DNA from: Aurantiacibacter sediminis
GTDB lineage: Bacteria > Pseudomonadota > Alphaproteobacteria > Sphingomonadales > Sphingomonadaceae
Length of the DNA: 64,000 bases
Reading direction: 5' to 3'
Assembly: GCF_016019885.1 (NCBI RefSeq)
Contig: NZ_JAEANY010000002.1
Location: 1-64,000, forward strand
Below are positions 1 to 64,000 of the stretch, in pieces. Position 1 is the stretch's first letter, and the number at the start of each line of letters is the position of its first letter. The position numbers and the translations under genes are program-made. The notes beneath the pieces were generated by a model. It worked only from the letters and a program-made list of their open reading frames with translations, was not told the DNA's origin and did no database searches.

Positions 1-810
1 CGGAGGAGGCGGAGGAGGCGGCGGCGGGGGCGGCGGAGGCGGCGGCGGTGCCGCATCTTCACCACCGAGCGAGAAGCGCAGACCGAAAGCAGCGATGTGC
101 TGCACAGGGTCGGTTTCCAGCGTACCCGGCAGAAGCAGGTTGTTCAGGCCGGCTTCTTCGAAAAGGCGACGATACTTGTACTCGCCGAAAGCTTCGACGC
201 GGTCAGAAAGCTGACCGGACACACCGACGATGCCCTGATAGGCGAAAGTCGTGTCGGCATCGTTCACGATCGGCAGACCGCTCGGCGCGTAATCGGCGTC
301 GATAACATAGATACCCGCACCCGCTCCGATATACGGCGTGACTGCACCCAGATCGAAATCATACAGGATGTTCAGGAAAGCGCCGTAGGTTTCGATATCG
401 CCGGTGCCATCAGCCAGTGCTGCAGCAATTGTCGTACCGGTGCCCGGGCCGCCGGTCAGGCGGTTGAGGTCGGTGATGCCGACAGCTGCGCCACCAACGG
501 TGAGGTCACGGTGAAATTCGATGTCATAGGTGACATAGCTGCCGTCAAGTTCAACGCGCAGTCCGCTGTCGAATTCATAGCCGATCTGGCCCTGAACGTT
601 CCAGCCGAGATCTGTATTGGTCTCGAACGCATAGGCGGTTCCAGCCGGAATTGCCAACACATCATTGTCGAATTCGGCGTCCAGAACGCCTTCATTCACT
701 ACATTTTCCTGAGTGGCGACGCCGCCACTGATTGCGATATACGGGTCTGCATGAGCCACGCCCGGAAGGGCAATGGCCAAGACAGACGCTGAAAGCAGAA
801 GTCTTTTCAT
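1..810 (-). CDS. OmpA-family outer membrane beta-barrel protein (5' part only)
   Basis: The gene starts at ATG 810 and runs off the left edge after 270 codons with no stop. Residues 1-21 form a typical Sec signal peptide ending GVAHA. Residues 22 to about 250 alternate short polar turns and amphipathic strands (for example VELDGSYVTYDIEF, VTPYIGAGAGIYVID), as expected for an eight-stranded OmpA-type barrel. The last 16 codons before the edge (positions 1-48) are all proline, matching the proline hinge that links the barrel to a peptidoglycan-binding OmpA C-domain. That domain is presumed to lie outside the window. Likely role: anchoring the outer membrane to the cell wall and/or a minor porin. 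Whether the C-domain is intact cannot be seen. Confidence 0.85.
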   Translation of the reverse strand, partial: MKRLLLSASVLAIALPGVAHADPYIAISGGVATQENVVNEGVLDAEFDNDVLAIPAGTAYAFETNTDLGWNVQGQIGYEFDSGLRVELDGSYVTYDIEFHRDLTVGGAAVGITDLNRLTGGPGTGTTIAAALADGTGDIETYGAFLNILYDFDLGAVTPYIGAGAGIYVIDADYAPSGLPIVNDADTTFAYQGIVGVSGQLSDRVEAFGEYKYRRLFEEAGLNNLLLPGTLETDPVQHIAAFGLRFSLGGEDAAPPPPPPPPPPPPPPPP

Positions 811-958
811 TTCACGTCCTCATACGACGCTGGGTTCCTCCCCAGCCTGTTACTCGCAACGGCAATTATGCCGTATTGTTCCGCACATGCGAAGTAAAAA
901 ATTCAGTAGTCTTCAGTGTGTTGCTAAATTACAGCACCTGAGGCGGCTGACCGTGTAT

Positions 959-2143
959 TCAGAAGGCTGAAATACCTGTAATCGCACGCCCCAGGATGAG
1001 CGCGTGTACATCGTGAGTGCCTTCATAGGTGTTAACGGTTTCGAGGTTCAGCATATGCCTCATCACTTGATATTCCTCGGAAATTCCGTTGCCGCCATGC
1101 ATGTCACGCGCCATGCGGGCGACATCGAGCGCCTTGCCGACATTGTTGCGCTTGACGACGCTGATCATCTCGGGCGCAAACTTGCCTTTATCCATTAGCC
1201 GGCCGACGCGCAGGGAGCCCTGCAGGCCGAGGGAAATTTCCGTCAGCATATCGGCCAATTTGAGCTGGTAGATCTGCTTGGAGGCAAGCGGCACACCGAA
1301 TTGATGGCGATCGAGGCCATATTGCCGCGCGGCGTGATAGCAGAATTCGGCCGCCCCCATGCTGCCCCATGAAATGCCGTATCGCGCACGGTTGAGGCAG
1401 CCAAACGGGCCTTTCATACCTTCGACATCGGGCAGAAGCGCTTCGGCAGGAAGCTTGACCTCATCCATCTGGATCATGCCGGTGGTGCTGGCACGAAGGC
1501 TCAGCTTGCCGCCGATTTTCGGCGCTTCAAGGCCGGCCATGCCTTTTTGAAGCACGAAGCCGCGGACCTTGTCGCCATGTGCTTCGCTCTTGGCCCACAC
1601 AACGAATACGTCAGCGAAAGGTGCGTTGGAAATCCACGTTTTTGCGCCCGAAATCGAATATCCGTCGCCGTCTTTCTTTGCGTATGTGCGCATGCCGGCA
1701 GGATCGGAGCCCGCGTCCGGTTCGGTAAGTCCGAAGCAACCGATCAGTTCGCCGCTGGCAAGTCCCGGAAGGTATTTCCGGCGCTGCTCGTCCGAGCCAT
1801 AGGCGTGGATCGGGTACATGACGAGCGAAGATTGCACGCTTGCCATTGAGCGATAGCCGCTATCCACTCGCTCGATTTCCCGTGCCACAAGGCCATAGGC
1901 GACATAGCTCGCGCCCGATCCGCCGAATTCCTCGGGAATGGTCACGCCGAGCATGCCAGCTTCGCCCATCAGCGGGAACAGTTCGGGCGTGTCGGCCTCT
2001 GTCGCATACGCCTCGATGACGCGCGGTTGCAGTACGCTTTGGGCAAAGCCGTGCGCGGAATCGCGCACCATGCGCTCTTCCTCGGTCAGCTGGTCATCGA
2101 TATTGAAGGGGTCGGCCCAGTCGAAAGGTGCCATTGCAGCCAT
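959..2143 (-). CDS. gcdH: Glutaryl-CoA dehydrogenase (acyl-CoA dehydrogenase family)
   Basis: This is a 394-residue FAD enzyme that oxidises and decarboxylates glutaryl-CoA to crotonyl-CoA in lysine/tryptophan catabolism. The N-terminus ([13 protein letters not shown]) and the C-terminal segment with catalytic Glu at about 374 in TYEGTHD are characteristic of the glutaryl-CoA branch rather than short- or medium-chain dehydrogenases. [13 protein letters not shown] is the FAD/substrate-binding signature. I chose ATG 2143 because AAAGGAG sits about 10 bases upstream; an in-frame ATG 24 bases earlier has no such site. It is a single gene, separated from its neighbours by 100-150 bases on each side. 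Family assignment is firm; substrate is inferred from family resemblance. Confidence 0.88.
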
Positions 2144-2247
2144 GAAAGTGGTCTCCTTTGAAACCACCCACTAGATAGTCTGCTGCCGCGCGGCAAGCGG
2201 GCATATGGGCCTATACCGAAACCTGCCGCGAGGAGTGAATTCGCGGC

Positions 2248-2628
2248 TTAGTGCACCAATTCCCGCGCGCGCTCGATCATGGTGATCAGCTGGTCGGGCG
2301 GGCAGGGTTTGGAAACGGCCTGCGCCTCCGGATAACGCTCTGCCACATCTTTCTCGGTGACATGGCCGGAATGGAAGATAATCGGCACGCCGGCTTCGGT
2401 CAGCGCATCGGCCAATGGAAAGACTTCGCCATCCGCGGTCATCACGTCGAGGATCGCAAGATCGGGCAATTTTCCATCGATGGCGATCATTGCGTGATCC
2501 TTGCAAGCGAATGGGCCTTCTACCCGGTAGCCAAGATCACGCACCGTCTCTGTTAAATCGAGCGCGATGATGAATTCGTCTTCCACTACGAGAACCTTTG
2601 GAGGTCCGTCCTTAATCTGCGTTGCCAT
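2248..2628 (-). CDS. Single-domain response regulator
   Basis: A 126-residue protein that is entirely a CheY-like receiver domain with no output domain. The acidic pocket (E16, D17 in VVEDE), phospho-acceptor D61 (LAILDV), switch Ser at about 87 (IIFHSGH) and conserved Lys K107 (SKPCPP) are all present, so it should be phosphorylatable. Such stand-alone receivers act as phosphate shuttles or protein-protein switches; the VVEDEFIIALDL opening resembles receivers paired with HWE/HisKA_2 kinases in alphaproteobacteria. No histidine kinase is encoded nearby, so its partner is unknown. The upstream gap holds a weak CtrA-like half-site pair (TTAC-N7-TTAA, 2701-2715). Confidence 0.85.
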   Translation of the reverse strand: MATQIKDGPPKVLVVEDEFIIALDLTETVRDLGYRVEGPFACKDHAMIAIDGKLPDLAILDVMTADGEVFPLADALTEAGVPIIFHSGHVTEKDVAERYPEAQAVSKPCPPDQLITMIERARELVH

Positions 2629-2734
2629 AGTTCCACCCTCGGCATGAATTGTCTTCTTACTGCAACATACGCAGGGTTTCCGGGAGCGTTCCCAAATAGC
2701 TTACCGGGTGGTTAATCTTGCCTCGAGGGAGGAT

Positions 2735-3301
2735 TTAGAGATTACCGTATTTCTCATTGTATCCAGCCAGATCATCCTTGGCGAGAAACTGTGCTTGCTC
2801 CACCCAATTGTCGCGCCGGATGCGGCCCTGAAAGCGGCCGAGCTTTGCATCCATGCGTTCGATATCGGCATCGTCCCACGCAGCGATCTGGGCGAAACGC
2901 CGGACGCCATTATCGTGCAGGATGGTCACAAGCTTCGGCCCCAGGCCCTTGATCCGGCGCAGATCGTCGCCGTTTTCATCTGCGGCCTCGGCCGGGGCTG
3001 CAGGCGTTTCGGATGCATTACGAGCTTCGAGCGGAGAAACGCCCGCGCCGGCTTCGGAATCGGCCTCTACCGGCGCAGCTGCGACCCTGTCCGTATTTGC
3101 GGCGGCCGAGACGGGACCTGCTGCTGCAGCGGGCGCGTCAATCAACGCCTGGTTACGCTTGATGCTGCTTTCACCATCGACGATATCTTCACGCGTAACC
3201 TTCGTCCGGCGAGAGGATTGCAGCAGCCAGAAAATCAGCAGGAACAGGAATACCAGCGCAATGAGGATAAAGATCCAGTATTGCTGAAGTATGTCCTGCA
3301 T
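2735..3301 (-). CDS. Membrane-anchored helix-hairpin-helix protein
   Basis: A 188-residue protein in three parts. One transmembrane helix lies at about residues 8-28 (WIFILIALVFLFLLIFWLL). A low-complexity Ala/Pro/Glu linker covers about 50-110. A C-terminal domain at about 115-188 begins DDLRRIKGLGPKLVTILHDNG, which is a helix-hairpin-helix GxGPK motif as seen in DNA-binding or DUF4332-like proteins. The arrangement places the HhH domain on the cytoplasmic side if the short N-terminus faces outward, but orientation is not certain. Relatives are common in sphingomonads without known function. The HhH could bind DNA near the membrane or act as a protein-interaction module. It appears to be a stand-alone gene. 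Confidence 0.7.
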   Translation of the reverse strand: MQDILQQYWIFILIALVFLFLLIFWLLQSSRRTKVTREDIVDGESSIKRNQALIDAPAAAAGPVSAAANTDRVAAAPVEADSEAGAGVSPLEARNASETPAAPAEAADENGDDLRRIKGLGPKLVTILHDNGVRRFAQIAAWDDADIERMDAKLGRFQGRIRRDNWVEQAQFLAKDDLAGYNEKYGNL

Positions 3302-3453
3302 CGCGTAATTTCCTCATTCTCTGTTTGCCGGGCGCATCGTCACGCGCACCTACGATCGATTTTTGCCGTTCATGTAGGCCAACGCATGAGAAGCGCAATG
3401 TTTCACCTTTGCGGGACTTTCTTTACTCGCGCCGAGCAAATGGCGACAACCGA

Positions 3454-4986
3454 TTAGCTAGGTTCGGACTTCGCATCATTGGCACGCTTGAACAAAACTT
3501 TGTCTTCCGGACCAAAGCCATATTTCCAGATCACCAGCAGGTAGATTGCGAGGATCGCCGGGATGCCGAAGATCAGCTCGGCCCATTCAGGCAGCAGGAT
3601 TGCGATTTGGCCGACCAGCACCGCCGCGCCTGTCGCCCAGACAAGCGCAAAGCGCAGATTGCCGACCGGCGCTTTGAGCAGCCGTTTTAAGAGCAGCGCC
3701 TTGATCAGGCTGGACGCGCCGAGCGCCAGCAGCAATGCCGCCGCCGCACCGCTCGCCATATAGCCTTCATCGAGGCCCCAATGTTGCGCGAGCATGATCA
3801 GGCCCACAGTCAGCGCAGCCTGCAAGGCGATGACGCCAACGGAAATCGCCAGATTGCGTTTCTTGGCGATGTAGACGAGCACGCCTTCGGAAACGACCGC
3901 CATGCTCGCCACCGCTTCGGCAACCAGCAGCAGGGCGAGAGCAGCCGTGCCGCCCACAATGTCCGGCCCGCCCAGCCCCATCACCGCTTCGCCCGGAATG
4001 GCGAGCGCGAGCGCAATTCCCAATTGCAGCGCGATAATCCAGAAGCCGACTTGCCGCACCTGCTTGGCAATCGCGGCATAATTTCCGGTTTTCAGGTTTT
4101 TGGTGATGACGGGTGAGAGCACGGGTTCGAAACTGGTCTTCAGTTTTTGCGGCAGGCTCGCGATTTCCTTCGCAAAATAATAGATGCCCACCGCCGTAGG
4201 AGACGTGGCCAGGCCGAGCAGGAACACATCAATCAAACGCGTGCCGCGCTCGATCACGTCCGCACCTGCCAGCGGAAAGGCGCGGCCGATCATCTGGCCG
4301 AGATAACGCGGGCGGGGGCGCCATGCCCTGGGCTTGCCGTAGGTGCGGAAGAATGACCATGCGGCGGTGAAAAGCGCAGCATAAACCGCCGCCAGATACG
4401 CCAGCGCAACGCCTCCATCGCGCAGCGGCGGAATGAAGAAGAAAGCCACCACCGCGATAGAGCGTGTCCACGGCTCGACAATGGCGCGGGCGCGCACGGT
4501 TGTCGCGATGTCGAATTTATAGGCCTGCGCGGCGAGCAGGATTTCCGTCAGGGCAAAAGCCGGAATCGCTGCGATAATGAGAATGTCATATTGGCCGCTC
4601 GTCCCATTCGGGAAAATCGGATCCGGCCAGATCACCAGCATTGCCACAAAGATCGCGGAGATCAGCAGCGAGGCCAAAATGCCGTCAAACACCAGATTGA
4701 CGCGGCGCTGCCCGTCCTCTTCCGCTCCCTGCGTCAGCCTCTGCGCTAGGCCGCGTTTTTCACCAAGCGCACAAATCAACGCGAACAGCTCCACCACCAC
4801 CACGGCAGAGGCGAAGCGGCCCATTTCCTCGGTGCCGTAAAGGCGATAACCGAGGAAGAGAAAGGGAATGCCGCCGATCAGCCGCAGCACAAAGCCAAGC
4901 GTATTCGTGCGCCCACCTTTGACGAGCGCATTCATGTCATCGCGCTGATCGGCGCTTTCAGGGCCGGGAGCGGCGGGTTGGCTCAA
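3454..4986 (-). CDS. Oligosaccharide/polysaccharide flippase family protein (Wzx-like)
   Basis: A 510-residue integral membrane protein with about 12-14 predicted helices and the layout of the MOP superfamily (Wzx/MATE-like), which flips lipid-linked sugars across the inner membrane. Pattern features include a conserved-looking N-terminal GFVLRLIGGIPFLFLGYRLYG and PLAGADVIERGTRLIDVFLLG opening the second half. The start is TTG 4986, overlapping the gpsA stop as TTGA. An alternative ATG lies at 4935 and would remove only a polar tail. It is the last gene of tsaD-gpsA-flippase. No glycosyltransferase lies nearby, so its glycan substrate is unknown. Confidence 0.75.
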   Translation of the reverse strand: MSQPAAPGPESADQRDDMNALVKGGRTNTLGFVLRLIGGIPFLFLGYRLYGTEEMGRFASAVVVVELFALICALGEKRGLAQRLTQGAEEDGQRRVNLVFDGILASLLISAIFVAMLVIWPDPIFPNGTSGQYDILIIAAIPAFALTEILLAAQAYKFDIATTVRARAIVEPWTRSIAVVAFFFIPPLRDGGVALAYLAAVYAALFTAAWSFFRTYGKPRAWRPRPRYLGQMIGRAFPLAGADVIERGTRLIDVFLLGLATSPTAVGIYYFAKEIASLPQKLKTSFEPVLSPVITKNLKTGNYAAIAKQVRQVGFWIIALQLGIALALAIPGEAVMGLGGPDIVGGTAALALLLVAEAVASMAVVSEGVLVYIAKKRNLAISVGVIALQAALTVGLIMLAQHWGLDEGYMASGAAAALLLALGASSLIKALLLKRLLKAPVGNLRFALVWATGAAVLVGQIAILLPEWAELIFGIPAILAIYLLVIWKYGFGPEDKVLFKRANDAKSEPS

Positions 4987-5978
4987 GCCTCGTGGCCTTC
5001 TGCCTTGAGCGGGCGGGAGAGCAGTTCGGCCACGACTTCACGCGCGCCGCGTCCTTCGAGCAGGTGATTGACCGCTTCGACGATAGGCATTTGCACGCCT
5101 TTGTCGCGCGCGATTTGGCGCAGCACCGACGCGGTGTGCGCGCCCTCTGCAACTGTGCGCTTGTCTGCCAAAGCTTCCTCAGCGCTCATGCCTTCGCCGA
5201 GTGCCTTGCCCAGCGAGAAATTGCGGCTGGAGGTGGAGGAGCAGGTGAGGACCAGATCGCCGAGGCCGCACAGGCCGTTCAGAGTCTCCGGTTTGCCCCC
5301 AAAGGCAACGCCAAAGCGCAGCATTTCGGCAAAGCCGCGGGTGATGAGCGCGTTGCGGGCGTTTTGCCCCAGTTCCAGCCCGTCAACGACACCGCAGGCG
5401 ATGGCGAGCACGTTCTTCACCGCGCCGCCCACTTCCGCGCCGACGACATCATCGGAATAGTAGGGGCGGAAATTGTGCCGCGCGATGGCAGGGGAAATGC
5501 GATCCCACTGATCCTCACCGCCGCCGCAAGCGAGGGTGACAGCGCAGGGCAGGCCATCGGCCACTTCATGCGCGAATGTGGGTCCGGACAGGACAGCAAG
5601 ATCGCTAGCGGGCGCAATATCATGCGCGACGTGGTGCATCATGCGGCCTGTGCTCGCTTCGATACCTTTGGAGCACAGCACGAGGTCGCGCGGGTAACTG
5701 CCGAGCTTCTCCAGCGTCGCGCCCATATGCTGCGCCGGCGTGACCAGCAGCAGGATATCGCACGCGGCCATTTCCGACAGATCGCCGGTCGCCGCGATGG
5801 ACGGAGAAAGCTCGGCAGAGGGCAGGTAGGGCATATTGCGATGCGAAGTGTTGATCGCGTCTGCCAGCCCGTCTTCCATCGCCCAGAGCTTCACCGTGCG
5901 GCCATCGCTGCCGAGCGATTGCGCAAGCGCAGTGCCCCAGGCGCCTGCGCCAACTACACCTATAGAAGCCTGCGTCAT
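4983..5978 (-). CDS. gpsA: Glycerol-3-phosphate dehydrogenase [NAD(P)+]
   Basis: A cytosolic 331-residue enzyme that reduces dihydroxyacetone phosphate to sn-glycerol 3-phosphate for phospholipid synthesis. The N-terminal Rossmann motif [10 protein letters not shown] (residues 10-19), the catalytic-Lys region [14 protein letters not shown] and the motif GFAEMLRFG are all visible. Length is normal for the family. It starts at ATG 5978, overlapping the tsaD stop by four bases (ATGA), and its own stop overlaps the flippase start, so the three genes are likely one translationally coupled unit. The tsaD-gpsA pairing is common in alphaproteobacteria. Confidence 0.96.
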
Positions 5979-7012
5979 GCCTTTACTCCTGCGCCCCTTG
6001 CGGGCTCTGCATCGGGATCGAGCGGCCAGCGCGGCCTTGCTTTCAGATCGAGCGGATCGGCATCGAAGCCTGCTTCCAGCCGCTCGACACCCGCCCAGGC
6101 GATCATCGCGGCATTATCGGTGCACAGCGGCAGTGGCGGCGCGGCGAAGGGCAGGCCGAATTCGCCTGCGAGTGTCTCCAGCCCGCCGCGCACGGTCTGG
6201 TTTGCGGCAACGCCGCCTGCCACCACCAATGCGCTTACCTCGTCCATCGTCTCCAGCGCCTTTCGCGTCCGGTCGAGGATACAGTCTAGCGCCGCCTGCT
6301 GAAAGCTTGCCGCCAGATCGGCTCTGGAAAACTCTCCGGTTTCATGCGCGCGCAGGACGGCGCTCTTGAGGCCGGCGAAACTGAAATGAGGCTCCTTGCT
6401 GCCTTTGAGCGGCCGGGGCAGGGGCACGGCTTTGGGATTGCCTTCCAGCGCCAGTTTCTCGACTGCAGGTCCGCCCGGATAGCCAAGCCCCATGATCTTC
6501 GCGCTTTTGTCGAAAGCTTCACCGAGCGCATCGTCGATGGTGGTGGCGAGGCGTTGGTATTTGCCGACACCTTCCACTCGCAGGATCTGGCAATGCCCAC
6601 CACTCACCAGCAGCAGGGCGTAGGGGTATCGAAGTGAGGCATCAGCGAGGCGCGGGCTCAGCGCATGGCCTTCCAAGTGATTGACGGCATAGAGCGGCTT
6701 GGCGCTCGCCATCGCCAGCGCCTTTGCAGTGACAAGGCCTACCATAACGCCGCCGATGAGGCCGGGGCCTGCGGTCGCGGCAATCGCATCGCAATCGGCA
6801 AGCGGAACGTCGGCTTCGCGCAGCACCTTGTCGATCAGAGGAGTGAGCCGCTCGGCATGGGCGCGTGCGGCGATTTCGGGGACAACACCGCCATAGGGTG
6901 CGTGCTCTTCCTCCTGGCTGGCGATAGCCTGTGCCAGAATGCGCCTGTCCCCCATCACCAGCGCGGCGGCGGTTTCATCGCAGGAGCTTTCTATGCCGAG
7001 AACCAGCGTCAT
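5975..7012 (-). CDS. tsaD: tRNA N6-adenosine threonylcarbamoyltransferase
   Basis: This enzyme transfers the threonylcarbamoyl group to A37 of ANN-decoding tRNAs, together with TsaB and TsaE. The 345-residue protein carries the N-terminal GIESSCDET signature, the metal-binding NHLEGHALS motif and the ASKHA-fold segment [12 protein letters not shown]. It starts at ATG 7012 and diverges from hemC with only 44 bases between the start codons, so both promoters must sit in or overlap that gap. It leads the tsaD-gpsA-flippase unit. Essential in most bacteria. Confidence 0.96.
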
Positions 7013-7056
7013 GGCGCTTCCCCTTAGACGAGTCCCTCGCTAGGGCAAGCAAACGC

Positions 7057-7986
7057 ATGTCTGAATATCCCTTTCTGAAGCTCGGAACCCGTCAGTCCCC
7101 GCTCGCCATGGTGCAGGCGGAAGAGACCCGCCGCCGACTGTGCGAAGCGCATGGCTGGCCCGAAGAGGCAGTCGAGCTGGTGCCGGTGGTGGCAAGCGGC
7201 GACAAGGTGCTCGACAGGCCGCTGGCGGAGATCGGCGGCAAGGCCCTGTGGACCAAGGAGTTGGATGCGTGGCTGGCCGAGGGCAAGATCGACGCGTCGG
7301 TCCACTCGCTGAAAGATGTCGAAACAATCCGCCCCGAAGTGTTCACGCTCCATGCCATCCTGCCGCGCGCGGACAAGCGTGACCGGCTGATTGGCGCCGC
7401 GAGCATTGCGGAGCTGAAGGAAGGTGCGGTTGTCGGGACCAGTGCCCCGCGCCGGGCAGCGCAATTGCTCAACCAGCGGCCCGATTGTTCGGTCGTGATG
7501 TTTCGCGGCAATGTTGCGACAAGGCTCGGCAAGCTGGACGCGGGCGAAGCGGATGCGACTTTCCTTGCCGCCGCCGGTCTTGAGCGGCTGGGGCAGGATA
7601 ACATTGGGGCGCCGCTCGATGCCGAAAATTGGCTGCCTGCGCCCTCGCAAGGGGCGATTGCGGTGGAATGCCGCGCTGACGATGCACGCACGCAGGAATT
7701 GCTCGCGCCGCTCGATCACGCGCCGAGCCGGGCGGAAGTGATGGCTGAACGCGCTCTTTTGCTGGCGTTGGGAGGCAATTGCCACTCGCCCATCGCCGTG
7801 CTGTGCACTCATCACGAGGGCAAACTAACCATGTGCGCCGCCATTTTCAGCGCCGATGGGGCGGAGCGGGTTGAGGAGAGCGCGACTTTCGCCGCCGGTG
7901 ATAACGAGGCTCCCAAGGCTCTCGGCACAGCCTTGCTCGACAAGGCCACGCCCGCGATCCGCGCGGTGTTTGACGAGGCTCCATGA
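7057..7986 (+). CDS. hemC: Hydroxymethylbilane synthase (porphobilinogen deaminase)
   Basis: It condenses four porphobilinogen molecules into hydroxymethylbilane for heme and siroheme synthesis. The start chosen is ATG 7057, giving 309 residues and placing LGTRQSPLAMVQ near the N-terminus as in the family; the longer reading frame into tsaD is not supported. The cofactor-carrying cysteine is C242 in GGNCHSPI, where the family commonly has GGC. Arg-rich substrate-binding segments (TSAPRRAAQL, FRGNVATRL) are present. The stop overlaps hemD by four bases (ATGA). Product joins the hemD reaction directly downstream. Confidence 0.96.
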   Translation: MSEYPFLKLGTRQSPLAMVQAEETRRRLCEAHGWPEEAVELVPVVASGDKVLDRPLAEIGGKALWTKELDAWLAEGKIDASVHSLKDVETIRPEVFTLHAILPRADKRDRLIGAASIAELKEGAVVGTSAPRRAAQLLNQRPDCSVVMFRGNVATRLGKLDAGEADATFLAAAGLERLGQDNIGAPLDAENWLPAPSQGAIAVECRADDARTQELLAPLDHAPSRAEVMAERALLLALGGNCHSPIAVLCTHHEGKLTMCAAIFSADGAERVEESATFAAGDNEAPKALGTALLDKATPAIRAVFDEAP

Positions 7987-8654
7987 TTTTTGCGATCCGC
8001 CCCGAACCCGGCCTGCAATCCACTCTGCAAAAGGCGCGCAGTCGAAATCTGGCGATCATCGGTCGTCCGCTCTTCGAAGTGGTGCCGATGAGCTGGGAGG
8101 TACCCGATGCCAAGGACTTCGACGCACTGCTGATTGGCAGCGCCAATGCTTTTCGTCACGGCGGGGAGGGGCTGGAGAGCCTCAAATCACTGCCGGTCCA
8201 TGCGGTTGGCGAAGCAACGGCTGATGCTGCGCGCGAGGCTGGTTTTGCCGTAGCAGAAACCGGCACGGGCGGTCTGCAAAAGCTGGTGGATAGCGCAAAG
8301 GGTGAAGTGCATTTCCTGCGGCTGGCAGGCGAAGAGCATGTCACTCTCGGTTTGCCTGCCAAGGTGAAAATCACCACACGCGTGGTCTATTCGGTCCGCA
8401 CAATTCCCCTTACGGGCAGCGATGAAGTCAGCCTGCGAGCTGGCGACCCCATCGTCCTGCTGCATTCTGCCAAGGCGGCTGAGCATTTTGCTTCCGAATG
8501 CGATCGGCGTGGGCTCGATCGCGGCGCATTTGCGCTTGCGTGCATCGGTCCGCGCGTTGCGAATGCGGCCGGCACGGGCTGGAAAGCCTGCAAGAGCGCT
8601 CCACAGCCTGATGATGATGCGCTCTTGGCCTTGGCCGATGACATGTGTCATTAA
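7983..8654 (+). CDS. hemD: Uroporphyrinogen-III synthase
   Basis: A 223-residue member of the poorly conserved HemD family, which cyclises hydroxymethylbilane with inversion of ring D. Two alternating alpha/beta domains are suggested by FDALLIGSANAFRHG and VHAVGEATADAAREAGF in the first half and IVLLHSAKAAEHFASE and LACIGPRVANAAGTGWKAC in the second. These are the family's usual landmarks. It is coupled to hemC by an ATGA overlap. Identity rests on both sequence pattern and position. Confidence 0.9.
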   Translation: MIFAIRPEPGLQSTLQKARSRNLAIIGRPLFEVVPMSWEVPDAKDFDALLIGSANAFRHGGEGLESLKSLPVHAVGEATADAAREAGFAVAETGTGGLQKLVDSAKGEVHFLRLAGEEHVTLGLPAKVKITTRVVYSVRTIPLTGSDEVSLRAGDPIVLLHSAKAAEHFASECDRRGLDRGAFALACIGPRVANAAGTGWKACKSAPQPDDDALLALADDMCH

Positions 8655-8714
8655 TGTGAACCGCGCTTAAGGGAAGGCAGCGAGCACCTGAATTCGGGCG
8701 CGCAGAAGGACGCA

Positions 8715-9668
8715 ATGGACCAAGGTTTTGATTTCCAGCCCGCCACAAAGCGGCAGGCCAAATCGCCCTATCGGCCAATCTTGATCGCCGTAGGTGCTGC
8801 ATTCCTGCTGGGCGGCGCGAGCATGTATGCGCTTGCGCAAAGCGAATTGTTCTCCGGCCTTATCAATGTGCGCGAGGATGCAGGCGAAGTTGCCGCTGAG
8901 AGCGACACGCCCGCTTTGCCGGCAGCCGGAGCAACGGCAGAACCAACCGCCGAACCGACAACGCCTGTCGAAGAGGCAGCGCAAGAAGCGCGCCAGGCGG
9001 CCGAGCAAGTGGAGCAGGTGGTGGAGCAGCAGGGCGGTCTTGATAGCCGCATTGCAGCGATGGAACAGCGCCTCACCCGGCTTGACCTGCAATCGCAAGC
9101 TGCTGCCGGGAATGCGGCCCGTGCCGAGGCGCTGTTGATCGCGTTTGCCAGCCGCCGTGCGCTCGAACGCGGAGCTCCGCTGGGATATCTTGCGGACCAG
9201 CTGCGGCTGCGCTTTGGCGAAAATCGGCCGAATGCCGTGCAAACGGTGATCGACGCGGCGCAGGAGCCCGTCACGCTGGATCAATTGCTCGCCCGACTGG
9301 AAGGCCTCGCTCCGCAGCTGGACGATGCGCCCGAAGGTGAGGATGTATTCACTCGCCTGGGCCGGGAATTATCGGAAGTGTTCGTTGTGCGCCGCGAAGA
9401 TACCGCTTCGCCTGTGGCAGAGCGTCGCCTCGAACGCGCGCGGCTGTTCCTGCAGAGCGGACGTATCGAAGCGGCGATTTCGGAAATCCGCAACATGCCC
9501 AATGCGGTGATCGCGCGCGAGTGGATAGACGATGCAGAGCGTTTCGCAGCCGCCCAGCGTGCATTGGAAACCCTTGAGACCGCTGCTGTGCTCGATCCAC
9601 GCGAATTGCGCGATGGAGAAGGCTCACGCGTGGAGCAGCGCAGCCCGGCGGGCAATTCGCGCAACTAA
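8715..9668 (+). CDS. Mitofilin/HemX-like inner-membrane protein
   Basis: A 317-residue protein with a cytoplasmic N-tail, one transmembrane helix at about residues 21-42 (PILIAVGAAFLLGGASMYAL), an acidic Ala/Pro/Glu-rich region, a coiled-coil-like stretch at about 90-130 (EQVEQVVEQQGGLDSRIAAMEQRL) and a helical C-terminal domain. This is the plan of alphaproteobacterial COG4223 proteins, distant relatives of mitochondrial Mic60/mitofilin, commonly encoded next to hemC-hemD. AAGGACGC precedes ATG 8715. Likely role: shaping or organising inner-membrane/envelope contacts; a direct heme role is not shown. Confidence 0.75.
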   Translation: MDQGFDFQPATKRQAKSPYRPILIAVGAAFLLGGASMYALAQSELFSGLINVREDAGEVAAESDTPALPAAGATAEPTAEPTTPVEEAAQEARQAAEQVEQVVEQQGGLDSRIAAMEQRLTRLDLQSQAAAGNAARAEALLIAFASRRALERGAPLGYLADQLRLRFGENRPNAVQTVIDAAQEPVTLDQLLARLEGLAPQLDDAPEGEDVFTRLGRELSEVFVVRREDTASPVAERRLERARLFLQSGRIEAAISEIRNMPNAVIAREWIDDAERFAAAQRALETLETAAVLDPRELRDGEGSRVEQRSPAGNSRN

Positions 9669-9688
9669 GCCCAAGGCTTTGAGGGCGC

Positions 9689-10903
9689 CTAGCCTTTGAG
9701 CAATTCGGGCAGATCGCCGCTCATTCCGCGTGCTTCATCCATGAACCAGCGCTTCAGCGTCGGCATACGCTGCACCGCGCCCATGCCAAGACGACGGATG
9801 GCGCTGGGCGCTTTGCCCGGAATGCCGAACAGGCGGGTGAGCCCATCGGTGGCGAGCGCGACCATGAAACTATCCAGCCCGCGCCATTTCTCATAGCGAG
9901 CGAGCACTTGCGCATCGCCCGGATCGAGACCGATCCGCATACCTTCCGCAATGACCTGCACCAGCGCGCCGACATCGCGCAGGCCAAGATTGAGACCTTG
10001 CCCCGCAATGGGATGAATGCCGTGTGCAGCATCGCCCACGAGTGCGAGGCGATTGTCGACGATCTTGGCCGTGTGATGGAAGCCGAGCGGGTAGGAGCTG
10101 CGCCCGCCGTTGAGTTCGATGTCGCCGAAAATACCATGCAGGCGCTTTTCGACTTCGGCTTTGAAGGCGCGCGGGCCAAGCTTCATCACGCCTTCGCCAT
10201 CGGCCTCGCTGACGGTCCAGACAAGTGCCGAGCGGTGGCGGCCCTGATCGTCATCGAGCAACGGCAACAGGGCGAAGGGCCCCGCTTCGTAGAATATTTC
10301 CCAGGCGACACCGTCATGCGGCTTCTCGTGGATAAGGCCCTGGATGATTGCTCGGTGGCTGTAATCCCATTTGGCGATGGAAATGCCGGCCCCGTCTCGT
10401 GTGGGTGAACCACGACCCTCCGCGCCGACGAGGAGGCTCGCTTCCAGCACAGCGCCATCTTCCAGCGTGACCGACACGCCATGTTCGCCGCGATGCCGCT
10501 CGACGACATTGGCCTTGGCATGCCAGCTGATAAGCTTCTCATCCTTGGCCGCTTCGAACAGCGCGAGACGAAGCTGGCGGTTGGCGAACATCCGGCCGAG
10601 CGTGCCTTCATGCTCTTCGGGCACGAAATCGATCCGGCCTGGGCGCATGTTGTCGGTGACGGCAATGCTTTCGATCCGGCAGCCATGCGGTTCCAGCTGA
10701 TCGGCAAGGCCGATATTCTTGAACAGGTTCCAACTCGCGGTCGAAATCGCCGAAGCGCGCCCGTCAAAGCCCTCTGCCAGAAGATCCGCCGGGTCGGCCC
10801 GGTCTACCACATGCGATGAAATGCCCTTGCGCGCAGCCGCCAGTGCGAGGGTCATACCCACGAGGCCGCCACCAAGGATCAGGAGTTCGCGCTTGTCCGC
10901 CAT
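9689..10903 (-). CDS. UbiH/UbiF/Coq6-family FAD-dependent hydroxylase
   Basis: A 404-residue flavoprotein monooxygenase of the ubiquinone-biosynthesis group. The N-terminal dinucleotide fold is LGGGLVGMTLALAAARKG (about residues 8-25). The C-terminal FAD motif GDAAHGIHPIAGQGLNLGLRD is the UbiH/Coq6 signature. It probably hydroxylates a polyprenyl phenol ring carbon, but the exact position (C1, C5 or C6) cannot be read from sequence. I prefer ATG 10903 over an ATG at 10930, which would add nine residues of low similarity and abut the start of the divergent dsbD-like gene. Confidence 0.88.
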   Translation of the reverse strand: MADKRELLILGGGLVGMTLALAAARKGISSHVVDRADPADLLAEGFDGRASAISTASWNLFKNIGLADQLEPHGCRIESIAVTDNMRPGRIDFVPEEHEGTLGRMFANRQLRLALFEAAKDEKLISWHAKANVVERHRGEHGVSVTLEDGAVLEASLLVGAEGRGSPTRDGAGISIAKWDYSHRAIIQGLIHEKPHDGVAWEIFYEAGPFALLPLLDDDQGRHRSALVWTVSEADGEGVMKLGPRAFKAEVEKRLHGIFGDIELNGGRSSYPLGFHHTAKIVDNRLALVGDAAHGIHPIAGQGLNLGLRDVGALVQVIAEGMRIGLDPGDAQVLARYEKWRGLDSFMVALATDGLTRLFGIPGKAPSAIRRLGMGAVQRMPTLKRWFMDEARGMSGDLPELLKG

Positions 10904-10930
10904 CGCCAAGCTACCTAGGTGTGCGGGCAT

Positions 10931-12961
10931 ATGCAGGCAAGTCTATCCTTTGGCCTATTGTTGTGGCGGCTGGTGCTTGCTGTGCTGGTGCCCGTGCTCA
11001 TGCTGGCCGGGGCGAGTGTGCCTGCGGCGGCGCAGGTCCAACGCGAAAACCAGATTTCCGCCGATCTCAAGGCGGAGAATGCGCCTGCCGCCGGAGAAAC
11101 CCTGTGGGTCGCGCTGCGCTTCAGCCCGAATGAAGGCTGGCACGGCTATTGGTCCAATCCGGGCGAGGCGGGCCTTGGCATGGAGCTCGACTGGCGATTG
11201 CCCGATGGCTGGCAGGCAGGCGAGCCGCTCTATCCGGTGCCGCACGTCCTCACGCTCTTCAACATCGCCAACCACGCCTACAAGGATGACTACGCGGTCC
11301 TGATCCCGCTTGAGGTGAGCGGTGATCCGAATGGCAATGTCACTCTCGACGCGCGCTGGCTCGCCTGTTCGGATGAGCTGTGCATTCCGGAGCAAGAGAC
11401 GCTGTCCCTTCGCTTCCCGCAGGAGGGCGCGGCGCTGGATGCGCAATTCGATGCGCACCGCGGAGCGATACCGCCCATGCTCGATCAGCAGGGAAGTTAT
11501 GCGTTTACGGATAATCTGGTGAGGCTCGCCATCCCGCTCGCGGAAGGCGTGGAGCTGGCGCAGCCGCATGCCTTTATCGAAATTCGCGACACAATTGATT
11601 ACGGCGCGCAGCAGCGCTTCTTCCGCAATGGCGATATGGTGGTGGTCGAAATCCAGCGCGGACAGCTGCGGGCTGAGCCTGATGCGCTGAGCGGGATCCT
11701 CGCTTTCGACGATGCGGGCAATGGTGTGCGCTTTACAGCAACTCCCGGCGAAGTGCCGACAGGCGGAACACCAATTGGCGGTTCGCTTTCCAGCAGCCCG
11801 TTGCCTCTCCTGCTGGGCGGAGCGCTACTTGGCGGCTTGCTGCTCAATCTGATGCCTTGTGTCTTCCCCATCCTGAGCCTGAAAGCGCTGACGCTGGCGC
11901 GCGCAGGCGAAAGCGAAGGGCAGGCGCGGCGTGAGGGGCTCGCCTACACGGCAGGGGTCTTGCTGGCGGTGCTCGCGCTCGGCGCGCTGATGCTGGCCTT
12001 GCGCGCAGCAGGAGAGCAAGTGGGCTGGGCGTTTCAATTGCAGCAGCCGCTGGTGGTAGCCGCATTGCTGGTGCTCGCGGTATTGATCACGGCAAACCTT
12101 GCTGGTTTCTTCGAGATACCCAGCATGCCCATCCGCACCGGCGGTCGCGGGAGCGCTTTTGCGACCGGTCTGCTGGCGGCCGTTGTCGCGACACCATGCA
12201 CCGGGCCTTTCATGGCCGCAGCGCTTGGCGCGGCGCTCTTGCTGCCTGTGCCGCAGGCGCTTCTGCTGTTTGCCGCGCTGGGGTTTGGGCTCGCGTTGCC
12301 GTTCCTGCTGCTGGGTTTAATACCCGCTTTGCGAAGCCGCTTGCCCAAGCCGGGGCCGTGGATGGAGAAATTCCGCAAGATCATGGCGGTGCCGATGGGT
12401 TTGACGGCGCTCGCGCTGGTCTGGCTCGCTTGGCGGCTGGGTGGACTGCATTTCGCCTTCAGCGCGCTTGGCGCTGGTGTGACACTCGCGGTGCTGTTCG
12501 GCTCTTTCAGCCGCGCGGCGCCTGCGATGAAGGCAATCCTGCTCATCATCCCCGCCTATTTCCTGATCGCCACACCGTTCCGCGTGGATGAGGCGGCGAG
12601 CGTGACGGAGGAAAGCGTGCTGGAGCCGGTGATCTTCAGCGAGCAGGCGCTGGCCGAGGCGCGCGCATCCGGCCAGCCGGTCTTCCTCTGGTTCACCGCC
12701 GATTGGTGTGTCAGCTGCAAAGTAAACGAAGGCGTGGCCATCGAACGTGAGGCGACCCGCGCGGCTTTTGAAGAGGTAGGCGTCATCGCGATGCGTGGTG
12801 ATTGGACGAGGGCCGATCCGGAGATCACGCGCTATCTGGAGCAATGGGGCGTCGCGGGAGTACCGCTCTATGTGTGGTTCCCGGCGGGTGGCGAAGGTGA
12901 GCAATTGCCTCAGGTTCTCACGCCAAACAGTTTGGTCGATCGGGCCGAAGCCGCAGACTAG
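10931..12961 (+). CDS. dsbD: DsbD-family thiol:disulfide interchange protein
   Basis: A 676-residue membrane protein that moves reducing power from the cytosol to the periplasm. A signal peptide occupies about 1-35. A periplasmic DsbD-alpha-like domain follows to about 270 and includes WLACSDELCIPEQ. The central membrane domain has about eight helices with conserved cysteines in LNLMPCVFPILS and VATPCTGPF. The C-terminal thioredoxin domain carries WFTADWCVSCK. It shares its stop with the convergent lipoprotein gene in a CTAG tetramer (12958-12961). Likely partners are periplasmic thioredoxin-like proteins; the TlpA-like lipoprotein at 40.3-40.9 kb is one candidate. Confidence 0.9.
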   Translation: MQASLSFGLLLWRLVLAVLVPVLMLAGASVPAAAQVQRENQISADLKAENAPAAGETLWVALRFSPNEGWHGYWSNPGEAGLGMELDWRLPDGWQAGEPLYPVPHVLTLFNIANHAYKDDYAVLIPLEVSGDPNGNVTLDARWLACSDELCIPEQETLSLRFPQEGAALDAQFDAHRGAIPPMLDQQGSYAFTDNLVRLAIPLAEGVELAQPHAFIEIRDTIDYGAQQRFFRNGDMVVVEIQRGQLRAEPDALSGILAFDDAGNGVRFTATPGEVPTGGTPIGGSLSSSPLPLLLGGALLGGLLLNLMPCVFPILSLKALTLARAGESEGQARREGLAYTAGVLLAVLALGALMLALRAAGEQVGWAFQLQQPLVVAALLVLAVLITANLAGFFEIPSMPIRTGGRGSAFATGLLAAVVATPCTGPFMAAALGAALLLPVPQALLLFAALGFGLALPFLLLGLIPALRSRLPKPGPWMEKFRKIMAVPMGLTALALVWLAWRLGGLHFAFSALGAGVTLAVLFGSFSRAAPAMKAILLIIPAYFLIATPFRVDEAASVTEESVLEPVIFSEQALAEARASGQPVFLWFTADWCVSCKVNEGVAIEREATRAAFEEVGVIAMRGDWTRADPEITRYLEQWGVAGVPLYVWFPAGGEGEQLPQVLTPNSLVDRAEAAD

Positions 12962-13554
12962 CTCTCGCTTTCCGCTTCGGCTTCCGTCTCCTCTTCGGGC
13001 TCCGCAACCTCACCACCCGCACGGCACCAGTCGAGGAATTGCCCGGGTATCCGGCTACTCGAAATCTCCAGCATTCCGCGCCCCGGCAAAGTCGCCGTCA
13101 AATCGCGTGTGCCGGCAAAGACATCGAGCTGCGGATCGTCTACCGGCAGCACGGCTTCCCACCGCCATTCGCCGCCATCCTCGGTCTGCCCGAGCGTCGC
13201 ATCGGCAAGAAAGCGGCTGCGCATGCCATTTCCGACAAAGGGGAAAAGCGCGCTTTGCCCCGGCAGGGCCGCTGCATGGCGGATAATCGTGAAGCGCGCC
13301 GGGTCTTCGGACAGGTCGCATGCGAGTGTCAGCCACGGGTCGGCTCCTGGATCGCTGAAGAGGATAGCCTGTCCGTTCGCGGCGACCGTCCATCCTGCGC
13401 CGGACGTATCGGGAGAGGGGAAAGCGCGGGCTTGCGGCGGGCCGGTGTCGTCCAAGGCGATCTGCTGCACGCCGTCGGGCACCTGCTCAGGCGCGCTGCG
13501 ATCGCAGGCTGAGAGAGCGAGTGAAGATGCAAGAAGAAGCGCGCAGGATCGCAT
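12958..13554 (-). CDS. Hypothetical lipoprotein
   Basis: A 198-residue protein of no family I recognise. It has a lipoprotein signal peptide with lipobox LSAC and C17 as the lipidated residue. The body is mixed beta/coil with the segments GWTVAANGQAILFSDPG and PWLTLACDLSEDPARFTI, suggesting a small secreted beta-rich domain. The C-terminus is a highly acidic Glu/Ala/Ser tail. I use ATG 13554; an upstream TTG is possible. It converges on dsbD, the two stop codons sharing CTAG. No function is assigned. Confidence 0.65.
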   Translation of the reverse strand: MRSCALLLASSLALSACDRSAPEQVPDGVQQIALDDTGPPQARAFPSPDTSGAGWTVAANGQAILFSDPGADPWLTLACDLSEDPARFTIIRHAAALPGQSALFPFVGNGMRSRFLADATLGQTEDGGEWRWEAVLPVDDPQLDVFAGTRDLTATLPGRGMLEISSSRIPGQFLDWCRAGGEVAEPEEETEAEAESES

Positions 13555-13657
13555 GCCATGCAAATGATGCGGGCCTTTTCGCTTATCAAGTGAGATCGCA
13601 GGATTTTGCCCCGCGTTGGTGATTAGTCGACGCGGCGGGGTTGGTCAGTCTGTGGCC

Positions 13658-15094
13658 TCACGGATTGAGATCAATACTGTAAAGCGTACCATCGAAACCG
13701 AGCATGTAGATGGGCGTGGCATTGCCGACATCGATGTCACCGTCATCCATCGAGACGATGCGCGGCCTGTCGGCTTCCGGCACATCGCCCCAGAAATCGA
13801 GATTACGGTTTTCCAGCGGGCCATTATTGTTACGGTCCCAGGTCCAAATATTGTTGCTGGTGTCGGCTATCACGATGACACCGAACCAGGTATCGCCTTG
13901 CAGACTTTCCGACGCATCGACCCAGCGGCCAGCACCATCGGTATCGACTTCCTGAACCAGGACCGGACTGACAAATGTGCCCGGATAGGTTGCAGGCGGG
14001 GTCTGTAGGTCGGTGAGGCCATCGCGATAAGGCCATTCGAAATTCGCATCCGCTTGGCCCAGCTCGAAATCTGCCTGGTTAAGCTCGTTGAAACTTGCCC
14101 CCTGGTCGATCACCCAGCCTTGCAGATTGGTCGAAGTGAGGAGGCGCGGGCTTCGCACTCCCCACCCACGTGGAACAAGGTTTAGGGTAGCGAAGGGATC
14201 GGTCCCGTTGCCGGAGAACTGAAATTCGGTAATACTTCCTGCCGGAATACTTGGCGACTGAGCGAAGTTGCCGTTATCGAAAAGGCCAAGCAAGATATTG
14301 TTGCCGCGCCTCCCGAGCGAAGCGAAAAACTCCCGCCCTTCTCTTAGCCATAGCCGCCGCTCGCTCAGATCGCTCAGTCGAATGGAGCTCAATGTCAGCT
14401 TGCTTCCTTCGTAGAAAGCGACAAAAAACCTGCCGCTTCCGGTGAAATTCCCGTCAGTGACCATGTCTTCGATTTCGACAGCGCCTGAGAAAAGGACGCC
14501 ATGATCTGTCACCGCCCCGGTTTGCGCATCGACTGTAGAGACCTGTCCATTGCGGCTTACCACAAGCAACTCATTGGTATCGTCGATATATTCGACATGG
14601 CCGTTCTGCCCGAGGCCGCTGGCCACTTCCGCGACCAGCAGGTTTTCGCGATCGTTGGTGATAGTGATCATTAGCGTCTGGCGCGTGGTGGCTGTGCCGT
14701 CGCTCACGCTGACGTCGATTTCGTAAACATTGTCGCCATTCGCATCGCGCGGCGTTTCGAAGCTGACCGGATCGTTGAAACCGACAGCACCTGCTGCACC
14801 GAAAAAGCTGAAGAGTGCGGCATCCTTCCCGGCGACGAAATCGAAAGTCAGAGGATCGCCGTCCACGTCAGTCGCGGAGAGTTGGACTACCGTGCGCGTG
14901 TCAGTGGATGTGGTGCTTTCGACGAAAGAAATATTGTTGCTGTTGGTAAAGCTCGGCGGGGTATTAGCCGTGCCGCCTCCGCCGCCTCCGCCGCCTCCAC
15001 CGCCATTGTTGCCCCCACCTGAGCCACCGCCTCCGCAACTGGCGAGCGCGAGGCTGAACGCGCACAGGATGGCTTTCGAGTTGGTCAATTTCAT
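13658..15094 (-). CDS. Lipoprotein with cadherin-like domain and PQQ-dehydrogenase-like beta-propeller
   Basis: A 478-residue lipoprotein (lipobox LASC, C20) followed at once by a Gly/Asn spacer of about 25 residues that is nearly all glycine. A cadherin-like/Ig-fold segment follows at about 50-140 (NTPPSFTN...VSVSDGTATTRQTLMITITND). The remainder, about 150-478, looks like the glucose/sorbosone dehydrogenase-type beta-propeller, with the family-like NFEWPYRDG and a closing MLGFDGTLYSID blade. GGAGGGACG precedes ATG 15094. It probably sits on the outer membrane or in the periplasm. Enzymatic activity is unproven; the usual catalytic residues of sugar dehydrogenases could not be confirmed by eye. 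Confidence 0.68.
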   Translation of the reverse strand: MKLTNSKAILCAFSLALASCGGGGSGGGNNGGGGGGGGGGGTANTPPSFTNSNNISFVESTTSTDTRTVVQLSATDVDGDPLTFDFVAGKDAALFSFFGAAGAVGFNDPVSFETPRDANGDNVYEIDVSVSDGTATTRQTLMITITNDRENLLVAEVASGLGQNGHVEYIDDTNELLVVSRNGQVSTVDAQTGAVTDHGVLFSGAVEIEDMVTDGNFTGSGRFFVAFYEGSKLTLSSIRLSDLSERRLWLREGREFFASLGRRGNNILLGLFDNGNFAQSPSIPAGSITEFQFSGNGTDPFATLNLVPRGWGVRSPRLLTSTNLQGWVIDQGASFNELNQADFELGQADANFEWPYRDGLTDLQTPPATYPGTFVSPVLVQEVDTDGAGRWVDASESLQGDTWFGVIVIADTSNNIWTWDRNNNGPLENRNLDFWGDVPEADRPRIVSMDDGDIDVGNATPIYMLGFDGTLYSIDLNP

Positions 15095-15200
15095 AATGCG
15101 TCCCTCCAACCGCCTGTGTTCGCAAGGCGATATCGCGAGGAACTATGCGTAATTGCCGCAGAACTTCAATGTATCACAGCGACATTTTCGCAGCTTATGC

Positions 15201-17387
15201 CTACTTCCCAAATTTCCGCTGCGTCTTGCCATACCGCAGCTTGCGCGTACCCGGGCGGCCTTCATTCGAGCGGCCCACGACAGGCGCCTTCTTCGCCTTG
15301 TCCGGCAGGCCGAGCTCGTCATTCTCCAGCCGGCGGATTTCATCGCGCAGGCGCCCGGCTTCTTCGAACTCGAGATCGGCTGCGGCGGCGCGCATGCGTT
15401 TTTCGAGGTCTTCGATATAGGCGCGCAGATTGTGGCCGACGAGGTTGTTAACCTCGTCGTCGCCAGTTCCGACGACCACACCATCCTTACTCGCGGTGTG
15501 AGCGACGATATCCTGGATGTCGCGCTTGATGGTGGTCGGAGTGATACCGTGTTCTTCGTTGTAGGCGCGCTGCTTTTCGCGGCGGCGCTCGGTTTCGGCC
15601 ATGGCGCGTTCCATCGAACCCGTCACCCGGTCGGCGTAGAGGATCACACGTCCGTCGACGTTACGCGCGGCGCGGCCGATCGTCTGGATCAATGAGGTCT
15701 CGGAACGCAGGAAGCCTTCTTTGTCTGCGTCCAGGATCGCCACCAGTCCGCATTCAGGAATGTCTAGCCCTTCGCGCAAAAGGTTGATGCCGATCAGCAC
15801 GTCATAGACGCCAAGCCGCAAGTCGCGGATCAGCTCGATGCGTTCGAGCGTTTCAACGTCGGAGTGCATATAGCGAACGCGCACGCCCTGTTCGTGCATG
15901 AATTCGGTGAGGTCTTCCGCCATCCGCTTGGTGAGCGTGGTGACGAGCGTGCGATACCCCCTGGCTGCGGTCGCTTTGCACTCGGCGATGCAATCCTGCA
16001 CTTGGTCTTCGACCGGCTTGATCTCGACGGGTGGATCGATGAGGCCGGTGGGTCGGATGACCTGTTCGGCAAAGACGCCGCCGGTCTGTTCCATTTCCCA
16101 GCCGCCCGGTGTGGCAGAAACGGCAAAGGTCTGCGGGCGCATTGCGTCCCATTCATTGAAACGCAGCGGGCGGTTGTCGATGCAACTCGGCAGGCGGAAA
16201 CCATATTCAGCGAGCGTCAGCTTGCGGCGATGGTCCCCGCGCGCCATCGCGCCGATCTGCGGCACCGTCTGGTGGCTTTCGTCGACGAACAGCAGCGCGT
16301 TTTCGGGAAGATATTCGAACAATGTGGGTGGCGGTTCGCCCGGCAGGCGTCCGGTCAGGAAGCGCGAATAGTTTTCGATGCCGTTGCAGGAACCGGTGGC
16401 GGCGATCATTTCGAGGTCAAAATTGGTGCGCTGCTCCAGCCGCTGCGCTTCGAGCAGGCGGCCTTCCTCGTGCAGCTCTTTCAACCGTTCTTCCAGCTCG
16501 AACTTGATGGCCGCACTGGCCTGCTTCATCGTGGGGCCGGGAGTTACATAGTGGCTGTTGGCATAGACGCGGACTTTCTCCAGCGTCTCGCCTTTCTTGC
16601 CGGTCAGCGGGTCGAACTCGCTGATCTCCTCGATATCGTCACCGAAGAAGCTGATGCGCCATGCGGTATCCTCGAGGTGGCTGGGAAAAATTTCCAAACT
16701 GTCCCCGCGCACACGGAAACAACCGCGCGCAAAGGCGGTGTCGTTGCGCTTGTACTGGAGAGCGACGAGTTTGCGAATGAGCTCACGCTGATCGACAGTG
16801 TCATCCTTTTTGATGTCGAAGATCATGGCCGAATAGGTCTCGACCGATCCGATACCGTAGAGGCAGGAAACAGACGCCACGATCAGCACATCGTCACGCT
16901 CCAACAGCGCACGGGTGGCCGAGTGTCGCATCCGGTCGATCGCCTCGTTTACCGAGCTTTCCTTCTCGATATAGGTGTCGGAGCGCGGGACGTAGGCTTC
17001 GGGCTGGTAGTAATCGTAATAGCTGACGAAATACTCGACCGCGTTCTCGGGAAAGAAACTCTTGAACTCTCCGTACAGCTGCGCGGCGAGGATCTTGTTG
17101 GGAGCGAGGACGAGGGCAGGGCGCTGCAATTCCTCGACCACTTTGGCCATGGTGAAGGTCTTGCCCGATCCCGTTACGCCAAGCAGCGTCTGCGTTTTCT
17201 CGCCATCGTTCGCGCCTGCCACAAGCTCTGCAATGGCAGTCGGCTGGTCTCCTGCAGGCTCGTAATCGGACACCAGCTTGAACTTCTTGCCTGGCAGCGA
17301 CTTTTCGGGCCGTGCGGGTTTGTGCGGAGTGAATTCACCGGTTGTATCGGGCTCTTCAAGACCGCGACGGATTACGAGTTCTGCCAT
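15201..17387 (-). CDS. uvrB: Excinuclease ABC subunit B
   Basis: The damage-verifying helicase-like subunit of nucleotide excision repair, 728 residues. Walker [11 protein letters not shown], the damage-binding beta-hairpin region [16 protein letters not shown]-box [13 protein letters not shown] and helicase motif [15 protein letters not shown] are all present. A C-terminal UVR motif ([23 protein letters not shown], split over about 650-690) should contact UvrC. ATG 17387 is chosen because MAELVIRRG fits alphaproteobacterial N-termini; the 33-residue upstream extension is not supported. I found no GTTC-N7-GTTC SOS box in the short divergent gap upstream. Confidence 0.97.
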
Positions 17388-17473
17388 GCGCAGCGATATG
17401 GGGACACAATGGTGCTTGCTCAAGCGCTCCAAAGCCTTCAGCATGCACGCAACTGATCTGACGGGAGTTTCCA

Positions 17474-18019
17474 ATGCGTTTTGCAATCATGGGTATCGCC
17501 GCTTCGGCCTTCGCTTTGACCGCTTGCGGTGGTCCGCAATCGGCGGAGGATCCGAGCGATCCCGAGCAGGTGGCCGAAGTTGCCGCCGGTCTCGCCACGC
17601 CCCAGCCCGGCCAGTATCGCACCACGGGTGAATTGGTCGAATTCGACATGCCCGGTGCGCCTGAGGAACAAGTGCAGATGATGCGCGGCATGATGGAAAT
17701 GAATACCGGCCAGGAAGAGGTGATTTGCATCACCGAAGAGCAGGCTGATGAAGGCTTCCAGGAATTCCTTGTGGCGATGAACGACAATGCGGACACCTGC
17801 ACTTTCAGCGAATTTACGGTCGACGGCGATCAGCTCAATGCCGCCATGCAATGCGATGACGGGCGGGGCAGCATGGGCAGTGTCAGCTTCGATGGAATAA
17901 TCACGGAAACCAGTCAGGATATGACGGTCACGATGGATATGGAAAACGCCGCAGAAGGCCAGGGGATCCGCATGGTCGTGCGCAACCAGACCGAGCGGCT
18001 GGGCGATTGCCCGGCCTAA
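17474..18019 (+). CDS. DUF3617-family lipoprotein, copy 1
   Basis: A 181-residue lipoprotein (lipobox LTAC, C18). It carries the DUF3617 pattern: a [19 protein letters not shown] opening, a cysteine in the ITEEQ segment, a second cysteine in [13 protein letters not shown], a third in [10 protein letters not shown], and a closing ERLGDCPA. The four cysteines at conserved spacing suggest two disulfides, as expected in the periplasm. GGGAGTTTCCA precedes ATG 17474. It is the first of three adjacent paralogues and diverges from uvrB. Function of the family is unknown. Confidence 0.78.
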
Positions 18020-18026
18020 AGTTTAC

Positions 18027-18044
18027 CGGGATAAACGCATCCCG
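18027..18044 (+). terminator. Hairpin after DUF3617 copy 1
   Basis: A perfect six-base inverted repeat CGGGAT/ATCCCG with a six-base loop lies eight bases after the stop of DUF3617 copy 1. It is followed by CGATTTTCG and then GGTTTTGG, so it lacks a clean U-run. It could be a weak intrinsic terminator or a processing site between copies 1 and 2. Confidence 0.35.
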
Positions 18045-18187
18045 CGATTTTCGCCCGGTTTTGGGACGGGGCCAATAAACAGCGCCCAAACATGTTTAGC
18101 GCGATTAACAGGGTGATGACGGCTTGATAACTCTCGCCCATGACCCGCGCAGCGGATGCTGTGCGCCTGCTGTTTCGAGGATCAAAT

Positions 18188-18721
18188 ATGCGCTTTACCC
18201 ATGCCCTGCCGCTGATTGCTTTAGCCGCGCTCACCGCGTGTGGAGACGACGTTGACGAGGCGCTGACTGACGAGGCGCTGGCATCGGAAGATGTTGCGCC
18301 GGTGATCGAGGATAACGGAGTAATGCCGCAGCCCGGGCAATATACCACCCGCATCCAGCTGGTCGAATTCGAAGCGCCCGGCCTGACAGAAGATGCGATC
18401 GCCGAAGCGCGCACGGAATTCGAGGCGGGTGCTGCAGAAGAAAATTCCTATTGCGTCACCGAAGATCTTACGCGTGAGCAATGGCTTTCGGAAATGACGG
18501 AAGCTGATTGCACGCTTTCACGCTTCACGGCTGACGGCAATGATCTGGAAGGCGCGATGACGTGCAATTCGGATATCGGCCTTAATGGCCGGGTGGAGAT
18601 TTCCGGACGCACGGCAGAAAGCGGCTCCAACTTGCAGATGAGCTATAATCTCGAAACGGCCGCGGGCGAAGGCACGGTTGTCTGGCAGACGGTTGCAGAA
18701 CGCACTGGCGATTGCAGCTGA
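18188..18721 (+). CDS. DUF3617-family lipoprotein, copy 2
   Basis: A 177-residue lipoprotein (lipobox LTAC, C18) and paralogue of the gene upstream. It shares the MPQPGQYTTRIQLVEFEAPG opening, the cysteine positions (YCVTEDLTREQW, ADCTLSRFTADGN, GAMTCNSD) and the ERTGDCS ending. The start is ATG 18188, preceded by GAGGATCAAAT; an ORF extension to 18140 has no ribosome-binding site. A 168-base gap separates it from copy 1, enough for its own promoter. Predicted extracytoplasmic; function unknown. Confidence 0.77.
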   Translation: MRFTHALPLIALAALTACGDDVDEALTDEALASEDVAPVIEDNGVMPQPGQYTTRIQLVEFEAPGLTEDAIAEARTEFEAGAAEENSYCVTEDLTREQWLSEMTEADCTLSRFTADGNDLEGAMTCNSDIGLNGRVEISGRTAESGSNLQMSYNLETAAGEGTVVWQTVAERTGDCS

Positions 18722-18741
18722 ATGGCGATAGCTATGCTGGC

Positions 18742-19290
18742 ATGAAATATGTCGCCGAAATGATCTTGCCAATGGCTGCCGTTGTTGCGGTTCCGGCTTT
18801 TGCTTTCTCAACGTCCAATCAGGACATCACCGCAGAAGCAGGTGGGGATGAAGAGCCCGATTTTCCTTGGCCGGACTTCCTCGATGTCACACCGCTTCCC
18901 GGAGCCTATGAGCTGGAAATGCGTGTCACCGACGTGCAATTTCCCGACAGTCCGGAAATGGCCTTTATGTCCGAAATCCTGATGAATGAAGTGCCGGAGG
19001 TGGAAAATTACTGCCTGACCGGAGAGCCCGAGCGCGTCGATTGGGTCAACGAATTTATGGATGGCGATTGCACGGGATCAGAGCCGCAGATGGACGGCAA
19101 CAGCTTCACGCAAGTACTGCAGTGCCAAGAGTCAAATGACGGTCCGCCGGAAATGATGATCAATCTTTCGGCTGAAGCGAGCGATCAGGGCATGGATCTC
19201 GACATGAGTATTCTGATGCGCGATCAGGAAATCGGCAAGATGCGCATGGCGATGGAAATCGACCTGAGGCGGACCGGCGATTGCGAATAA
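18742..19290 (+). CDS. DUF3617-like secreted protein, copy 3
   Basis: A 182-residue protein and a more diverged third paralogue. It keeps the VTPLPGAYELEMRVTDVQFPD opening, cysteines in ENYCLTGEPERVDW, DGDCTGSEP and LQCQESNDG, and the RTGDCE ending. It has a signal peptide (residues 1 to about 22) but no lipobox cysteine, so it is probably soluble in the periplasm. ATG 18742 has no clear ribosome-binding site. A TTG at 18712, overlapping the copy 2 stop, is an alternative that would imply coupling. Function unknown. Confidence 0.7.
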   Translation: MKYVAEMILPMAAVVAVPAFAFSTSNQDITAEAGGDEEPDFPWPDFLDVTPLPGAYELEMRVTDVQFPDSPEMAFMSEILMNEVPEVENYCLTGEPERVDWVNEFMDGDCTGSEPQMDGNSFTQVLQCQESNDGPPEMMINLSAEASDQGMDLDMSILMRDQEIGKMRMAMEIDLRRTGDCE

Positions 19291-19374
19291 CGGCGTCCGG
19301 GATCGAATATTGCAATTCCGTGACACCGGCTGAACAACATTGCTGGCGCGCACATTTCATATAATCGTCACAAT

Positions 19375-20166
19375 GTGTCAGCGATCAAACCCCTATCGGC
19401 CTTTGCGCCAGCCAATCCGGCGTCGCACGCGATGAAGCTGTCGGATGCCCTGCGCCAAAGGCTCAGCCTGTTGCGCGGTGAGCAGCCCAAGGACGCTCAC
19501 ACACCGCCGCTGCGCTATTTCTTTGCCGAGCTCCTGTCGTTCGGTGAACCGCTTGTTCGCCCGTTTCTCGCTGCGCCTGACATCAAGCTTTCAGAAAATC
19601 CGCGTGTCGTGATCCTGCTGCCCGGCTTCGCGACGGGACCGAACCGGATGCGCTATCTTGCGCGCCAGCTTGAACGGGCAGGGCATAAGGTCAAACGCTG
19701 GGGCATGGGGCATAATCTGGGGCCTACCGCAGAGACAATCGACATTCTGGCGGACCGGGTGAAGGCCGTCGAAGAACGCTATGGCCAGCAAGTCGTGCTC
19801 ATCGGCTGGAGCCTTGGCGGAGTTTTTGCGCGCGAAGTCGCGAAGCAGGTGCCCGGCAGCGTGGCCAAGGTGATTTCCATGGGATCGCCATTCAGCCATT
19901 CGCCCTATTCCAACAATTTCTGGCGGCCATACCAGCTGGTCGCCGGACATTCCGTAGAAGAGCCGCCGATCCCTGCCGATACGCGCGTGAAGCCGCCTGT
20001 CGAGACCGTAGCATTCTGGAGCCCGCGCGATGGAGTGATTTCACGCCGCGCCGCATCGGGCCTCCCGCATGAGCGGGACAAATCTGTCGCGCTGCGCTGC
20101 TCGCATCTGATGTTCCCCAATGCGAAAGACTGCATTCTTGCGCTTGTCCGGGAACTTGAAGCCTGA
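19375..20166 (+). CDS. Alpha/beta hydrolase (lipase-like)
   Basis: A 263-residue hydrolase-fold protein. The nucleophile elbow GWSLGG (Ser at about residue 145) follows a beta-strand VVLIGW. An N-terminal strand VVILLPGFATGPNRMRYLARQL matches the oxyanion region of triacylglycerol-lipase-like proteins. A catalytic Asp is plausible in FWSPRDGVI and His in LRCSHLMFPN. There is no signal peptide. The start is GTG 19375, or ATG 19432 if the poorly conserved first 19 residues are not translated. It lies 100 bases before the ATP-grasp gene in the same direction, but whether it belongs to the Anbu cluster is not known. Confidence 0.72.
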   Translation: MSAIKPLSAFAPANPASHAMKLSDALRQRLSLLRGEQPKDAHTPPLRYFFAELLSFGEPLVRPFLAAPDIKLSENPRVVILLPGFATGPNRMRYLARQLERAGHKVKRWGMGHNLGPTAETIDILADRVKAVEERYGQQVVLIGWSLGGVFAREVAKQVPGSVAKVISMGSPFSHSPYSNNFWRPYQLVAGHSVEEPPIPADTRVKPPVETVAFWSPRDGVISRRAASGLPHERDKSVALRCSHLMFPNAKDCILALVRELEA

Positions 20167-20268
20167 TCATCCTTTGAGTGACTGACGGTTTCGCACACAC
20201 TTCGTGGGCGAATACACAATCGCTCACGGGGATCAACAATCGCTTCCAAGCAGCCCAATTTCGATGAA

Positions 20269-21666
20269 ATGCACGCGCCCGATGGATCGGTGCGCGGCCC
20301 CTACGCCGAATACCAGGCATGGCTGGATGAGCAGGAAGCCGGCCTTATGCGCCGCAAGACGTCCGAAGCGGAGGGCTTCTTCCGCAAGACGGGGATCACT
20401 TTCAACGTCTATGGGGAAGAGGATGCCGAAGAGCGGCTGATCCCCTTCGATATGGTGCCGCGCATCATATCGGGCGGCGAATGGCGCCGGCTTTCAAGAG
20501 GCATCGAGCAACGCGTGCGCGCGCTCAACGCTTTCATGCATGATCTTTATCACAGGCAGGAAATCATCCGTTCAGGCCGCCTGCCGGAACGCCTGTTTCG
20601 GAACAATGCCGCTTGGCTGCCGCAGATGGTGGGCTTCACTCCGCCGGGCGGGGTCTACACACATATCACCGGCATCGATCTGGTGCGTACCGGGCCTGAC
20701 GAATTTCTGGTGCTCGAAGACAATGCCCGCACGCCTAGCGGTGTCTCTTACATGCTGGAAAATCGCGAAACGATGATGGCGATGTTCCCCGAGCTTTTCA
20801 GCCGGGTGAAAGTGTGCCCCGTTTCCGATTACCCGCGTCGCCTTGCTAAAAGCCTCGCCGCATGCGCCCCCGAAGGCGCGCCTGACAAGCCGACAATCGC
20901 AGTGCTAACGCCGGGTATCTTCAATTCCGCCTATTACGAGCACGCTTTCCTGGCCGACCAGATGGGCGCGGAGCTTGTCGAAGGCAGCGATTTGCGCGTG
21001 GTCGATGGCAAGGTTCAGATGCGTACCACGATCGGTTTCAAGCCGGTCGATGTGCTCTATCGCCGAGTGGACGATGATTTCCTCGATCCGCTGACATTCA
21101 ACCCCGATTCAATGCTCGGCGTGCCCGGCATCATGGATGTTTATCGCGCGGGCAGGATCACGATCGCCAATGCGCCCGGTACTGGCGTGGCGGACGACAA
21201 GGCGATCTATTCCTTCATGCCGGAAATTGTCGAATTCTACACAGGTGAGAAGGCGCTGCTGCCCAATGTCCAGACCTGGCGCTGCGCTGATCCGGACAGC
21301 TTGAAATACGTGCTATCCAATCTGGAAGAGCTGGTGGTCAAGGAAGTGCACGGATCGGGCGGTTACGGCATGCTGATCGGCCCGACATCTTCCAAGAAGG
21401 AGATTCAGGAATTCCGCGCCAAGCTGGAAGCCGATCCGGAGAACTATATCGCCCAGCCAACGCTGTCGCTCAGCACCTGTCCGATCTTCACCAAGAAGGG
21501 TCTCGCCCCGAGGCATGTGGATCTGCGACCTTTCGTCCTGTGTTCACCTGACGGGGTAGACATCACGCCGGGCGGTCTCACACGTGTGGCGCTCAAGAAG
21601 GGATCGCTAGTGGTTAATTCCAGCCAGGGCGGCGGCACCAAGGATAGCTGGGTGCTGGAAGACTGA
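20269..21666 (+). CDS. Circularly permuted ATP-grasp protein (Anbu cluster)
   Basis: A protein of at least 465 residues of the circularly permuted ATP-grasp type 2 family (old DUF404/DUF407), thought to be a peptide-ligase-like enzyme. Landmarks include GVYTHITGIDLVRTGPDEFLVLEDNARTPSGVSYMLENR (about 125-165), a Mg/ATP-binding-like LVVKEVHGSGGYGM and RHVDLRPFVL near the end. It leads the four-gene ATP-grasp/alpha-E/transglutaminase/Anbu cluster. Relatives usually begin a few residues before the conserved FDEM. In-frame codons for ASKQPNFDE lie just upstream, after ATC 20239, with GGGGAT before it. The true N-terminus may therefore be at 20239 with a rare AUC start or a base error. Confidence 0.88.
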   Translation: MHAPDGSVRGPYAEYQAWLDEQEAGLMRRKTSEAEGFFRKTGITFNVYGEEDAEERLIPFDMVPRIISGGEWRRLSRGIEQRVRALNAFMHDLYHRQEIIRSGRLPERLFRNNAAWLPQMVGFTPPGGVYTHITGIDLVRTGPDEFLVLEDNARTPSGVSYMLENRETMMAMFPELFSRVKVCPVSDYPRRLAKSLAACAPEGAPDKPTIAVLTPGIFNSAYYEHAFLADQMGAELVEGSDLRVVDGKVQMRTTIGFKPVDVLYRRVDDDFLDPLTFNPDSMLGVPGIMDVYRAGRITIANAPGTGVADDKAIYSFMPEIVEFYTGEKALLPNVQTWRCADPDSLKYVLSNLEELVVKEVHGSGGYGMLIGPTSSKKEIQEFRAKLEADPENYIAQPTLSLSTCPIFTKKGLAPRHVDLRPFVLCSPDGVDITPGGLTRVALKKGSLVVNSSQGGGTKDSWVLED

Positions 21667-21682
21667 TGCCGGGGAACATTTC

Positions 21683-22627
21683 ATGCTAGGTCGTACAGCC
21701 AGCGCCATCTTCTGGATGTATCGCTATCTCGAACGGGCGGAGAATACCGCGCGCCTGCTTGAGGCGGGGCACCGGATGACCATGACCCGCAGCGAGGACA
21801 TGGCCGTGCAGGAATGGCGCTCGGTCCTCGCAACACTCGGCCTGCAACAGGCCTATGAAGCCAAATATAGCGATTTTGGCGGCGCGCAGGTTTGCGATTT
21901 CGTGCTGCGGGCAAAGGATAATTCGGAAAACGTCCTGTCCATGATCGAACGAGCGCGCACCAATGCGCGCGCCGCCCGATCGTCCATCACTGGCGAGGTT
22001 TGGGAAGCGATCAATGAAGGCTGGATGACGCTCAGCAATTTGCTGAAAAAGCCGGTGAGCTCCGGAACGCTCAATCAGTCGCTTGGTGCGGTTCGCCGCG
22101 TCAGCACGATGGTGCGCGGAACCACCCACGGCTCCATGCTGCGCAATGAGGCATACAGCTTCTCCCGGCTCGGCACCTTCATTGAGCGTGCGGACAAGAC
22201 CGCGCGAATTCTCGACGTGAAGTATTACCTGCTGCTGCCTTCGCTAAGCTATGTGGGCACGCCGCTCGATACCGGACAATGGGACACTGTGCTGCGCTCG
22301 CTTTCGGCAGAGCGCGCCTATCGCTGGCTCAATGCAGGGCGGATGGATGCGCGATCCATCGCAGATTTCCTGATCCTCGACGATCGCTTCCCGCGCAGCC
22401 TCGTCTTCTGCTATTCCGAGCTGCGTGACACCATGGCCGATCTCGCCAAGTTCCACGGCAGCGAAGCTGAAGCGCATGAACATATGCGGCAATTCGACAT
22501 GCGCCTGCGCGACACGAGTGTCGAAAACATTTTCGATCGGGGACTCCACGAATTCCTGCTCGATTTCATCGCCAATAATCAATTGCTCGCCAGCGCTATT
22601 GGCAGCGATTACCGGTTCAATTCCTAA
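21683..22627 (+). CDS. Alpha-E domain-containing protein (DUF403)
   Basis: A 314-residue, almost wholly alpha-helical protein of the alpha-E family. The N-terminus MLGRTASAIFWMYRYLERAENTARLLE is the family's hallmark; LGTFIERADKTARILDVKYY repeats its ERAxxTAR motif in the second half. It starts 17 bases after the ATP-grasp gene. In published comparative work (Iyer, Aravind and co-workers on ATP-grasp amidoligases) this family travels with permuted ATP-grasp, transglutaminase-like and NTN-hydrolase genes in a proposed peptide synthesis/degradation pathway. Its biochemical role remains unknown. Confidence 0.9.
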   Translation: MLGRTASAIFWMYRYLERAENTARLLEAGHRMTMTRSEDMAVQEWRSVLATLGLQQAYEAKYSDFGGAQVCDFVLRAKDNSENVLSMIERARTNARAARSSITGEVWEAINEGWMTLSNLLKKPVSSGTLNQSLGAVRRVSTMVRGTTHGSMLRNEAYSFSRLGTFIERADKTARILDVKYYLLLPSLSYVGTPLDTGQWDTVLRSLSAERAYRWLNAGRMDARSIADFLILDDRFPRSLVFCYSELRDTMADLAKFHGSEAEAHEHMRQFDMRLRDTSVENIFDRGLHEFLLDFIANNQLLASAIGSDYRFNS

Positions 22628-22647
22628 GCGAGGATAGACGAGACACC

Positions 22648-23472
22648 ATGCGCCTTTCCGTTCGCCATACGACCAAATATCGCTTCAGGGAGCCGGTTGC
22701 TCACGGCATCCAGCGCCTGCGCCTTACGCCCAAGGAAACGCAGGGCCAGCGTATTCTCGAATGGTCGATGGAATATGAAGGCGCGCATGAGCAGCTGAGC
22801 TATGACGATCAAAACTTCAATCACGTCACTCTAGTTGGTGTCGATGAGGGGACGACCGAAGTTGTTATTACCTGCAAAGGGCGCGTCATTACCGAAGATA
22901 ATGCTGGCGTTATCGGGCAGCACGCGGGGCATCTCCCGCTGTGGGCGTTTCTTGGGCAGACCAAGCTCACGAAACCGGGGCCGAAAATCAAGGCGCTGAT
23001 CACCAAGGTCGAACGCAGCGAAGACGGAATGGTCGATACGCTGCACGATCTTTCCCGCGTCATTCGCGAGAATGTCGAATACGGCACCGGCACTACGCGC
23101 GTCACCACGACGGCAGAAGAAGCCGCCGAAGACGGCTGGGGCGTTTGCCAGGATCACGCGCATATCTTCATTGCAGCCGCGCGCAGCCTCGATATCCCCG
23201 CTCGCTATGTCAGCGGCTATCTGATGATGAACGACCGGATCGAGCAGGAAGCAAGCCATGCGTGGGCAGAGGCGCATGTCGATGGCCTTGGCTGGGTCGG
23301 TTTCGATATTTCCAACGGTATCAGCCCCGATCCGCGCTATGTGCGCGTGGCGACCGGCCGTGATTACAGCGATGCTGCGCCCATAACCGGAATTAGTTTT
23401 GGTGCGGTGACCGAGGACCTGTCGGTCGACCTCGCCGTAGAGCAGCAATTTGAAGAACAGCAGCAGCAATGA
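22648..23472 (+). CDS. Transglutaminase-like cysteine peptidase (Anbu cluster)
   Basis: A 274-residue cytoplasmic protein with an N-terminal beta domain (MRLSVRHTTKYRFREPV) and a transglutaminase-like core. The catalytic triad is visible: Cys in WGVCQDHAHIF, His in SHAWAEAHV and Asp in VGFDISNG. Lack of a signal peptide fits the cytosolic members of the alpha-E cluster. It starts about 20 bases after the alpha-E gene and ends about 35 before Anbu. A Gln-rich C-terminal tail closes the protein. It may cleave or make isopeptide-type bonds on whatever the ATP-grasp enzyme builds; that is inference from context. Confidence 0.88.
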   Translation: MRLSVRHTTKYRFREPVAHGIQRLRLTPKETQGQRILEWSMEYEGAHEQLSYDDQNFNHVTLVGVDEGTTEVVITCKGRVITEDNAGVIGQHAGHLPLWAFLGQTKLTKPGPKIKALITKVERSEDGMVDTLHDLSRVIRENVEYGTGTTRVTTTAEEAAEDGWGVCQDHAHIFIAAARSLDIPARYVSGYLMMNDRIEQEASHAWAEAHVDGLGWVGFDISNGISPDPRYVRVATGRDYSDAAPITGISFGAVTEDLSVDLAVEQQFEEQQQQ

Positions 23473-23506
23473 TCTGCGGACCCGATAGCCGCACCTGGAG
23501 AATTCG

Positions 23507-24253
23507 ATGACCTACTGCGTTGGCATGGTGCTTGAAAAAGGCCTTGTCCTGATGAGCGACACCCGCACGAATTCGGGCGTCGATAACATTTCCGTCTTCC
23601 GCAAGATGAATACATGGACCGTGCCGGGAGAGCGGATCATCTCGATTATGACAGCCGGCAATCTGGCTACGACGCAATCGGTGATCAGCCAACTTGAAGA
23701 GCGCACAAAGGCACCGGAGGACCGCCAGAACGGCTTGCTGGAATTGCCGACGATGTTTCAGGTCGCGGTGGAAATCGGCAAGCTGCTGCGCGATACGATC
23801 GAGAAAACCCAGCAAGCCAATGGCGCGCGCGGCAAAGGCCGCTTTACCGCTTCGATTATCCTCGCAGGCCAGATCGAAGGCATGGAGCCACGCCTGTTCA
23901 TGATTTACCCGGAAGGCAATTTTATCGAGGCGAGTTTCGACACGCCCTTCTTCCAGATCGGGGAGACCAAATATGGCCGCCCGATTATCCTGCGCGGCTA
24001 TGACCGGACGATGAGTTTTGAAGATGCGACCAAACTGCTGATGGTCAGTTTCGATTCCACACTTAAAGCCAATTTGTCCGTCGGCATGCCGCTGGATCTG
24101 ATGGTGATCGAGCGCGATAGTTTTGCCCCCACGCATGAGCAGCGGGTTGAGCACGACGATCCTTATTTCGATGCGATTTCCGCGCGTTGGGGGGACGCGC
24201 TGCGCTCTGCCTTTCATTCGCTGCCCGATTACAGCTTCGAAAAGAGTACGTAG
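23507..24253 (+). CDS. Anbu, proteasome-type NTN hydrolase
   Basis: A 248-residue protein of the Anbu family (ancestral beta subunit, also called proteasome-type protease). After removal of Met the N-terminal residue is Thr, the NTN nucleophile. Asp17 (LMSDTRTN) and a Lys at about 32 (VFRKMNTW) complete the proteasome-like active site. The core continues with IISIMTAGNLATTQSV and FTASIILAGQIEGMEP. GAATTCG lies before ATG 23507. It is the last of the four-gene cluster. Homologues form open helical or lock-washer assemblies rather than stacked rings. Substrate is not established; the neighbours suggest turnover of an ATP-grasp-made peptide or adduct. Confidence 0.93.
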   Translation: MTYCVGMVLEKGLVLMSDTRTNSGVDNISVFRKMNTWTVPGERIISIMTAGNLATTQSVISQLEERTKAPEDRQNGLLELPTMFQVAVEIGKLLRDTIEKTQQANGARGKGRFTASIILAGQIEGMEPRLFMIYPEGNFIEASFDTPFFQIGETKYGRPIILRGYDRTMSFEDATKLLMVSFDSTLKANLSVGMPLDLMVIERDSFAPTHEQRVEHDDPYFDAISARWGDALRSAFHSLPDYSFEKST

Positions 24254-24359
24254 CCTTACGTAGCTGTTTCTCCGGATTGATGAATTTGCAGCCGATCCGC
24301 AGGCTCGCATAAGTAAATTCCGCATAATTCATCCGTGATGGAGGCAATTTTTCGGCGGA

Positions 24360-24379
24360 ATTGCGCCGATTTGCGCAAT
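24360..24379. promoter_or_regulatory. Inverted repeat upstream of LuxR-type regulator
   Basis: A perfect seven-base inverted repeat ATTGCGC/GCGCAAT with a six-base spacer lies in the AT-rich 200-base gap between Anbu and the regulator gene. It is followed about 30 bases later by CCGTA-TTTC-TACGG. Either could be an operator or a weak hairpin ending the Anbu transcript. No U-run follows. Confidence 0.3.
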
Positions 24380-24454
24380 CGTGAACAGTAATTAGGTGCA
24401 AATCCGTATTTCTACGGAATGTAAATCCAATTTTTTCGGTTCAGTTTCAGGCGC

Positions 24455-25171
24455 ATGGAACAGCGTCTCACCATGCATATCGTCGGCGGCAATAGCCGCT
24501 CCCGCGCCTCACAGTCGCGCCTTGTCCTATCGATGGGTCACCATGCGGAAGTCTATTCCGACCTGGTGGAATTGCTCGACAGGCCGCCGCATGACGGGGT
24601 CATTATCGCGTCGGACGATGTGGTCGAGGACGGGATAGAAAAATTGCTTGAAGAGCTCGCCGATCACGGCATCTGGATCCCCCTTGTCGCTGCGCGGGAG
24701 GAGCCGGGCGTCGACGAAGTGGTCGAAGCCATCCAGGCGGGCGCATTGGATTTCCTGACGCTTCCCCTCACCGAAGAGGAGCTGCGCCGCATGCTCGCCC
24801 ATGTGCATAATGATGCGGGTCGCCATGCCGAGGCACGCCGCCGCCTGATTGATGCGCGCCGCAGGATCTCGGCACTCTCGAACCGGGAACGGGAAGTCCT
24901 CGATTGGCTGAGCGAGGGCTGCTCTAACAAAGCTATTGCGCGGGAGCTGGAAATCAGTCCACGCACGGTGGAAATTCACCGCGCGAACATGATGGACAAG
25001 CTCGGCGCCAATCACGCTGCGGAAGCTGTTCGGCTTCGGCTTGAAGCGGGTCTGGAAGCCGCTAAAAAAAACGATCAGATTGGGATGACGGTGGTGAACC
25101 GCCCTTCGCCAGCGCAGGATGACATGATGATCGGCGAGATTATCGTGACGCCCACCGCCTCGCAGGCCTAA
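24455..25171 (+). CDS. LuxR/FixJ-type regulator with degenerate receiver domain
   Basis: A 238-residue protein with a receiver-like N-domain (about 7-120) and a LuxR helix-turn-helix (about 139-198: LSNREREVLDWLSEG, SNKAIARELEISPRTVEIHR). In the receiver the acidic pair is replaced by GGN (11-13), the phospho-Asp position reads Ala/Ser (GVIIAS, 48-53), the switch Thr/Ser is Ala (LVAA) and the invariant Lys is Leu (DFLTLPL). It therefore should not be phosphorylated in the usual way and may act by dimerisation or a partner. It sits 200 bases after Anbu in the same direction. Targets are unknown. Confidence 0.82.
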   Translation: MEQRLTMHIVGGNSRSRASQSRLVLSMGHHAEVYSDLVELLDRPPHDGVIIASDDVVEDGIEKLLEELADHGIWIPLVAAREEPGVDEVVEAIQAGALDFLTLPLTEEELRRMLAHVHNDAGRHAEARRRLIDARRRISALSNREREVLDWLSEGCSNKAIARELEISPRTVEIHRANMMDKLGANHAAEAVRLRLEAGLEAAKKNDQIGMTVVNRPSPAQDDMMIGEIIVTPTASQA

Positions 25172-25189
25172 CGCCTCGCCAATGCACTA

Positions 25190-25936
25190 TCAGCGGCAGT
25201 AGGAATTGCCGTCGATCACGCCTTCGAAGTGAAAATGATCGCGGTGTGCGGCGTTGTAGTCTGGGCCAAGCACCGTATTGAAACGGCGGCAGGCTGAACG
25301 CTGCACGACGCGCAGGAATTCGCGCTCTTCCGCAGATCCATTCCAATCATCCTGCACGCTGATCCGGCGACCGTCGGCCAGAATGAAACCGGCAATATCG
25401 ATAGCGTTCGCGGAAGCATGCGCTGACCGGCGACCCGTTCCCGCGACATTGCGACAGGAATAGCTGCCCATCGTCTGGATGCTTGCCAGCCGTGTGCCGA
25501 AAATCTGCCGGGCTGCACGGTCCACGCCAAATCGCGCCCACGCCGCAAAGGCGGTGGAGACGGGGCATGTCACCGGCCCCAGATTGCTGACATCCAGCCT
25601 GCCGGAATCGCCCTGTAGTGCGTGCATCTGAACCGTATTCAAATTGCTGCATCCCTCATCCAGATAGCGATTGGGCAGCGCATCGAAACTGACGCCCGCA
25701 TTGCCGAGATTGGAGAGGCACTGCGCCTCTGCCGGACGCATGGCGACGGCGGTTGCGGCGGCTAGGCGTGGCGCAGCCGAACCACTTGGCGCGCGTTCCG
25801 CCGTGCTGCGCGCGTTCCATTCCGCATTGCTACTGCTGCGATAATCGCGCTGCTGCGGCTGGTAATCCGATTGCGGCACGATGGAGCACCCTGCGAGAAC
25901 AAGGCTAACGGCGGATATGAGGTATGCACGTTTCAT
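25190..25936 (-). CDS. Extensin-like family lipoprotein (putative peptidoglycan-related)
   Basis: A 248-residue lipoprotein (lipobox LAGC, C17) with an extensin-like C-terminal domain, a family related to the D-Ala-D-Ala-carboxypeptidase/VanY fold. Zinc-ligand-like motifs are SAHASANAIDIAGF and HRDHFHFE near the end. Cysteines at AQCLSNL, EGCSNL, VTCPV, YSCRN, SACRRF and SYCR suggest several disulfides. Predicted location is the periplasmic face of a membrane, acting on peptidoglycan, though activity is not shown for this family. It converges on the degenerate-receiver regulator and diverges from serC. Confidence 0.8.
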   Translation of the reverse strand: MKRAYLISAVSLVLAGCSIVPQSDYQPQQRDYRSSSNAEWNARSTAERAPSGSAAPRLAAATAVAMRPAEAQCLSNLGNAGVSFDALPNRYLDEGCSNLNTVQMHALQGDSGRLDVSNLGPVTCPVSTAFAAWARFGVDRAARQIFGTRLASIQTMGSYSCRNVAGTGRRSAHASANAIDIAGFILADGRRISVQDDWNGSAEEREFLRVVQRSACRRFNTVLGPDYNAAHRDHFHFEGVIDGNSYCR

Positions 25937-26064
25937 GGCAGGTTACATGCGCATACAATGGTTAAGCCCGCTGTGGCAGGTAGGGTTAACGCAGCGGAAA
26001 CGATTTCGCGCACGGATAGTCGTTACACAAGTAACCTTTGACTCTTGAGAGCGTATCTCTAGTG

Positions 26065-26121
26065 CCGCCGACGGGCCACGCGGTCCCAACGCCGCGCGTG
26101 CTCTCTGTAAGGAGAGAATAC
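26065..26121 (+). ncRNA. Candidate serC-type leader RNA with SD-sequestering hairpin
   Basis: Two hairpins lie directly before serC. The first pairs CACGCGG (26077-26083) with the CCG...GTG strand ending at 26100, with a small bulge. The second pairs CTCTC (26101-26105) with GAGAG (26112-26116) around a TGTAAG loop, so half of the Shine-Dalgarno AAGGAG (26109-26114) is locked in the stem. The position and shape match the alphaproteobacterial serC leader motif reported by Weinberg and colleagues (2007), which I recall but cannot align here. A translational control role for serC is inferred. Confidence 0.5.
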
Positions 26122-27282
26122 ATGACTGCACAACCAGCGCTCCGTCCGGAGCGTCCTTTCTTTTCATCCGGTCCCACGGCAAAGCCGCCCGGATGGTCTG
26201 CCGACCAGCTTGATACGAAAAGCCTCGGCCGTTCCCACCGCTCCAAATATGCCAAGGGTCGCCTGAAATATGCGATCGACCTCAGCCGTGAACTGCTGGG
26301 CGTGCCGGACGATTACCTCGTCGGCATCATGCCCGGCTCTGATACCGGCGCGCTGGAATGCGCAATGTGGACGATGCTGGGCGCTGGCCCTGCGACGGTC
26401 GCGGCATGGGAAAGCTTCGGCAACATCTGGATTCAGGATGCGGTCAAGCAGCTGAAGCTGAAGGATCTGACGCCGCTATCCGCCGATTATGGCGAGATTC
26501 CCGACCTGGCGAGCATTCCGCAGGATCACGACGTCGTTTTCACCTGGAACGGCACGACATCGGGCGCGAAAATCCCCAACACGGACTGGCTTGAGCCGGG
26601 CCGCAAGGGCATTACCATCAACGATGCCACCAGCGCTGTCTTCGCGATGGAGATGGATTGGCCGAAGCTCGATGCGACAACCTATAGCTGGCAGAAGATC
26701 ATGGGCTCCGAAGCCCAGCACGGCATGCTCATCCTCAGCCCCAAGGCTGTTGAGCGGATCGAAAGCTACGATCCCGAATGGCCGCTGCCCAAGCTTTTCC
26801 GCCTGAAGAAAGGTGACAAGCTCAACCGCGCGATCTTCGAAGGCGCGACAATCAATACGCCCAGCATGCTGGCAGTTGAAGATTACATCTGGGCGCTGGA
26901 ATGGGCGAAATCGATCGGCGGGCTTTCCGCGATGATCGAACGCGCCAATACCAATTCCGGCATCGTGAAGGACTGGATCGAGGCGACGCCGTGGCTACGC
27001 AATATGGCGAGCGATCCGGCGCTGCAGACCAACTCCGGCGTGTGCATGGTCTTTCAGGGCGAATGGTACGAAAGCCTATCCGATGAGGACAAGGCGGCCG
27101 TGCCGAAGAAAATCGCCACCAAGCTGGAAGAGATGGACATCGGCTACGATTTCAATGGCTACCGCGATGCCCCTCCGGGCCTGCGAATCTGGTGCGGTGG
27201 ATCGGTAGAAGCCGAAGACATCCGCCGCCTGCTGCCGTGGATCGAATGGGCTTACGAAGAGCTCAAGGCCGGCAATCTGTAA
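26122..27282 (+). CDS. serC: Phosphoserine transaminase
   Basis: A PLP enzyme that converts 3-phosphohydroxypyruvate to phosphoserine; 386 residues, the alphaproteobacterial length class. The PLP-binding Lys is in TYSWQKIMGSEAQHG. RPERPFFSSGPTAKPPGW opens the protein as in this subfamily. ATG 26122 is set by TAAGGAGAG just upstream; the ORF extension to 26038 runs through the leader hairpins and is not coding. The product feeds serine and possibly pyridoxal phosphate synthesis. It is followed by serA after a 102-base gap that holds a dispersed palindrome. Confidence 0.95.
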   Translation: MTAQPALRPERPFFSSGPTAKPPGWSADQLDTKSLGRSHRSKYAKGRLKYAIDLSRELLGVPDDYLVGIMPGSDTGALECAMWTMLGAGPATVAAWESFGNIWIQDAVKQLKLKDLTPLSADYGEIPDLASIPQDHDVVFTWNGTTSGAKIPNTDWLEPGRKGITINDATSAVFAMEMDWPKLDATTYSWQKIMGSEAQHGMLILSPKAVERIESYDPEWPLPKLFRLKKGDKLNRAIFEGATINTPSMLAVEDYIWALEWAKSIGGLSAMIERANTNSGIVKDWIEATPWLRNMASDPALQTNSGVCMVFQGEWYESLSDEDKAAVPKKIATKLEEMDIGYDFNGYRDAPPGLRIWCGGSVEAEDIRRLLPWIEWAYEELKAGNL

Positions 27283-27297
27283 TTCCTGAATTGTGAG

Positions 27298-27369
27298 TGT
27301 CACCCTGGCGAAGGCCGGGGTTCAGCTACGCCGCGCTGCGACTGGATTCCGGCCTACGCCGGAATGACA
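27298..27369. repeat. Dispersed imperfect palindrome (REP-like) between serC and serA
   Basis: Two 28-base arms, 27298-27325 and 27342-27369, form an imperfect inverted repeat around a 16-base spacer. The outer arm reads TGTCA..C.GGCG.AGGCCGG and the inner portion GGATTCCGGCCTACGCCGG resembles intergenic palindromes scattered through many proteobacterial genomes. Transcribed, it gives a long hairpin inside the serC-serA mRNA. I see only one copy in this window. Confidence 0.7.
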
Positions 27370-27384
27370 AGTGGAGAAATAAAC

Positions 27385-28980
27385 ATGACCAAACCCAAAG
27401 TTCTCATCTCCGACAAGATGGACCCGAACGCCGCGCGCATCTTCGAAGAGCGCGGCTGTGATGTTGATGTAATCACCGGCGAAACGCCTGAAGAATTGAA
27501 AGCGCGCATCGGCGAATACGATGGCCTGGCCATCCGCTCCTCCACCAAAGTGACGCCCGAAATTCTGGAAGCGGCGACCAATCTCAAAGTGATTGGCCGC
27601 GCGGGCATCGGTGTCGACAATGTCGATATCCCCAAAGCCAGCAGCCACGGCGTAGTGGTGATGAACACACCATTCGGCAATTCGATCACAACCGCCGAAC
27701 ACGCCATCGCTATGATGCTGACGCTCGCTCGCCAGATCCCCGAAGCCAACCGCCGCACGCAGGCTGGTGAATGGCCGAAGAAGGATTTCATGGGTGTTGA
27801 AGTCACCGGCAAGACGCTCGGCCTGATCGGCTCGGGCAATATCGGCAGCATCGTCGCGAGCCGCGCGCAAGGGCTGCGGATGAAAGTGATCGCCTACGAT
27901 CCCTTCCTGACCCCCGAACGCGCGATGGAACTGGGCGTGGAAAAGGTCGATCTCGGCAAGCTGCTGGAGCGTGCCGATTTCATCACCCTGCATACGCCGC
28001 TGACGGATGAGACGCGCAATATCCTGAGCCGCGAACGGCTCGAAGCGGCAAAGCCCGGCGTGCGCATCGTCAATTGCGCGCGTGGCGGCCTGATCGATGA
28101 AGCAGCGCTCAAAGACCTGCTCGAAAGCGGCCATATCGCGGGCGCAGCGCTGGATGTATTTGCAGAGGAACCGGCGACCGATAATCCGCTGTTTGGCACG
28201 AAGAATTTCATCTGCACACCGCACCTTGGTGCCTCTACAACAGAGGCGCAGGTCAATGTCGCGCTGCAGGTGGCGGAGCAGATGGCCGACTATCTGGTGA
28301 GCGGCGGCGTGACCAATGCCCTAAACGTCCCATCGCTGAGCGCGGAAGAGGCACCGCGCCTCAAGCCTTACATCTCGCTGGCAGAAAAGCTCGGTTCGCT
28401 GGTAGGCCAGCTTGAAGGGCCGGATGTGAATGCGATCACCATCGAAGTTTCGGGCGCAGCGTCGGAGCTCAACTTGAAGCCGATCACGGCGGCTGTGCTC
28501 GCTGGCATGATGCGCAGCTGGTCTGACAGCATCAACATGGTCAATGCGCCGATCCTGGCCAAAGAGCGCGGTCTGGATGTACGCGAAGTGCGCCATGCCA
28601 AGGAAGGCGATTATCACACGCTGGTGCGTATCATTGCGACCACGCCGGAGCGTCGCCGCGAAGTTGCGGGCAGCCTGTTCGGCGATTCGCAAATGCGCCT
28701 TGTGGAGATCGCCGGAACACGGATCGAGACCGATCTGGAAGGCCACATGATCTATATCGTCAACGAAGATAATCCCGGCTTCATCGGTCGTCTGGGCTCC
28801 GTACTGGGCGAAGCGGGCGTCAATATCGGGAACTTCCACCTCGGCCGCCGACTGCCTGACAAGCATAAGGGCGGCGATGCCGTGCTGATGCTGACGCTGG
28901 ATCAGGCGCCGAGCAAGGAAGTGCAGGATGCCGTCTGCGCGCTTGAAGGTGTGAAGAAGGTCAGGGCGCTTTCGTTCTGA
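27385..28980 (+). CDS. serA: D-3-phosphoglycerate dehydrogenase
   Basis: The first committed enzyme of serine synthesis, here the long 531-residue form. Domains in order: substrate/NAD domains (about 1-315) with LGLIGSGNIGSIVA as the Rossmann motif, catalytic Arg in NCARGGLIDE and His in ICTPHLGAS; an intervening ASB domain (about 320-455); and a C-terminal ACT domain (about 455-531) with IVNEDNPGFIGRLGSVLGE, where serine probably binds to inhibit. ATG 27385 follows GTGGAG. It lies downstream of serC and upstream of hisZ. Confidence 0.96.
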   Translation: MTKPKVLISDKMDPNAARIFEERGCDVDVITGETPEELKARIGEYDGLAIRSSTKVTPEILEAATNLKVIGRAGIGVDNVDIPKASSHGVVVMNTPFGNSITTAEHAIAMMLTLARQIPEANRRTQAGEWPKKDFMGVEVTGKTLGLIGSGNIGSIVASRAQGLRMKVIAYDPFLTPERAMELGVEKVDLGKLLERADFITLHTPLTDETRNILSRERLEAAKPGVRIVNCARGGLIDEAALKDLLESGHIAGAALDVFAEEPATDNPLFGTKNFICTPHLGASTTEAQVNVALQVAEQMADYLVSGGVTNALNVPSLSAEEAPRLKPYISLAEKLGSLVGQLEGPDVNAITIEVSGAASELNLKPITAAVLAGMMRSWSDSINMVNAPILAKERGLDVREVRHAKEGDYHTLVRIIATTPERRREVAGSLFGDSQMRLVEIAGTRIETDLEGHMIYIVNEDNPGFIGRLGSVLGEAGVNIGNFHLGRRLPDKHKGGDAVLMLTLDQAPSKEVQDAVCALEGVKKVRALSF

Positions 28981-29005
28981 CACTCTTCCGCTTAAGAGGC
29001 GCGGC

Positions 29006-30118
29006 ATGACCGATCCGACGCAAGATTTGCTGCCCGAAGGGCTCGAAGACCGACTGCCGCAAAGCGCGGCTGCTGCATCGCGTATTCAGCGCGCGATGCT
29101 CGATGCGATGGGCGCACACGGCTATGACCAGGTGCGCCCGCCGCTGATCGAATTTGAGGCGAGCATGGCGGCGCGGATGGACGGGGTCCGCACGCGCAAC
29201 CTCTTCCGTTTCGTCGATCCGAAAAGCCTGCGCGGACTTGCGCTGCGATCCGACATCACGGTGCAGGTGGGCCGAATTGCGGCGACTGGCTTGGCCGACG
29301 CGCCGCGTCCCTTACGCCTGTGCTATGCCGGACAAGTCGCGCGTATCGCTGGCGATATGCTGGATCCGCGCCGCGAGAATTTACAGATCGGCGCAGAGCT
29401 GATCGGGACGGACAGCGTCGCGGCTGCGGGCGAGATCGTCGCGCTGGCCATCGAAGCTCTTGAAGCAGCTGGCGCCAAGGGCATTTCCGTCGATTTTACC
29501 CTGCCGGACCTGGTCGATACGCTCGCCGACGGGTCATTGCCGTTGGATGCGCAAACCCGCGCTGCAGTTCGGCGGGAGCTCGATACCAAGGATGCCGGCG
29601 GACTGGTCGATGCGGGCGGCGAGGCTTACCTTCCGCTTATCCATGCCGCAGGACCATTTGAGGAGGCGGCAGACAAGCTTTCCGCCATCGACGCGTCTGG
29701 TGTGCTTGAAACGCGCATCACCGCACTTCGCCAGATCGCTGAGGGCATCAAGGGGCGTGCACGCATCACGCTCGATCCGTCCGAGCGTCATGGCTTTGAA
29801 TACCAGAGCTGGCTCGGCTTCACGCTCTACGCCGATGGCGTGCGCGGCGCGCTGGGTCGGGGCGGCACCTATTGCATCGGCGGCTCGGACGAGGCTGCAA
29901 CGGGCTTCTCGCTGTACCCCGAAGAGCTGATCGAGGCGGTCAAAGCGGACGAGCAGCTGGGCGACAAACTCTTCCTGCCGCTCGACCACGACCGGGCTGC
30001 CGCAGCGAAATTGCGCGCCGAAGGTTGGCGCACTGTCGCAGCTTTATCGCAAGACGATGACGGAAAAGCGCTCGGCTGCACCCACGTCTTGGCGGATGGC
30101 GAGCCGAGCGCTCTATAG
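29006..30118 (+). CDS. hisZ: ATP phosphoribosyltransferase regulatory subunit
   Basis: A 370-residue class II aminoacyl-tRNA-synthetase-like protein without tRNA charging activity. Family members pair with short-form HisG and confer histidine feedback on the first step of histidine synthesis. Motif 2-like FRFVDPKSLRGLALRSDITVQVGR and the later GGTYCIGGSDEAATGFSLYPEEL mark the family. The start is ATG 29006, 25 bases after serA. serC-serA-hisZ near purA is a recurring sphingomonad arrangement; hisG itself is not in the window. Confidence 0.88.
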   Translation: MTDPTQDLLPEGLEDRLPQSAAAASRIQRAMLDAMGAHGYDQVRPPLIEFEASMAARMDGVRTRNLFRFVDPKSLRGLALRSDITVQVGRIAATGLADAPRPLRLCYAGQVARIAGDMLDPRRENLQIGAELIGTDSVAAAGEIVALAIEALEAAGAKGISVDFTLPDLVDTLADGSLPLDAQTRAAVRRELDTKDAGGLVDAGGEAYLPLIHAAGPFEEAADKLSAIDASGVLETRITALRQIAEGIKGRARITLDPSERHGFEYQSWLGFTLYADGVRGALGRGGTYCIGGSDEAATGFSLYPEELIEAVKADEQLGDKLFLPLDHDRAAAAKLRAEGWRTVAALSQDDDGKALGCTHVLADGEPSAL

Positions 30119-30127
30119 GCTGATGCC

Positions 30128-30943
30128 TTAGCAGAATTCTGCCGGGTCAGGACCAATCCGCCCGTCTTCGCTGTCCAGCGCATCGATTGCGGCAATCTGA
30201 TCATCGCTGAGCGCAAGTTTCAGGGCGCTGAAATTGTCCTTGATGTGATCTTCGCTGCTCGCCTTTGGAATTGGCAGCAATCCATGATGCAGATGCCATG
30301 CTAGCACCACTGCCGCGGCTGAAGAGTCGGTTTCATTAGCGATGCGGCTTATGGTCTCGTTTTCGAGGCCGTCTCCCTGCCCGAGTGGGGACCAGCACTG
30401 CGTCACAATGCCCATTTCCTCATGCACTCGGCGCAGTTCGCGCTGCTGGAATGCGGGGTGCAACTCAATCTGGTTGAGCGCGGGAACGACGCCGGTCGCA
30501 TCGACGATGGCCTTTAAATCCTGCTCGCGGAAGTTCGATACTCCGATCGACTTGGCGAGGCCTTCATCGCGCAGCTCCACGAAGGCTTTCCATGTATCGA
30601 CGAACTTGCCCTTGTCGGGGCAGGGCCAGTGGATAATCAGCATATCGACATGTTCGCGGCCAAGGCGTTCGAGGCTATCGCGCGCGGCCTGTTTCGCGCT
30701 TTCGTAACCCTGATGGTCATTCCAAACTTTGGTCTGGAGGAAAATGTCCGACCAGTCGCCAATGCCTTTGCCGACGCCTTCCTCATTCTCGTAAATTGAG
30801 GCCGTGTCGATCAGCCAATAACCGGTTTCAATCGCGGTCTTCACCGGCTGGGTCGCATCATCGCCTTTCATCTTGAACGTTCCGAAGCCGAGCTGCGGAA
30901 TCTGGCGATCGTCATTGAGCGTTAGCGTGGGGTAATCGGTCAT
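30128..30943 (-). CDS. Aldo/keto reductase
   Basis: A 271-residue NADPH-dependent (alpha/beta)8 oxidoreductase, close to the 2,5-diketo-D-gluconate reductase group. The catalytic tetrad is visible: Asp in LIDTASIYENEEGVG, the Tyr in the same motif, Lys in LQTKVWN and His in LIIHWPCP. The cofactor-binding end LPIPKASSEDHIKDNF is intact. AAAGGAGATCTT precedes ATG 30943. Physiological substrate cannot be told from sequence. It converges on hisZ with only nine bases between the stops. Confidence 0.9.
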   Translation of the reverse strand: MTDYPTLTLNDDRQIPQLGFGTFKMKGDDATQPVKTAIETGYWLIDTASIYENEEGVGKGIGDWSDIFLQTKVWNDHQGYESAKQAARDSLERLGREHVDMLIIHWPCPDKGKFVDTWKAFVELRDEGLAKSIGVSNFREQDLKAIVDATGVVPALNQIELHPAFQQRELRRVHEEMGIVTQCWSPLGQGDGLENETISRIANETDSSAAAVVLAWHLHHGLLPIPKASSEDHIKDNFSALKLALSDDQIAAIDALDSEDGRIGPDPAEFC

Positions 30944-31009
30944 AAGATCTCCTTTGCCCGGTCAACGGACAAAAGCGATCTTCTTTCCAATTCAGACGGA
31001 ATTCTGAAC

Positions 31010-32434
31010 TCAAGTGGCCGCTTGCATGAAGCCCAGGTCGGGATTGTCGAACCTGCCGATATTGGGCGAAATGCTGGGCATCTCGCTGGGTGATACGCCG
31101 AACCATTTGGCAAGCGTCGCCGAATATTCGTCCACCGATGTGGTCGGCAGCAGGCGACCGCGGCCCACATCGTCCGGACCATCGACCGCGATCTTGGGCG
31201 CTGTGCCGTAGAAGCGGCCTCCGTTAACGCCGCCGCCCATGATGAAGTGATGGCTGCCCCAGCCGTGGTCCGATCCGTCACCATTGCTCGAAAGCGTGCG
31301 TCCGAAATCGGAAGCGGTGAATGTCGTCACCTGGTCGGCCACGCCCATTTCCAGCGTTGCGCGATAGAATGCATCCATCGCGGAATCGACCTGGCCCAGC
31401 AGCGCTTCATGCGATCCAATCAGGCCGTCATGGTGGTCGAACCCGCCAATGCTAACGAAAAAGACCTGCCGATTGACTTGCAGGGAGCCGCGCGCGGCGA
31501 TCAGGCGAGCGACTGTACGCAGTTGCTTCGCGAGACCGTTACCCGAACCGAAATCGGTCGAGAGATTTGCGCTTGCGAGCGCCGAATTGATGAAGTCGGC
31601 ATATTCGATCGAGCGAGCCAGCGTCTGCGCGTGATCGGCCTGCAGCATGTGCCCGTGATGTGTCGTCAGCAGCGAGTTGATCGCACCGCTCACATCGTTG
31701 GAGCCGTAAACGCGTTTCGTCAGACCGCGGATCGTCGTCGCCGTGTCGCCGGAAAGCTGGTACGGCTGCGCTTCATTTCCCGCAAGGAAGACAGCATTTC
31801 CGCTCGCATTGATCGCGGTGAACATCGAATTGGTGTTACTAGACTGCGCAAGGTCTCCCATCCGGCCGCCCCAGCCGGTTACCGAACCTTCGGGCTGCGA
31901 GCTTTGCCAGGTCGATTGCTGATCATTGTGTGAAAAAAGCTTTGCCGGGCGCGGATAGCTGGAATTGTTGCCGCTTTCATATTGCTGCTTCGTCAGCGGC
32001 ACGACCAGCGGACCGACATTGAGCAGCGGAGCCATCGCGCCTTCGCGGTAGCGTGCGGCCAGACGCGGCATGGTGGGCGCAATCGCCAGCGTCATATCGT
32101 CGGTCAGCGTCTGGCCCTGCGGCGCCCGCAGCACCGTGTTCGCCAGGCTCGATTGCGAAAGCGCAATACCGCCGTCAGCCGACCGCCCGCGAATATCGAG
32201 ATAGCGCGCGTAATTGGCGTCATCGAAAGGGATCAGCGTGTTGGCATGGTCATTCCCGCCGTACAGGAACACGCAGACAAGTGCCTTGTAGCCGCCTGCA
32301 GAGCTGAAGGCCGCCGCTTCGCTCATGCCGGCAAGGCCCATGGCATAAGATGATGCAGCCCCGACTGCGGCGAGCTGGCTGGAGCGGCGCAGGAAAGCGC
32401 GACGCGTTATTTCAAGGTTTTTGCCGATAAACAT
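31010..32434 (-). CDS. DUF1501 protein, Tat-exported
   Basis: A 474-residue protein of the DUF1501 family, related in fold to alkaline phosphatase/sulfatase-type proteins. A twin-arginine signal, TRRAFLRRSSQLAAVG, is at residues 10-25. Core motifs include VCVFLYGGNDHANTLIPFD, VSIGGFDHHDG and FTASDFGRTLSSNGDGSDHGWGSHHF. It is likely exported folded to the periplasm. GGAGGGG lies before ATG 32434. It follows the DUF1800 gene by 14 bases; the two families are routinely paired. Function is not established. Confidence 0.88.
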   Translation of the reverse strand: MFIGKNLEITRRAFLRRSSQLAAVGAASSYAMGLAGMSEAAAFSSAGGYKALVCVFLYGGNDHANTLIPFDDANYARYLDIRGRSADGGIALSQSSLANTVLRAPQGQTLTDDMTLAIAPTMPRLAARYREGAMAPLLNVGPLVVPLTKQQYESGNNSSYPRPAKLFSHNDQQSTWQSSQPEGSVTGWGGRMGDLAQSSNTNSMFTAINASGNAVFLAGNEAQPYQLSGDTATTIRGLTKRVYGSNDVSGAINSLLTTHHGHMLQADHAQTLARSIEYADFINSALASANLSTDFGSGNGLAKQLRTVARLIAARGSLQVNRQVFFVSIGGFDHHDGLIGSHEALLGQVDSAMDAFYRATLEMGVADQVTTFTASDFGRTLSSNGDGSDHGWGSHHFIMGGGVNGGRFYGTAPKIAVDGPDDVGRGRLLPTTSVDEYSATLAKWFGVSPSEMPSISPNIGRFDNPDLGFMQAAT

Positions 32435-32447
32435 GCGCGAGCCCCTC

Positions 32448-34322
32448 CTATCGCTGGACCGTGTAGTCGTTGGAAATCATGACCATGAAAACCGCCGCAT
32501 AAATGCGTGCGCGTTTCGCATCGTCACTATCGCCTTGGCCAACAGGGCTTGCATCCAGAGCCGCAGTGATGGTGCTGCGCGCCGTGTCGCTCAATTGACC
32601 GGCGGTGAGCAGCAGATCGAGCTGATCGACAAGGGCTGCGGTATCATGCGCGATCGGCAATTGGTCCGCGTAATCGGCTTTGACGTCGCGCGTCTTCCAC
32701 CACTCGCCCTCGATCGCGCGCTCCATGAAATTCACATAGCCTGCGACGCTGGTTTCATTGGTGATCTGCATTTCTGGGGCCACGAGCCCCGCGGATGCGG
32801 TTTCCGACACTTGCGGGACGTAGCCGGGGCGGAAGAAATTGAATACCGAGGGTGATCGCAGAGGCGACTGGCCGAGCCCGGATGCCGCATCTCCCATATC
32901 GCGCAGCTGCCAATTACCGCTGACGGACCTTGCGCCGAAAGTGCGACCCCATTGCACGAAGCGCAGCATCGGCTCGCGCACTTTGCCGAATTGGGCGCTG
33001 CTGAGATTGCCGGTGTCGAGCGCTTCATCGTCGAGGAGGATAGCCTTGAACACGGCTCGCAGATCGCCGCGCACACCCGAACCGTTATCGTTGAATGCCT
33101 CTGCAACGCGCCGGACGTAGGCGGGGCTGGGGTTGCTCGTCACCAGGCGCTGAATCATTTGCTTGCCGAAGAACGGCCCGACATTGGCGTGGTTGAACAG
33201 CGTATCGAGCGTGATGCGAAGTGTTTCTGTAGCACTGGTGCCAGCAGGGATCGTGACGCCCAGGAAGCTCTTTTCCTCAGCCGAATGATAATCGCGCCCA
33301 GCAAGCCAGGTCTGGCGCCAGCGATTGGTGTCTGCCGTCATTGGCTGGCGGGCATATTGTGCGTCGGGAATTTGCCGCGTCCCGCCGATTTGCTGCGTGA
33401 AACCGATGCCGCTGAAATCGAAATCATAGCCGGTAAAGGCTTTTGCGATGCCCGTTACATCGTCATTGTCATAGGTTTCGATAGGCTGCGAACTGCCATC
33501 GAGACGAAGCGAGCCATCGATATTCAATTCATACAGACCGATGGTGAAAAGCTGCATGATTTCGCGGCCAAAATTTTCGTCAGGCACGCGCCCACTGCTC
33601 GGATCGGCTTTGCGATTGCCCCTTGTGTTGAGGTAGACGCCCATGGCTGGATTGAGCGTAATGTCTTCCAGCAGGTCGCGGAAATTGCCGAATGCGCGCT
33701 GGTTGAGGATATCCCAATACGCCGTGATCGCGCTGCTTCGCCAGGTCATATTTAGCGAATTGAGCGACACGACGAAGAATTCCGACATCGCCAAGGCTGC
33801 GCGCTTGCGCACCGAATTGCCGCCGGAAAACAACTGGCTCCAGATCATGTGATCGCCCGGCCGGCTCTGATCGTACCAATTGTTCGTATCGACCGTCTCA
33901 AACCCGCGCGACTGCAGGAATTGTGCGCCGGTCTGGTTATTCGGCGCCTCCATGCGCGCATTGAGCCATGGCTCATATCCGCGATCGCGCAGCGATGCGA
34001 TATCGCCGGTGGAGGCACTGAGGGAGGCGCGCAGAAGGAAGCGAGCCGCCTCCTGATCGGTTTGCGGTTTGACGACCGTCGGCGTGGGAGTGGGCGTTGC
34101 GCCGCCAGAGTTGCCACCGCCGCCCGCGATGGGTCCGCTGCCCCCTCCGCCGGAACTGCCGCCCCCGCATGCTGCCGTAGCGCTGGCAAGTGCGGCCACG
34201 CCGGCTGCGCGGCCCAAAGCTTGAGCGGTCGATCCTGTATCTGCCTCAGGAGCGTCCCATGTCTCGGGCGCAGCAGTGTCTTCGTCGCGCAGCGCGGCTT
34301 CTTTGGAGTGGTCGTCCAGCAT
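32448..34322 (-). CDS. DUF1800 protein
   Basis: A 624-residue DUF1800 family protein. An acidic N-tail of about 35 residues precedes a hydrophobic stretch (GVAALASATAACGGGS) that resembles a lipobox or export signal, followed by a Gly/Ser/Thr-Pro spacer. The DUF1800 body runs from about 85 to the end, with RFLLRASLSASTGDIASL, DENFGREIMQLFTIGLYEL, KAFTGYDF and SPSVFNFFRPGYVP, all typical. GAGGGGCCC lies before ATG 34322. It is probably co-expressed with the DUF1501 gene downstream. The role is unknown, although such pairs are widespread in bacteria with large envelopes or complex carbon use. Confidence 0.87.
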   Translation of the reverse strand: MLDDHSKEAALRDEDTAAPETWDAPEADTGSTAQALGRAAGVAALASATAACGGGSSGGGGSGPIAGGGGNSGGATPTPTPTVVKPQTDQEAARFLLRASLSASTGDIASLRDRGYEPWLNARMEAPNNQTGAQFLQSRGFETVDTNNWYDQSRPGDHMIWSQLFSGGNSVRKRAALAMSEFFVVSLNSLNMTWRSSAITAYWDILNQRAFGNFRDLLEDITLNPAMGVYLNTRGNRKADPSSGRVPDENFGREIMQLFTIGLYELNIDGSLRLDGSSQPIETYDNDDVTGIAKAFTGYDFDFSGIGFTQQIGGTRQIPDAQYARQPMTADTNRWRQTWLAGRDYHSAEEKSFLGVTIPAGTSATETLRITLDTLFNHANVGPFFGKQMIQRLVTSNPSPAYVRRVAEAFNDNGSGVRGDLRAVFKAILLDDEALDTGNLSSAQFGKVREPMLRFVQWGRTFGARSVSGNWQLRDMGDAASGLGQSPLRSPSVFNFFRPGYVPQVSETASAGLVAPEMQITNETSVAGYVNFMERAIEGEWWKTRDVKADYADQLPIAHDTAALVDQLDLLLTAGQLSDTARSTITAALDASPVGQGDSDDAKRARIYAAVFMVMISNDYTVQR

Positions 34323-34519
34323 TGGGCCCCTCGATCCCTACAATCCAGCAGCACAGGCCTGCCGCAGCATTGTTAATGTGCAGCTTCCAGCCATGGTTAA
34401 TTAAACGAAACCTGTGACTGAAATCCGCTTTCCCGTCTCTCCAACAGGCGTAAGCCATTGCCCCATTCCGCGCGAGCGCCTAGGGCGCGCCTTGGCTTGA
34501 AAACTGCAGGATTGATCGC

Positions 34520-35809
34520 ATGGCAAATGTCACCGTTATCGGCGCTCAGTGGGGCGATGAAGGCAAGGGCAAGATTGTCGACTGGCTGGCATCGCGCGCC
34601 GATGCTGTCGTGCGCTTTCAGGGCGGACACAATGCCGGCCACACGCTAGTTGTCGGTGACCAGACTTATAAGCTCAGCCTGCTGCCAAGCGGTATTGTCA
34701 CCGGCACGCTCAGCCTGATCGGCAATGGTGTGGTTCTCGATCCGTGGGCGCTGCGCGATGAAATCGCCAAGCTGGAAAGCCAGGGCGTGTCGATCACGCC
34801 TGATAATTTCGGTATTGCCGACAATTGCCCGCTGATCCTGCCGCTGCACCGCGATCTTGACGGCCTGCGCGAAGCCGCGGCTGGCAAAGGCAAGATCGGC
34901 ACCACGGGACGCGGCATCGGCCCTGCTTATGAAGACAAGGTAGGCCGCCGTGCGATCCGCGTGTGCGATCTCGCACATCTCGATGATCTGGAACCCCAGC
35001 TTGATCGTCTCTGCGCGCATCATGACGCCCTGCGCGCCGGTTTCGGCCAGGACCCGGTGGACCGCGAGGGACTGCTGGAAGAGCTACGCGACATCGCACC
35101 TTTCGTCGCGCAATTCGCGCAGCCGGTGTGGAAGCGCCTCAACGATGTGCGCAAAACGGGCGCGAAAATCCTCTTCGAGGGCGCACAGGGCGTGCTGCTC
35201 GATGTCGATCACGGCACCTATCCCTTCGTCACCAGCTCCAACACGGTGAGCGGGACGGTGGCCAGCGGTTCGGGCCTCGGCCCGGGCAGTGCGGGCTTCG
35301 TACTCGGTATCGTAAAGGCCTATACCACCCGCGTCGGTAGCGGCCCATTCCCGACCGAGCTTGAAGACGAAACCGGACAGCGCCTCGGCGAACGCGGCCA
35401 TGAATTCGGCACTGTCACCGCGCGAAAGCGTCGCTGCGGCTGGTTCGATGCGGTGCTTGTGCGCCAGACTTGCGCTCTATCTGGCGTGACCGGAATTGCG
35501 CTCACCAAGATCGATGTGCTCGACGGGTTCGAGACGATCAAGATTTGCACCGGCTACAGGCTGGGCGACAAGGTCCTCGATTACCTACCCAGCCACGCTG
35601 CGGAGCAGGACGCGGTCGAGCCGATTTACGAGGAATTCGAAGGCTGGGAAGGCACGACCGTCGGCGCGCGCAGCTGGGCGGATCTACCAGCGCAAGCGAT
35701 CAAATATATTCGCCGCATCGAAGAGCTGATCGAGTGCCCGGTTGCGAGCGTCTCGACCAGCCCCGAACGCGACGATACGATTCTGGTGCGCGATCCCTTC
35801 GCGGATTGA
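34520..35809 (+). CDS. purA: Adenylosuccinate synthase
   Basis: A GTP-dependent enzyme that joins IMP and aspartate in AMP synthesis. The 429-residue protein has the P-loop-like [13 protein letters not shown] (residues 9-21, catalytic D13), GGHNAGHT, the signature [14 protein letters not shown] and TTVGARSW near the C-terminus. CAGGATTG sits before ATG 34520. The 197-base gap from the divergent DUF1800 gene should contain both promoters. Stops of purA and the following minus-strand gene are directly adjacent (35809/35810). Confidence 0.97.
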
Positions 35810-36190
35810 TTACTCCCCGCGCTCCTCGCGCAGCATCGCGACCTGCACCTGCAGGCGTTTAATTTCGCGTAGCACGTTCAGCATGTTCATGCGGCTGAAC
35901 AGCCATTGCTTGATAAACCCTTGAAAAACGAGGACGGTCAGGGCTGCAATCGCCCACATCAGATGTTCGAACTGGTGATGCGTCGTCACCACCATATAGA
36001 TGCAGAACAGGAACAGCGCGCCGAACACGATGCTGAGGCCGAAGACCAGCTTGGTCCAGCCGCCCATCGGGCCGCTCATACTGTCGCCGATCTGGCGCCA
36101 CAGGCCTCGGTCGGACGCTTCGAGCTCGCTCAAAAATTTCTTGTCATCGGCATCCAGCACGTCGCGGATGCGGTCGTCGATATCGGTCAT
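35810..36190 (-). CDS. Small membrane protein coupled to ECF sigma factor (DUF6768-like)
   Basis: A 126-residue protein with a charged N-domain (MTDIDDRIRDVLDADDKKFL), two transmembrane helices at about 47-68 and 77-97, and a basic/amphipathic C-terminal helix containing MLNVLREIKRLQVQVAMLREE. Its start overlaps the sigma factor stop as ATGA, so the two are co-translated. By analogy with sigma/anti-sigma pairs, a membrane regulator of the sigma factor is plausible. It lacks the zinc-binding HxxxCxxC of ZAS-type anti-sigma factors. The name DUF6768 is from memory. Confidence 0.6.
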   Translation of the reverse strand: MTDIDDRIRDVLDADDKKFLSELEASDRGLWRQIGDSMSGPMGGWTKLVFGLSIVFGALFLFCIYMVVTTHHQFEHLMWAIAALTVLVFQGFIKQWLFSRMNMLNVLREIKRLQVQVAMLREERGE

Positions 36191-36735
36191 GTGACATCTC
36201 CTGATAGGGCCGCTTTCAATTTGCGGCGGGCATGGAAAAGGCGCGTTTTGGCTGTGCCCTGCGGCACGCCCTGCACCTCGGCAATTTCGGCGAGAGTAAA
36301 TCCCTCGACGTAGAACAGATGCGCGGCGAGGCGCTGGTCATCCGGCAATGTCGCGATCGCCTGATTGACCGCCAGCGCGTCATCCCCGGGCGACCCGGCG
36401 GCTGGCAGCTCATCCGGTTCGACTGCTCCCGCGCGCTGACGGCGCACCTGCTCGCCGCGAATGGCGTCGGCACATTTGCGCCGGAGGATAGCGAACGTCC
36501 AGGGCGCAAACCGCGCCGGATCGGAAAGAGAGCCGATCCCGCCGATGATGGCGACCCAGCTCTGCTGTGCTGCACTCTGCGCAAGATCCGCATCGCCCAG
36601 CATGCGCCGGGCAGCGCGGAGCAGGCGCGGGTGCCAGCGTTTCGCCAGCCGCTCTCCGGCCTGACGGTCTCCGCCGATAAACAGCGTGACGAGCAATTCG
36701 TCGTAAACGCGCTGTGTATTGGCCACCGTCCCCAT
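36187..36735 (-). CDS. RNA polymerase ECF-type sigma factor
   Basis: A 182-residue sigma-70-family factor. Region 2 spans about 20-90 (LLRAARRMLGDADLAQSAAQQSWVAII, FAPWTFAILRRKCAD) and region 4 about 120-175, with helix-turn-helix FTLAEIAEVQGVPQGTAKTRLFHARRKL. It is coupled to the membrane protein downstream. ATG 36735 is given, but GTG 36726 has a better-placed AAAGGA. The tandem LexA-type boxes at 36821-36846 lie about 86 bases upstream of this start, in the divergent promoter region shared with the winged-helix gene. The regulon is unknown. Confidence 0.85.
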   Translation of the reverse strand: MGTVANTQRVYDELLVTLFIGGDRQAGERLAKRWHPRLLRAARRMLGDADLAQSAAQQSWVAIIGGIGSLSDPARFAPWTFAILRRKCADAIRGEQVRRQRAGAVEPDELPAAGSPGDDALAVNQAIATLPDDQRLAAHLFYVEGFTLAEIAEVQGVPQGTAKTRLFHARRKLKAALSGDVT

Positions 36736-36820
36736 CCTTTCGTCCTGTTCCGCTTGGTAAGTCGGTGCAAGGGCCGAAAAGGTTCAATACCCCGCCAAAA
36801 TTCACTGATATTCTTGACAA

Positions 36821-36846
36821 GTTCTACAAATGTTCTCACCCTGTTC
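36821..36846. promoter_or_regulatory. Two overlapping LexA (SOS) boxes of alphaproteobacterial type
   Basis: GTTC occurs at 36821, 36832 and 36843, exactly 11 bases apart. This gives two perfect GTTC-N7-GTTC boxes (36821-36835 and 36832-36846) sharing the middle half-site. GTTC-N7-GTTC is the established LexA operator of Alphaproteobacteria. A TTGACA at 36814-36819 lies immediately upstream, so bound LexA would cover a promoter for the winged-helix gene starting at 36875. The divergent sigma-factor gene could also be affected. Confidence 0.65.
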
Positions 36847-36874
36847 TCATTAAACGAATCAGGGGAATGTGGTG

Positions 36875-37846
36875 ATGGCTGAGGCCGATTTTGCGTATTC
36901 ATTGGCTGTCGATGCGGCTGGCCTGCCATTGGCGGTTTCCATTTTCGCCGATGATCGGGTGCTGCTCGATCAAATGCAGGATGATGTCGCACAGGCCGGC
37001 CTGACGGTGCGCGAAAGCGGTGATCTGGCGCAATTGCTGGCGGGCGATGTTCGAGCTTTGGGAGAGTTGGTGCTTGTCGATTGCCCCAATCCCGATGCAG
37101 CGGCGATGGCTGTGCTGGCGCGGCTGGACAGCCGGGCGGGCAATTCGGGCGCGCGCCTGATCCTCTCAACTAATATCGAAGCGCTTGATGCCGTTTTTGC
37201 TTGTTGCTGCCAGTCGAGCCCTCAAATTCTGGTCAATCCGCTGCGCGCTGAACGCGTGATCGCGCTCGGCCGTGTGCTCGCAGACATTCCCAATCTGCGC
37301 GTGCGCGAATTGTCGGAGGAAGACCGGTTGACGCTGTTGCGGCTCACCGAGCAGGTCGGGCATATTGCGGAGCGGCTGGACCGGCTCGATAGTGCAAGCG
37401 GCTGGGGCCAGAATGCCGGCGGCGGCGCTTTTCGGTTCGAAAGCCCGAAAGAGGGATATCGCACCGAGAATGATCTGATCCGCAAGCCGCGCCCGCCGCT
37501 GCCTGACGCGCGGCTGGTCCGGCAGATCATTGCCCAGCGTAAGGCACGGGCGAAATTTTTCGACGACTACCTTTTTGCCGATCCTGCATGGGATATGCTG
37601 CTCGACCTGACCGCAGCGCGAGTGGAGCACCAGCGCGTTTCAGTCACTTCGCTGTGCATTGCATCTGGCGTCCCTGCGACGACCGCACTGCGATGGATCG
37701 GACAAATGATCGAAGCCGGGCTGTTCGAGCGCGTGGAAGACGATGCCGATCGCCGCCGCGCCTTTATCGATCTGAGTGACAAGGCAGCGGACGCCATGGC
37801 GCGCTATTTCGAGGAGATCGGGCAGGGCGCACTCATGGCGGCGTAA
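36875..37846 (+). CDS. Winged-helix (MarR-like) regulator with receiver-like N-domain
   Basis: A 323-residue protein in two parts. Residues 18 to about 140 have the alpha/beta rhythm of a response-regulator domain (LAVSIFADDRVLLDQMQ; GELVLVDCPNPDA, with a D at the phospho-site position; ARLILSTN) but no clear conserved Lys. Residues about 235-315 are a winged helix (VTSLCIASGVPATTALRWIGQMIEAGLFERVEDDADRR, split). The start is ATG 36875, with GGGGAA eight or nine bases upstream; GTG codons just before it are alternatives. Tandem LexA-type boxes 29 bases upstream suggest induction by DNA damage. Targets are unknown. Confidence 0.75.
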   Translation: MAEADFAYSLAVDAAGLPLAVSIFADDRVLLDQMQDDVAQAGLTVRESGDLAQLLAGDVRALGELVLVDCPNPDAAAMAVLARLDSRAGNSGARLILSTNIEALDAVFACCCQSSPQILVNPLRAERVIALGRVLADIPNLRVRELSEEDRLTLLRLTEQVGHIAERLDRLDSASGWGQNAGGGAFRFESPKEGYRTENDLIRKPRPPLPDARLVRQIIAQRKARAKFFDDYLFADPAWDMLLDLTAARVEHQRVSVTSLCIASGVPATTALRWIGQMIEAGLFERVEDDADRRRAFIDLSDKAADAMARYFEEIGQGALMAA

Positions 37847-37853
37847 GCCAGAC

Positions 37854-38840
37854 CTAGCGGTTGTCGAAGGCGTCCTGTGCGCTTGCGCGATCGGTAATGC
37901 CGTTCGCCACCAGCACCTGCAGCAATACGCGCGCCTTGGACGGCCCGAGCGCGCGCGCGGCAATAAAGCCTTCGTCTTCATCGCTGGGTTCAGGATCGAC
38001 AAGTCCCTCATCCACACGCGTCGCGCGCACCACCGGTATGCCGAGGCATACCGCCTCTGCCAGAGCTTCGCGCACCATGTCGGGCATATTGCCTTCGCCC
38101 ATGCCAGCCAGCACAATCCCTTTCGCACCCTTCGCCACCGCGTGTTCCACATAGCTCGCGTCCATTCCGGCAAAGGCATGCAGGATCGGGACGGCCGGGA
38201 AAGTTTCGGGAAAGGCGAAGCGGGCCGCTTCATTCGTGCGCCAGGGAGGTGAGAGCCAATCGAGCGTGGAGGGCGTAGCAAGAGCTATCGGCCCACGCGG
38301 AAAACCGTCGAATGCGTTGGACCCGGCGGTGCGTGCTTTACGCACATCGCGCGCGGAGAATACATGATCGCTCATAACCAGAAGCACGCCGCGTCCGGCA
38401 GCATCCATGTCTGCGGCGACTTTCACTGCATTGGCGAAGTTCCTGAGGCCATCGCTGCCCACAGCATCGGCTGGCCGCATTGCCCCAACCACCACCACGG
38501 GCTTCGTGGTGGGCAACGTCAGGTCGAGCAGAAAGGCAGTCTCTTCCGCCGTGTCGGTCCCATGCGTGATGATGACCCCGCCACACGCAGGATCGCGCAT
38601 CGCCGCAGCGCAGGCGCTGTGCAATTCGCGCCAGATTTCAGGTCCGATATTGGCCGAATCGATGGCGGCCACCTGCTTGCCTTCAAGCCGTGCATTTACG
38701 CCCAGTGTGTCGAATTCGACGAGAAAATCGGCAATATTGATCTGGCCGGGCCGATAATCGCGCCGCGTGGCAGAGCCAGCCTGCCCGGCAATCGTGCCGC
38801 CCGTAGCAAGGACAAGGATGGAGGTTTCGGCGGATGGCAA
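37854..38840 (-). CDS. L-asparaginase (type II family)
   Basis: A 328-residue asparaginase hydrolysing asparagine to aspartate and ammonia. Both catalytic Thr motifs are present: LVLATGGTIAG (about 9-19) and IITHGTDTAEETAF, with the Lys-like centre LRNFANAVKVAAD. I place the start at TTG 38840, which has GGGAG at a good distance and puts the first motif at the usual place. An ATG at 38921 would add 27 residues that include a perfect palindrome and read like noncoding DNA. There is no obvious signal peptide, so it is probably cytosolic. It lies just downstream of tRNA-Val on the same strand. Confidence 0.88.
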   Translation of the reverse strand: MPSAETSILVLATGGTIAGQAGSATRRDYRPGQINIADFLVEFDTLGVNARLEGKQVAAIDSANIGPEIWRELHSACAAAMRDPACGGVIITHGTDTAEETAFLLDLTLPTTKPVVVVGAMRPADAVGSDGLRNFANAVKVAADMDAAGRGVLLVMSDHVFSARDVRKARTAGSNAFDGFPRGPIALATPSTLDWLSPPWRTNEAARFAFPETFPAVPILHAFAGMDASYVEHAVAKGAKGIVLAGMGEGNMPDMVREALAEAVCLGIPVVRATRVDEGLVDPEPSDEDEGFIAARALGPSKARVLLQVLVANGITDRASAQDAFDNR

Positions 38841-38898
38841 AGCTGGGGAACTCCCGGAGCGTGTTCCTCCCGCGCTTGCGCTTGGGAGTTTTTCAGCC

Positions 38899-38921
38899 GT
38901 GAATGTCCCCCGGACATTCAC
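38899..38921 (-). terminator. Perfect 10-base palindrome downstream of tRNA-Val
   Basis: GTGAATGTCC (38899-38908) and GGACATTCAC (38912-38921) pair perfectly around a three-base loop, 15 bases beyond the 3' end of the minus-strand tRNA-Val gene. It is most simply a 3' processing or termination hairpin for the tRNA transcript, though the T-run (ATTTTT-like) lies before rather than after the stem. The ATG of a longer asparaginase reading lies inside it. Confidence 0.45.
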
Positions 38922-38935
38922 GAGTCATGAAAAAC

Positions 38936-39011
38936 TGGTGGGCGATGACAGGCTCGAACTGCCGACCCTCTCGGTGTAAACGAGATGCTCTACCAACTGA
39001 GCTAATCGCCC
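38936..39011 (-). tRNA. tRNA-Val (anticodon UAC)
   Basis: A 76-base tRNA with encoded CCA. The acceptor stem GGGCGAT pairs with ATCGCCC; the D-arm contains AGCTCAGTTGGTAGAGC; the anticodon stem TCTCG/CGAGA frames loop TTTACAC with anticodon TAC; the T-arm has GGTTCGA-type sequence (AGTTCGAGC). It decodes GUA and, by wobble, other valine codons. It is a single gene on the minus strand, flanked by the palindrome at 38899-38921 and by the start of the FAD monooxygenase on the other strand. Confidence 0.96.
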
Positions 39012-39072
39012 CTACACTGGTCGTGTAGCTGGCGCGCCTTAGCGAAAGGTTGATCGGGGCAAAAGAGAAAAT

Positions 39073-40323
39073 ATGCAGAAAATCGACATTGCGATTGCCG
39101 GATGCGGCATTGCCGGGCTGGCGGCTGCGCTCATGTTGCATCGGCAGGGACACCGCGTAACGCTGTATGAGCGATTTGCCGAAGCGCGCCCCATAGGCTC
39201 CGGCCTGATGATCCAGCCGACGGGGCTGGCGGTACTTGACGCGCTGGGCCTGGCCGAGTCTGCTATCGCGCGCGGTGCGCCGGTCGACGGCTTATGGGGG
39301 CTCAATATCGAGGGCAAGCCTGTGCTGGAGGCCGCTTATGTCGATCTCCCCTATTCCGATGCGGTGGGTATCGGCATTCACCGTGCGAGCCTTTTTGCGG
39401 CACTCTTTGACGCTGTGCAGGCCGAAGGTATTGCGATTGAAACCGGACGTGAGGTCACCGGGACATCTGTCGATACCGATGGTCGTACGCTCTCTTTTGT
39501 CGATGGCAGTGCATCGTCCGGATTCGATCTGGTGATCGATTCGCTTGGTGTCGGTTCGCCGCTTGTCCCACCTGCGGATGCCATCCTGCCGTTCGGCGCG
39601 CTTTGGGCGACCGTCGATTGGCCCTCATCGGGGCCATTCAATCCGCGACTGCTCGAACAACGCTATCGCCGTGCGGATCAGATGGTGGGCTTGCTGCCGA
39701 TCGGCCAAGGGAAAGCAGCGTTCTTCTGGTCAATGAAGGGTCAAGATTACGAGGGCTGGAAAAATAGGGGGATGGCGGCCTTCTATGAGGAGGTTTGCAC
39801 TCTGTGGCCTGCACTTGCTCCGGTCATGGAGCAGTTGACCGATCCGGAGCAACTGACTTTAGCCCGCTATGCCCACCGCACCAGTCCGCATGCCACAGGT
39901 GATCGAATCGCGCACATCGGGGATAGCTGGCACGCTGCCAGTCCCCAGTTGGGGCAGGGTGCCAATATGGCGCTGCTCGATGCGCGCGGCCTCGCCGTGG
40001 CCATGGAAAATTCAGGCGATCTGGAAGAGGCTTTGTCCACCTATGTGCGCCTGCGCGCATCGCACGTCCGGCTGTATCAGGCGCTGACCTGGCTGTTCAC
40101 TCCGCCATTTCAGTCGGATTCGATCTGGCCTGCGATATTCCGCGATCTCTTTATGGCGCCGGCTTCGCGCGTGCCGCCGGGTCCGGCATTAAAAGCGCAT
40201 CTGGTGGCGGGATTGGCTGGTGCGCGCTTGTCGGAGTTGGACCTGGCCAAACCGGATTACACGGCGCTCAATCAGAGCGAGCCGAGGATCTCTTCCCGTG
40301 CAGATGCGCTGGCCCAATCATAG
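39073..40323 (+). CDS. FAD-dependent monooxygenase
   Basis: A 416-residue flavoprotein of the PHBH/UbiH-like class A monooxygenase group. The FAD-binding GCGIAGLAAALMLHRQGHRVTLYER (about 11-34, split) and HIGDSWHAASPQLGQGANMALLDA (about 278-301) are intact; the second region normally reads GDAAH. The middle DSLGVGSPL replaces the usual DGxxS. It may hydroxylate an aromatic substrate, but none can be named. Its 3' end overlaps the convergent TlpA-like gene by about 52 bases, an unusually long antisense overlap. Confidence 0.8.
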   Translation: MQKIDIAIAGCGIAGLAAALMLHRQGHRVTLYERFAEARPIGSGLMIQPTGLAVLDALGLAESAIARGAPVDGLWGLNIEGKPVLEAAYVDLPYSDAVGIGIHRASLFAALFDAVQAEGIAIETGREVTGTSVDTDGRTLSFVDGSASSGFDLVIDSLGVGSPLVPPADAILPFGALWATVDWPSSGPFNPRLLEQRYRRADQMVGLLPIGQGKAAFFWSMKGQDYEGWKNRGMAAFYEEVCTLWPALAPVMEQLTDPEQLTLARYAHRTSPHATGDRIAHIGDSWHAASPQLGQGANMALLDARGLAVAMENSGDLEEALSTYVRLRASHVRLYQALTWLFTPPFQSDSIWPAIFRDLFMAPASRVPPGPALKAHLVAGLAGARLSELDLAKPDYTALNQSEPRISSRADALAQS

Positions 40324-40850
40324 GCGCCGATCACGCGCCAGACTTCGCGACCCTCCGCATCGTAGAGAATGGTGAGCGGCAGCACCGCACCGCCGCCATA
40401 GGAGAAGGCGAGCTCGTTTTCCTCGTCCATCCATTGCGGGAGGTTGGGGAGGTCGTTCGCCTCGAAGAACGGGACCACCACTTCTGCGCCGCGCAGGTCC
40501 TCGCTGATAGTCATCACACGGACCTGACCGTCCAGATCGGCGGCTAGGCTATCCAGCAAGGGCATTTCTACGACGCAGGGCGCGCACCATGTCGCCCACA
40601 AATTGACCAGCACCGGTTCGTCCAAATCGGTGAGCGTCAGCATCTCGCCATCGGGCGTCGCGACGGTAACTTCGGGAATGGGGTCACCGGCAAAACTGCG
40701 ATCCAGCGTGCCGGTCAGCACGTCAGCTGCGCTTTCGCCCTCAACAGCCGTGCTTTCTTGCGCCTCGTCTGCCGCCCCGGTATCGCACGCGGCAAGCAGG
40801 CCTGCGGCAAGGCACGCACATGCGATCGAAGGAAAGTTGATCTTGGCCAC
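40272..40850 (-). CDS. TlpA-like disulfide reductase lipoprotein
   Basis: A 192-residue thioredoxin-fold lipoprotein (lipobox LAAC, C22). The redox motif WCAPC sits in [19 protein letters not shown], and cis-Pro is in [13 protein letters not shown], as in TlpA/ResA proteins. Predicted to be tethered in the periplasm, reducing disulfides in proteins such as apocytochrome c or CuA-site proteins. The start is GTG 40850, with AGAGGA eight bases upstream; the ORF extension to 40958 is not supported. This start overlaps the divergent argH start (TTG 40843). The DsbD-family protein at 10.9 kb could recharge it. Confidence 0.85.
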
Positions 40851-42261
40851 GGATGATTCCTCTAACGCCCAGTCGGGCAATACGATGTGGGGCGGCAGGT
40901 TCGCAGATGGACCTAGTGCGATCATGCGCGAAATCAATGCCTCCATCCCCTTCGACAAGGCGCTGTGGCGGCAGGATATTGCGGCGAGCAGGGCGCATGT
41001 CGCGATGCTGGCCGCCTGCGATATCGTAACCGATGATGACGCCGAAACGATAATCGACGGACTTGAGAAAATCGCGGCAGAATATGAAGCGGACGGGGTC
41101 CCGGAGAACTGGGACCTCGAAGATATTCACATGACGACAGAGGCGCGGCTGGCTGAGCTGATCGGCCCTGTCGCCGGACGCCTGCACACCGCGCGCAGCC
41201 GCAATGATCAGGTGGCAACCGATTTTCGCCTCTGGACGCGCGATACGATCGACCAGACGCTGGCGGGCCTACAAGCCTTGCAGTGCGCGCTGGTCAGCCG
41301 CGCGGATGAACATTCGGGCAGCATCATGCCGGGTTTTACGCATCTGCAAACTGCACAGCCGGTAACCCTCGGTCATCACCTGATGGCCTATTACGAAATG
41401 GTCAGCCGCGATGTGGCGCGCTTTACCGAGGCGCGCGCCAGGCTCAACCAGTCGCCGCTCGGCAGTGCTGCGCTGGCGGGGACGGGTTTCCCGATCGATC
41501 GCGAAATGACCGCGCAGGCGCTCGGCTTCGATGCGCCCACCGCGAACAGTCTCGATGCCGTGTCGGACCGCGATTTCGCGCTCGATTTCCTCGCTGCAGC
41601 CAGCCAATGCGCGCTGCATCTCTCTCGCCTGGCTGAGGAGTTCGTGATCTGGGCGAGCCAGCCCTTCGGCTTCGTGCGCATGCCCGATGCGCTCTCGACC
41701 GGCAGCTCCATCATGCCGCAGAAGAAGAACCCTGACGCAGCTGAGCTGGTGCGCGGCCATGCCGGGCGCATTGTCGGCTGCCACACTGCGCTGATGGTCA
41801 CAATGAAGGGCCTGCCGCTAGCCTATTCCAAGGATATGCAGGACGATAAACCTCCCGTGTTTGAAGCGGCGGGACTGCTGCAACTTTGTATCGCGGCGAT
41901 GACAGGAATGGTCGACGGAGCCGATTTCCGCACCGAGCGCATGCGACAGGCCGCAGAACTCGGCTACGCGACCGCCACGGATCTCGCCGACTGGCTGGTG
42001 CGTGAGGCGGATATCCCATTCCGAGAGGCGCATCACATTACGGGCGCTGCGGTGAAGCTGGCGGAAAGCAAGGGTGCAGCGTTGGACGAGCTGTCGCTTA
42101 CGGAACTGCAGGATATCGATGCGCGTATTGATGATCGCGTGTACAGCGCGCTGTCGGTCGAGGCATCGGTCGCCGCTCGCGCATCATACGGGGGCACTGC
42201 GCCGGATCAGGTGCGCAAACAGGTGGCAAAGGCCCGCCAGAAATTGGGAATGGACACATGA
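40843..42261 (+). CDS. argH: Argininosuccinate lyase
   Basis: The last step of arginine synthesis: argininosuccinate to arginine and fumarate. The 472-residue protein has TMWGGRF near the N-terminus, [14 protein letters not shown] and the fumarase/lyase signature [12 protein letters not shown] with catalytic Ser. The start chosen is TTG 40843, preceded by AAGGAAAG about six bases upstream. The first ATG (40879) would begin at MWGGRF, shorter than usual. The start region overlaps the TlpA-like start on the other strand by eight bases. The stop overlaps the LptM-like gene as ATGA. Confidence 0.95.
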
Positions 42262-42500
42262 AACGCATTGCCCTCGCATTGGTCGCCACCGCCGCTCTTG
42301 CCGCATGCGGGCAACGCGCGCCGCTTGAACCAGCCGCCGGCGAAACCCTTCCGCCGCCACCATACGGCGCGAGCGAACCGCTGACAGCAGAAGAGTTGCT
42401 CGAACCCGATCCGCAAGCTGTTCCCGAACGCAGTGTGGAGCTGCGCCGCGAAAGTGAAGAGCGTGAGGACGATCCGTTCGATCTTCCACCGGAAAGCTGA
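42258..42500 (+). CDS. LptM-like small lipoprotein
   Basis: An 80-residue lipoprotein with signal peptide and lipobox LAAC (C17). The sequence just after the cysteine, [10 protein letters not shown]-like (here [10 protein letters not shown]), resembles the CGQKGPL motif of LptM/YifL, which helps LptD fold in the outer membrane. The rest is Pro/Glu-rich and probably disordered. It lies between argH and lysA with ATGA overlap to argH, a position where such lipoproteins are commonly found. The LptM assignment rests on a short motif and context. Confidence 0.65.
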
Positions 42501-42503
42501 GTT

Positions 42504-43775
42504 TTGGACCATTTTCAGATCCGCAATGGCGAGCTTTATGCCGAAAATGTGCCGCTTTCGCGCATCGCAGACAAGGTCGGCACACCCGTTTACGTCTATT
42601 CGCGCGCCACGTTCGAGCGGCATGCCAGAGTATTCAAGGAAGCCCTGAGCGGCCTCGAAAAGCCGCCGCATCTCGCCTTTGCAGTGAAAAGCAATCCCAA
42701 CCTTGCGGTGCTCAAATTGCTGAGCCGCGAAGGCTATGGCGCGGACGTCGTTTCCGGCGGGGAACTGGCGCGCGCTCTGCAAGCTGGCATGCCGGCCAGG
42801 GACATTGTTTTCTCTGGCGTGGGCAAGACGCGCGAGGAATTGCAGGCTGGCCTCGAAGCGAAAATCGGACAGTTCAACATTGAAAGCGCCGAAGAAGGGC
42901 TGGAGCTTGGCCGGATCGCGCAAAGCTGGGATGTCGTTGCGCCCTGTGCCTTGCGAGTGAATCCGGATGTCGATGCGGGCACGCATGACAAGATTTCGAC
43001 CGGCAAGGCGGATAACAAATTCGGTGTCCCGATCAATCGCGCGGGTGAAATTTTCGATACTTTGACCAAGGCTCCTGATTGCGCGCTCAATCTGCGAGGG
43101 ATCGCGGTCCATATCGGTAGCCAGCTTTCCGATCTTTCACCGCTGGAGCGGGCCTTTGAGAAGCTTGGCAGCCTGCTCCGCGATCTCCGCGCGGCTGGCC
43201 ACACGATCACCCATGTCGATTTGGGCGGCGGGCTTGGTGTGCCCTATCGCAAAGGCGAAGTGACACCGTCTCCTGCCGAATACGGCGAAATGGTCGCGCG
43301 CATCACGAAAGGCTGGGATGTTACGCTGATGTTCGAGCCCGGACGTGTGATCGCTGGAAATGCGGGCGTTTTGCTGACCCGCGTGATCCGCGTGAAGAAG
43401 GGCCTCAACCATCCCTTCGTGATTGTCGATGCGGCAATGAATGATCTGGCCAGGCCCGCGCTTTACGGGGCGTGGCACGATTTCGATGCGGTGCGCCCCT
43501 CAGGCGAACGGATGATGGCCAATATCGTGGGCCCGATTTGCGAGACCGGTGACACTTTCGCAATGGACCGGGAGATCGACGCGCTGGCCTCAGGCGATCT
43601 TGCCGTGTTCCGCACTGCCGGAGCCTACGGTGCTACCATGGCGAGCAGTTACAATTCGCGCGGCTTCGTGGCTGAAGTCATGGTGGATGGCAGCGACTAT
43701 GCCGTAGTCGCCGATCGCATCCTGCCGGGAGCCATCGCCGATGCAGAGCGCGTTCCAGACTTCCTGCTCAGCTAG
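42504..43775 (+). CDS. lysA: Diaminopimelate decarboxylase
   Basis: A PLP enzyme making lysine from meso-diaminopimelate, 423 residues. The PLP-binding Lys is in FAVKSNPNLAVL; HIGSQLSDLSP and the glycine-rich THVDLGGGLGVPY hold the phosphate. GPICETGDTFA provides the active-site Cys of the partner subunit. The start is TTG 42504, four bases after the lipoprotein gene, with GGAAAG upstream. Positioned in argH-lipoprotein-lysA, so arginine and lysine genes share a transcript. Confidence 0.95.
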   Translation: MDHFQIRNGELYAENVPLSRIADKVGTPVYVYSRATFERHARVFKEALSGLEKPPHLAFAVKSNPNLAVLKLLSREGYGADVVSGGELARALQAGMPARDIVFSGVGKTREELQAGLEAKIGQFNIESAEEGLELGRIAQSWDVVAPCALRVNPDVDAGTHDKISTGKADNKFGVPINRAGEIFDTLTKAPDCALNLRGIAVHIGSQLSDLSPLERAFEKLGSLLRDLRAAGHTITHVDLGGGLGVPYRKGEVTPSPAEYGEMVARITKGWDVTLMFEPGRVIAGNAGVLLTRVIRVKKGLNHPFVIVDAAMNDLARPALYGAWHDFDAVRPSGERMMANIVGPICETGDTFAMDREIDALASGDLAVFRTAGAYGATMASSYNSRGFVAEVMVDGSDYAVVADRILPGAIADAERVPDFLLS

Positions 43776-43778
43776 CCG

Positions 43779-44567
43779 ATGCAGTCGCTCCCGCTCTTCC
43801 ACCAGCTGACCGGCAAGCCGGTTATCGTGCTGGGCGAGGGCGAGATGGCGGAGCCAAAGCGGCGGCTGGTGGAGCGAGCCGGCGCGCGCATAATCACCGA
43901 CATGCAGACCGGAATAGATGAAGGGGCGCGAATCGCTTTTGTCGCGCATGACGACGCTGCTATGTGCGAGGCGGATGCGATCCGTCTGCGTTGCGCGGGG
44001 TTGCTGGTGAATGTGGTCGACCGGCCCGATCTGTGCGATTTCACCACGCCGAGCATTCTCGATCGCGATCCGGTGCTTGTCGCTGTCGGCACGGGCGGAG
44101 CATCGGCGGGCCTCGCCAAGCAATTGCGTCTGCGGCTGGAAAAGCTGCTTCCCGCAGATCTTGGGAAGCTTGCCTTGAAGCTATTTGGCGCGCGCGATGC
44201 GATCAAGGCGCGCTTTCCGATCATGGCAGAACGCCGCCGCGCTCTCGATGACGCGATGGCTGAGGGTGGCCCGCTCGATCCTCTACGAGAAGGCGGACCT
44301 TCCCGGCTCGATAAATGGCTGGCAGGCGCAGGCGATATCGCCTCCTCGCAGACAATCACCTTCACTCTCACAAGCGATGATCCCGAAGATCTGACGCTGC
44401 GTCTGTCGCGCCTTCTCGGAAGCGCCGATGCCATCATCGCCGATCCGGAAATCCCGGCAGAAATCCTTGCACGTGCCAGGGCAGATGCGCAGCGCTTAAC
44501 CCAGCCCTTCGAGGGCCCGGAACCAGATGGTTTGGTCCTCGTACTCAAAAGAGGAAAATTACAATAA
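43779..44567 (+). CDS. Siroheme-synthase N-domain protein (precorrin-2 dehydrogenase-like)
   Basis: A 262-residue protein resembling the N-terminal half of CysG/Met8, which oxidises precorrin-2 and inserts iron. Residues 1-110 include VIVLGEGEMAEPKRRLVERAGA, a Rossmann-like segment in place of the canonical GGGxVA, and LVNVVDRPDLCDFTTPSIL with the conserved Asp. A dimerisation-domain-like region follows. The methyltransferase half of CysG is absent, although the C-terminal 60 residues (TLRLSRLLGSADAIIADPE) echo its start. It begins four bases after lysA. Catalytic competence is uncertain because of the altered glycine motif. Confidence 0.72.
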   Translation: MQSLPLFHQLTGKPVIVLGEGEMAEPKRRLVERAGARIITDMQTGIDEGARIAFVAHDDAAMCEADAIRLRCAGLLVNVVDRPDLCDFTTPSILDRDPVLVAVGTGGASAGLAKQLRLRLEKLLPADLGKLALKLFGARDAIKARFPIMAERRRALDDAMAEGGPLDPLREGGPSRLDKWLAGAGDIASSQTITFTLTSDDPEDLTLRLSRLLGSADAIIADPEIPAEILARARADAQRLTQPFEGPEPDGLVLVLKRGKLQ

Positions 44568-44598
44568 ACACAGGAATTACAGCAATTTAATTTCAAAA

Positions 44599-44643
44599 CG
44601 TCAGTCTCTGACGGCAGGCTTCATGCAGGTCGACACGGTGTCG
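44599..44643. promoter_or_regulatory. Two inverted repeats upstream of the 51-residue peptide gene
   Basis: In the 98-base gap before the peptide gene lie CGTCAG-TCT-CTGACG (44599-44613) and CGACAC-G-GTGTCG (44631-44643). The second can be extended by a few imperfect pairs on each side. Both could be operator sites or mRNA hairpins; the second ends 22 bases before ATG 44666. The gap is also noticeably AT-rich at its left end. Confidence 0.4.
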
Positions 44644-44665
44644 GCCATGCAAATGGAGAACTGCA

Positions 44666-44821
44666 ATGAAACTTCCCAAGATCGATGTCGCCAGCCTGCC
44701 GGACCTCGATAAACTGACAGGCTTTTTCGGAGCTTCGGAAGGCCCGGGCCATGATGACACGATCATTGTCATCGCCACCATCGTTTATGACAGCAACCCA
44801 CCGTTCAGTGGGCTGTTCTGA
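44666..44821 (+). CDS. Small peptide, candidate RiPP precursor
   Basis: A 51-residue peptide too short for routine ORF calls. The start is ATG 44666, with GGAG eight bases upstream. The N-terminal part (KLPKIDVASLPDLDKLTGFF) is amphipathic and charged, like a leader. It is followed by GASEGPGHDD and then a hydrophobic segment TIIVIATIVYDSNPPFSGLF with Tyr, Asp, Asn, two Pro and no Cys. It lacks a signal peptide, and the hydrophobic run is too short for a membrane helix. It is 18 bases upstream of two co-directional genes of unknown function. A precursor for a modified peptide is my inference. I do not recognise a named family. Confidence 0.6.
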   Translation: MKLPKIDVASLPDLDKLTGFFGASEGPGHDDTIIVIATIVYDSNPPFSGLF

Positions 44822-44839
44822 TCGGGTTGGGTCGAGGCG

Positions 44840-45808
44840 ATGGACATCCATCCTGAGATCGCAGCGTTGCGGAGAGATCGCTCTCCGCAACGCGACGCCC
44901 AAGCCGCGATGGAGCGTGCGCGCATCGCGTGGCGAGCTGAGCCCGGAGCGCAGCAAATGCTTTCCGAGTTGGAGCGCTTTGGCGCCGGAGCTGGCTTGGA
45001 GCAATGCCCGCAGCTCGAAAAACTTTTCACCGAATGCGGCGAAGCGGAACGACTAATGAGCTTGCTTTCGCGGCATTATTGCGCCGCGCTCCGGGACACC
45101 CCGATTGGTCATCCGCCCTTTCGCACGGGGTTCGACGGCAAGGCCAGTTCGACACTGCTCGCCAGATCCGGCCGCGCCCAATTAATGGTGCAGACCCGCG
45201 AGCCGGGCTTTTATGGCGCCGATGCTATCACGTTGAGCGATGCGGCCCGCTATGATGCCGTACTCGCCGGGAAGGCGGAGGCGAGCATCGTCCGGGTGCG
45301 GCGCGCTGGCGAGGATCGCGTGTATATCAGCGCGCAGTCGATGCCGCTGACAGGAGAAGAGCGCATCGCACTGGATCGCTCGTCCGAAACGCTGGTCGTC
45401 GAAAGAGTAGAGCAACGCTTGGTCAGCCTGCAACTTATGCGCGATGCGGCCGATCCCGACCCCAAGCGAACCTATGACTTGGAAACCGGCAAGCTCGTCA
45501 ATCAAAGCGCGGCTTCGGTTGCGATCAGTCGGCAGGAGGCCATGATTGCCCTGCTAGGGCGCATGAGGCGAAGCGATGTAGCACCCGAACTCGCCCGGAT
45601 CGCGCTGGCTGAAAAAGACGTGTCTTTGCGCTGGCAGGCGCTTCGCGAGTGTATCGCGCTTGATAGCGAATGTGGTTTCTGCACGCTCGCGCGCATTGCC
45701 CGCACCGGTGACGATTCGCTTGCGGCAGCAGCAGGAGCGCTGCGCGCACAGCTGCTCGAAACCTACCCCGAATTTGTTCGACTGGAGGCCGAGAAATGCC
45801 CCGCGTAA
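44840..45808 (+). CDS. Hypothetical protein, possible cupin/HEAT-like partner of the small peptide
   Basis: A 322-residue soluble protein I cannot assign. The N-terminal third is helical and contains CPQLEKLFTECG. The middle (about 95-215) is beta-rich (RAQLMVQTREPGFYGADAITLSD, VRVRRAGEDRVYISAQSMPL, SETLVVERVEQRLVSLQLMRD) and could be a cupin-like sandwich. The C-terminal part (about 230-310) has helical repeats of HEAT type (MIALLGRMRRSDVAPELARIALAEKD, LRWQALRECIAL). Start ATG 44840 is 18 bases after the peptide stop, and it overlaps the next gene by 13 bases. The repeat scaffold would suit peptide or protein binding. Confidence 0.6.
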   Translation: MDIHPEIAALRRDRSPQRDAQAAMERARIAWRAEPGAQQMLSELERFGAGAGLEQCPQLEKLFTECGEAERLMSLLSRHYCAALRDTPIGHPPFRTGFDGKASSTLLARSGRAQLMVQTREPGFYGADAITLSDAARYDAVLAGKAEASIVRVRRAGEDRVYISAQSMPLTGEERIALDRSSETLVVERVEQRLVSLQLMRDAADPDPKRTYDLETGKLVNQSAASVAISRQEAMIALLGRMRRSDVAPELARIALAEKDVSLRWQALRECIALDSECGFCTLARIARTGDDSLAAAAGALRAQLLETYPEFVRLEAEKCPA

Positions 45809-46695
45809 TCCACTGCGAAGATACCTCATCGTGTGAGCTTGGCGAATGTATCGAAGCGCTCCACGATGAGGGCTTCAATCCTTGGGAGGAGAATAGTCTG
45901 CTGGGCGCCGCACGCTGGCTGCGCAGGCTTAATAACAATCGCGAATTTCTCGCCGATCTGATGGTGGAGGAATTGAAGCACGGGCCGGAAAGCTCAAAGG
46001 TCCCGGGCGATTACGGGCCGCAAACGATTATGCTCTCAGCGCTCGGCAGCGAATTCTACCTGCGTGCCAATTTGTGGCCGAGCCGGGATGAACATATGTT
46101 TCGCGCATCGGGCCAGTCGGCTTTCTCCTACGGACTGCCGCATGACCATAATTTCGATTTTCTGACCGTCGGATATTTCGGACCCGGTTACGCAAGTGAC
46201 TATTACGAATATGATTATGAGGCCGTTGCGGGCGTTGTGGGAGAAAAGGCCAAGCTGCGTTTCGTGGAACGCTCGACTCTCTCACCTGGCAAGCTGATGC
46301 ATTACCGCGCGCACCGCGATGTGCATTCGCAATTGCCGCCGGAAAGCCTCTCGGTTTCGCTCAACATCATGCATGCCGGTGGGGCGCAAGGGTGGCTCGA
46401 TCAGTATCGCTTCGATGTCGAGAATGATGTGATTGCCGGAGTGGTGAGCTCTGGCGGCAGTGAGATTTTCCTCCGGATGGCGGTCGGGCTGGGGGGGGAT
46501 GAAGCGCGCGATCTTGCGCATCATTTCGCGGGGTCGCACCCTAGCGACCGCATTCGGCTGGTGGCGCTGGAAGCGCAGGCAGGAGTGATGGATCGCGATG
46601 CGCAGGACGCACTTTGGCGCGCGGCGGAAAGCTCCGGCAGCCGCTTGATCGCAGGCGAGGCAAGGCGGCGTCGCGAGGCGCTCGAGTTGGCTTAA
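45796..46695 (+). CDS. Cupin-like putative metalloprotein next to the small peptide
   Basis: A 299-residue cytosolic protein. Its centre has two cupin-style segments: YGLPHDHNFDFLTVGYFGPGY (H116, H118) and TLSPGKLMHYRAHRDVHSQLPP (H173, H177), followed by SVSLNIMH. Together they could ligate an iron or other metal, as in cupin oxygenases. A helical tail completes it. GGAGG precedes ATG 45796, which lies inside the end of the upstream gene. From memory, relatives in sphingomonads are sometimes labelled transposase; nothing here (no DDE/DEDD motif, no inverted ends) supports that. It may modify the 51-residue peptide. Its stop overlaps the convergent ruvX stop. Confidence 0.65.
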   Translation: MPRVIHCEDTSSCELGECIEALHDEGFNPWEENSLLGAARWLRRLNNNREFLADLMVEELKHGPESSKVPGDYGPQTIMLSALGSEFYLRANLWPSRDEHMFRASGQSAFSYGLPHDHNFDFLTVGYFGPGYASDYYEYDYEAVAGVVGEKAKLRFVERSTLSPGKLMHYRAHRDVHSQLPPESLSVSLNIMHAGGAQGWLDQYRFDVENDVIAGVVSSGGSEIFLRMAVGLGGDEARDLAHHFAGSHPSDRIRLVALEAQAGVMDRDAQDALWRAAESSGSRLIAGEARRRREALELA

Positions 46696-47186
46696 AGGAT
46701 ACCGCCCGCCAGCCGGTCAATCGCGCCTTGCAGGATGACGGCAGCTGCATGGCTGTCGATCCGCTCGGCGCGTTTGGCGCGGCTGAAATCCTGCGCAATC
46801 AGATCGCGCTCCGCACTGGTGGTGGACCAGCGCTCATCCCATAGCAGCACAGGCAGGCCGAGGCCGATGTCCCTCTGGACAAGGTTGCGGGCAAAGCTGC
46901 GGCTCGCCTGCGCGCGCGGACCTGCACTGCCGTCCATATTGAGCGGCAGGCCAATCACGACGCCCGCGACACCGCGATCCTTGCAAATCGATTCCAGTGC
47001 CGCCTTGTCGCGCGCAAATTTGCCTTTCGGCAGGGTCTTACCCGCGGTGGCAAAATTCCAGCCCGCATCGCATGTGGCAATGCCGATGGTCTTGGTGCCT
47101 AGGTCAAGGCCGAGAAGCACGCCGCCATCCGGCAGCGCGTCACGAAACTCGGCAGCGTTTTCGGTAATCAGGAGGCCGGCTGCCAT
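46692..47186 (-). CDS. ruvX: Holliday-junction-resolvase-like / pre-16S rRNA nuclease
   Basis: A 164-residue RNase H-fold protein (RuvX/YqgF), thought to trim pre-16S rRNA. The first acidic motif is GLDLGTKTIGIATCD; the second, VVIGLPLNMDGSAGPRA; the third, LLWDERWSTTSAE; and the last Asp is in IDSHAAAVIL. It overlaps the upstream DUF3089 gene by 19 bases and is the final gene of the pyrE-to-ruvX unit. The stop shares TTAA with the convergent cupin-like gene. Confidence 0.93.
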   Translation of the reverse strand: MAAGLLITENAAEFRDALPDGGVLLGLDLGTKTIGIATCDAGWNFATAGKTLPKGKFARDKAALESICKDRGVAGVVIGLPLNMDGSAGPRAQASRSFARNLVQRDIGLGLPVLLWDERWSTTSAERDLIAQDFSRAKRAERIDSHAAAVILQGAIDRLAGGIL

Positions 47187-48304
47187 GCCGCCACTCGCCG
47201 CACCACGTCCCGATTGAGGTTCTGCCAGAAGAGCGGAATATCATAGACGTGGTAATTGTTGCCCGGCAGCACATATTGGCCAAGGTCCGGCGGATTGCCG
47301 ATGATGAGCAGGCCATTATCGGCGCAACTCGCGGGGACTGAGCCTGCCAGAAGCGTTCCGGTGGAAAGATCGTCTTCCGGAACTAGCGTGCCGAGGTTCA
47401 ATTCCGCATCGGCGCTGCCGCCCAATTCTCCGGTGAGCGGATTGACGCAGAGGATCGGGGACTCGCCGCGCGGCTCTCCATCCATGCCGGGAAGCTCGGT
47501 GTAGCGGCGCAGGAACTGGCCCGGCTCGGGCGGATCGGCAAAGCTTGCCCAGCTAACGATGCAGCCGCCCTGTTCGGCAGTGGCGCATGCGGGGAGGCCA
47601 AGGCTCGGCAAGTCATGCTCGATGCTGATCGGCCAACCGATCGGATAGGCCATGGCGACACGCTGTTGCAGCGGCGTGCTGGCGACCTGCTCTTCGAGCA
47701 AGCGCGTCACATGATAGCCACCCTGGCTGTGTCCGGCGATGACGATGGGCATGTCTTCAGGGATTGAGTCGAGGAAGAAAGTAAAGGCTGCTTCAATGTC
47801 GGAATAGGCGGCATCGAGCGCGTTCTGCGCCTGCGGATCGATAGTGATAAATGCGCCGAACGTCGCCTGGCGATAGCGCGGGACCCAGATCTCGCTCGCC
47901 TGGTTGAAAGCGCTCGCCATGCCGCGAACCATCAGGCGGGCGCGCGCCTGCGATTCCTCATCGTCGATCGGCGCGTTCCACTGGCGGCCATCGAAATAGC
48001 TGGTCGGGTGGACGAAGAACACTGCGAAACGGCGGCGCTCGATGTCCGGGGTTGGAGTGGGTGAGGGCGGCGACGCTTCGCCCTCTTCGGATGCGCCTTC
48101 GAATTGTGGCTGCCAGCGTGCCGGATCGTTCTGAGCGCTCATGCCTGGACGGCTGAACCACATGGCCGGATCCTGATAGGCGTTGTCTGCCAACGCATCT
48201 GGTGCGACGAATTCGCTGTCGGGCACGAAGGTAATCTCTGTCAGCTCTTCGCCGTAAAGGCGCAGCACGAATGCGGCTCCGCCCACCAGTATGATCAGGA
48301 ACAC
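47168..48304 (-). CDS. DUF3089 alpha/beta-hydrolase-like membrane-anchored protein
   Basis: A 378-residue protein with an N-terminal membrane anchor (FLIILVGGAAFVLRLY), a Pro/Ser-rich linker with PSPTPTPD, and a hydrolase-fold domain. The nucleophile elbow is IVIAGHSQGGYHV. RFAVFFVHPTSYFDGRQWNAP is the DUF3089 hallmark. Probably periplasmic, esterase/lipase-like; substrate unknown. GTG 48304 is given. In-frame codons upstream (CTG 48328 onward: RKFLYTIV) extend the anchor naturally, with GGAGACAGACC before CTG, so a CTG start is plausible. Confidence 0.8.
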   Translation of the reverse strand: MFLIILVGGAAFVLRLYGEELTEITFVPDSEFVAPDALADNAYQDPAMWFSRPGMSAQNDPARWQPQFEGASEEGEASPPSPTPTPDIERRRFAVFFVHPTSYFDGRQWNAPIDDEESQARARLMVRGMASAFNQASEIWVPRYRQATFGAFITIDPQAQNALDAAYSDIEAAFTFFLDSIPEDMPIVIAGHSQGGYHVTRLLEEQVASTPLQQRVAMAYPIGWPISIEHDLPSLGLPACATAEQGGCIVSWASFADPPEPGQFLRRYTELPGMDGEPRGESPILCVNPLTGELGGSADAELNLGTLVPEDDLSTGTLLAGSVPASCADNGLLIIGNPPDLGQYVLPGNNYHVYDIPLFWQNLNRDVVRRVAAWQPAS

Positions 48305-48320
48305 TATTGTGTAGAGGAAC

Positions 48321-49448
48321 TTACGCAGGGTCTGTCTCCAATGGACTTTGGCCGTTTATGCGCGCCGCTTCATCATCTGCATCATGCGCTGCGGCGCGCT
48401 GTTCCAGCGCCACCTTGATCATGGCGAGCAGCGGATCGGCGAGGAACAGGCCAAGGATGCCGAACAGGATACCCATTATCAGCTGAAATGCGAGCACGAG
48501 TGCAGGGGCCAGATCGACCGTCTTCCGCGCAATCATCGGCACGACGATATAGCCATCGATGTTCTGGACGAAGAGGTAAACGAAAATCGTGTAGATCCCC
48601 ATCTGCACTCCGCCGGAAAAGCCCACCAGCACCATCAGCACGCCAGAAATGATCGCGCCGATATTGGGCACGAAGGCAAGCAGTCCGGTCAGGATCGCCA
48701 GCAGCGCAGCCATCGGGATTTCGTCGCCCGTGACCACGCCATATCCAAAGAGCATGAGATAGGTGAAGATGCCTTCCACCACCATGCCGACAAGCCGCCC
48801 GGCCATAAGTCGTCGCATGGTGGAGCCCATCTTCTTCGCGGTTTCGAAGAAATAATGCCGGCGGCCCTTGGGCAGCATCCAAGCGACGCCGCGCTCATAC
48901 AGCTGCGGTTCGAGCGCAAAATAAATGCCGATGATGACGATCAGAATAACGGTGGTCACCCCGCCGAGCAGGCCACCAAGCGCCTGTGTAACGGTGCCAA
49001 AGCCGCTGGCCGCCTGGCTCGCCATTGCCTGCAGGCTGTCCATGCTGACTTCAAAGCCCTGCTCGCGCATCCATGCGAATACGCGCATTGCCTGTTCTTG
49101 CACGATTGACGGAAACTCAGCGGCCTCGCGAGAAATCTGCGAGCCCGCAAACATGCTGAGCCAAAAAAGAAAGGCCGAAACGGCGATAAGGACGATCGTC
49201 ACGCGCCACATCCGGCCGATGTCCAGAACACGACCCAAAAGGCGCGAGCCGCCGTCGACCATGGCCGCAAAGACCATGGCGCCAAAAATGACCAGCAGGC
49301 TGTGCGAAATATAGACCGCCAAGGCGATCAGGCCAATGACGGCGGTCCACACAAATGCGCGCCATGCCTCAAAACGCAATTCGGGGCTGGAGATGCGCGC
49401 CGGGCTGGCACCCATGCCGCTTTCGACATCTTCGGGCTTGTCACTCAT
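48321..49448 (-). CDS. AI-2E family transporter (PerM/TqsA-like)
   Basis: A 375-residue membrane protein with about eight helices. The N-tail is polar (MSDKPEDVESG). Helix pairs flank a soluble loop at about 115-160, and the C-terminal signature region reads FVPNIGAIISGVLMVLVGFSGG then NIDGYIVVPMIARKTVDLAPALVLA. The family exports or transports small molecules (the autoinducer-2 exporter TqsA is one member), but most members have unknown substrates. ATG 49448 overlaps the lepB stop as ATGA, and the longer frame is not supported. It is cotranscribed with lepB. Confidence 0.88.
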   Translation of the reverse strand: MSDKPEDVESGMGASPARISSPELRFEAWRAFVWTAVIGLIALAVYISHSLLVIFGAMVFAAMVDGGSRLLGRVLDIGRMWRVTIVLIAVSAFLFWLSMFAGSQISREAAEFPSIVQEQAMRVFAWMREQGFEVSMDSLQAMASQAASGFGTVTQALGGLLGGVTTVILIVIIGIYFALEPQLYERGVAWMLPKGRRHYFFETAKKMGSTMRRLMAGRLVGMVVEGIFTYLMLFGYGVVTGDEIPMAALLAILTGLLAFVPNIGAIISGVLMVLVGFSGGVQMGIYTIFVYLFVQNIDGYIVVPMIARKTVDLAPALVLAFQLIMGILFGILGLFLADPLLAMIKVALEQRAAAHDADDEAARINGQSPLETDPA

Positions 49449-50323
49449 TGCGATGGCTCCACTCTCAGCTCCGGCCGTAGCGGTGTCCAGGCGCGCTCCC
49501 CGCGCAAGGCTCCCCACCATGAAAGCGGGTTGTAGCTGGAAGTTCCGTCGAGCGAAAATGTAATAATCTCAGCGCGTCCGCCCACGCTGGTAAGCGGCAC
49601 GGGCCCGCCAAGGCCATTGCCGCCCTGCATCAGCGAAGGGGCGCGGCTGTCCGAGGAGTGATCGCGATTGTCGCCCATCAAGAACACGTGGCCTTCCGGC
49701 ACGGTGACGGGCAGCATATTGTCGAAGCGCTGGCGCATATGATCGATGATCAGATAGCTCGCGCCGTTTGGTAGCGTTTCGCGATAAGTCGGCGGCTCGT
49801 AAACGTGTGTGCCGTTTTCCAGCGTGACGCGGTACGGCTCGAAATCATCGAGGCAGGGCGCTTCGCTACCGAAGGCGGTGGCGCACAGATTATCGTTTTC
49901 GGCTGGAAGGCGCACCGGCGGCTCCATATCCTGCGGCACCGGCTCGCCGTTCAGGATAATCTGTCCGTCCACCAGCGCCACCGTGTCCCCCGGCAGGCCG
50001 ATCACGCGCTTGATGTAGTCGGTGTTTTCATCGGGCGGTACTACGATGACGATGTCGCCATATTCGGGCGTCGCTGGGGCAATACGCCAGTCGCTGCGCG
50101 GAAGGACGTGGAAGCTCGCCGAGACCCAGCTCCAGCCATAGGGATATTTGGACACGATCAAACGGTCGCCCACCATCAGATTGGGCACCATGCTGGCTGA
50201 GGGGATGTAGAACGGCTTGGCGATAAAGGTGTGGAACAACAGCACGACCAGCAGCATCACGGCAAGGCCGCGCAGCTCGGCCCACCAGTTGACCTTCTCA
50301 TCCTGCTCTTTTTCGTCAGTCAT
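49445..50323 (-). CDS. lepB: Signal peptidase I
   Basis: It removes signal peptides from exported proteins. The 292-residue protein has one transmembrane helix at about 14-34 and a periplasmic catalytic domain. Ser is in YIPSASMVPNLMVGD, Lys in DYIKRVIGLPGDTV, and the family's C-terminal box is VFLMGDNRDHSSDSR. ATG 50323 is chosen; an extension of 12 residues lacks support. It sits between acpS and the AI-2E transporter. In many alphaproteobacteria lepB is followed by rnc and era; those are absent here. Confidence 0.95.
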   Translation of the reverse strand: MTDEKEQDEKVNWWAELRGLAVMLLVVLLFHTFIAKPFYIPSASMVPNLMVGDRLIVSKYPYGWSWVSASFHVLPRSDWRIAPATPEYGDIVIVVPPDENTDYIKRVIGLPGDTVALVDGQIILNGEPVPQDMEPPVRLPAENDNLCATAFGSEAPCLDDFEPYRVTLENGTHVYEPPTYRETLPNGASYLIIDHMRQRFDNMLPVTVPEGHVFLMGDNRDHSSDSRAPSLMQGGNGLGGPVPLTSVGGRAEIITFSLDGTSSYNPLSWWGALRGERAWTPLRPELRVEPSQ

Positions 50324-50336
50324 GGGGGCGATTATT

Positions 50337-50741
50337 CTAGGGCTTGGGATGCGCTTCAAGGATCACGAAGGCCTGCGCCCATGGATGATCGTCGGTGAGG
50401 GTGAGATGAATGAACACCTCATACCCGTCCGGCGTCAGCTGTTCCAGCCGCGCTTTCGCTCCGCCTGTCAGCGCGAGCGTCGGCGCGCCGGAGGGCGCAT
50501 TCACCACGCCGATATCCTTCATGAAGACGCCGCGTTTGAAGCCGGTGCCCACTGCCTTGCTGAACGCCTCCTTTGCGGCGAAACGCTTGGCATAAGTGCC
50601 CGCCTGCGTGAGCGGACGCCGCGCTGCCTTGGCATTCTCCACATCGGTAAAGCTGCGCTGCTTGAAGCGGTCACCCCACCGGTCGAGCGAATTCTGGATA
50701 CGCTCGATATTGCAAAGGTCTGAGCCGAGGCCGATGATCAT
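50337..50741 (-). CDS. acpS: Holo-[acyl-carrier-protein] synthase
   Basis: It attaches 4'-phosphopantetheine to acyl carrier protein; 134 residues, the trimeric AcpS type. [14 protein letters not shown] carries the Mg-binding Asp, and [18 protein letters not shown] carries the second acidic ligand and coenzyme A contacts. It lies 14 bases before lepB. The pdxJ-acpS-lepB order is common in this class of bacteria. Confidence 0.95.
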
Positions 50742-50755
50742 TTGCCCACCCCCAA

Positions 50756-50777
50756 CCCCTCCCGCAAGCGGGAGGGG
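50756..50777. repeat. Perfect GC-rich palindrome between pdxJ and acpS
   Basis: CCCCTCCCGC (50756-50765), AA, GCGGGAGGGG (50768-50777): a perfect ten-base stem with a two-base centre. It resembles a short GC-rich palindrome found between genes in many proteobacteria and lies in the 100-base pdxJ-acpS gap. It may form an mRNA hairpin that slows decay or partially terminates. One copy only in this window. Confidence 0.65.
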
Positions 50778-50841
50778 AGTGAGACTTGCCGAGCCGAAAG
50801 GCGAGGCGTAGTCGCAGCGGGGTGGGCTGTCTCGGTCATAA

Positions 50842-51582
50842 TCACCGCGCCAGATCCATCAATTCGCGCATCCGCAAGACCGCCGGCTCCAGCCCGTCGA
50901 AAATCGCCTCGCCAATAAGGTAATGCCCGATGTTGAGCTCGGCGAGCTGCGGGATGGCGGCGATGGGCTGGACGTTTTCGTATGTTAGCCCGTGTCCTGC
51001 ATGCGGCTCGATCCCGTTCTTGGCGGCGAGGGCCGACATATCGGAAATGCGCTTCAGCTCGCGCTCGACCTTTTCATGATCGCCATCCAGCGCGGCATGG
51101 GCGTATTCGCCGGTGTGGAATTCCACCACCGGCACGCCCATCTGCAGCGCGGCATCGAGCTGGCGCTCGCTCGCCTCGATGAACAGTGAAACGCGAATGC
51201 CGGCATCTTTCAGTTGGGAGATGATGGGGGTTAGATGATTGTGCTGGCCTGCAGCATCGAGGCCGCCTTCGGTCGTCCGCTCCTCGCGCTTTTCCGGCAC
51301 GATGCAAGCGGCGTGCGGCTTGTGCGCCAGGGCGATGGCGAGCATTTCCTCGGTTGCCGCCATTTCGAGGTTGAGCGGTAAGTCGGTCGCACCCTGAATA
51401 CGTTTCAGGTCATCGTCACGGATATGCCGACGGTCTTCGCGCAAATGCGCGGTGATGCCATCCCCGCCACAACGCGCCACGATTTCCGCCGCGCGCACGG
51501 GATCGGGGTGATCGCCGCCGCGCGCGTTGCGGATCGTGGCAACGTGGTCGATGTTCACGCCGAGGCGGAGTTTGCCTGTCAT
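50842..51582 (-). CDS. pdxJ: Pyridoxine 5'-phosphate synthase
   Basis: It makes pyridoxine 5'-phosphate from deoxyxylulose phosphate and 3-amino-2-oxopropyl phosphate. The 246-residue TIM barrel opens [18 protein letters not shown], has [16 protein letters not shown], catalytic-Glu region [11 protein letters not shown] and a closing [16 protein letters not shown]. It overlaps the serine hydrolase stop by four bases. The pathway also depends on phosphoserine aminotransferase-type chemistry, so serC at 26.1 kb may contribute to the same cofactor. Confidence 0.96.
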
Positions 51583-52751
51583 GCTTCACTCTCAATGTCA
51601 CAAACGAATTTCGAGGCCAGCTCGAAGGTGGGGCCTGACTGTTGCCAGATTTCTCCGAAATCGAAGCCTTCTTGTGTAGAAGCCAAGACCAGTGCACGGT
51701 CGTGGTCCGGAAATACAAGGTTGCGCAGCTGCGTATTGCCGATCTCACCACGGCGCTCGACTATGCGCACCGGTGCTGCACACCCTGCGAGCGGGGCTTC
51801 GAAAACCCATTGGCCGAGCGCCATGTAGCCAAGGGAAGGATCGCTTTCCCACATGGTTTCGCGTGATTGTCGGGAAAGCAGGCGGCCATCCATAAGTGCA
51901 CGATCGAGGCGCGCGACGGCCTCAAGCGATCCGACAAGATTTCCGCTCGCGCCATAGGTTAGCAGGTCGATCTGCGGGCTTCCCTCGTCTTTCAGAGAAA
52001 TCCAGCGCCCGGAAAGGCCGGGCACTGTGATATGTCCTGCCGAGGCTTGCTGAGCCAAGCCATCGACCAGTTCGGCAAAATCGCGTCCGGTCGCGGCTTC
52101 AAGAATTTCGCCGAGCACCACGTAATCGCAATTGTTGTAGCGCCAGCCCTCGGTAGGGTTGGATTCGCGTCCCGCCAGGCACCACTCGACATTTGCGCCC
52201 GTGTCGCTCGACAGTATCGAACCTTCCGGCCCGTCAACAAAGGCGACCATCTCCAGACGGTGGAAAGCTGGGACGCCATCCGCGTCACGTGCGCTGTCAT
52301 CGGGATTGCGCAGCCCGGTTTGGTGCTGCAGCAATTGCCTGATCGTCGGCGCGGGCAGATCGCCAGCAAGCGACGGAAGATATACATCAGCAGGCCTATC
52401 AAGCTCCAGCTCACCGCGCTCCACCGCTTGCATCACGAGGATGGCGGTCATCTGTTTGGTTATTGAAGCCAGCGGGCCGTAGTAGGCGCCTATCCTTTCG
52501 CAAGCGATCCGCACGCTGAAGTCCGTAACGCCCTCCGGGATGGACACGGCAAGGAGGACGCCCAGCTCGTTTGCTCGCTCGTAAAGGTCGAAAGCTTCGT
52601 AGGTATAGTCCGAAGTGAACCGGGCCTGCTCCCGCTCTGCTTCGGTGGGCTGCTGGCTGGGCAAGGGGTAGCAGCTCGAGCTCGCTTGCGCGCTCCCCGC
52701 ATGGACGCTTGCGGCCGCGATGCCCAGTCCAATCAGCCAGCGCAATAGCAT
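51579..52751 (-). CDS. Serine hydrolase, beta-lactamase/D-Ala carboxypeptidase fold
   Basis: A 390-residue secreted protein with a signal peptide (about 1-23). The SxxK motif is in GPLASITKQMTA, the second motif YNN in GWRYNNCDYVVLG, and the usual HxG strand is replaced by ERRGEIG. Class C beta-lactamase-like members include esterases and peptidases; activity cannot be told from sequence. It is inserted between pyrE and pdxJ, coupled to pdxJ, and starts directly after the pyrE stop. Cysteines at SSCYPL, ACERIG, WCLAG, NCDYV, GCAAP and VCDIE suggest disulfides. Confidence 0.82.
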   Translation of the reverse strand: MLLRWLIGLGIAAASVHAGSAQASSSCYPLPSQQPTEAEREQARFTSDYTYEAFDLYERANELGVLLAVSIPEGVTDFSVRIACERIGAYYGPLASITKQMTAILVMQAVERGELELDRPADVYLPSLAGDLPAPTIRQLLQHQTGLRNPDDSARDADGVPAFHRLEMVAFVDGPEGSILSSDTGANVEWCLAGRESNPTEGWRYNNCDYVVLGEILEAATGRDFAELVDGLAQQASAGHITVPGLSGRWISLKDEGSPQIDLLTYGASGNLVGSLEAVARLDRALMDGRLLSRQSRETMWESDPSLGYMALGQWVFEAPLAGCAAPVRIVERRGEIGNTQLRNLVFPDHDRALVLASTQEGFDFGEIWQQSGPTFELASKFVCDIESEA

Positions 52752-53330
52752 TTACGCGCGACTGCCCGGCTTCGTGATTGCAATCGCCGCAAGCTTTGCC
52801 GGCACTTCATCCTCGGCGTATGTCGGGAAGTCGATATCGATGAGGGGAAAGAATGGCACGCCCAGATCGACCGAGCCGTTGCTGCGATCGACCAGGCTGA
52901 CTTCGGCGAGCACTTCTCCGCCTTCGCGCGCCACCGCTGCGATCGCTTCGCGGCTGGAAAGACCGGTAGTGACGACGTCTTCCACCATCAAAACTTTGGC
53001 GCCCGGCTGAAGAGCGAATCCGCGGCGCAGGTGAAAAGTGCCTTCGGGCCGTTCGAGAAACATCGCATCCAGCATCAACGCGCGGCCCATTTCATGCCCT
53101 ATAATAATGCCGCCCATAGCCGGCGAAACGACGGCATCGAGCGTTTCGACAATGTTTCGCGGGATTTTTTCCGACAGCGCTTCTGCGAGCCGTGCCGCGC
53201 GCTGCGCGTTCATCAATACGCGCGCGCATTGCAAGTAGTGTCCGCTGTGCCGGCCGGATGAGAGTTTGAAATGCCCTTCAAGCAGAGCCCCGCTATCGCG
53301 AAATTCGGCAAGGACTTCATCCTGTGTCAT
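52752..53330 (-). CDS. pyrE: Orotate phosphoribosyltransferase
   Basis: It converts orotate and PRPP to OMP in pyrimidine synthesis. The 192-residue protein has LEGHFKLSSGRHSGHYLQCARVL near the start and the PRPP loop VLMVEDVVTTGLSSREAI (about 113-130), in which the family's usual TTGGS is TTGLS. ATG 53330 gives the normal length; the much longer frame runs into the coxB promoter region. It heads the minus-strand operon that ends with ruvX and diverges from coxB across 190 bases. Confidence 0.95.
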   Translation of the reverse strand: MTQDEVLAEFRDSGALLEGHFKLSSGRHSGHYLQCARVLMNAQRAARLAEALSEKIPRNIVETLDAVVSPAMGGIIIGHEMGRALMLDAMFLERPEGTFHLRRGFALQPGAKVLMVEDVVTTGLSSREAIAAVAREGGEVLAEVSLVDRSNGSVDLGVPFFPLIDIDFPTYAEDEVPAKLAAIAITKPGSRA

Positions 53331-53520
53331 ATGGGCGGACCTCTCATACTTTCGATTGAACTGCAGCGCGTTGGACCAAGGACCACATAGACCCTGTCGA
53401 AAAAAGTCCCTAGTTGCGCTTGAGGCATGGGGCAAGCGCGCGTATAGGCGCGCACAAACAGCCCACACTTTGGTCGAGATGGCTGTTGGCCCGAGTAGAA
53501 AATTGGAAAGCACGTACGCT

Positions 53521-54615
53521 ATGAATCTTGGCGACATCGCCCGCAACAAATTGCAGTCCCTGGCCCTGCTGGTAGCTGCCGTTTCCCTCGCAATCCTGCC
53601 GCAGAGCAGCTTTGCGCAGGAAATTTCCGAGCCGGCAACTTCGGTCGATGAAGCGGTGGCAGAAGGCCAAAGCGTGGCTGACGGCGAAGTGGTGACGGAA
53701 ACCGATGCGCCTGCATTCGAGCATTTCGGCCCCGACATGATTCTCGGCCAGCCGACTTCTTTTGAAGATGATGCCATCGCTTCGATGACGTTCCAGGATC
53801 AGTACACAGTCAATGGTGATTACGCGCTGTGGATGCATGATGCGATCCTGATGCCGATCATCACCGCGATCAGCCTGTTCGTTCTCGGCCTGCTGATGTG
53901 GGTCATCCTGCGCTATCGCCGCGCGAAGAATCCCAATCCTTCGAAAACCAGCCACAACACGCTGATCGAAGTTATCTGGACGGTCGTCCCGGTTATCATC
54001 CTCGTCGTGATTGCGGTTCCGTCGATTTCATTGATTGCCAAGCAATATCAGGCCCCGCCTGAGGACGCGATCACCATCAAGGCCAATGGCTATCAGTGGT
54101 ATTGGGGCTATGAATATGTCGACAATGGCGGCTTCGAAGTGATTTCGAACATGCTGTCTGTCGAGGAAGCGCTGACCGCCGGTGAGCCGCACCAGCTGGC
54201 TGTCGACAATCGCATGGTCGTTCCGGTCGGCGTGCCGATCCGCCTGCAGACATTTGGCGCAGACGTGATTCACTCTTTCGGCATGCCTTCACTCTGGTTT
54301 AAGCTGGATGCCGTGCCCGGCCGCATCAACGAAAAGGTGCTGACGATCGAGCAGGAAGGCATCTATTACGGCCAGTGCATGGAGTTGTGCGGTGCTCGCC
54401 ACGGATACATGCCGATCACCATCGAAGCGCGCAGCATGGAAGACTTCAACGCGTGGGTGCAATCGCAGCCCGGTGGCATGACGCGCGCCCAGCTTGATGC
54501 TGAAGCGGCCGCAGCTGCTGCTCCGGCGCCGGAAGCAGACGCTGAAGGCGAAGAGGCAGATGCAGACGCAGAAGCTGACGCAGCCGATGCCGAAACAGCA
54601 GCCGCTGCCGCCTAA
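53521..54615 (+). CDS. coxB: Cytochrome c oxidase subunit II
   Basis: This subunit receives electrons from cytochrome c at its CuA site. The 364-residue protein has a signal peptide (1 to about 33), two transmembrane helices (about 110-140 and 155-178), and a CuA domain with His in DVIHSFGMPSLW and the Cys-Glu-Cys-His loop CMELCGARHGYMP. The aromatic patch is YQWYWGYEY. After the CuA domain there is an unusual Ala/Glu/Asp-rich tail of about 45 residues. ATG 53521 is the first good start; the ORF upstream of it overlaps pyrE. It leads the oxidase operon. Confidence 0.95.
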   Translation: MNLGDIARNKLQSLALLVAAVSLAILPQSSFAQEISEPATSVDEAVAEGQSVADGEVVTETDAPAFEHFGPDMILGQPTSFEDDAIASMTFQDQYTVNGDYALWMHDAILMPIITAISLFVLGLLMWVILRYRRAKNPNPSKTSHNTLIEVIWTVVPVIILVVIAVPSISLIAKQYQAPPEDAITIKANGYQWYWGYEYVDNGGFEVISNMLSVEEALTAGEPHQLAVDNRMVVPVGVPIRLQTFGADVIHSFGMPSLWFKLDAVPGRINEKVLTIEQEGIYYGQCMELCGARHGYMPITIEARSMEDFNAWVQSQPGGMTRAQLDAEAAAAAAPAPEADAEGEEADADAEADAADAETAAAAA

Positions 54616-54656
54616 TCGAATTTTAGAATAGACGTTCAAGAACAAGGTTCACGAAA

Positions 54657-56375
54657 ATGGCCACCACCGCAGACGGTTTCCAAGCTCACACAGAAGACCA
54701 TGCGCATGATCATGCCGATCATAAGCCTGGTTTCTTCGCGCGTTGGTTCATGTCGACCAACCACAAGGATATCGGCACGCTTTACCTGATCTTCGCGATT
54801 ATCGCGGGTATCATCGGCGGTGCGATTTCCGGCCTGATGCGTTGGGAACTGGCAGCGCCGGGTCTCCAGGTCATGGGCCAGGTGGTAAGCGCGCTTGGAG
54901 GCGACGGCACTTCTTTCGACCAGCAAGGCCATATGTGGAACGTGCTGATCACGGCCCACGGCCTGATCATGGTGTTCTTCATGGTCATGCCGGCCATGAT
55001 CGGCGGTTTCGGCAACTGGTTCGTTCCGCTGATGATCGGTGCGCCGGATATGGCCTTCCCGCGCATGAACAACGTCTCGTTCTGGCTGACCGTTGCCGGT
55101 TTCTTCTCGCTGCTCTTCTCGCTGTTCGTACCGGGCGGCGTGGGTAATGGTGCAGGTATCGGCTGGACAGCCTATGCGCCGCTTTCGACAACTGCGTCCC
55201 CGGGGCCGGCGGTCGATTTCGCGATCTTCTCGCTGCACCTTGCCGGTGCAGGCTCGATCCTTGGTGCAACGAACTTCATCACTACCATTTTCAATATGCG
55301 CGCGCCGGGTATGACCCTGCACAAGATGCCACTGTTCGTATGGTCGGTGCTGGTCACGGCATTCCTGCTGCTGCTCGCGCTTCCGGTGCTCGCGGCCGCC
55401 ATCACAATGCTGCTGACCGATCGTAACTTCGGTACCACCTTCTTCACCGCTGCCGGTGGTGGTGACCCGGTCCTGTACCAGCACTTGTTCTGGTTCTTCG
55501 GCCACCCTGAAGTCTACATCATGATCCTGCCGGGCTTCGGCATGGTTTCGCAGATCGTTGCGACGTTCAGCCGCAAGCCGGTGTTCGGCTATCTCGGCAT
55601 GGCCTATGCCATGGTCGCCATCGGCGTTGTCGGGTTCATCGTGTGGGCGCACCACATGTATACGGTCGGCCTCAGCGTGAATACGAAGATGTACTTCACC
55701 GCCGCCACCATGGTGATCGCGGTGCCGACCGGCATCAAGATCTTCAGCTGGATCGCCACGATGTGGGGCGGCTCGATCGAGTTCAAGTCACCGATGGTGT
55801 GGGCGATGGGCTTCATTTTCCTCTTCACCGTCGGCGGTGTGACGGGCGTCGTACTCGCCAATGGCGGTATCGATGACAACCTTCACGACACCTATTACGT
55901 GGTGGCGCACTTCCACTACGTGCTGTCGATGGGTGCCGTCTTCTCGATCTTCGCCGGGTTCTACTACTGGTTCCCCAAAATGAGCGGCCGCTGGCACAGT
56001 GAATTCCTGAGCCACCTGCACTTCTGGACGTTCTTTGTCGGGGTGAACGTGATCTTCTTCCCGATGCACTTCCTTGGCCTGCAGGGAATGGCGCGTCGCT
56101 ATCCGGATTTCACTGCTGCCTATTCCTACTGGAACGAGATCGCCAGCTACGGCTACCTGATCATGGCTGGTTCGATGATCATCTTCTTCGTGAACATCGG
56201 CTACGCATTGCTGGCCGGTCGCCGTGCGGAAGACAATTACTGGGGCGAAGGCGCGACGACGCTTGAATGGAGCCTTTCCAGCCCGCCGCCGTTCCACCAG
56301 TTTGAAACGCTGCCGGTGATCGAAGACCACCACAGTGCTGATGATCACATCAGCGCGAAGCCGGCGACGGCATAA
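54657..56375 (+). CDS. ctaD: Cytochrome c oxidase subunit I
   Basis: The catalytic subunit, with heme a, heme a3 and CuB. The 572-residue, 12-helix protein has the heme a ligand region [21 protein letters not shown], the CuB/His-Tyr crosslink motif [17 protein letters not shown], CuB histidines in WAHHMY and the heme ligands [10 protein letters not shown]. The N-tail is unusually His-rich ([12 protein letters not shown]), as in other alphaproteobacterial subunits. It lies 41 bases after coxB. This is an A-family aa3-type enzyme by motif. Confidence 0.97.
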
Positions 56376-56409
56376 CGCCCGCCTCTCGGCTGCACTAAAC
56401 AACGGGGAG

Positions 56410-56435
56410 GGGGCGCTTCGGAAACGAGGCGCCCC
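56410..56435 (+). terminator. Strong hairpin between ctaD and ctaB
   Basis: GGGGCGC (56410-56416) pairs with GCGCCCC (56429-56435) around a 12-base loop containing CG..CG that can extend the stem. It is followed by TTCCTGC rather than a U-run. It could be a partial terminator or an mRNA-stability element that lowers ctaB expression relative to the structural genes. Confidence 0.45.
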
Positions 56436-56456
56436 TTCCTGCAAGACAACAGGACG

Positions 56457-57449
56457 ATGACCGCCATTACCGCCCCCAATGCAGAAGAGATCGACGCAAT
56501 CGCTGTGGCTGCCAGCCCGGTAGACAGCGTCGCGCTTCCTGCACGCAGCACGCCGATGCCTGCTGACTGGCGGGATTTCTTCGCGCTGACGAAGCCCAAG
56601 GTCATGCGCCTTGTGGTATTTACGGCGCTGTGCGGCCTGCTCGCTGCGCCGGGCAGTATTCACCCTGTCATCGGTTTCACCGCCATCCTGTGCATCGCGC
56701 TGGCCGCGGGCGGCGCAGGCGCGCTGAACATGTGGTGGGAAGCCGATATCGATGCGAAAATGAAGCGGACGCAGGGACGCCCGCTTCCACGTGGCACGAT
56801 CAAACCAACCGATGCGCGCGATTTCGGCCTGCTCCTTTCGGGCATGAGCGTGATGGTGATGGGCCTCGCGGTCCACTGGCTCGCCGCCGGGTTCCTTGCG
56901 TTCTCGGTGTTCTTCTATGTCGTGATTTACACGATGTGGCTGAAGCCGCGCACGCCGCAGAACATCGTCATCGGCGGGGCTGCGGGCGCGTTCCCGCCGC
57001 TGATCGGGTGGATTGCGGTGACAGGCGAAGTCACTTGGATGCCGGTCCTGCTGTTTGCGATCATCTTCATGTGGACCCCGCCGCATTTCTGGGCGCTCGC
57101 TTTGTGGGTGAAGCCCGATTATGCCGCCGCCAATATCCCGATGATGCCCAATGCTGCAGGCGAAGTGTCGACCCGCCGCCAGAGCCTCGTCTATTCCGCG
57201 CTGCTTCTCCCGCTCAGCATTACGCCATGGCTTATTGGCGGGACCGGCGCGATCTATGGCATTTCGGCGTTGATCCTGTCCGGCATTTTCCTCGCTCTTA
57301 CCGTGCCTGTGGGCCTGCGCCGCAGTGTGGATGGCGACGGGATGAAGCCGGAGAAGAAGCTGTTTGCCTATTCGATCCTTTATCTGTTCGTCCTGTTCGG
57401 CGCGCTGGTGCTTGACCGCGTGCTGGCGCAGGCAGGAGTAATCGCATGA
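56457..57449 (+). CDS. ctaB: Protoheme IX farnesyltransferase (heme O synthase)
   Basis: It adds the farnesyl tail to heme b to make heme O, the precursor of heme A. The 330-residue, nine-helix UbiA-family protein has the Asp-rich motif [23 protein letters not shown] and the second loop [24 protein letters not shown]. It has an unusual N-terminal tail of about 35 residues before TKPKVMRLV. It ends by overlapping the small downstream gene (ATGA). Confidence 0.95.
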
Positions 57450-57574
57450 CCCCTGAAGAAGAGCAGGAATATAGGCGCCGTCAGAAGGCCCGAAATATCG
57501 TCATCGGCCTCGTGCTTCTCGGCATGGTGGTGCTGTTCTATGCCATCACTATCGTGAGGATCGGCGAACAATGA
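57446..57574 (+). CDS. Small single-helix membrane protein (CoxF-like)
   Basis: A 42-residue protein: a charged N-tail ([17 protein letters not shown]), one transmembrane helix ([20 protein letters not shown]) and a short RIGEQ end. It overlaps ctaB and ctaG by ATGA at both ends, so translation is coupled on both sides. The position and size match the small CoxF-type proteins seen between ctaB and ctaG in alphaproteobacteria. It may help assembly of the oxidase. It falls below the length usually used for ORF calling. Confidence 0.75.
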
Positions 57575-58167
57575 CGACAGCCACTCTCGAAGATCGCAAT
57601 CGCCGCACTATGCTTTTTGCCTTCGGTGCCGCGCTCGCCATGCTCGGTCTCGGCTATGCCGCTGTCCCGCTCTACGATCTTTTCTGCCGCGTCACAGGCT
57701 TCGGTGGTACGACGCAGGTAGCAAGCGAGGCAGAAGCGGATGCAGCCGCATCCCGCGCGACGGGCGCAACCTATTCGATCCGCTTCGATGCCAATACGGC
57801 GCGCGACATGCCATGGACTTTCGAGCCGTTGCAGGTGACCGATACAATCGCCGTGGGTGAGCGCGACATGGCGTTTTACATGGCGCGCAACGACACGAAC
57901 GAACCAATCACCGGCACTGCGACTTTCAATGTCGAGCCGAAATCTGCAGGCCGTTACTTCGCCAAGGTCCAGTGCTTCTGCTTTGTCGAGCAAACGCTGC
58001 AACCGGGCGAGGAAATCCGCATGCCGGTGCTCTATTATGTCGATCCGGCGGCGCTGGATGACCCTCTTATGCAAGATGTTGAGCAGATCACGCTCAGCTA
58101 CACTTTCCACCGCGGTCTCGCCCAGGATGCGGACGAGGCTGCAGCAAATAACGAAGAACTAAGGTAA
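57571..58167 (+). CDS. ctaG: Cytochrome c oxidase assembly protein CtaG (Cox11)
   Basis: A copper chaperone that delivers CuB to subunit I. The 198-residue protein has one N-terminal transmembrane helix (about 12-32) and a periplasmic Ig-like domain. The copper-binding motif is KVQCFCFVEQTLQPGEE. It ends with an acidic Ala/Glu tail. It starts in the stop of the 42-residue protein and is followed by ctaE after 64 bases. Confidence 0.96.
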   Translation: MTTATLEDRNRRTMLFAFGAALAMLGLGYAAVPLYDLFCRVTGFGGTTQVASEAEADAAASRATGATYSIRFDANTARDMPWTFEPLQVTDTIAVGERDMAFYMARNDTNEPITGTATFNVEPKSAGRYFAKVQCFCFVEQTLQPGEEIRMPVLYYVDPAALDDPLMQDVEQITLSYTFHRGLAQDADEAAANNEELR

Positions 58168-58177
58168 GCCTCTGGAC

Positions 58178-58191
58178 CCGCTGCGAAGCGG
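58178..58191 (+). other. Short hairpin with GCGA tetraloop between ctaG and ctaE
   Basis: CCGCT and AGCGG pair around GCGA, a GNRA-class tetraloop, in the 64-base gap before ctaE. It could mark an RNA processing point in the operon mRNA. It is too small to be more than suggestive. Confidence 0.25.
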
Positions 58192-58231
58192 AGTTTAAGG
58201 GGCTGTTGAAACGCAAGATCAGGACAGACAC

Positions 58232-59098
58232 ATGGCTGGCGCGAAGAACCACGACTATCACATTCTCGATCCCGATATCTGGCCGCTGATGGGCGCGCTC
58301 GGCGGGCTCGTCTTCACCAGCGGCATGGTGCTGTATATGCACGAAATGGCCGGCGGCGTTGCCGTTCTGGGCGTTGGTATAGCGCTGCTGATCGCGACTT
58401 TCTTCGCCTGGTTCACCAAGATCGTGAATGAAGCAGAGCGCGGCGATCACACACCGGTGGTCCAATTGCATATGCGTTACGGCATGATCCTGTTCATCGC
58501 TTCGGAGGTCATGTTCTTCGTTGGCTGGTTCTGGGCTTTCTTCGATTTTGCCCTGTTCCCCGCTCCTATTCGAGAGGCGGCGGACAATGTCTGGCAGAAC
58601 CTGATCGGACAGGAAGGCGCCGCGCTGCTCGCACAGTTCCCGCCTGAGGGCGTGGAAGTGCTCGATCCGTTCAGCCTCCCGCTGCTTAACACGCTGATCC
58701 TCCTGTGCTCTGGCACGACCGTAACCTGGGCCCACCACTCGCTTATCAATGGCGATCGCGAAGGCCTGAAGAAGGGTCTGTGGCTCACCATTGCGCTCGG
58801 CGTGCTGTTCTCCGCAGTGCAGGTTTACGAATATGGCCATGCGCCATTCGGCTTCGGTGGCAACACCTATTCCAGCGCATTCTACATGGCGACCGGCTTC
58901 CACGGCTTCCACGTTCTGGTCGGCACCATCTTCCTCGCGGTCTGCCTGTTCCGCACCTATAAGGGCCACTTTACCCCGCAGCAGCACTTCGGTTTCGAAG
59001 CGGCTGCCTGGTACTGGCACTTCGTTGACGTCGTCTGGCTGTTCCTCTTCATCGCTGTCTATGTCTGGGGCGGCTGGGGCGCGCCTGTATACGGCTAA
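58232..59098 (+). CDS. ctaE: Cytochrome c oxidase subunit III
   Basis: The third core subunit of the aa3 oxidase, 288 residues with seven transmembrane helices. Family motifs include NHDYHILDPDIWPLMGALGG at the start, FIASEVMFFVGWFWAFFDFALFP with the conserved acidic residue, ATGFHGFHVLVGTIFL and WYWHFVDVVWLFLF near the end. It begins 64 bases after ctaG. It stabilises the enzyme's proton uptake. Confidence 0.97.
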   Translation: MAGAKNHDYHILDPDIWPLMGALGGLVFTSGMVLYMHEMAGGVAVLGVGIALLIATFFAWFTKIVNEAERGDHTPVVQLHMRYGMILFIASEVMFFVGWFWAFFDFALFPAPIREAADNVWQNLIGQEGAALLAQFPPEGVEVLDPFSLPLLNTLILLCSGTTVTWAHHSLINGDREGLKKGLWLTIALGVLFSAVQVYEYGHAPFGFGGNTYSSAFYMATGFHGFHVLVGTIFLAVCLFRTYKGHFTPQQHFGFEAAAWYWHFVDVVWLFLFIAVYVWGGWGAPVYG

Positions 59099-59109
59099 GG
59101 CCACGCGTG

Positions 59110-59502
59110 ATGGACATTCCTCACGAAACGAAGGGGCGGCCCGCATCTGGCGTGGCCGCCCTTTTCGCATCTTGCCCGCGCTGCGGCGCGAAAACTCTGT
59201 TTGCAGGCCCCATAGCCTTCGCCGATCGCTGTGATGCCTGTGGCCTCGATTTCACCAGATTCAATGTGGGCGATGGGCCAGCCGCATTCCTGACGATGGG
59301 TGTGGGCGCGATTGTCGTCGCGCTGGCGCTGTGGCTGCAATTGAGCGTCGATCCGCCGTGGTGGGTGCATGCGTTGCTGTGGCTGCCGCTGATTACGGGC
59401 GGCGTCGTGCTCGGCCTGCGACTGACCAAGGCGTGGCTGCTCACCACCGAATACAAGCGCCGCGCTGAAGAGCATCGGCATGAGGCGAAGGATGCGCAAT
59501 GA
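59110..59502 (+). CDS. DUF983 membrane protein
   Basis: A 130-residue protein with an N-terminal zinc ribbon (SCPRCGAKTLF...DRCDACGLDF, four cysteines) followed by two transmembrane helices (about 58-78 and 83-103). DUF983 proteins are regularly encoded between ctaE and SURF1 in alphaproteobacteria and are suspected oxidase assembly or copper/zinc-handling factors. ATG 59110 is preferred over a GTG three bases earlier. It overlaps the next gene by four bases (ATGA). Confidence 0.88.
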   Translation: MDIPHETKGRPASGVAALFASCPRCGAKTLFAGPIAFADRCDACGLDFTRFNVGDGPAAFLTMGVGAIVVALALWLQLSVDPPWWVHALLWLPLITGGVVLGLRLTKAWLLTTEYKRRAEEHRHEAKDAQ

Positions 59503-60101
59503 GCGCGCGTAAAGTCCCGATCATCCCGACAATCATCGTGCTGGCCGCCGCGTGTGTAATGGTCGCACTTGGCGTGTGGCAGCTGGGCCGTGCGGATGAG
59601 AAGAACGCGCTCATCGCGGAATTCGAATCCGCATCGGAGCAGGCGCCAGTGCAGTTGAGCGAACAGAGCCTGGATGGCCTGCTTTACCGCACAGTCGAAT
59701 ATTCGTGCACAAACCCGACCGAGTGGAACGCAATCGCTGGTCGGTCTGATACAGGCCGCACGGGATATTCGCAGCAATTCCTTTGCGGTGTGCTGTCTGT
59801 CGAGGGAACATCCGAAGCAGCACAAGCGCCCGAAATCTACGCTGTCGTCGGATGGTCTCCGGGACCGAATGAGCCCGATTGGTCGGGTGGTAATATCACG
59901 GGCGTTCTAACGCAGCTGGGTGACGATTACCGGATTACGCTTGCCGAACCCGTGAACGGGCTCGAAGCCTCCGCTGCGCCCGACCCGTCGGACATGCCGA
60001 ATAACCACCTCGCCTATGCTGGGCAGTGGTTCTTTTTCGCGCTCACCGCGCTGCTGATCTACGGCTTCGCCCTGCGCAAGCGCTGGCGCGAGCAAGACTA
60101 G
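59499..60101 (+). CDS. SURF1-family oxidase biogenesis protein
   Basis: A 200-residue protein with transmembrane helices at both ends (about 8-28 and 172-192) and a periplasmic domain between, the SURF1/Shy1 plan. GVWQLGRADEKNALI follows the first helix as in the family. NNHLAYAGQWFFFALTAL is the typical C-terminal box. SURF1 helps load heme a into subunit I. It overlaps DUF983 by ATGA. The domain is shorter than the roughly 230 residues common in the family. Confidence 0.88.
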   Translation: MSARKVPIIPTIIVLAAACVMVALGVWQLGRADEKNALIAEFESASEQAPVQLSEQSLDGLLYRTVEYSCTNPTEWNAIAGRSDTGRTGYSQQFLCGVLSVEGTSEAAQAPEIYAVVGWSPGPNEPDWSGGNITGVLTQLGDDYRITLAEPVNGLEASAAPDPSDMPNNHLAYAGQWFFFALTALLIYGFALRKRWREQD

Positions 60102-60166
60102 CTGCCTCAACGCAAATCACAGCTTGCTTGCGGGGGTAGTGCGCTCTCGCTAGTTCGCCTTCCACC

Positions 60167-61585
60167 ATGAAATATGTTTCTACCAGGGGCAGCGCACCGC
60201 CGCTCGATTTTGAAGGGGTCACGCTGGCAGGGCTCGCCAGTGATGGTGGGCTCTATGTGCCGGAGGAATGGCCGCGCTTTTCGCAAGACGAGATCGCGGC
60301 GATGGCTGGCCTCCCTTACGCTGAACTCGCCGTGCGTGTCATGGCTCCGTTCACCGCCGGATCGCTGAGCGACGACGAACTGCGTAATCTGTGCCAGGCC
60401 GCCTACGGCAGCTTTGCCCATGATGCGGTGACGCCGCTCGTCCAGCTGGACCAGCAGCACTGGCTGCTCGAACTGTTTCATGGGCCCACGCTGGCCTTCA
60501 AGGATGTGGCGCTGCAATTGCTCGGGCGACTGTTCGAGCATTTCCTCAGCCGCAGCGATAATCATTTGACCATCGTCGGCGCGACGAGCGGGGATACCGG
60601 CAGCGCGGCCATCGATGCAGTCGCGGGGCGCGAGCGGATCGATATCTTTATACTCCATCCCGATGGCCGGGTGAGCGATGTGCAGCGCCGCCAGATGACG
60701 ACGGTGCAGGCGCCAAACGTCCACAATATCGCTATCGATGGATCGTTCGACGATGCGCAGGCGATGGTGAAGCGCATGTTCAACGATGCCGACATGGCGG
60801 CGTCGAACGGTGGCTGCTTCCGTATCACCGCGGTCAATTCGATCAACTGGGCGCGGCTGATGGCGCAGGTGGTCTATTATTTCGCTGCCGCGCTGCAATT
60901 GGGCGGGCCACAGCGCAAGGTCGCTTTTGCAGTGCCGACAGGCAATTTCGGCGATGTGTTCGCAGGCTATGTCGCGGCGCGGATGGGTTTGCCGATAGAG
61001 CGGCTGATCGTCGCCACCAACGTGAACGACATACTCCACCGCGCGCTCAGCACCGGTGATTATTCGGCGGGCACCGTAACCCCCACCGATGCGCCGAGCA
61101 TGGATATCCAGGTCAGCTCCAATTTCGAAAGATTGCTGTTCGACGTGGGTGGCCGGGACGGCGTGGCATTGGCCGAGCAGATGCGCGGTTTCGAGGCGGA
61201 CAAGGCGATGCAACTGACAAATGCGCAGCGTGACGGCGCCTCCGCGCTGTTCACCAGTGCGCGCGCCAATGCGGAAGCCATGCGCGCCACCATGGCTTAT
61301 GCGGCTGAGCGCTACGGACAGATCCTCGATCCGCATACCGCCATCGGCCTTGCCGCCGCGCGCGATGCCGGGATCGATCCCGCAGTGCCCGTCGTGACAC
61401 TCGCCACCGCGCATCCGGCGAAGTTCCCCGATGCGGTGAAGGCGACCACGGGCGTGAATCCGGACTTGCCTACGCGCATGGGCGATTTATTCGATCGCGA
61501 GGAAAGCTTCACGCGCCTCCCCGGCACCTACGATGCCATACGCGACTACGTGGCCGAGCACGCCACGGAGAGCACCGATGGCTGA
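60167..61585 (+). CDS. threonine synthase (thrC): Threonine synthase
   Basis: A PLP enzyme converting O-phosphohomoserine to threonine. The 472-residue, fold-type II protein has the N-terminal MKYVSTRGSAPPLDFEGV, PLP-Lys motif FHGPTLAFKDVALQL, the glycine loop GATSGDTGSAA, and the serine/Asn-binding FRITAVNSINWARL. It lies 65 bases after the SURF1 gene and overlaps the methyltransferase start by eight bases. thrC next to the oxidase operon is a usual neighbourhood in Sphingomonadales. Confidence 0.96.
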   Translation: MKYVSTRGSAPPLDFEGVTLAGLASDGGLYVPEEWPRFSQDEIAAMAGLPYAELAVRVMAPFTAGSLSDDELRNLCQAAYGSFAHDAVTPLVQLDQQHWLLELFHGPTLAFKDVALQLLGRLFEHFLSRSDNHLTIVGATSGDTGSAAIDAVAGRERIDIFILHPDGRVSDVQRRQMTTVQAPNVHNIAIDGSFDDAQAMVKRMFNDADMAASNGGCFRITAVNSINWARLMAQVVYYFAAALQLGGPQRKVAFAVPTGNFGDVFAGYVAARMGLPIERLIVATNVNDILHRALSTGDYSAGTVTPTDAPSMDIQVSSNFERLLFDVGGRDGVALAEQMRGFEADKAMQLTNAQRDGASALFTSARANAEAMRATMAYAAERYGQILDPHTAIGLAAARDAGIDPAVPVVTLATAHPAKFPDAVKATTGVNPDLPTRMGDLFDREESFTRLPGTYDAIRDYVAEHATESTDG

Positions 61586-62471
61586 TCTCGTGCCGCAACC
61601 ATTGGTGATGGCTGGCGAGGCGTGGTCTGACTACGGCCTGATCGATAGCGGCAATGGTCGCAAACTGGAACGCTACGGCCCCTATCGGTTCATACGTCCC
61701 GAACCCCAGGCCATGTGGCAACCGCGCCTGCCCGATGCCGAATGGCAGGCGGATGCAGAGTTCATACCCGGCAGTGATGAGGATGGCGGAGGCCGCTGGC
61801 ATTTCAATCGCGAAGTTCCGCGCGATGGCTGGGAGCTGGCGTGGAACGAGGTGAAATTCACCGCCCAATGCACACCCTTCCGCCACCTCGGCTTTTTCCC
61901 CGATATGGCTCCCGTTTGGGAATGGATGCGCGGACAGCTTTCCGGGCGCGACGATGCGCAGACCATGAACCTGTTCGGCTATACAGGTGTCGGCTCGCTG
62001 GCGCTGAGCCAGTGCGGCCCCGTGACCCATGTCGATGCGAGCAAGAAGTCCGTGGCGCAGGCGCGCGACAATGCGGCTCTGTCCGGCATGGAGGATCGCT
62101 CGATCCGCTGGCTGATCGATGATGCAGCCAAGTTCACCGCGCGCGAAGTGCGACGTGAGCGGCGCTATGACGGGATAATCCTCGATCCGCCGAAATTCGG
62201 TCGCGGGCCGAAGAATGAGACATGGCGGCTGGAAGACAGCTTGCCGGGGCTCATCGGCGACTGCCGCCAATTGCTCGATGCCGACAGTAGCTTCCTGTTC
62301 CTCACCGTCTACGCCGTGCGGATGAGCGCGCTGTCGATCGGCGGCCTGCTGGCAGAGGCCTTTGCCGATTTGCCGGGCACTATCGAATGCGGAGAACTGG
62401 CTGTCCGCGAAGAGGGGCAGGGCGGCAGGCTGCTGCCCACCGCCATTTTCGCCCGCTGGTCTAACGCATAG
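61578..62471 (+). CDS. Class I SAM-dependent methyltransferase (RlmI/RlmK-like)
   Basis: A 297-residue methyltransferase, probably acting on rRNA cytosine. SAM motif I is MNLFGYTGVGSLAL and the ribose contact is HVDASKKSVAQARDNA. The catalytic region is YDGIILDPPKFGRGPKNETWRLED, like the DPPxF of RlmI-type enzymes. No PUA domain precedes it; the N-terminal 100 residues are family-specific. ATG 61578 is chosen inside the end of thrC. Its stop overlaps the convergent DUF1499 gene by 11 bases. The target base is inferred. Confidence 0.85.
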   Translation: MADLVPQPLVMAGEAWSDYGLIDSGNGRKLERYGPYRFIRPEPQAMWQPRLPDAEWQADAEFIPGSDEDGGGRWHFNREVPRDGWELAWNEVKFTAQCTPFRHLGFFPDMAPVWEWMRGQLSGRDDAQTMNLFGYTGVGSLALSQCGPVTHVDASKKSVAQARDNAALSGMEDRSIRWLIDDAAKFTAREVRRERRYDGIILDPPKFGRGPKNETWRLEDSLPGLIGDCRQLLDADSSFLFLTVYAVRMSALSIGGLLAEAFADLPGTIECGELAVREEGQGGRLLPTAIFARWSNA

Positions 62472-63318
62472 GGACTTCTTCGAGGTCTGCGAGGAAGGCC
62501 TCGATCCGTGCAGCATTGTAGCCGAGATCGCTGCCGCCCACGCGGCTGATGCTGCGCATATCGACACGAGTGGAACCGTCTGCAATCGGCGTCACTTCGA
62601 CAACCACATCGTCAAAGAAGCGAATGAAGCCTGCCGTCGCTGTCGCTTCCAGCCGGCCCTCTTCGGGCGAATATTCAGCGATTTCCCAGCCGCGCTCTTC
62701 GGCGAGCGCACGCGCATCGGCAATCACCAGTTCGGGTGGCTGGTCGATAATCACCGGCTCAAGATCGGGATAGCTTTCGCGGTGCGCTGACCGCCAAGCC
62801 TCGATATCGCCTTCATACATCTCGAGATAATCGTCGCGCAGCGGCAGGGTCTGGAACTGCGGCGGATCGTCCACATCGGTGGTGATGTCATGCATCTCCG
62901 GGTTGGACTGATATGGGGCAATGACTTGCAGGTAGTACACAGCAAGCATTGCGAGACTGATAATCAGCGCGAGCGGATTGCGCCAGCCAGCCCCACGCTT
63001 CCGCATCAAGCCTATAATGATACCGATGAGCGCAATCACAGCAATCCCTGCGAACGGGCGCATCATCATCATAAACCAAGAGAAGCCATCAAGCTTGCCA
63101 ATGATCCCATAACGCGCGAGCACCAGCGATCCCAGCGCGATGATGAGCATGATGAGAGCGCCGCCAAGTGAGAAGTTCCCGATAAGCCGGGTGATCTTCG
63201 ACTTGTCCTTCGTATTCGCCGTCGTCGCGTCCGAATTGGGCTCGGTCGGCTCTGGCGTCACCCCAACCGGCTTCACGCCGGGCGTCGCTGCCGGATCGTT
63301 TTTTGCGTCATCACTCAT
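62461..63318 (-). CDS. DUF1499 membrane protein
   Basis: A 285-residue protein with a Pro/Thr-rich cytoplasmic tail, three transmembrane helices (about 50-72, 82-102 and 108-128) and a C-terminal DUF1499 domain (about 145-285). The last has DDPPQFQTLPLR and RFFDDVVVEVTPIADGSTRVDMRSISRVGGSDLGYNAARI, which is diagnostic. ATG 63318 has GGGGAAG upstream at good spacing; an ATG three bases earlier is equivalent. Function of the family is unknown. Confidence 0.85.
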   Translation of the reverse strand: MSDDAKNDPAATPGVKPVGVTPEPTEPNSDATTANTKDKSKITRLIGNFSLGGALIMLIIALGSLVLARYGIIGKLDGFSWFMMMMRPFAGIAVIALIGIIIGLMRKRGAGWRNPLALIISLAMLAVYYLQVIAPYQSNPEMHDITTDVDDPPQFQTLPLRDDYLEMYEGDIEAWRSAHRESYPDLEPVIIDQPPELVIADARALAEERGWEIAEYSPEEGRLEATATAGFIRFFDDVVVEVTPIADGSTRVDMRSISRVGGSDLGYNAARIEAFLADLEEVPMR

Positions 63319-63444
63319 CATTGCTTCCCCGTCTTTCTGGCTGTGCTTGGCCACAGCGCCCTTGTTTCGTCAACCGACAAGCGCAGGGCGCGGTTCCCTC
63401 TGTGCTTGCCAAGCGCGCGTTCTCCTGCGATTTCGCGAGCCATC

Positions 63445-63813
63445 ATGGCAGACAGTCTTTATCTTGAGCTCACCGATTTCGAGCATGACGTGCACACTGG
63501 GATCTATTCCGAAGAAACCGGCAAGCCGCAGCCACTGCGCTTCACCGTGCGCGCAAAGCTGAAAGAAAAACGTTTCTACGATCCGGAAACGCCTCTCGAA
63601 GAGAGCAAGAACTACATGGATCTGAAATTCGCCTGCTCCGAAGCGCTGGGAGATCGCCACTACAAGCTGATCGAAGCGGTAGCCGACCATGTGTGCGAGA
63701 CATTGTTCCTGCAGGATGGACGTGTCGAGCAGGTGCAGGTAAAGATCGTCAAGCTGGCGCTGTCCGAGCGCAATGAGCAAATCGGCATCACCCTGACGCG
63801 GGATCGGCCGTGA
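63445..63813 (+). CDS. folB: Dihydroneopterin aldolase-family protein
   Basis: A 122-residue protein of the T-fold DHNA superfamily, which in its best-known members splits dihydroneopterin in folate synthesis. Markers are TGIYSEETGKPQPLRFTVRAKL (glutamate in the pterin pocket), ESKNYMDLKFACSEAL and HYKLIEAVADHVCETLF. The C-terminal lysine position sits in VQVKIVKLAL. ATG 63445 is supported by normal length; the ORF extension to 63343 is not. It is coupled to the next gene by GTGA. A role in tetrahydropterin metabolism instead of folate is possible. Confidence 0.82.
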   Translation: MADSLYLELTDFEHDVHTGIYSEETGKPQPLRFTVRAKLKEKRFYDPETPLEESKNYMDLKFACSEALGDRHYKLIEAVADHVCETLFLQDGRVEQVQVKIVKLALSERNEQIGITLTRDRP

Positions 63814-64000
63814 GGGGCGGCCATTACGGGGCAGAAGGCCTCTCGTCCGATCCGCTGGAGGCGGCGGCTGAATTTCATGATCGCGTGCTGCCAGATATCC
63901 TTCAGATGCTGACAGAGCACGATGAAATTCAGCTGATGTTTGAGGCAGCAGATCACCGGCATCGCGAGTGGCAGAGCAGCGCCGTTGCGGCGCTCGCCAG
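63810..64000 (+). CDS. Hypothetical protein, 5' part (possible Rossmann-like)
   Basis: It starts at GTG 63810, overlapping the folB stop as GTGA, and runs off the right edge after 63 complete codons. The visible part (HYGAEGLSSDPLEAAAEFHD; LPDILQMLTEHDEIQLMFEAADHRHREW) is helical and acidic. I recall relatives after folB in sphingomonads being called Rossmann-fold or SDR-like proteins, but the fragment itself shows no glycine-rich loop. Function undetermined. Confidence 0.55.
   Translation, partial: MRGGHYGAEGLSSDPLEAAAEFHDRVLPDILQMLTEHDEIQLMFEAADHRHREWQSSAVAALA

Follow-up and report, generated by a model that had tools for sequence, protein, structure and literature searches.

What a short peptide gene and the two larger genes directly behind it could be doing together is the question raised by this locus, which lies in a window of 64,000 nucleotides (the whole stretch of DNA analysed) from Aurantiacibacter sediminis. 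None of the three proteins could usefully be matched in Pfam, NCBIfam, PADLOC or PHROGs, apart from a weak hit to DUF693 (E 0.22), and PDB sequence searches, run with the cupin protein and also with a profile built on it, returned nothing convincing. We read the three genes as a peptide-modification unit of the RiPP type, with a probability of about 0.68, on the basis of the following features:

44576-44593, forward strand: promoter-like element, consensus ATTACA[AG]TnnTTTAA[CT]T, with one mismatch in the window
44599-44613, forward strand: short inverted repeat CGTCAG/CTGACG
44628-44646, forward strand: inverted repeat, a 5'UTR hairpin just 5' of the Shine-Dalgarno-like sequence
44655-44659, forward strand: Shine-Dalgarno-like GGAGA; purine-rich sites occupy the same place in most relatives
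44666-44821, forward strand: precursor-like peptide gene, 51 amino acids, a conserved ORF under purifying selection; its leader (about residues 1-24) carries an LPxL motif
44759-44791, forward strand: valine/isoleucine-rich part of the peptide (about residues 32-42)
44840-45808, forward strand: pseudo-cupin/HEAT partner gene, 322 amino acids, proposed leader binder, paralogous to the 299-residue protein but lacking the ligand pattern of the latter
45796-46695, forward strand: cupin/HEAT protein gene, 299 amino acids, proposed metal-dependent oxygenase (AF2 fold, Foldseek matches, conserved pattern)
46141-46143, 46147-46149 and 46324-46326, forward strand: proposed ligands H116, H118 and H177 of the 299-residue protein

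Below, the 322-residue protein is called the partner and the 299-residue protein the enzyme. The layout agreed with the preliminary description of this DNA, in that the 51-residue peptide gene has a ribosome-binding-like site of its own (GGAGA), 18 nt separate its stop codon from the ATG at 44840, the two large genes share 13 nt, and both inverted repeats are present upstream. By eye, lysA- and cysG-like genes precede the trio and a ruvX-like gene follows it on the opposite strand, and a genome search found a single match to the enzyme in the genome of the window.

Relatives were collected with the enzyme as the sole query, which yielded 110 main-lineage loci (overlapping, with 92 distinct peptides among them; the genomes of L001-L030 overlap those of L031-L110). 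The partner gene was found at all 110, and a matching peptide ORF was present just upstream at 107 (E ≤ 1.5e-4), with two more assigned by position only (L015 and L109); at L104, where the contig starts close to the partner-enzyme pair, no peptide ORF was found upstream. Since the loci had been chosen by the enzyme alone, this recurrence of the peptide points to linkage beyond chance. Over 198 gap-matched pairs, the pN/pS of the peptide gene was 0.39 in frame, whereas the two shifted frames gave 1.13 and 1.88, and a chance ORF was rejected on this basis; the ratio over all 4186 pairs, many of them far diverged, was 0.56, and a run pre-filtered to pairs with pN < 0.25 gave 0.36 (425 pairs), a value that the filter biases downward. 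Differences at the three codon positions were 0.40, 0.28 and 0.55. The 51-residue ORF is a real gene under purifying selection, and the doubt raised beforehand, that the peptide might prove unconserved or free of protein-level selection, did not materialize in the main lineage.

Among 66 aligned main-lineage peptides, the leader (LPKID..LPDLDxLTGxFGS in the proposed precursor) has P4, P12 and G22 invariant and D7, L11, L14, G19 and F21 conserved in at least 90%, and is connected by a linker of variable length to a valine/isoleucine-rich block in which D31 and Y41 likewise reach at least 90%. The densest valine/isoleucine stretch had a mean relative position of 0.71 in the 92 main peptides and 0.67 in 24 divergent ones, versus 0.41 in shuffles preserving single-letter composition alone. 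The leader-like N-half and hydrophobic C-half described earlier thus reappear as a bipartite layout across the relatives. The suggested conserved C-terminal core was found in the main lineage, but no C-half residue is common to all peptides, and Tyr41 is absent from many of the divergent ones. Cysteine occurs in just 3 of the 66 main peptides, and as a universal substrate it was rejected for this reason; in one group of divergent peptides a cysteine follows VGG. As judged from these sequences, the gene encodes a putative precursor with a leader and a core, which is what is expected of a RiPP.

Within the family of the window, the enzyme had a match in 105 of 298 genomes, some of them fragments, and the peptide profile in 90 of 298; a by-hand comparison showed that 87 of these 90 also had an enzyme match, while in the other three the peptide stands beside the usual flank genes and the pair is absent. 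The profile misses divergent peptides, and 18 of the 105 enzyme-positive genomes had no match to it. In wider draws, the enzyme was detected in 3 of 289 genomes of the class (all of the window's family, one being the window genome itself), 78 of 246 of the order (including one weak partial match outside the family) and 13 of 349 of the phylum (ten of the window's family, G848 and G1006 from other families, and one weak match), although these whole-genome searches scored limited first-look candidates per genome, so that absences are not certain. The families of G848 and G1006 held the enzyme in 6 of 147 and 6 of 149 genomes, and relatives were also carried on plasmids of Alteromonas stellipolaris and Vibrio sp. 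ED002.

Across L031-L110, 80 loci of the main lineage, much of the neighbourhood is shared, more so downstream (DUF3089-like genes at 48, ruvX-like at no fewer than 30) than upstream (cysG-like at 32, thioesterase-like at 37), these counts being ORF-based, named by eye and likely too low. In two genomes of the same genus, ruvX directly follows the cysG-like gene, with the unit missing and its flanks joined, and in further genomes the peptide gene survives where the genes for partner and enzyme next to it have been deleted or truncated. Taken together, the shared flanks, joined-flank genomes and remnants indicate that the main-lineage unit has for the most part been passed on at a fixed place, with repeated losses. 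That this unit stems from phage or serves in defence was considered and rejected, given the shared chromosomal neighbourhood, the lack of a usable PADLOC or PHROGs match and a scan of viral contigs that showed no relative. The sole protease-like neighbour noted was a signal peptidase I-like gene downstream at 35 of the 80 loci (by eye), which looks like a housekeeping gene.

Folding of the two large proteins, a step the preliminary description had recommended, gave cupin barrels in both. The AF2 model of the enzyme (pLDDT 93.5) has a cysteine dioxygenase (CDO)-type cupin fold as predicted, and among the best 50 of 132 Foldseek matches at E ≤ 0.001, mercaptosuccinate, 3-mercaptopropionate and cysteine dioxygenases ranked first (8vni, E 6.9e-8; 4tlf, E 1.2e-7; target TM about 0.6; rmsd 6.1 and 6.6 Å), followed by ADO, ergothioneine dioxygenase and PCO4, with further cupins, a hydroxylase-like protein for example, also among the matches listed. 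Two ligand segments, H116/H118 and H173/H177, had been proposed for this protein; all four residues are where they had been placed, and in 43 aligned enzymes H116, H118 and D175 were present in 43 and H177 in 42, but H173 appears in just 33 and is thus probably a non-ligand. The resulting pattern, H116-x-H118 ... D175-x-H177, is kept in the second large protein only. In 17 enzyme ORFs from other Pseudomonadota (E < 1e-20, with a weaker fragment in L216 left out), HxH and H177 were retained in all and D175 in 16, and the wider set of W94, H116-x-H118, Y132, D175-x-H177 and S188 was likewise kept in 16, the exception being L188, where Glu replaces D175. Nine of these 17 ORFs are only 228-260 residues long, which suggests that the C-terminal HEAT-like part of the enzyme may be dispensable.

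When the enzyme was compared by eye with a mercaptopropionate dioxygenase-like protein (L180), H116, H118 and H177 fell at its metal histidines, and S188, N190 and M192 fell at the positions of the Ser, His and Tyr that we take to be its catalytic triad. On this mapping, the enzyme lacks the His and Tyr of the Ser-His-Tyr triad of thiol dioxygenases, and none of the 43 relatives has His at 190 or Tyr at 192. With the triad His and Tyr replaced by N190 and M192, the chemistry need not be sulfur oxidation. An hhalign comparison of the enzyme with a two-sequence thiol dioxygenase profile was not significant (probability 1.6) and does not by itself back the by-eye mapping. For the possible oxygenase suggested earlier, the conserved ligand-like pattern was confirmed, and the protein resembles thiol dioxygenases in fold while lacking, by eye, the His and Tyr of their triad.

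The partner was aligned to the enzyme family by hhalign with a probability of 94.8 (E 5e-8, 243 columns). The pair is thus paralogous, and in both proteins a cupin barrel resembling that of cysteine dioxygenase is followed by HEAT-like helices at the C-terminus; cupin folds, cysteine dioxygenase among them, were also matched by Foldseek with the partner from the tethered model described below. In 55 aligned partners, no histidine column exceeded 58%, an HxH of some kind was present in 12 and H[DN]H in 2, and the partner thus looks, from its sequence, like a pseudo-enzyme that has lost the ligand pattern. Some HxH also appears in 5 of 13 partner ORFs from other Pseudomonadota (scored for presence at any position), and the occurrences in both sets count against the RiPP-type reading. 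The partner had been described as a possible binding scaffold with HEAT-like repeats; it is to be corrected to a paralogue of the enzyme. This paralogy, and the presence of HEAT-like helical ends on both large proteins, had been overlooked before; for the window proteins this assignment comes from C-terminal helices in the models, and in Alteromonas the HEAT_2 Pfam family matched the partner at E 5.2e-9 and the enzyme below the cut-off only. In a single AlphaFold model of the peptide tethered to the partner, mean local pLDDT of the peptide was 91 for residues 1-10, 74 for 11-20 and 43-51 for 21-50, with the partner mostly above 90, from which we infer that the partner may hold the leader and leave the core free.

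Divergent loci were then informative with respect to the number of peptides and the genes around them, the peptides there being chosen by eye among ORFs with a ribosome-binding-like site. All 20 divergent loci of the window's family have a candidate peptide (weak in L123, and in L129 beside an enzyme remnant only), as do 12 of 15 loci from other Pseudomonadota, some of them weak (L209, L217 and L219; L217/L219 and L213/L214 are near copies). In the remaining three (L188, L216 and L218), an ORF scan did not find a peptide; the cupin family, whose appearance without a nearby peptide gene had been named as a point against the proposal, is thus linked to the peptide in the main lineage, with none found at these 3 of 15 loci. 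Tandem precursor genes were recognized by eye, two in L115, two in L187 and three in L215. At L115, one unit follows another; two peptides belong to the second of them, behind which lie a HlyD gene, an ABC gene, a pair of FtsX-type genes and a further ABC gene; on the Alteromonas plasmid, Yip1, HlyD, ABC and MacB genes are followed by two small ORFs, the pair, and then an ABC ATPase and an ABC-2 permease; in L215, HlyD-ABC-MacB genes precede the three tandem peptides; and in L210, HlyD-ABC-MacB genes stand next to two partner-enzyme pairs, a third pair being present on the same contig in L209, the neighbouring locus. HlyD, ABC and FtsX/MacB genes adjoin the pair, by Pfam, in L187, L115, L210 and L215, and a HlyD gene is more loosely associated with L216. 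The L213/L214 peptide has a leader of the double-glycine type. In the available stretches of the remaining loci from other Pseudomonadota, neither a motif scan for ABC proteins nor a comparison to the export genes of Alteromonas flagged such a cassette, and around L031-L110, the 80 loci of the main lineage, a motif scan that reached as far as 6 kb to either side (less where contigs were short) detected no ABC-type ORF.

The RiPP-type reading accordingly draws on the fixed order peptide-partner-enzyme, the co-occurrence in 87 of 90 genomes and the purifying selection on the peptide; on the paralogy of enzyme and partner with the pattern lost in the latter, and the confident leader and unconfident core of the tethered model; and on tandem precursors and HlyD/ABC/MacB genes by the pair in some relatives, together with a pattern kept in 16 of 17 distant enzymes. 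Weighing against it are the absence of an ABC-type ORF near L031-L110, a C-terminal part that is conserved rather than hypervariable in the main lineage, the lack of a C-half residue common to all peptides, the scarcity of cysteine in the main peptides, the three loci where no peptide ORF was found and the weak candidate in L123, the dependence of the leader placement on local pLDDT in one model, and the non-significant thiol dioxygenase profile comparison. In the mechanism we propose, the small gene would encode a precursor whose leader lies at the N-terminus and whose C-terminal part is rich in valine and isoleucine. The catalytically dead paralogue would hold the leader, and the three-histidine cupin with its thiol-dioxygenase-like fold would modify the other part; the reaction would most likely be an oxidation that depends on O2 and alters aliphatic side chains or others close to them. 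Judging by gene neighbourhood, the product may be exported in some relatives by the HlyD-ABC-MacB system, with self-protection perhaps provided by the second ABC system. The preliminary description's RiPP-type reading is thus favoured by the precursor-like peptide, the cupin pattern, the partner and the tandem peptides and exporters of relatives, but the identity of the partner had to be corrected and the modification is a proposal. Whether the unit further represents a new RiPP class, in which a thiol-dioxygenase-fold cupin-HEAT enzyme and its catalytically dead paralogue as leader-binding subunit oxidize valine/isoleucine-rich cores in at least three Pseudomonadota families, with a tie to MacB-type export in several loci, we regard as evenly balanced.

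The conserved C-terminal segment, the 1:1:1 gene order, the lack of an adjacent ABC exporter in the main lineage and the confident placement of the peptide N-terminus could also be expected if the peptide were a permanent small subunit or regulator, anchored by its N-terminus to the pseudo-enzyme and gating the enzyme with its C-terminal segment, the substrate being some small molecule. We consider this unlikely in view of L115, L187 and L215, where one pair is accompanied by two or three peptide genes and has exporters alongside, and of the low confidence of the C-half in the tethered model.

Several known systems are close to the unit. With thiol dioxygenases (CDO, 3-mercaptopropionate, mercaptosuccinate and ADO/PCO), the enzyme shares the cupin barrel, as its best Foldseek matches, and by eye against the L180 protein the HxH ... 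DxH ... SxSx pattern; it differs in having no Pfam or profile match to CDO families, in N190 and M192 in place of the triad His and Tyr, and in its extra N-terminal helices, HEAT-like C-terminal part and accompanying precursor-like peptide. Gram-negative bacteriocin clusters combine MacB-type exporters with double-glycine leaders; some relatives resemble them in the HlyD, ABC and MacB/FtsX genes and second ABC system by the peptide genes, and in the double-glycine-type leader of L213/L214, but main-lineage loci have no nearby ABC exporter and the window peptide has no double glycine. MNIO/DUF692 RiPP clusters are reported to contain a small precursor and an enzyme that acts with a partner protein (PMC12257519), and YcaO-TfuA is likewise reported to join a RiPP enzyme to a second protein (PMC8120280). 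These systems and ours thus have in common a cluster in which a small precursor is encoded along with a modifying enzyme, in ours a candidate one, and one further protein; in our unit, however, the latter two are paralogues of the cupin-HEAT type, and Pfam connects neither of them with MNIO, YcaO or an RRE domain. No RRE (PqqD-like) domain was matched in the three proteins by Pfam or NCBIfam, which a divergent RRE could escape. PbsQ and BpmG are reported to be JmjC-related cupin-like RiPP hydroxylases (PMC12257519) acting on a ribosomal peptide, as we propose for the present cupin, but PbsQ is one of several enzymes of an MNIO pathway, whereas the thiol-dioxygenase-like cupin is the sole candidate enzyme of the window unit. 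The earlier statement that no described system has this combination agrees with the open-licence literature, where no description of it, nor of an enzyme working with its dead paralogue in this way, was found among the matches listed. If the reading is right, RiPP modification would gain an enzyme type unnamed in the family libraries searched here, and the leader would be recognized by the enzyme's own dead copy where other systems use a domain specialized for that purpose; the unit is compact, has many sequence variants and can be tested with three genes, and it would give a candidate meaning to gene pairs annotated as hypothetical proteins in one Alteromonas and one Vibrio plasmid record.

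The region upstream of the peptide gene bears on how the unit is controlled. The promoter-like element (17-18 nt) was present at ≤2 mismatches in 88 of 91 distinct-peptide loci, 19 of which had served to derive the consensus, compared to 0.05% of mononucleotide shuffles (preserving single-letter composition alone), and lies 84-105 nt ahead of the start codon of the peptide, except in L109, where the start is uncertain and the distance is 150. Genome-wide in seven unit-bearing genomes, ≤1 mismatch gave six matches, five of them at the peptide locus; in two of the genomes the element was not matched at all, and its reversed form, used as a control, was matched twice; the element is nearly locus-specific, which suggests dedicated control. 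Such control, and the presence of PCO4 and ADO among the listed Foldseek matches, would suit an oxygen-sensing unit in which the cupin oxidizes the peptide as a signal, as plant cysteine oxidases or ADO do, with no product being made; the near absence of cysteine from main-lineage peptides and the exporters of some relatives make this improbable. A hairpin stem score of ≥7 was reached in 43% of 91 relatives versus 18% of mononucleotide shuffles (again preserving single-letter composition alone), with the 3' end of the hairpin 13-21 nt before the start codon in 29 of the 39 relatives at this score and stem sequences varying from locus to locus, and Rfam gave no match in 44400-45000. That the small ORF is merely an attenuator-like translational leader controlling the two larger genes, as its place just upstream of them and this hairpin might suggest, is scarcely credible against amino-acid-level selection, tandem copies at some loci and a ribosome-binding-like site of its own. 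At L111 and L115, an ECF sigma-like gene (by eye) and a membrane gene are located upstream, and the two membrane proteins are related to each other (E 3e-7).

Divergent peptides encoded at L111-L116 and L120 (divergent loci of the family), at L215 (another pseudomonadotan locus) and at the Alteromonas plasmid locus L187 share a VGGxxC-like motif, which reads VGGVC in L215 and VGAAC in L187 and is followed by a hydrophobic tail; with their conserved Cys, these peptides are a possible alternative substrate. Two of the divergent loci carry regulator-like genes directly upstream of the peptide unit, and the membrane protein encoded there may be an anti-sigma factor:

L111, 3497-4680: ECF sigma-like gene and membrane protein gene
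L115, 3385-4520: ECF sigma-like gene and membrane protein gene

At some loci of other Pseudomonadota further genes, some named by eye, neighbour the unit:

L190, 3574-7931, upstream of the unit: efflux adaptor-like gene and RND-pump-like gene (by eye)
L211, 5236-7924, after the enzyme gene: two uncharacterised proteins, 438 and 459 aa long

L212 has upstream a large pump-like ORF similar to that of L190, and a very large ORF, NRPS-like by eye, was observed close to the unit in L213 and L214, where the peptide has a double-glycine-type leader.

Downstream of the unit in the window lies a gene that recurs as a downstream neighbour in 35 of the 80 main-lineage loci and is probably housekeeping:

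49445-50359, (-): signal peptidase I-like gene (named by eye)

At L166/L167 (G162:C1:1746390 and 1786405) a break at about residue 250 divides the partner gene into two pieces that lie ~40 kb apart, as if the unit had been interrupted by a large insertion or rearrangement. Five decayed loci (L168, L161, L162, L163 and L129) keep the peptide, the match being weak in L163, despite deleted or truncated partner and enzyme genes; the first part of the partner gene adjoins the last part of the enzyme gene at L168.
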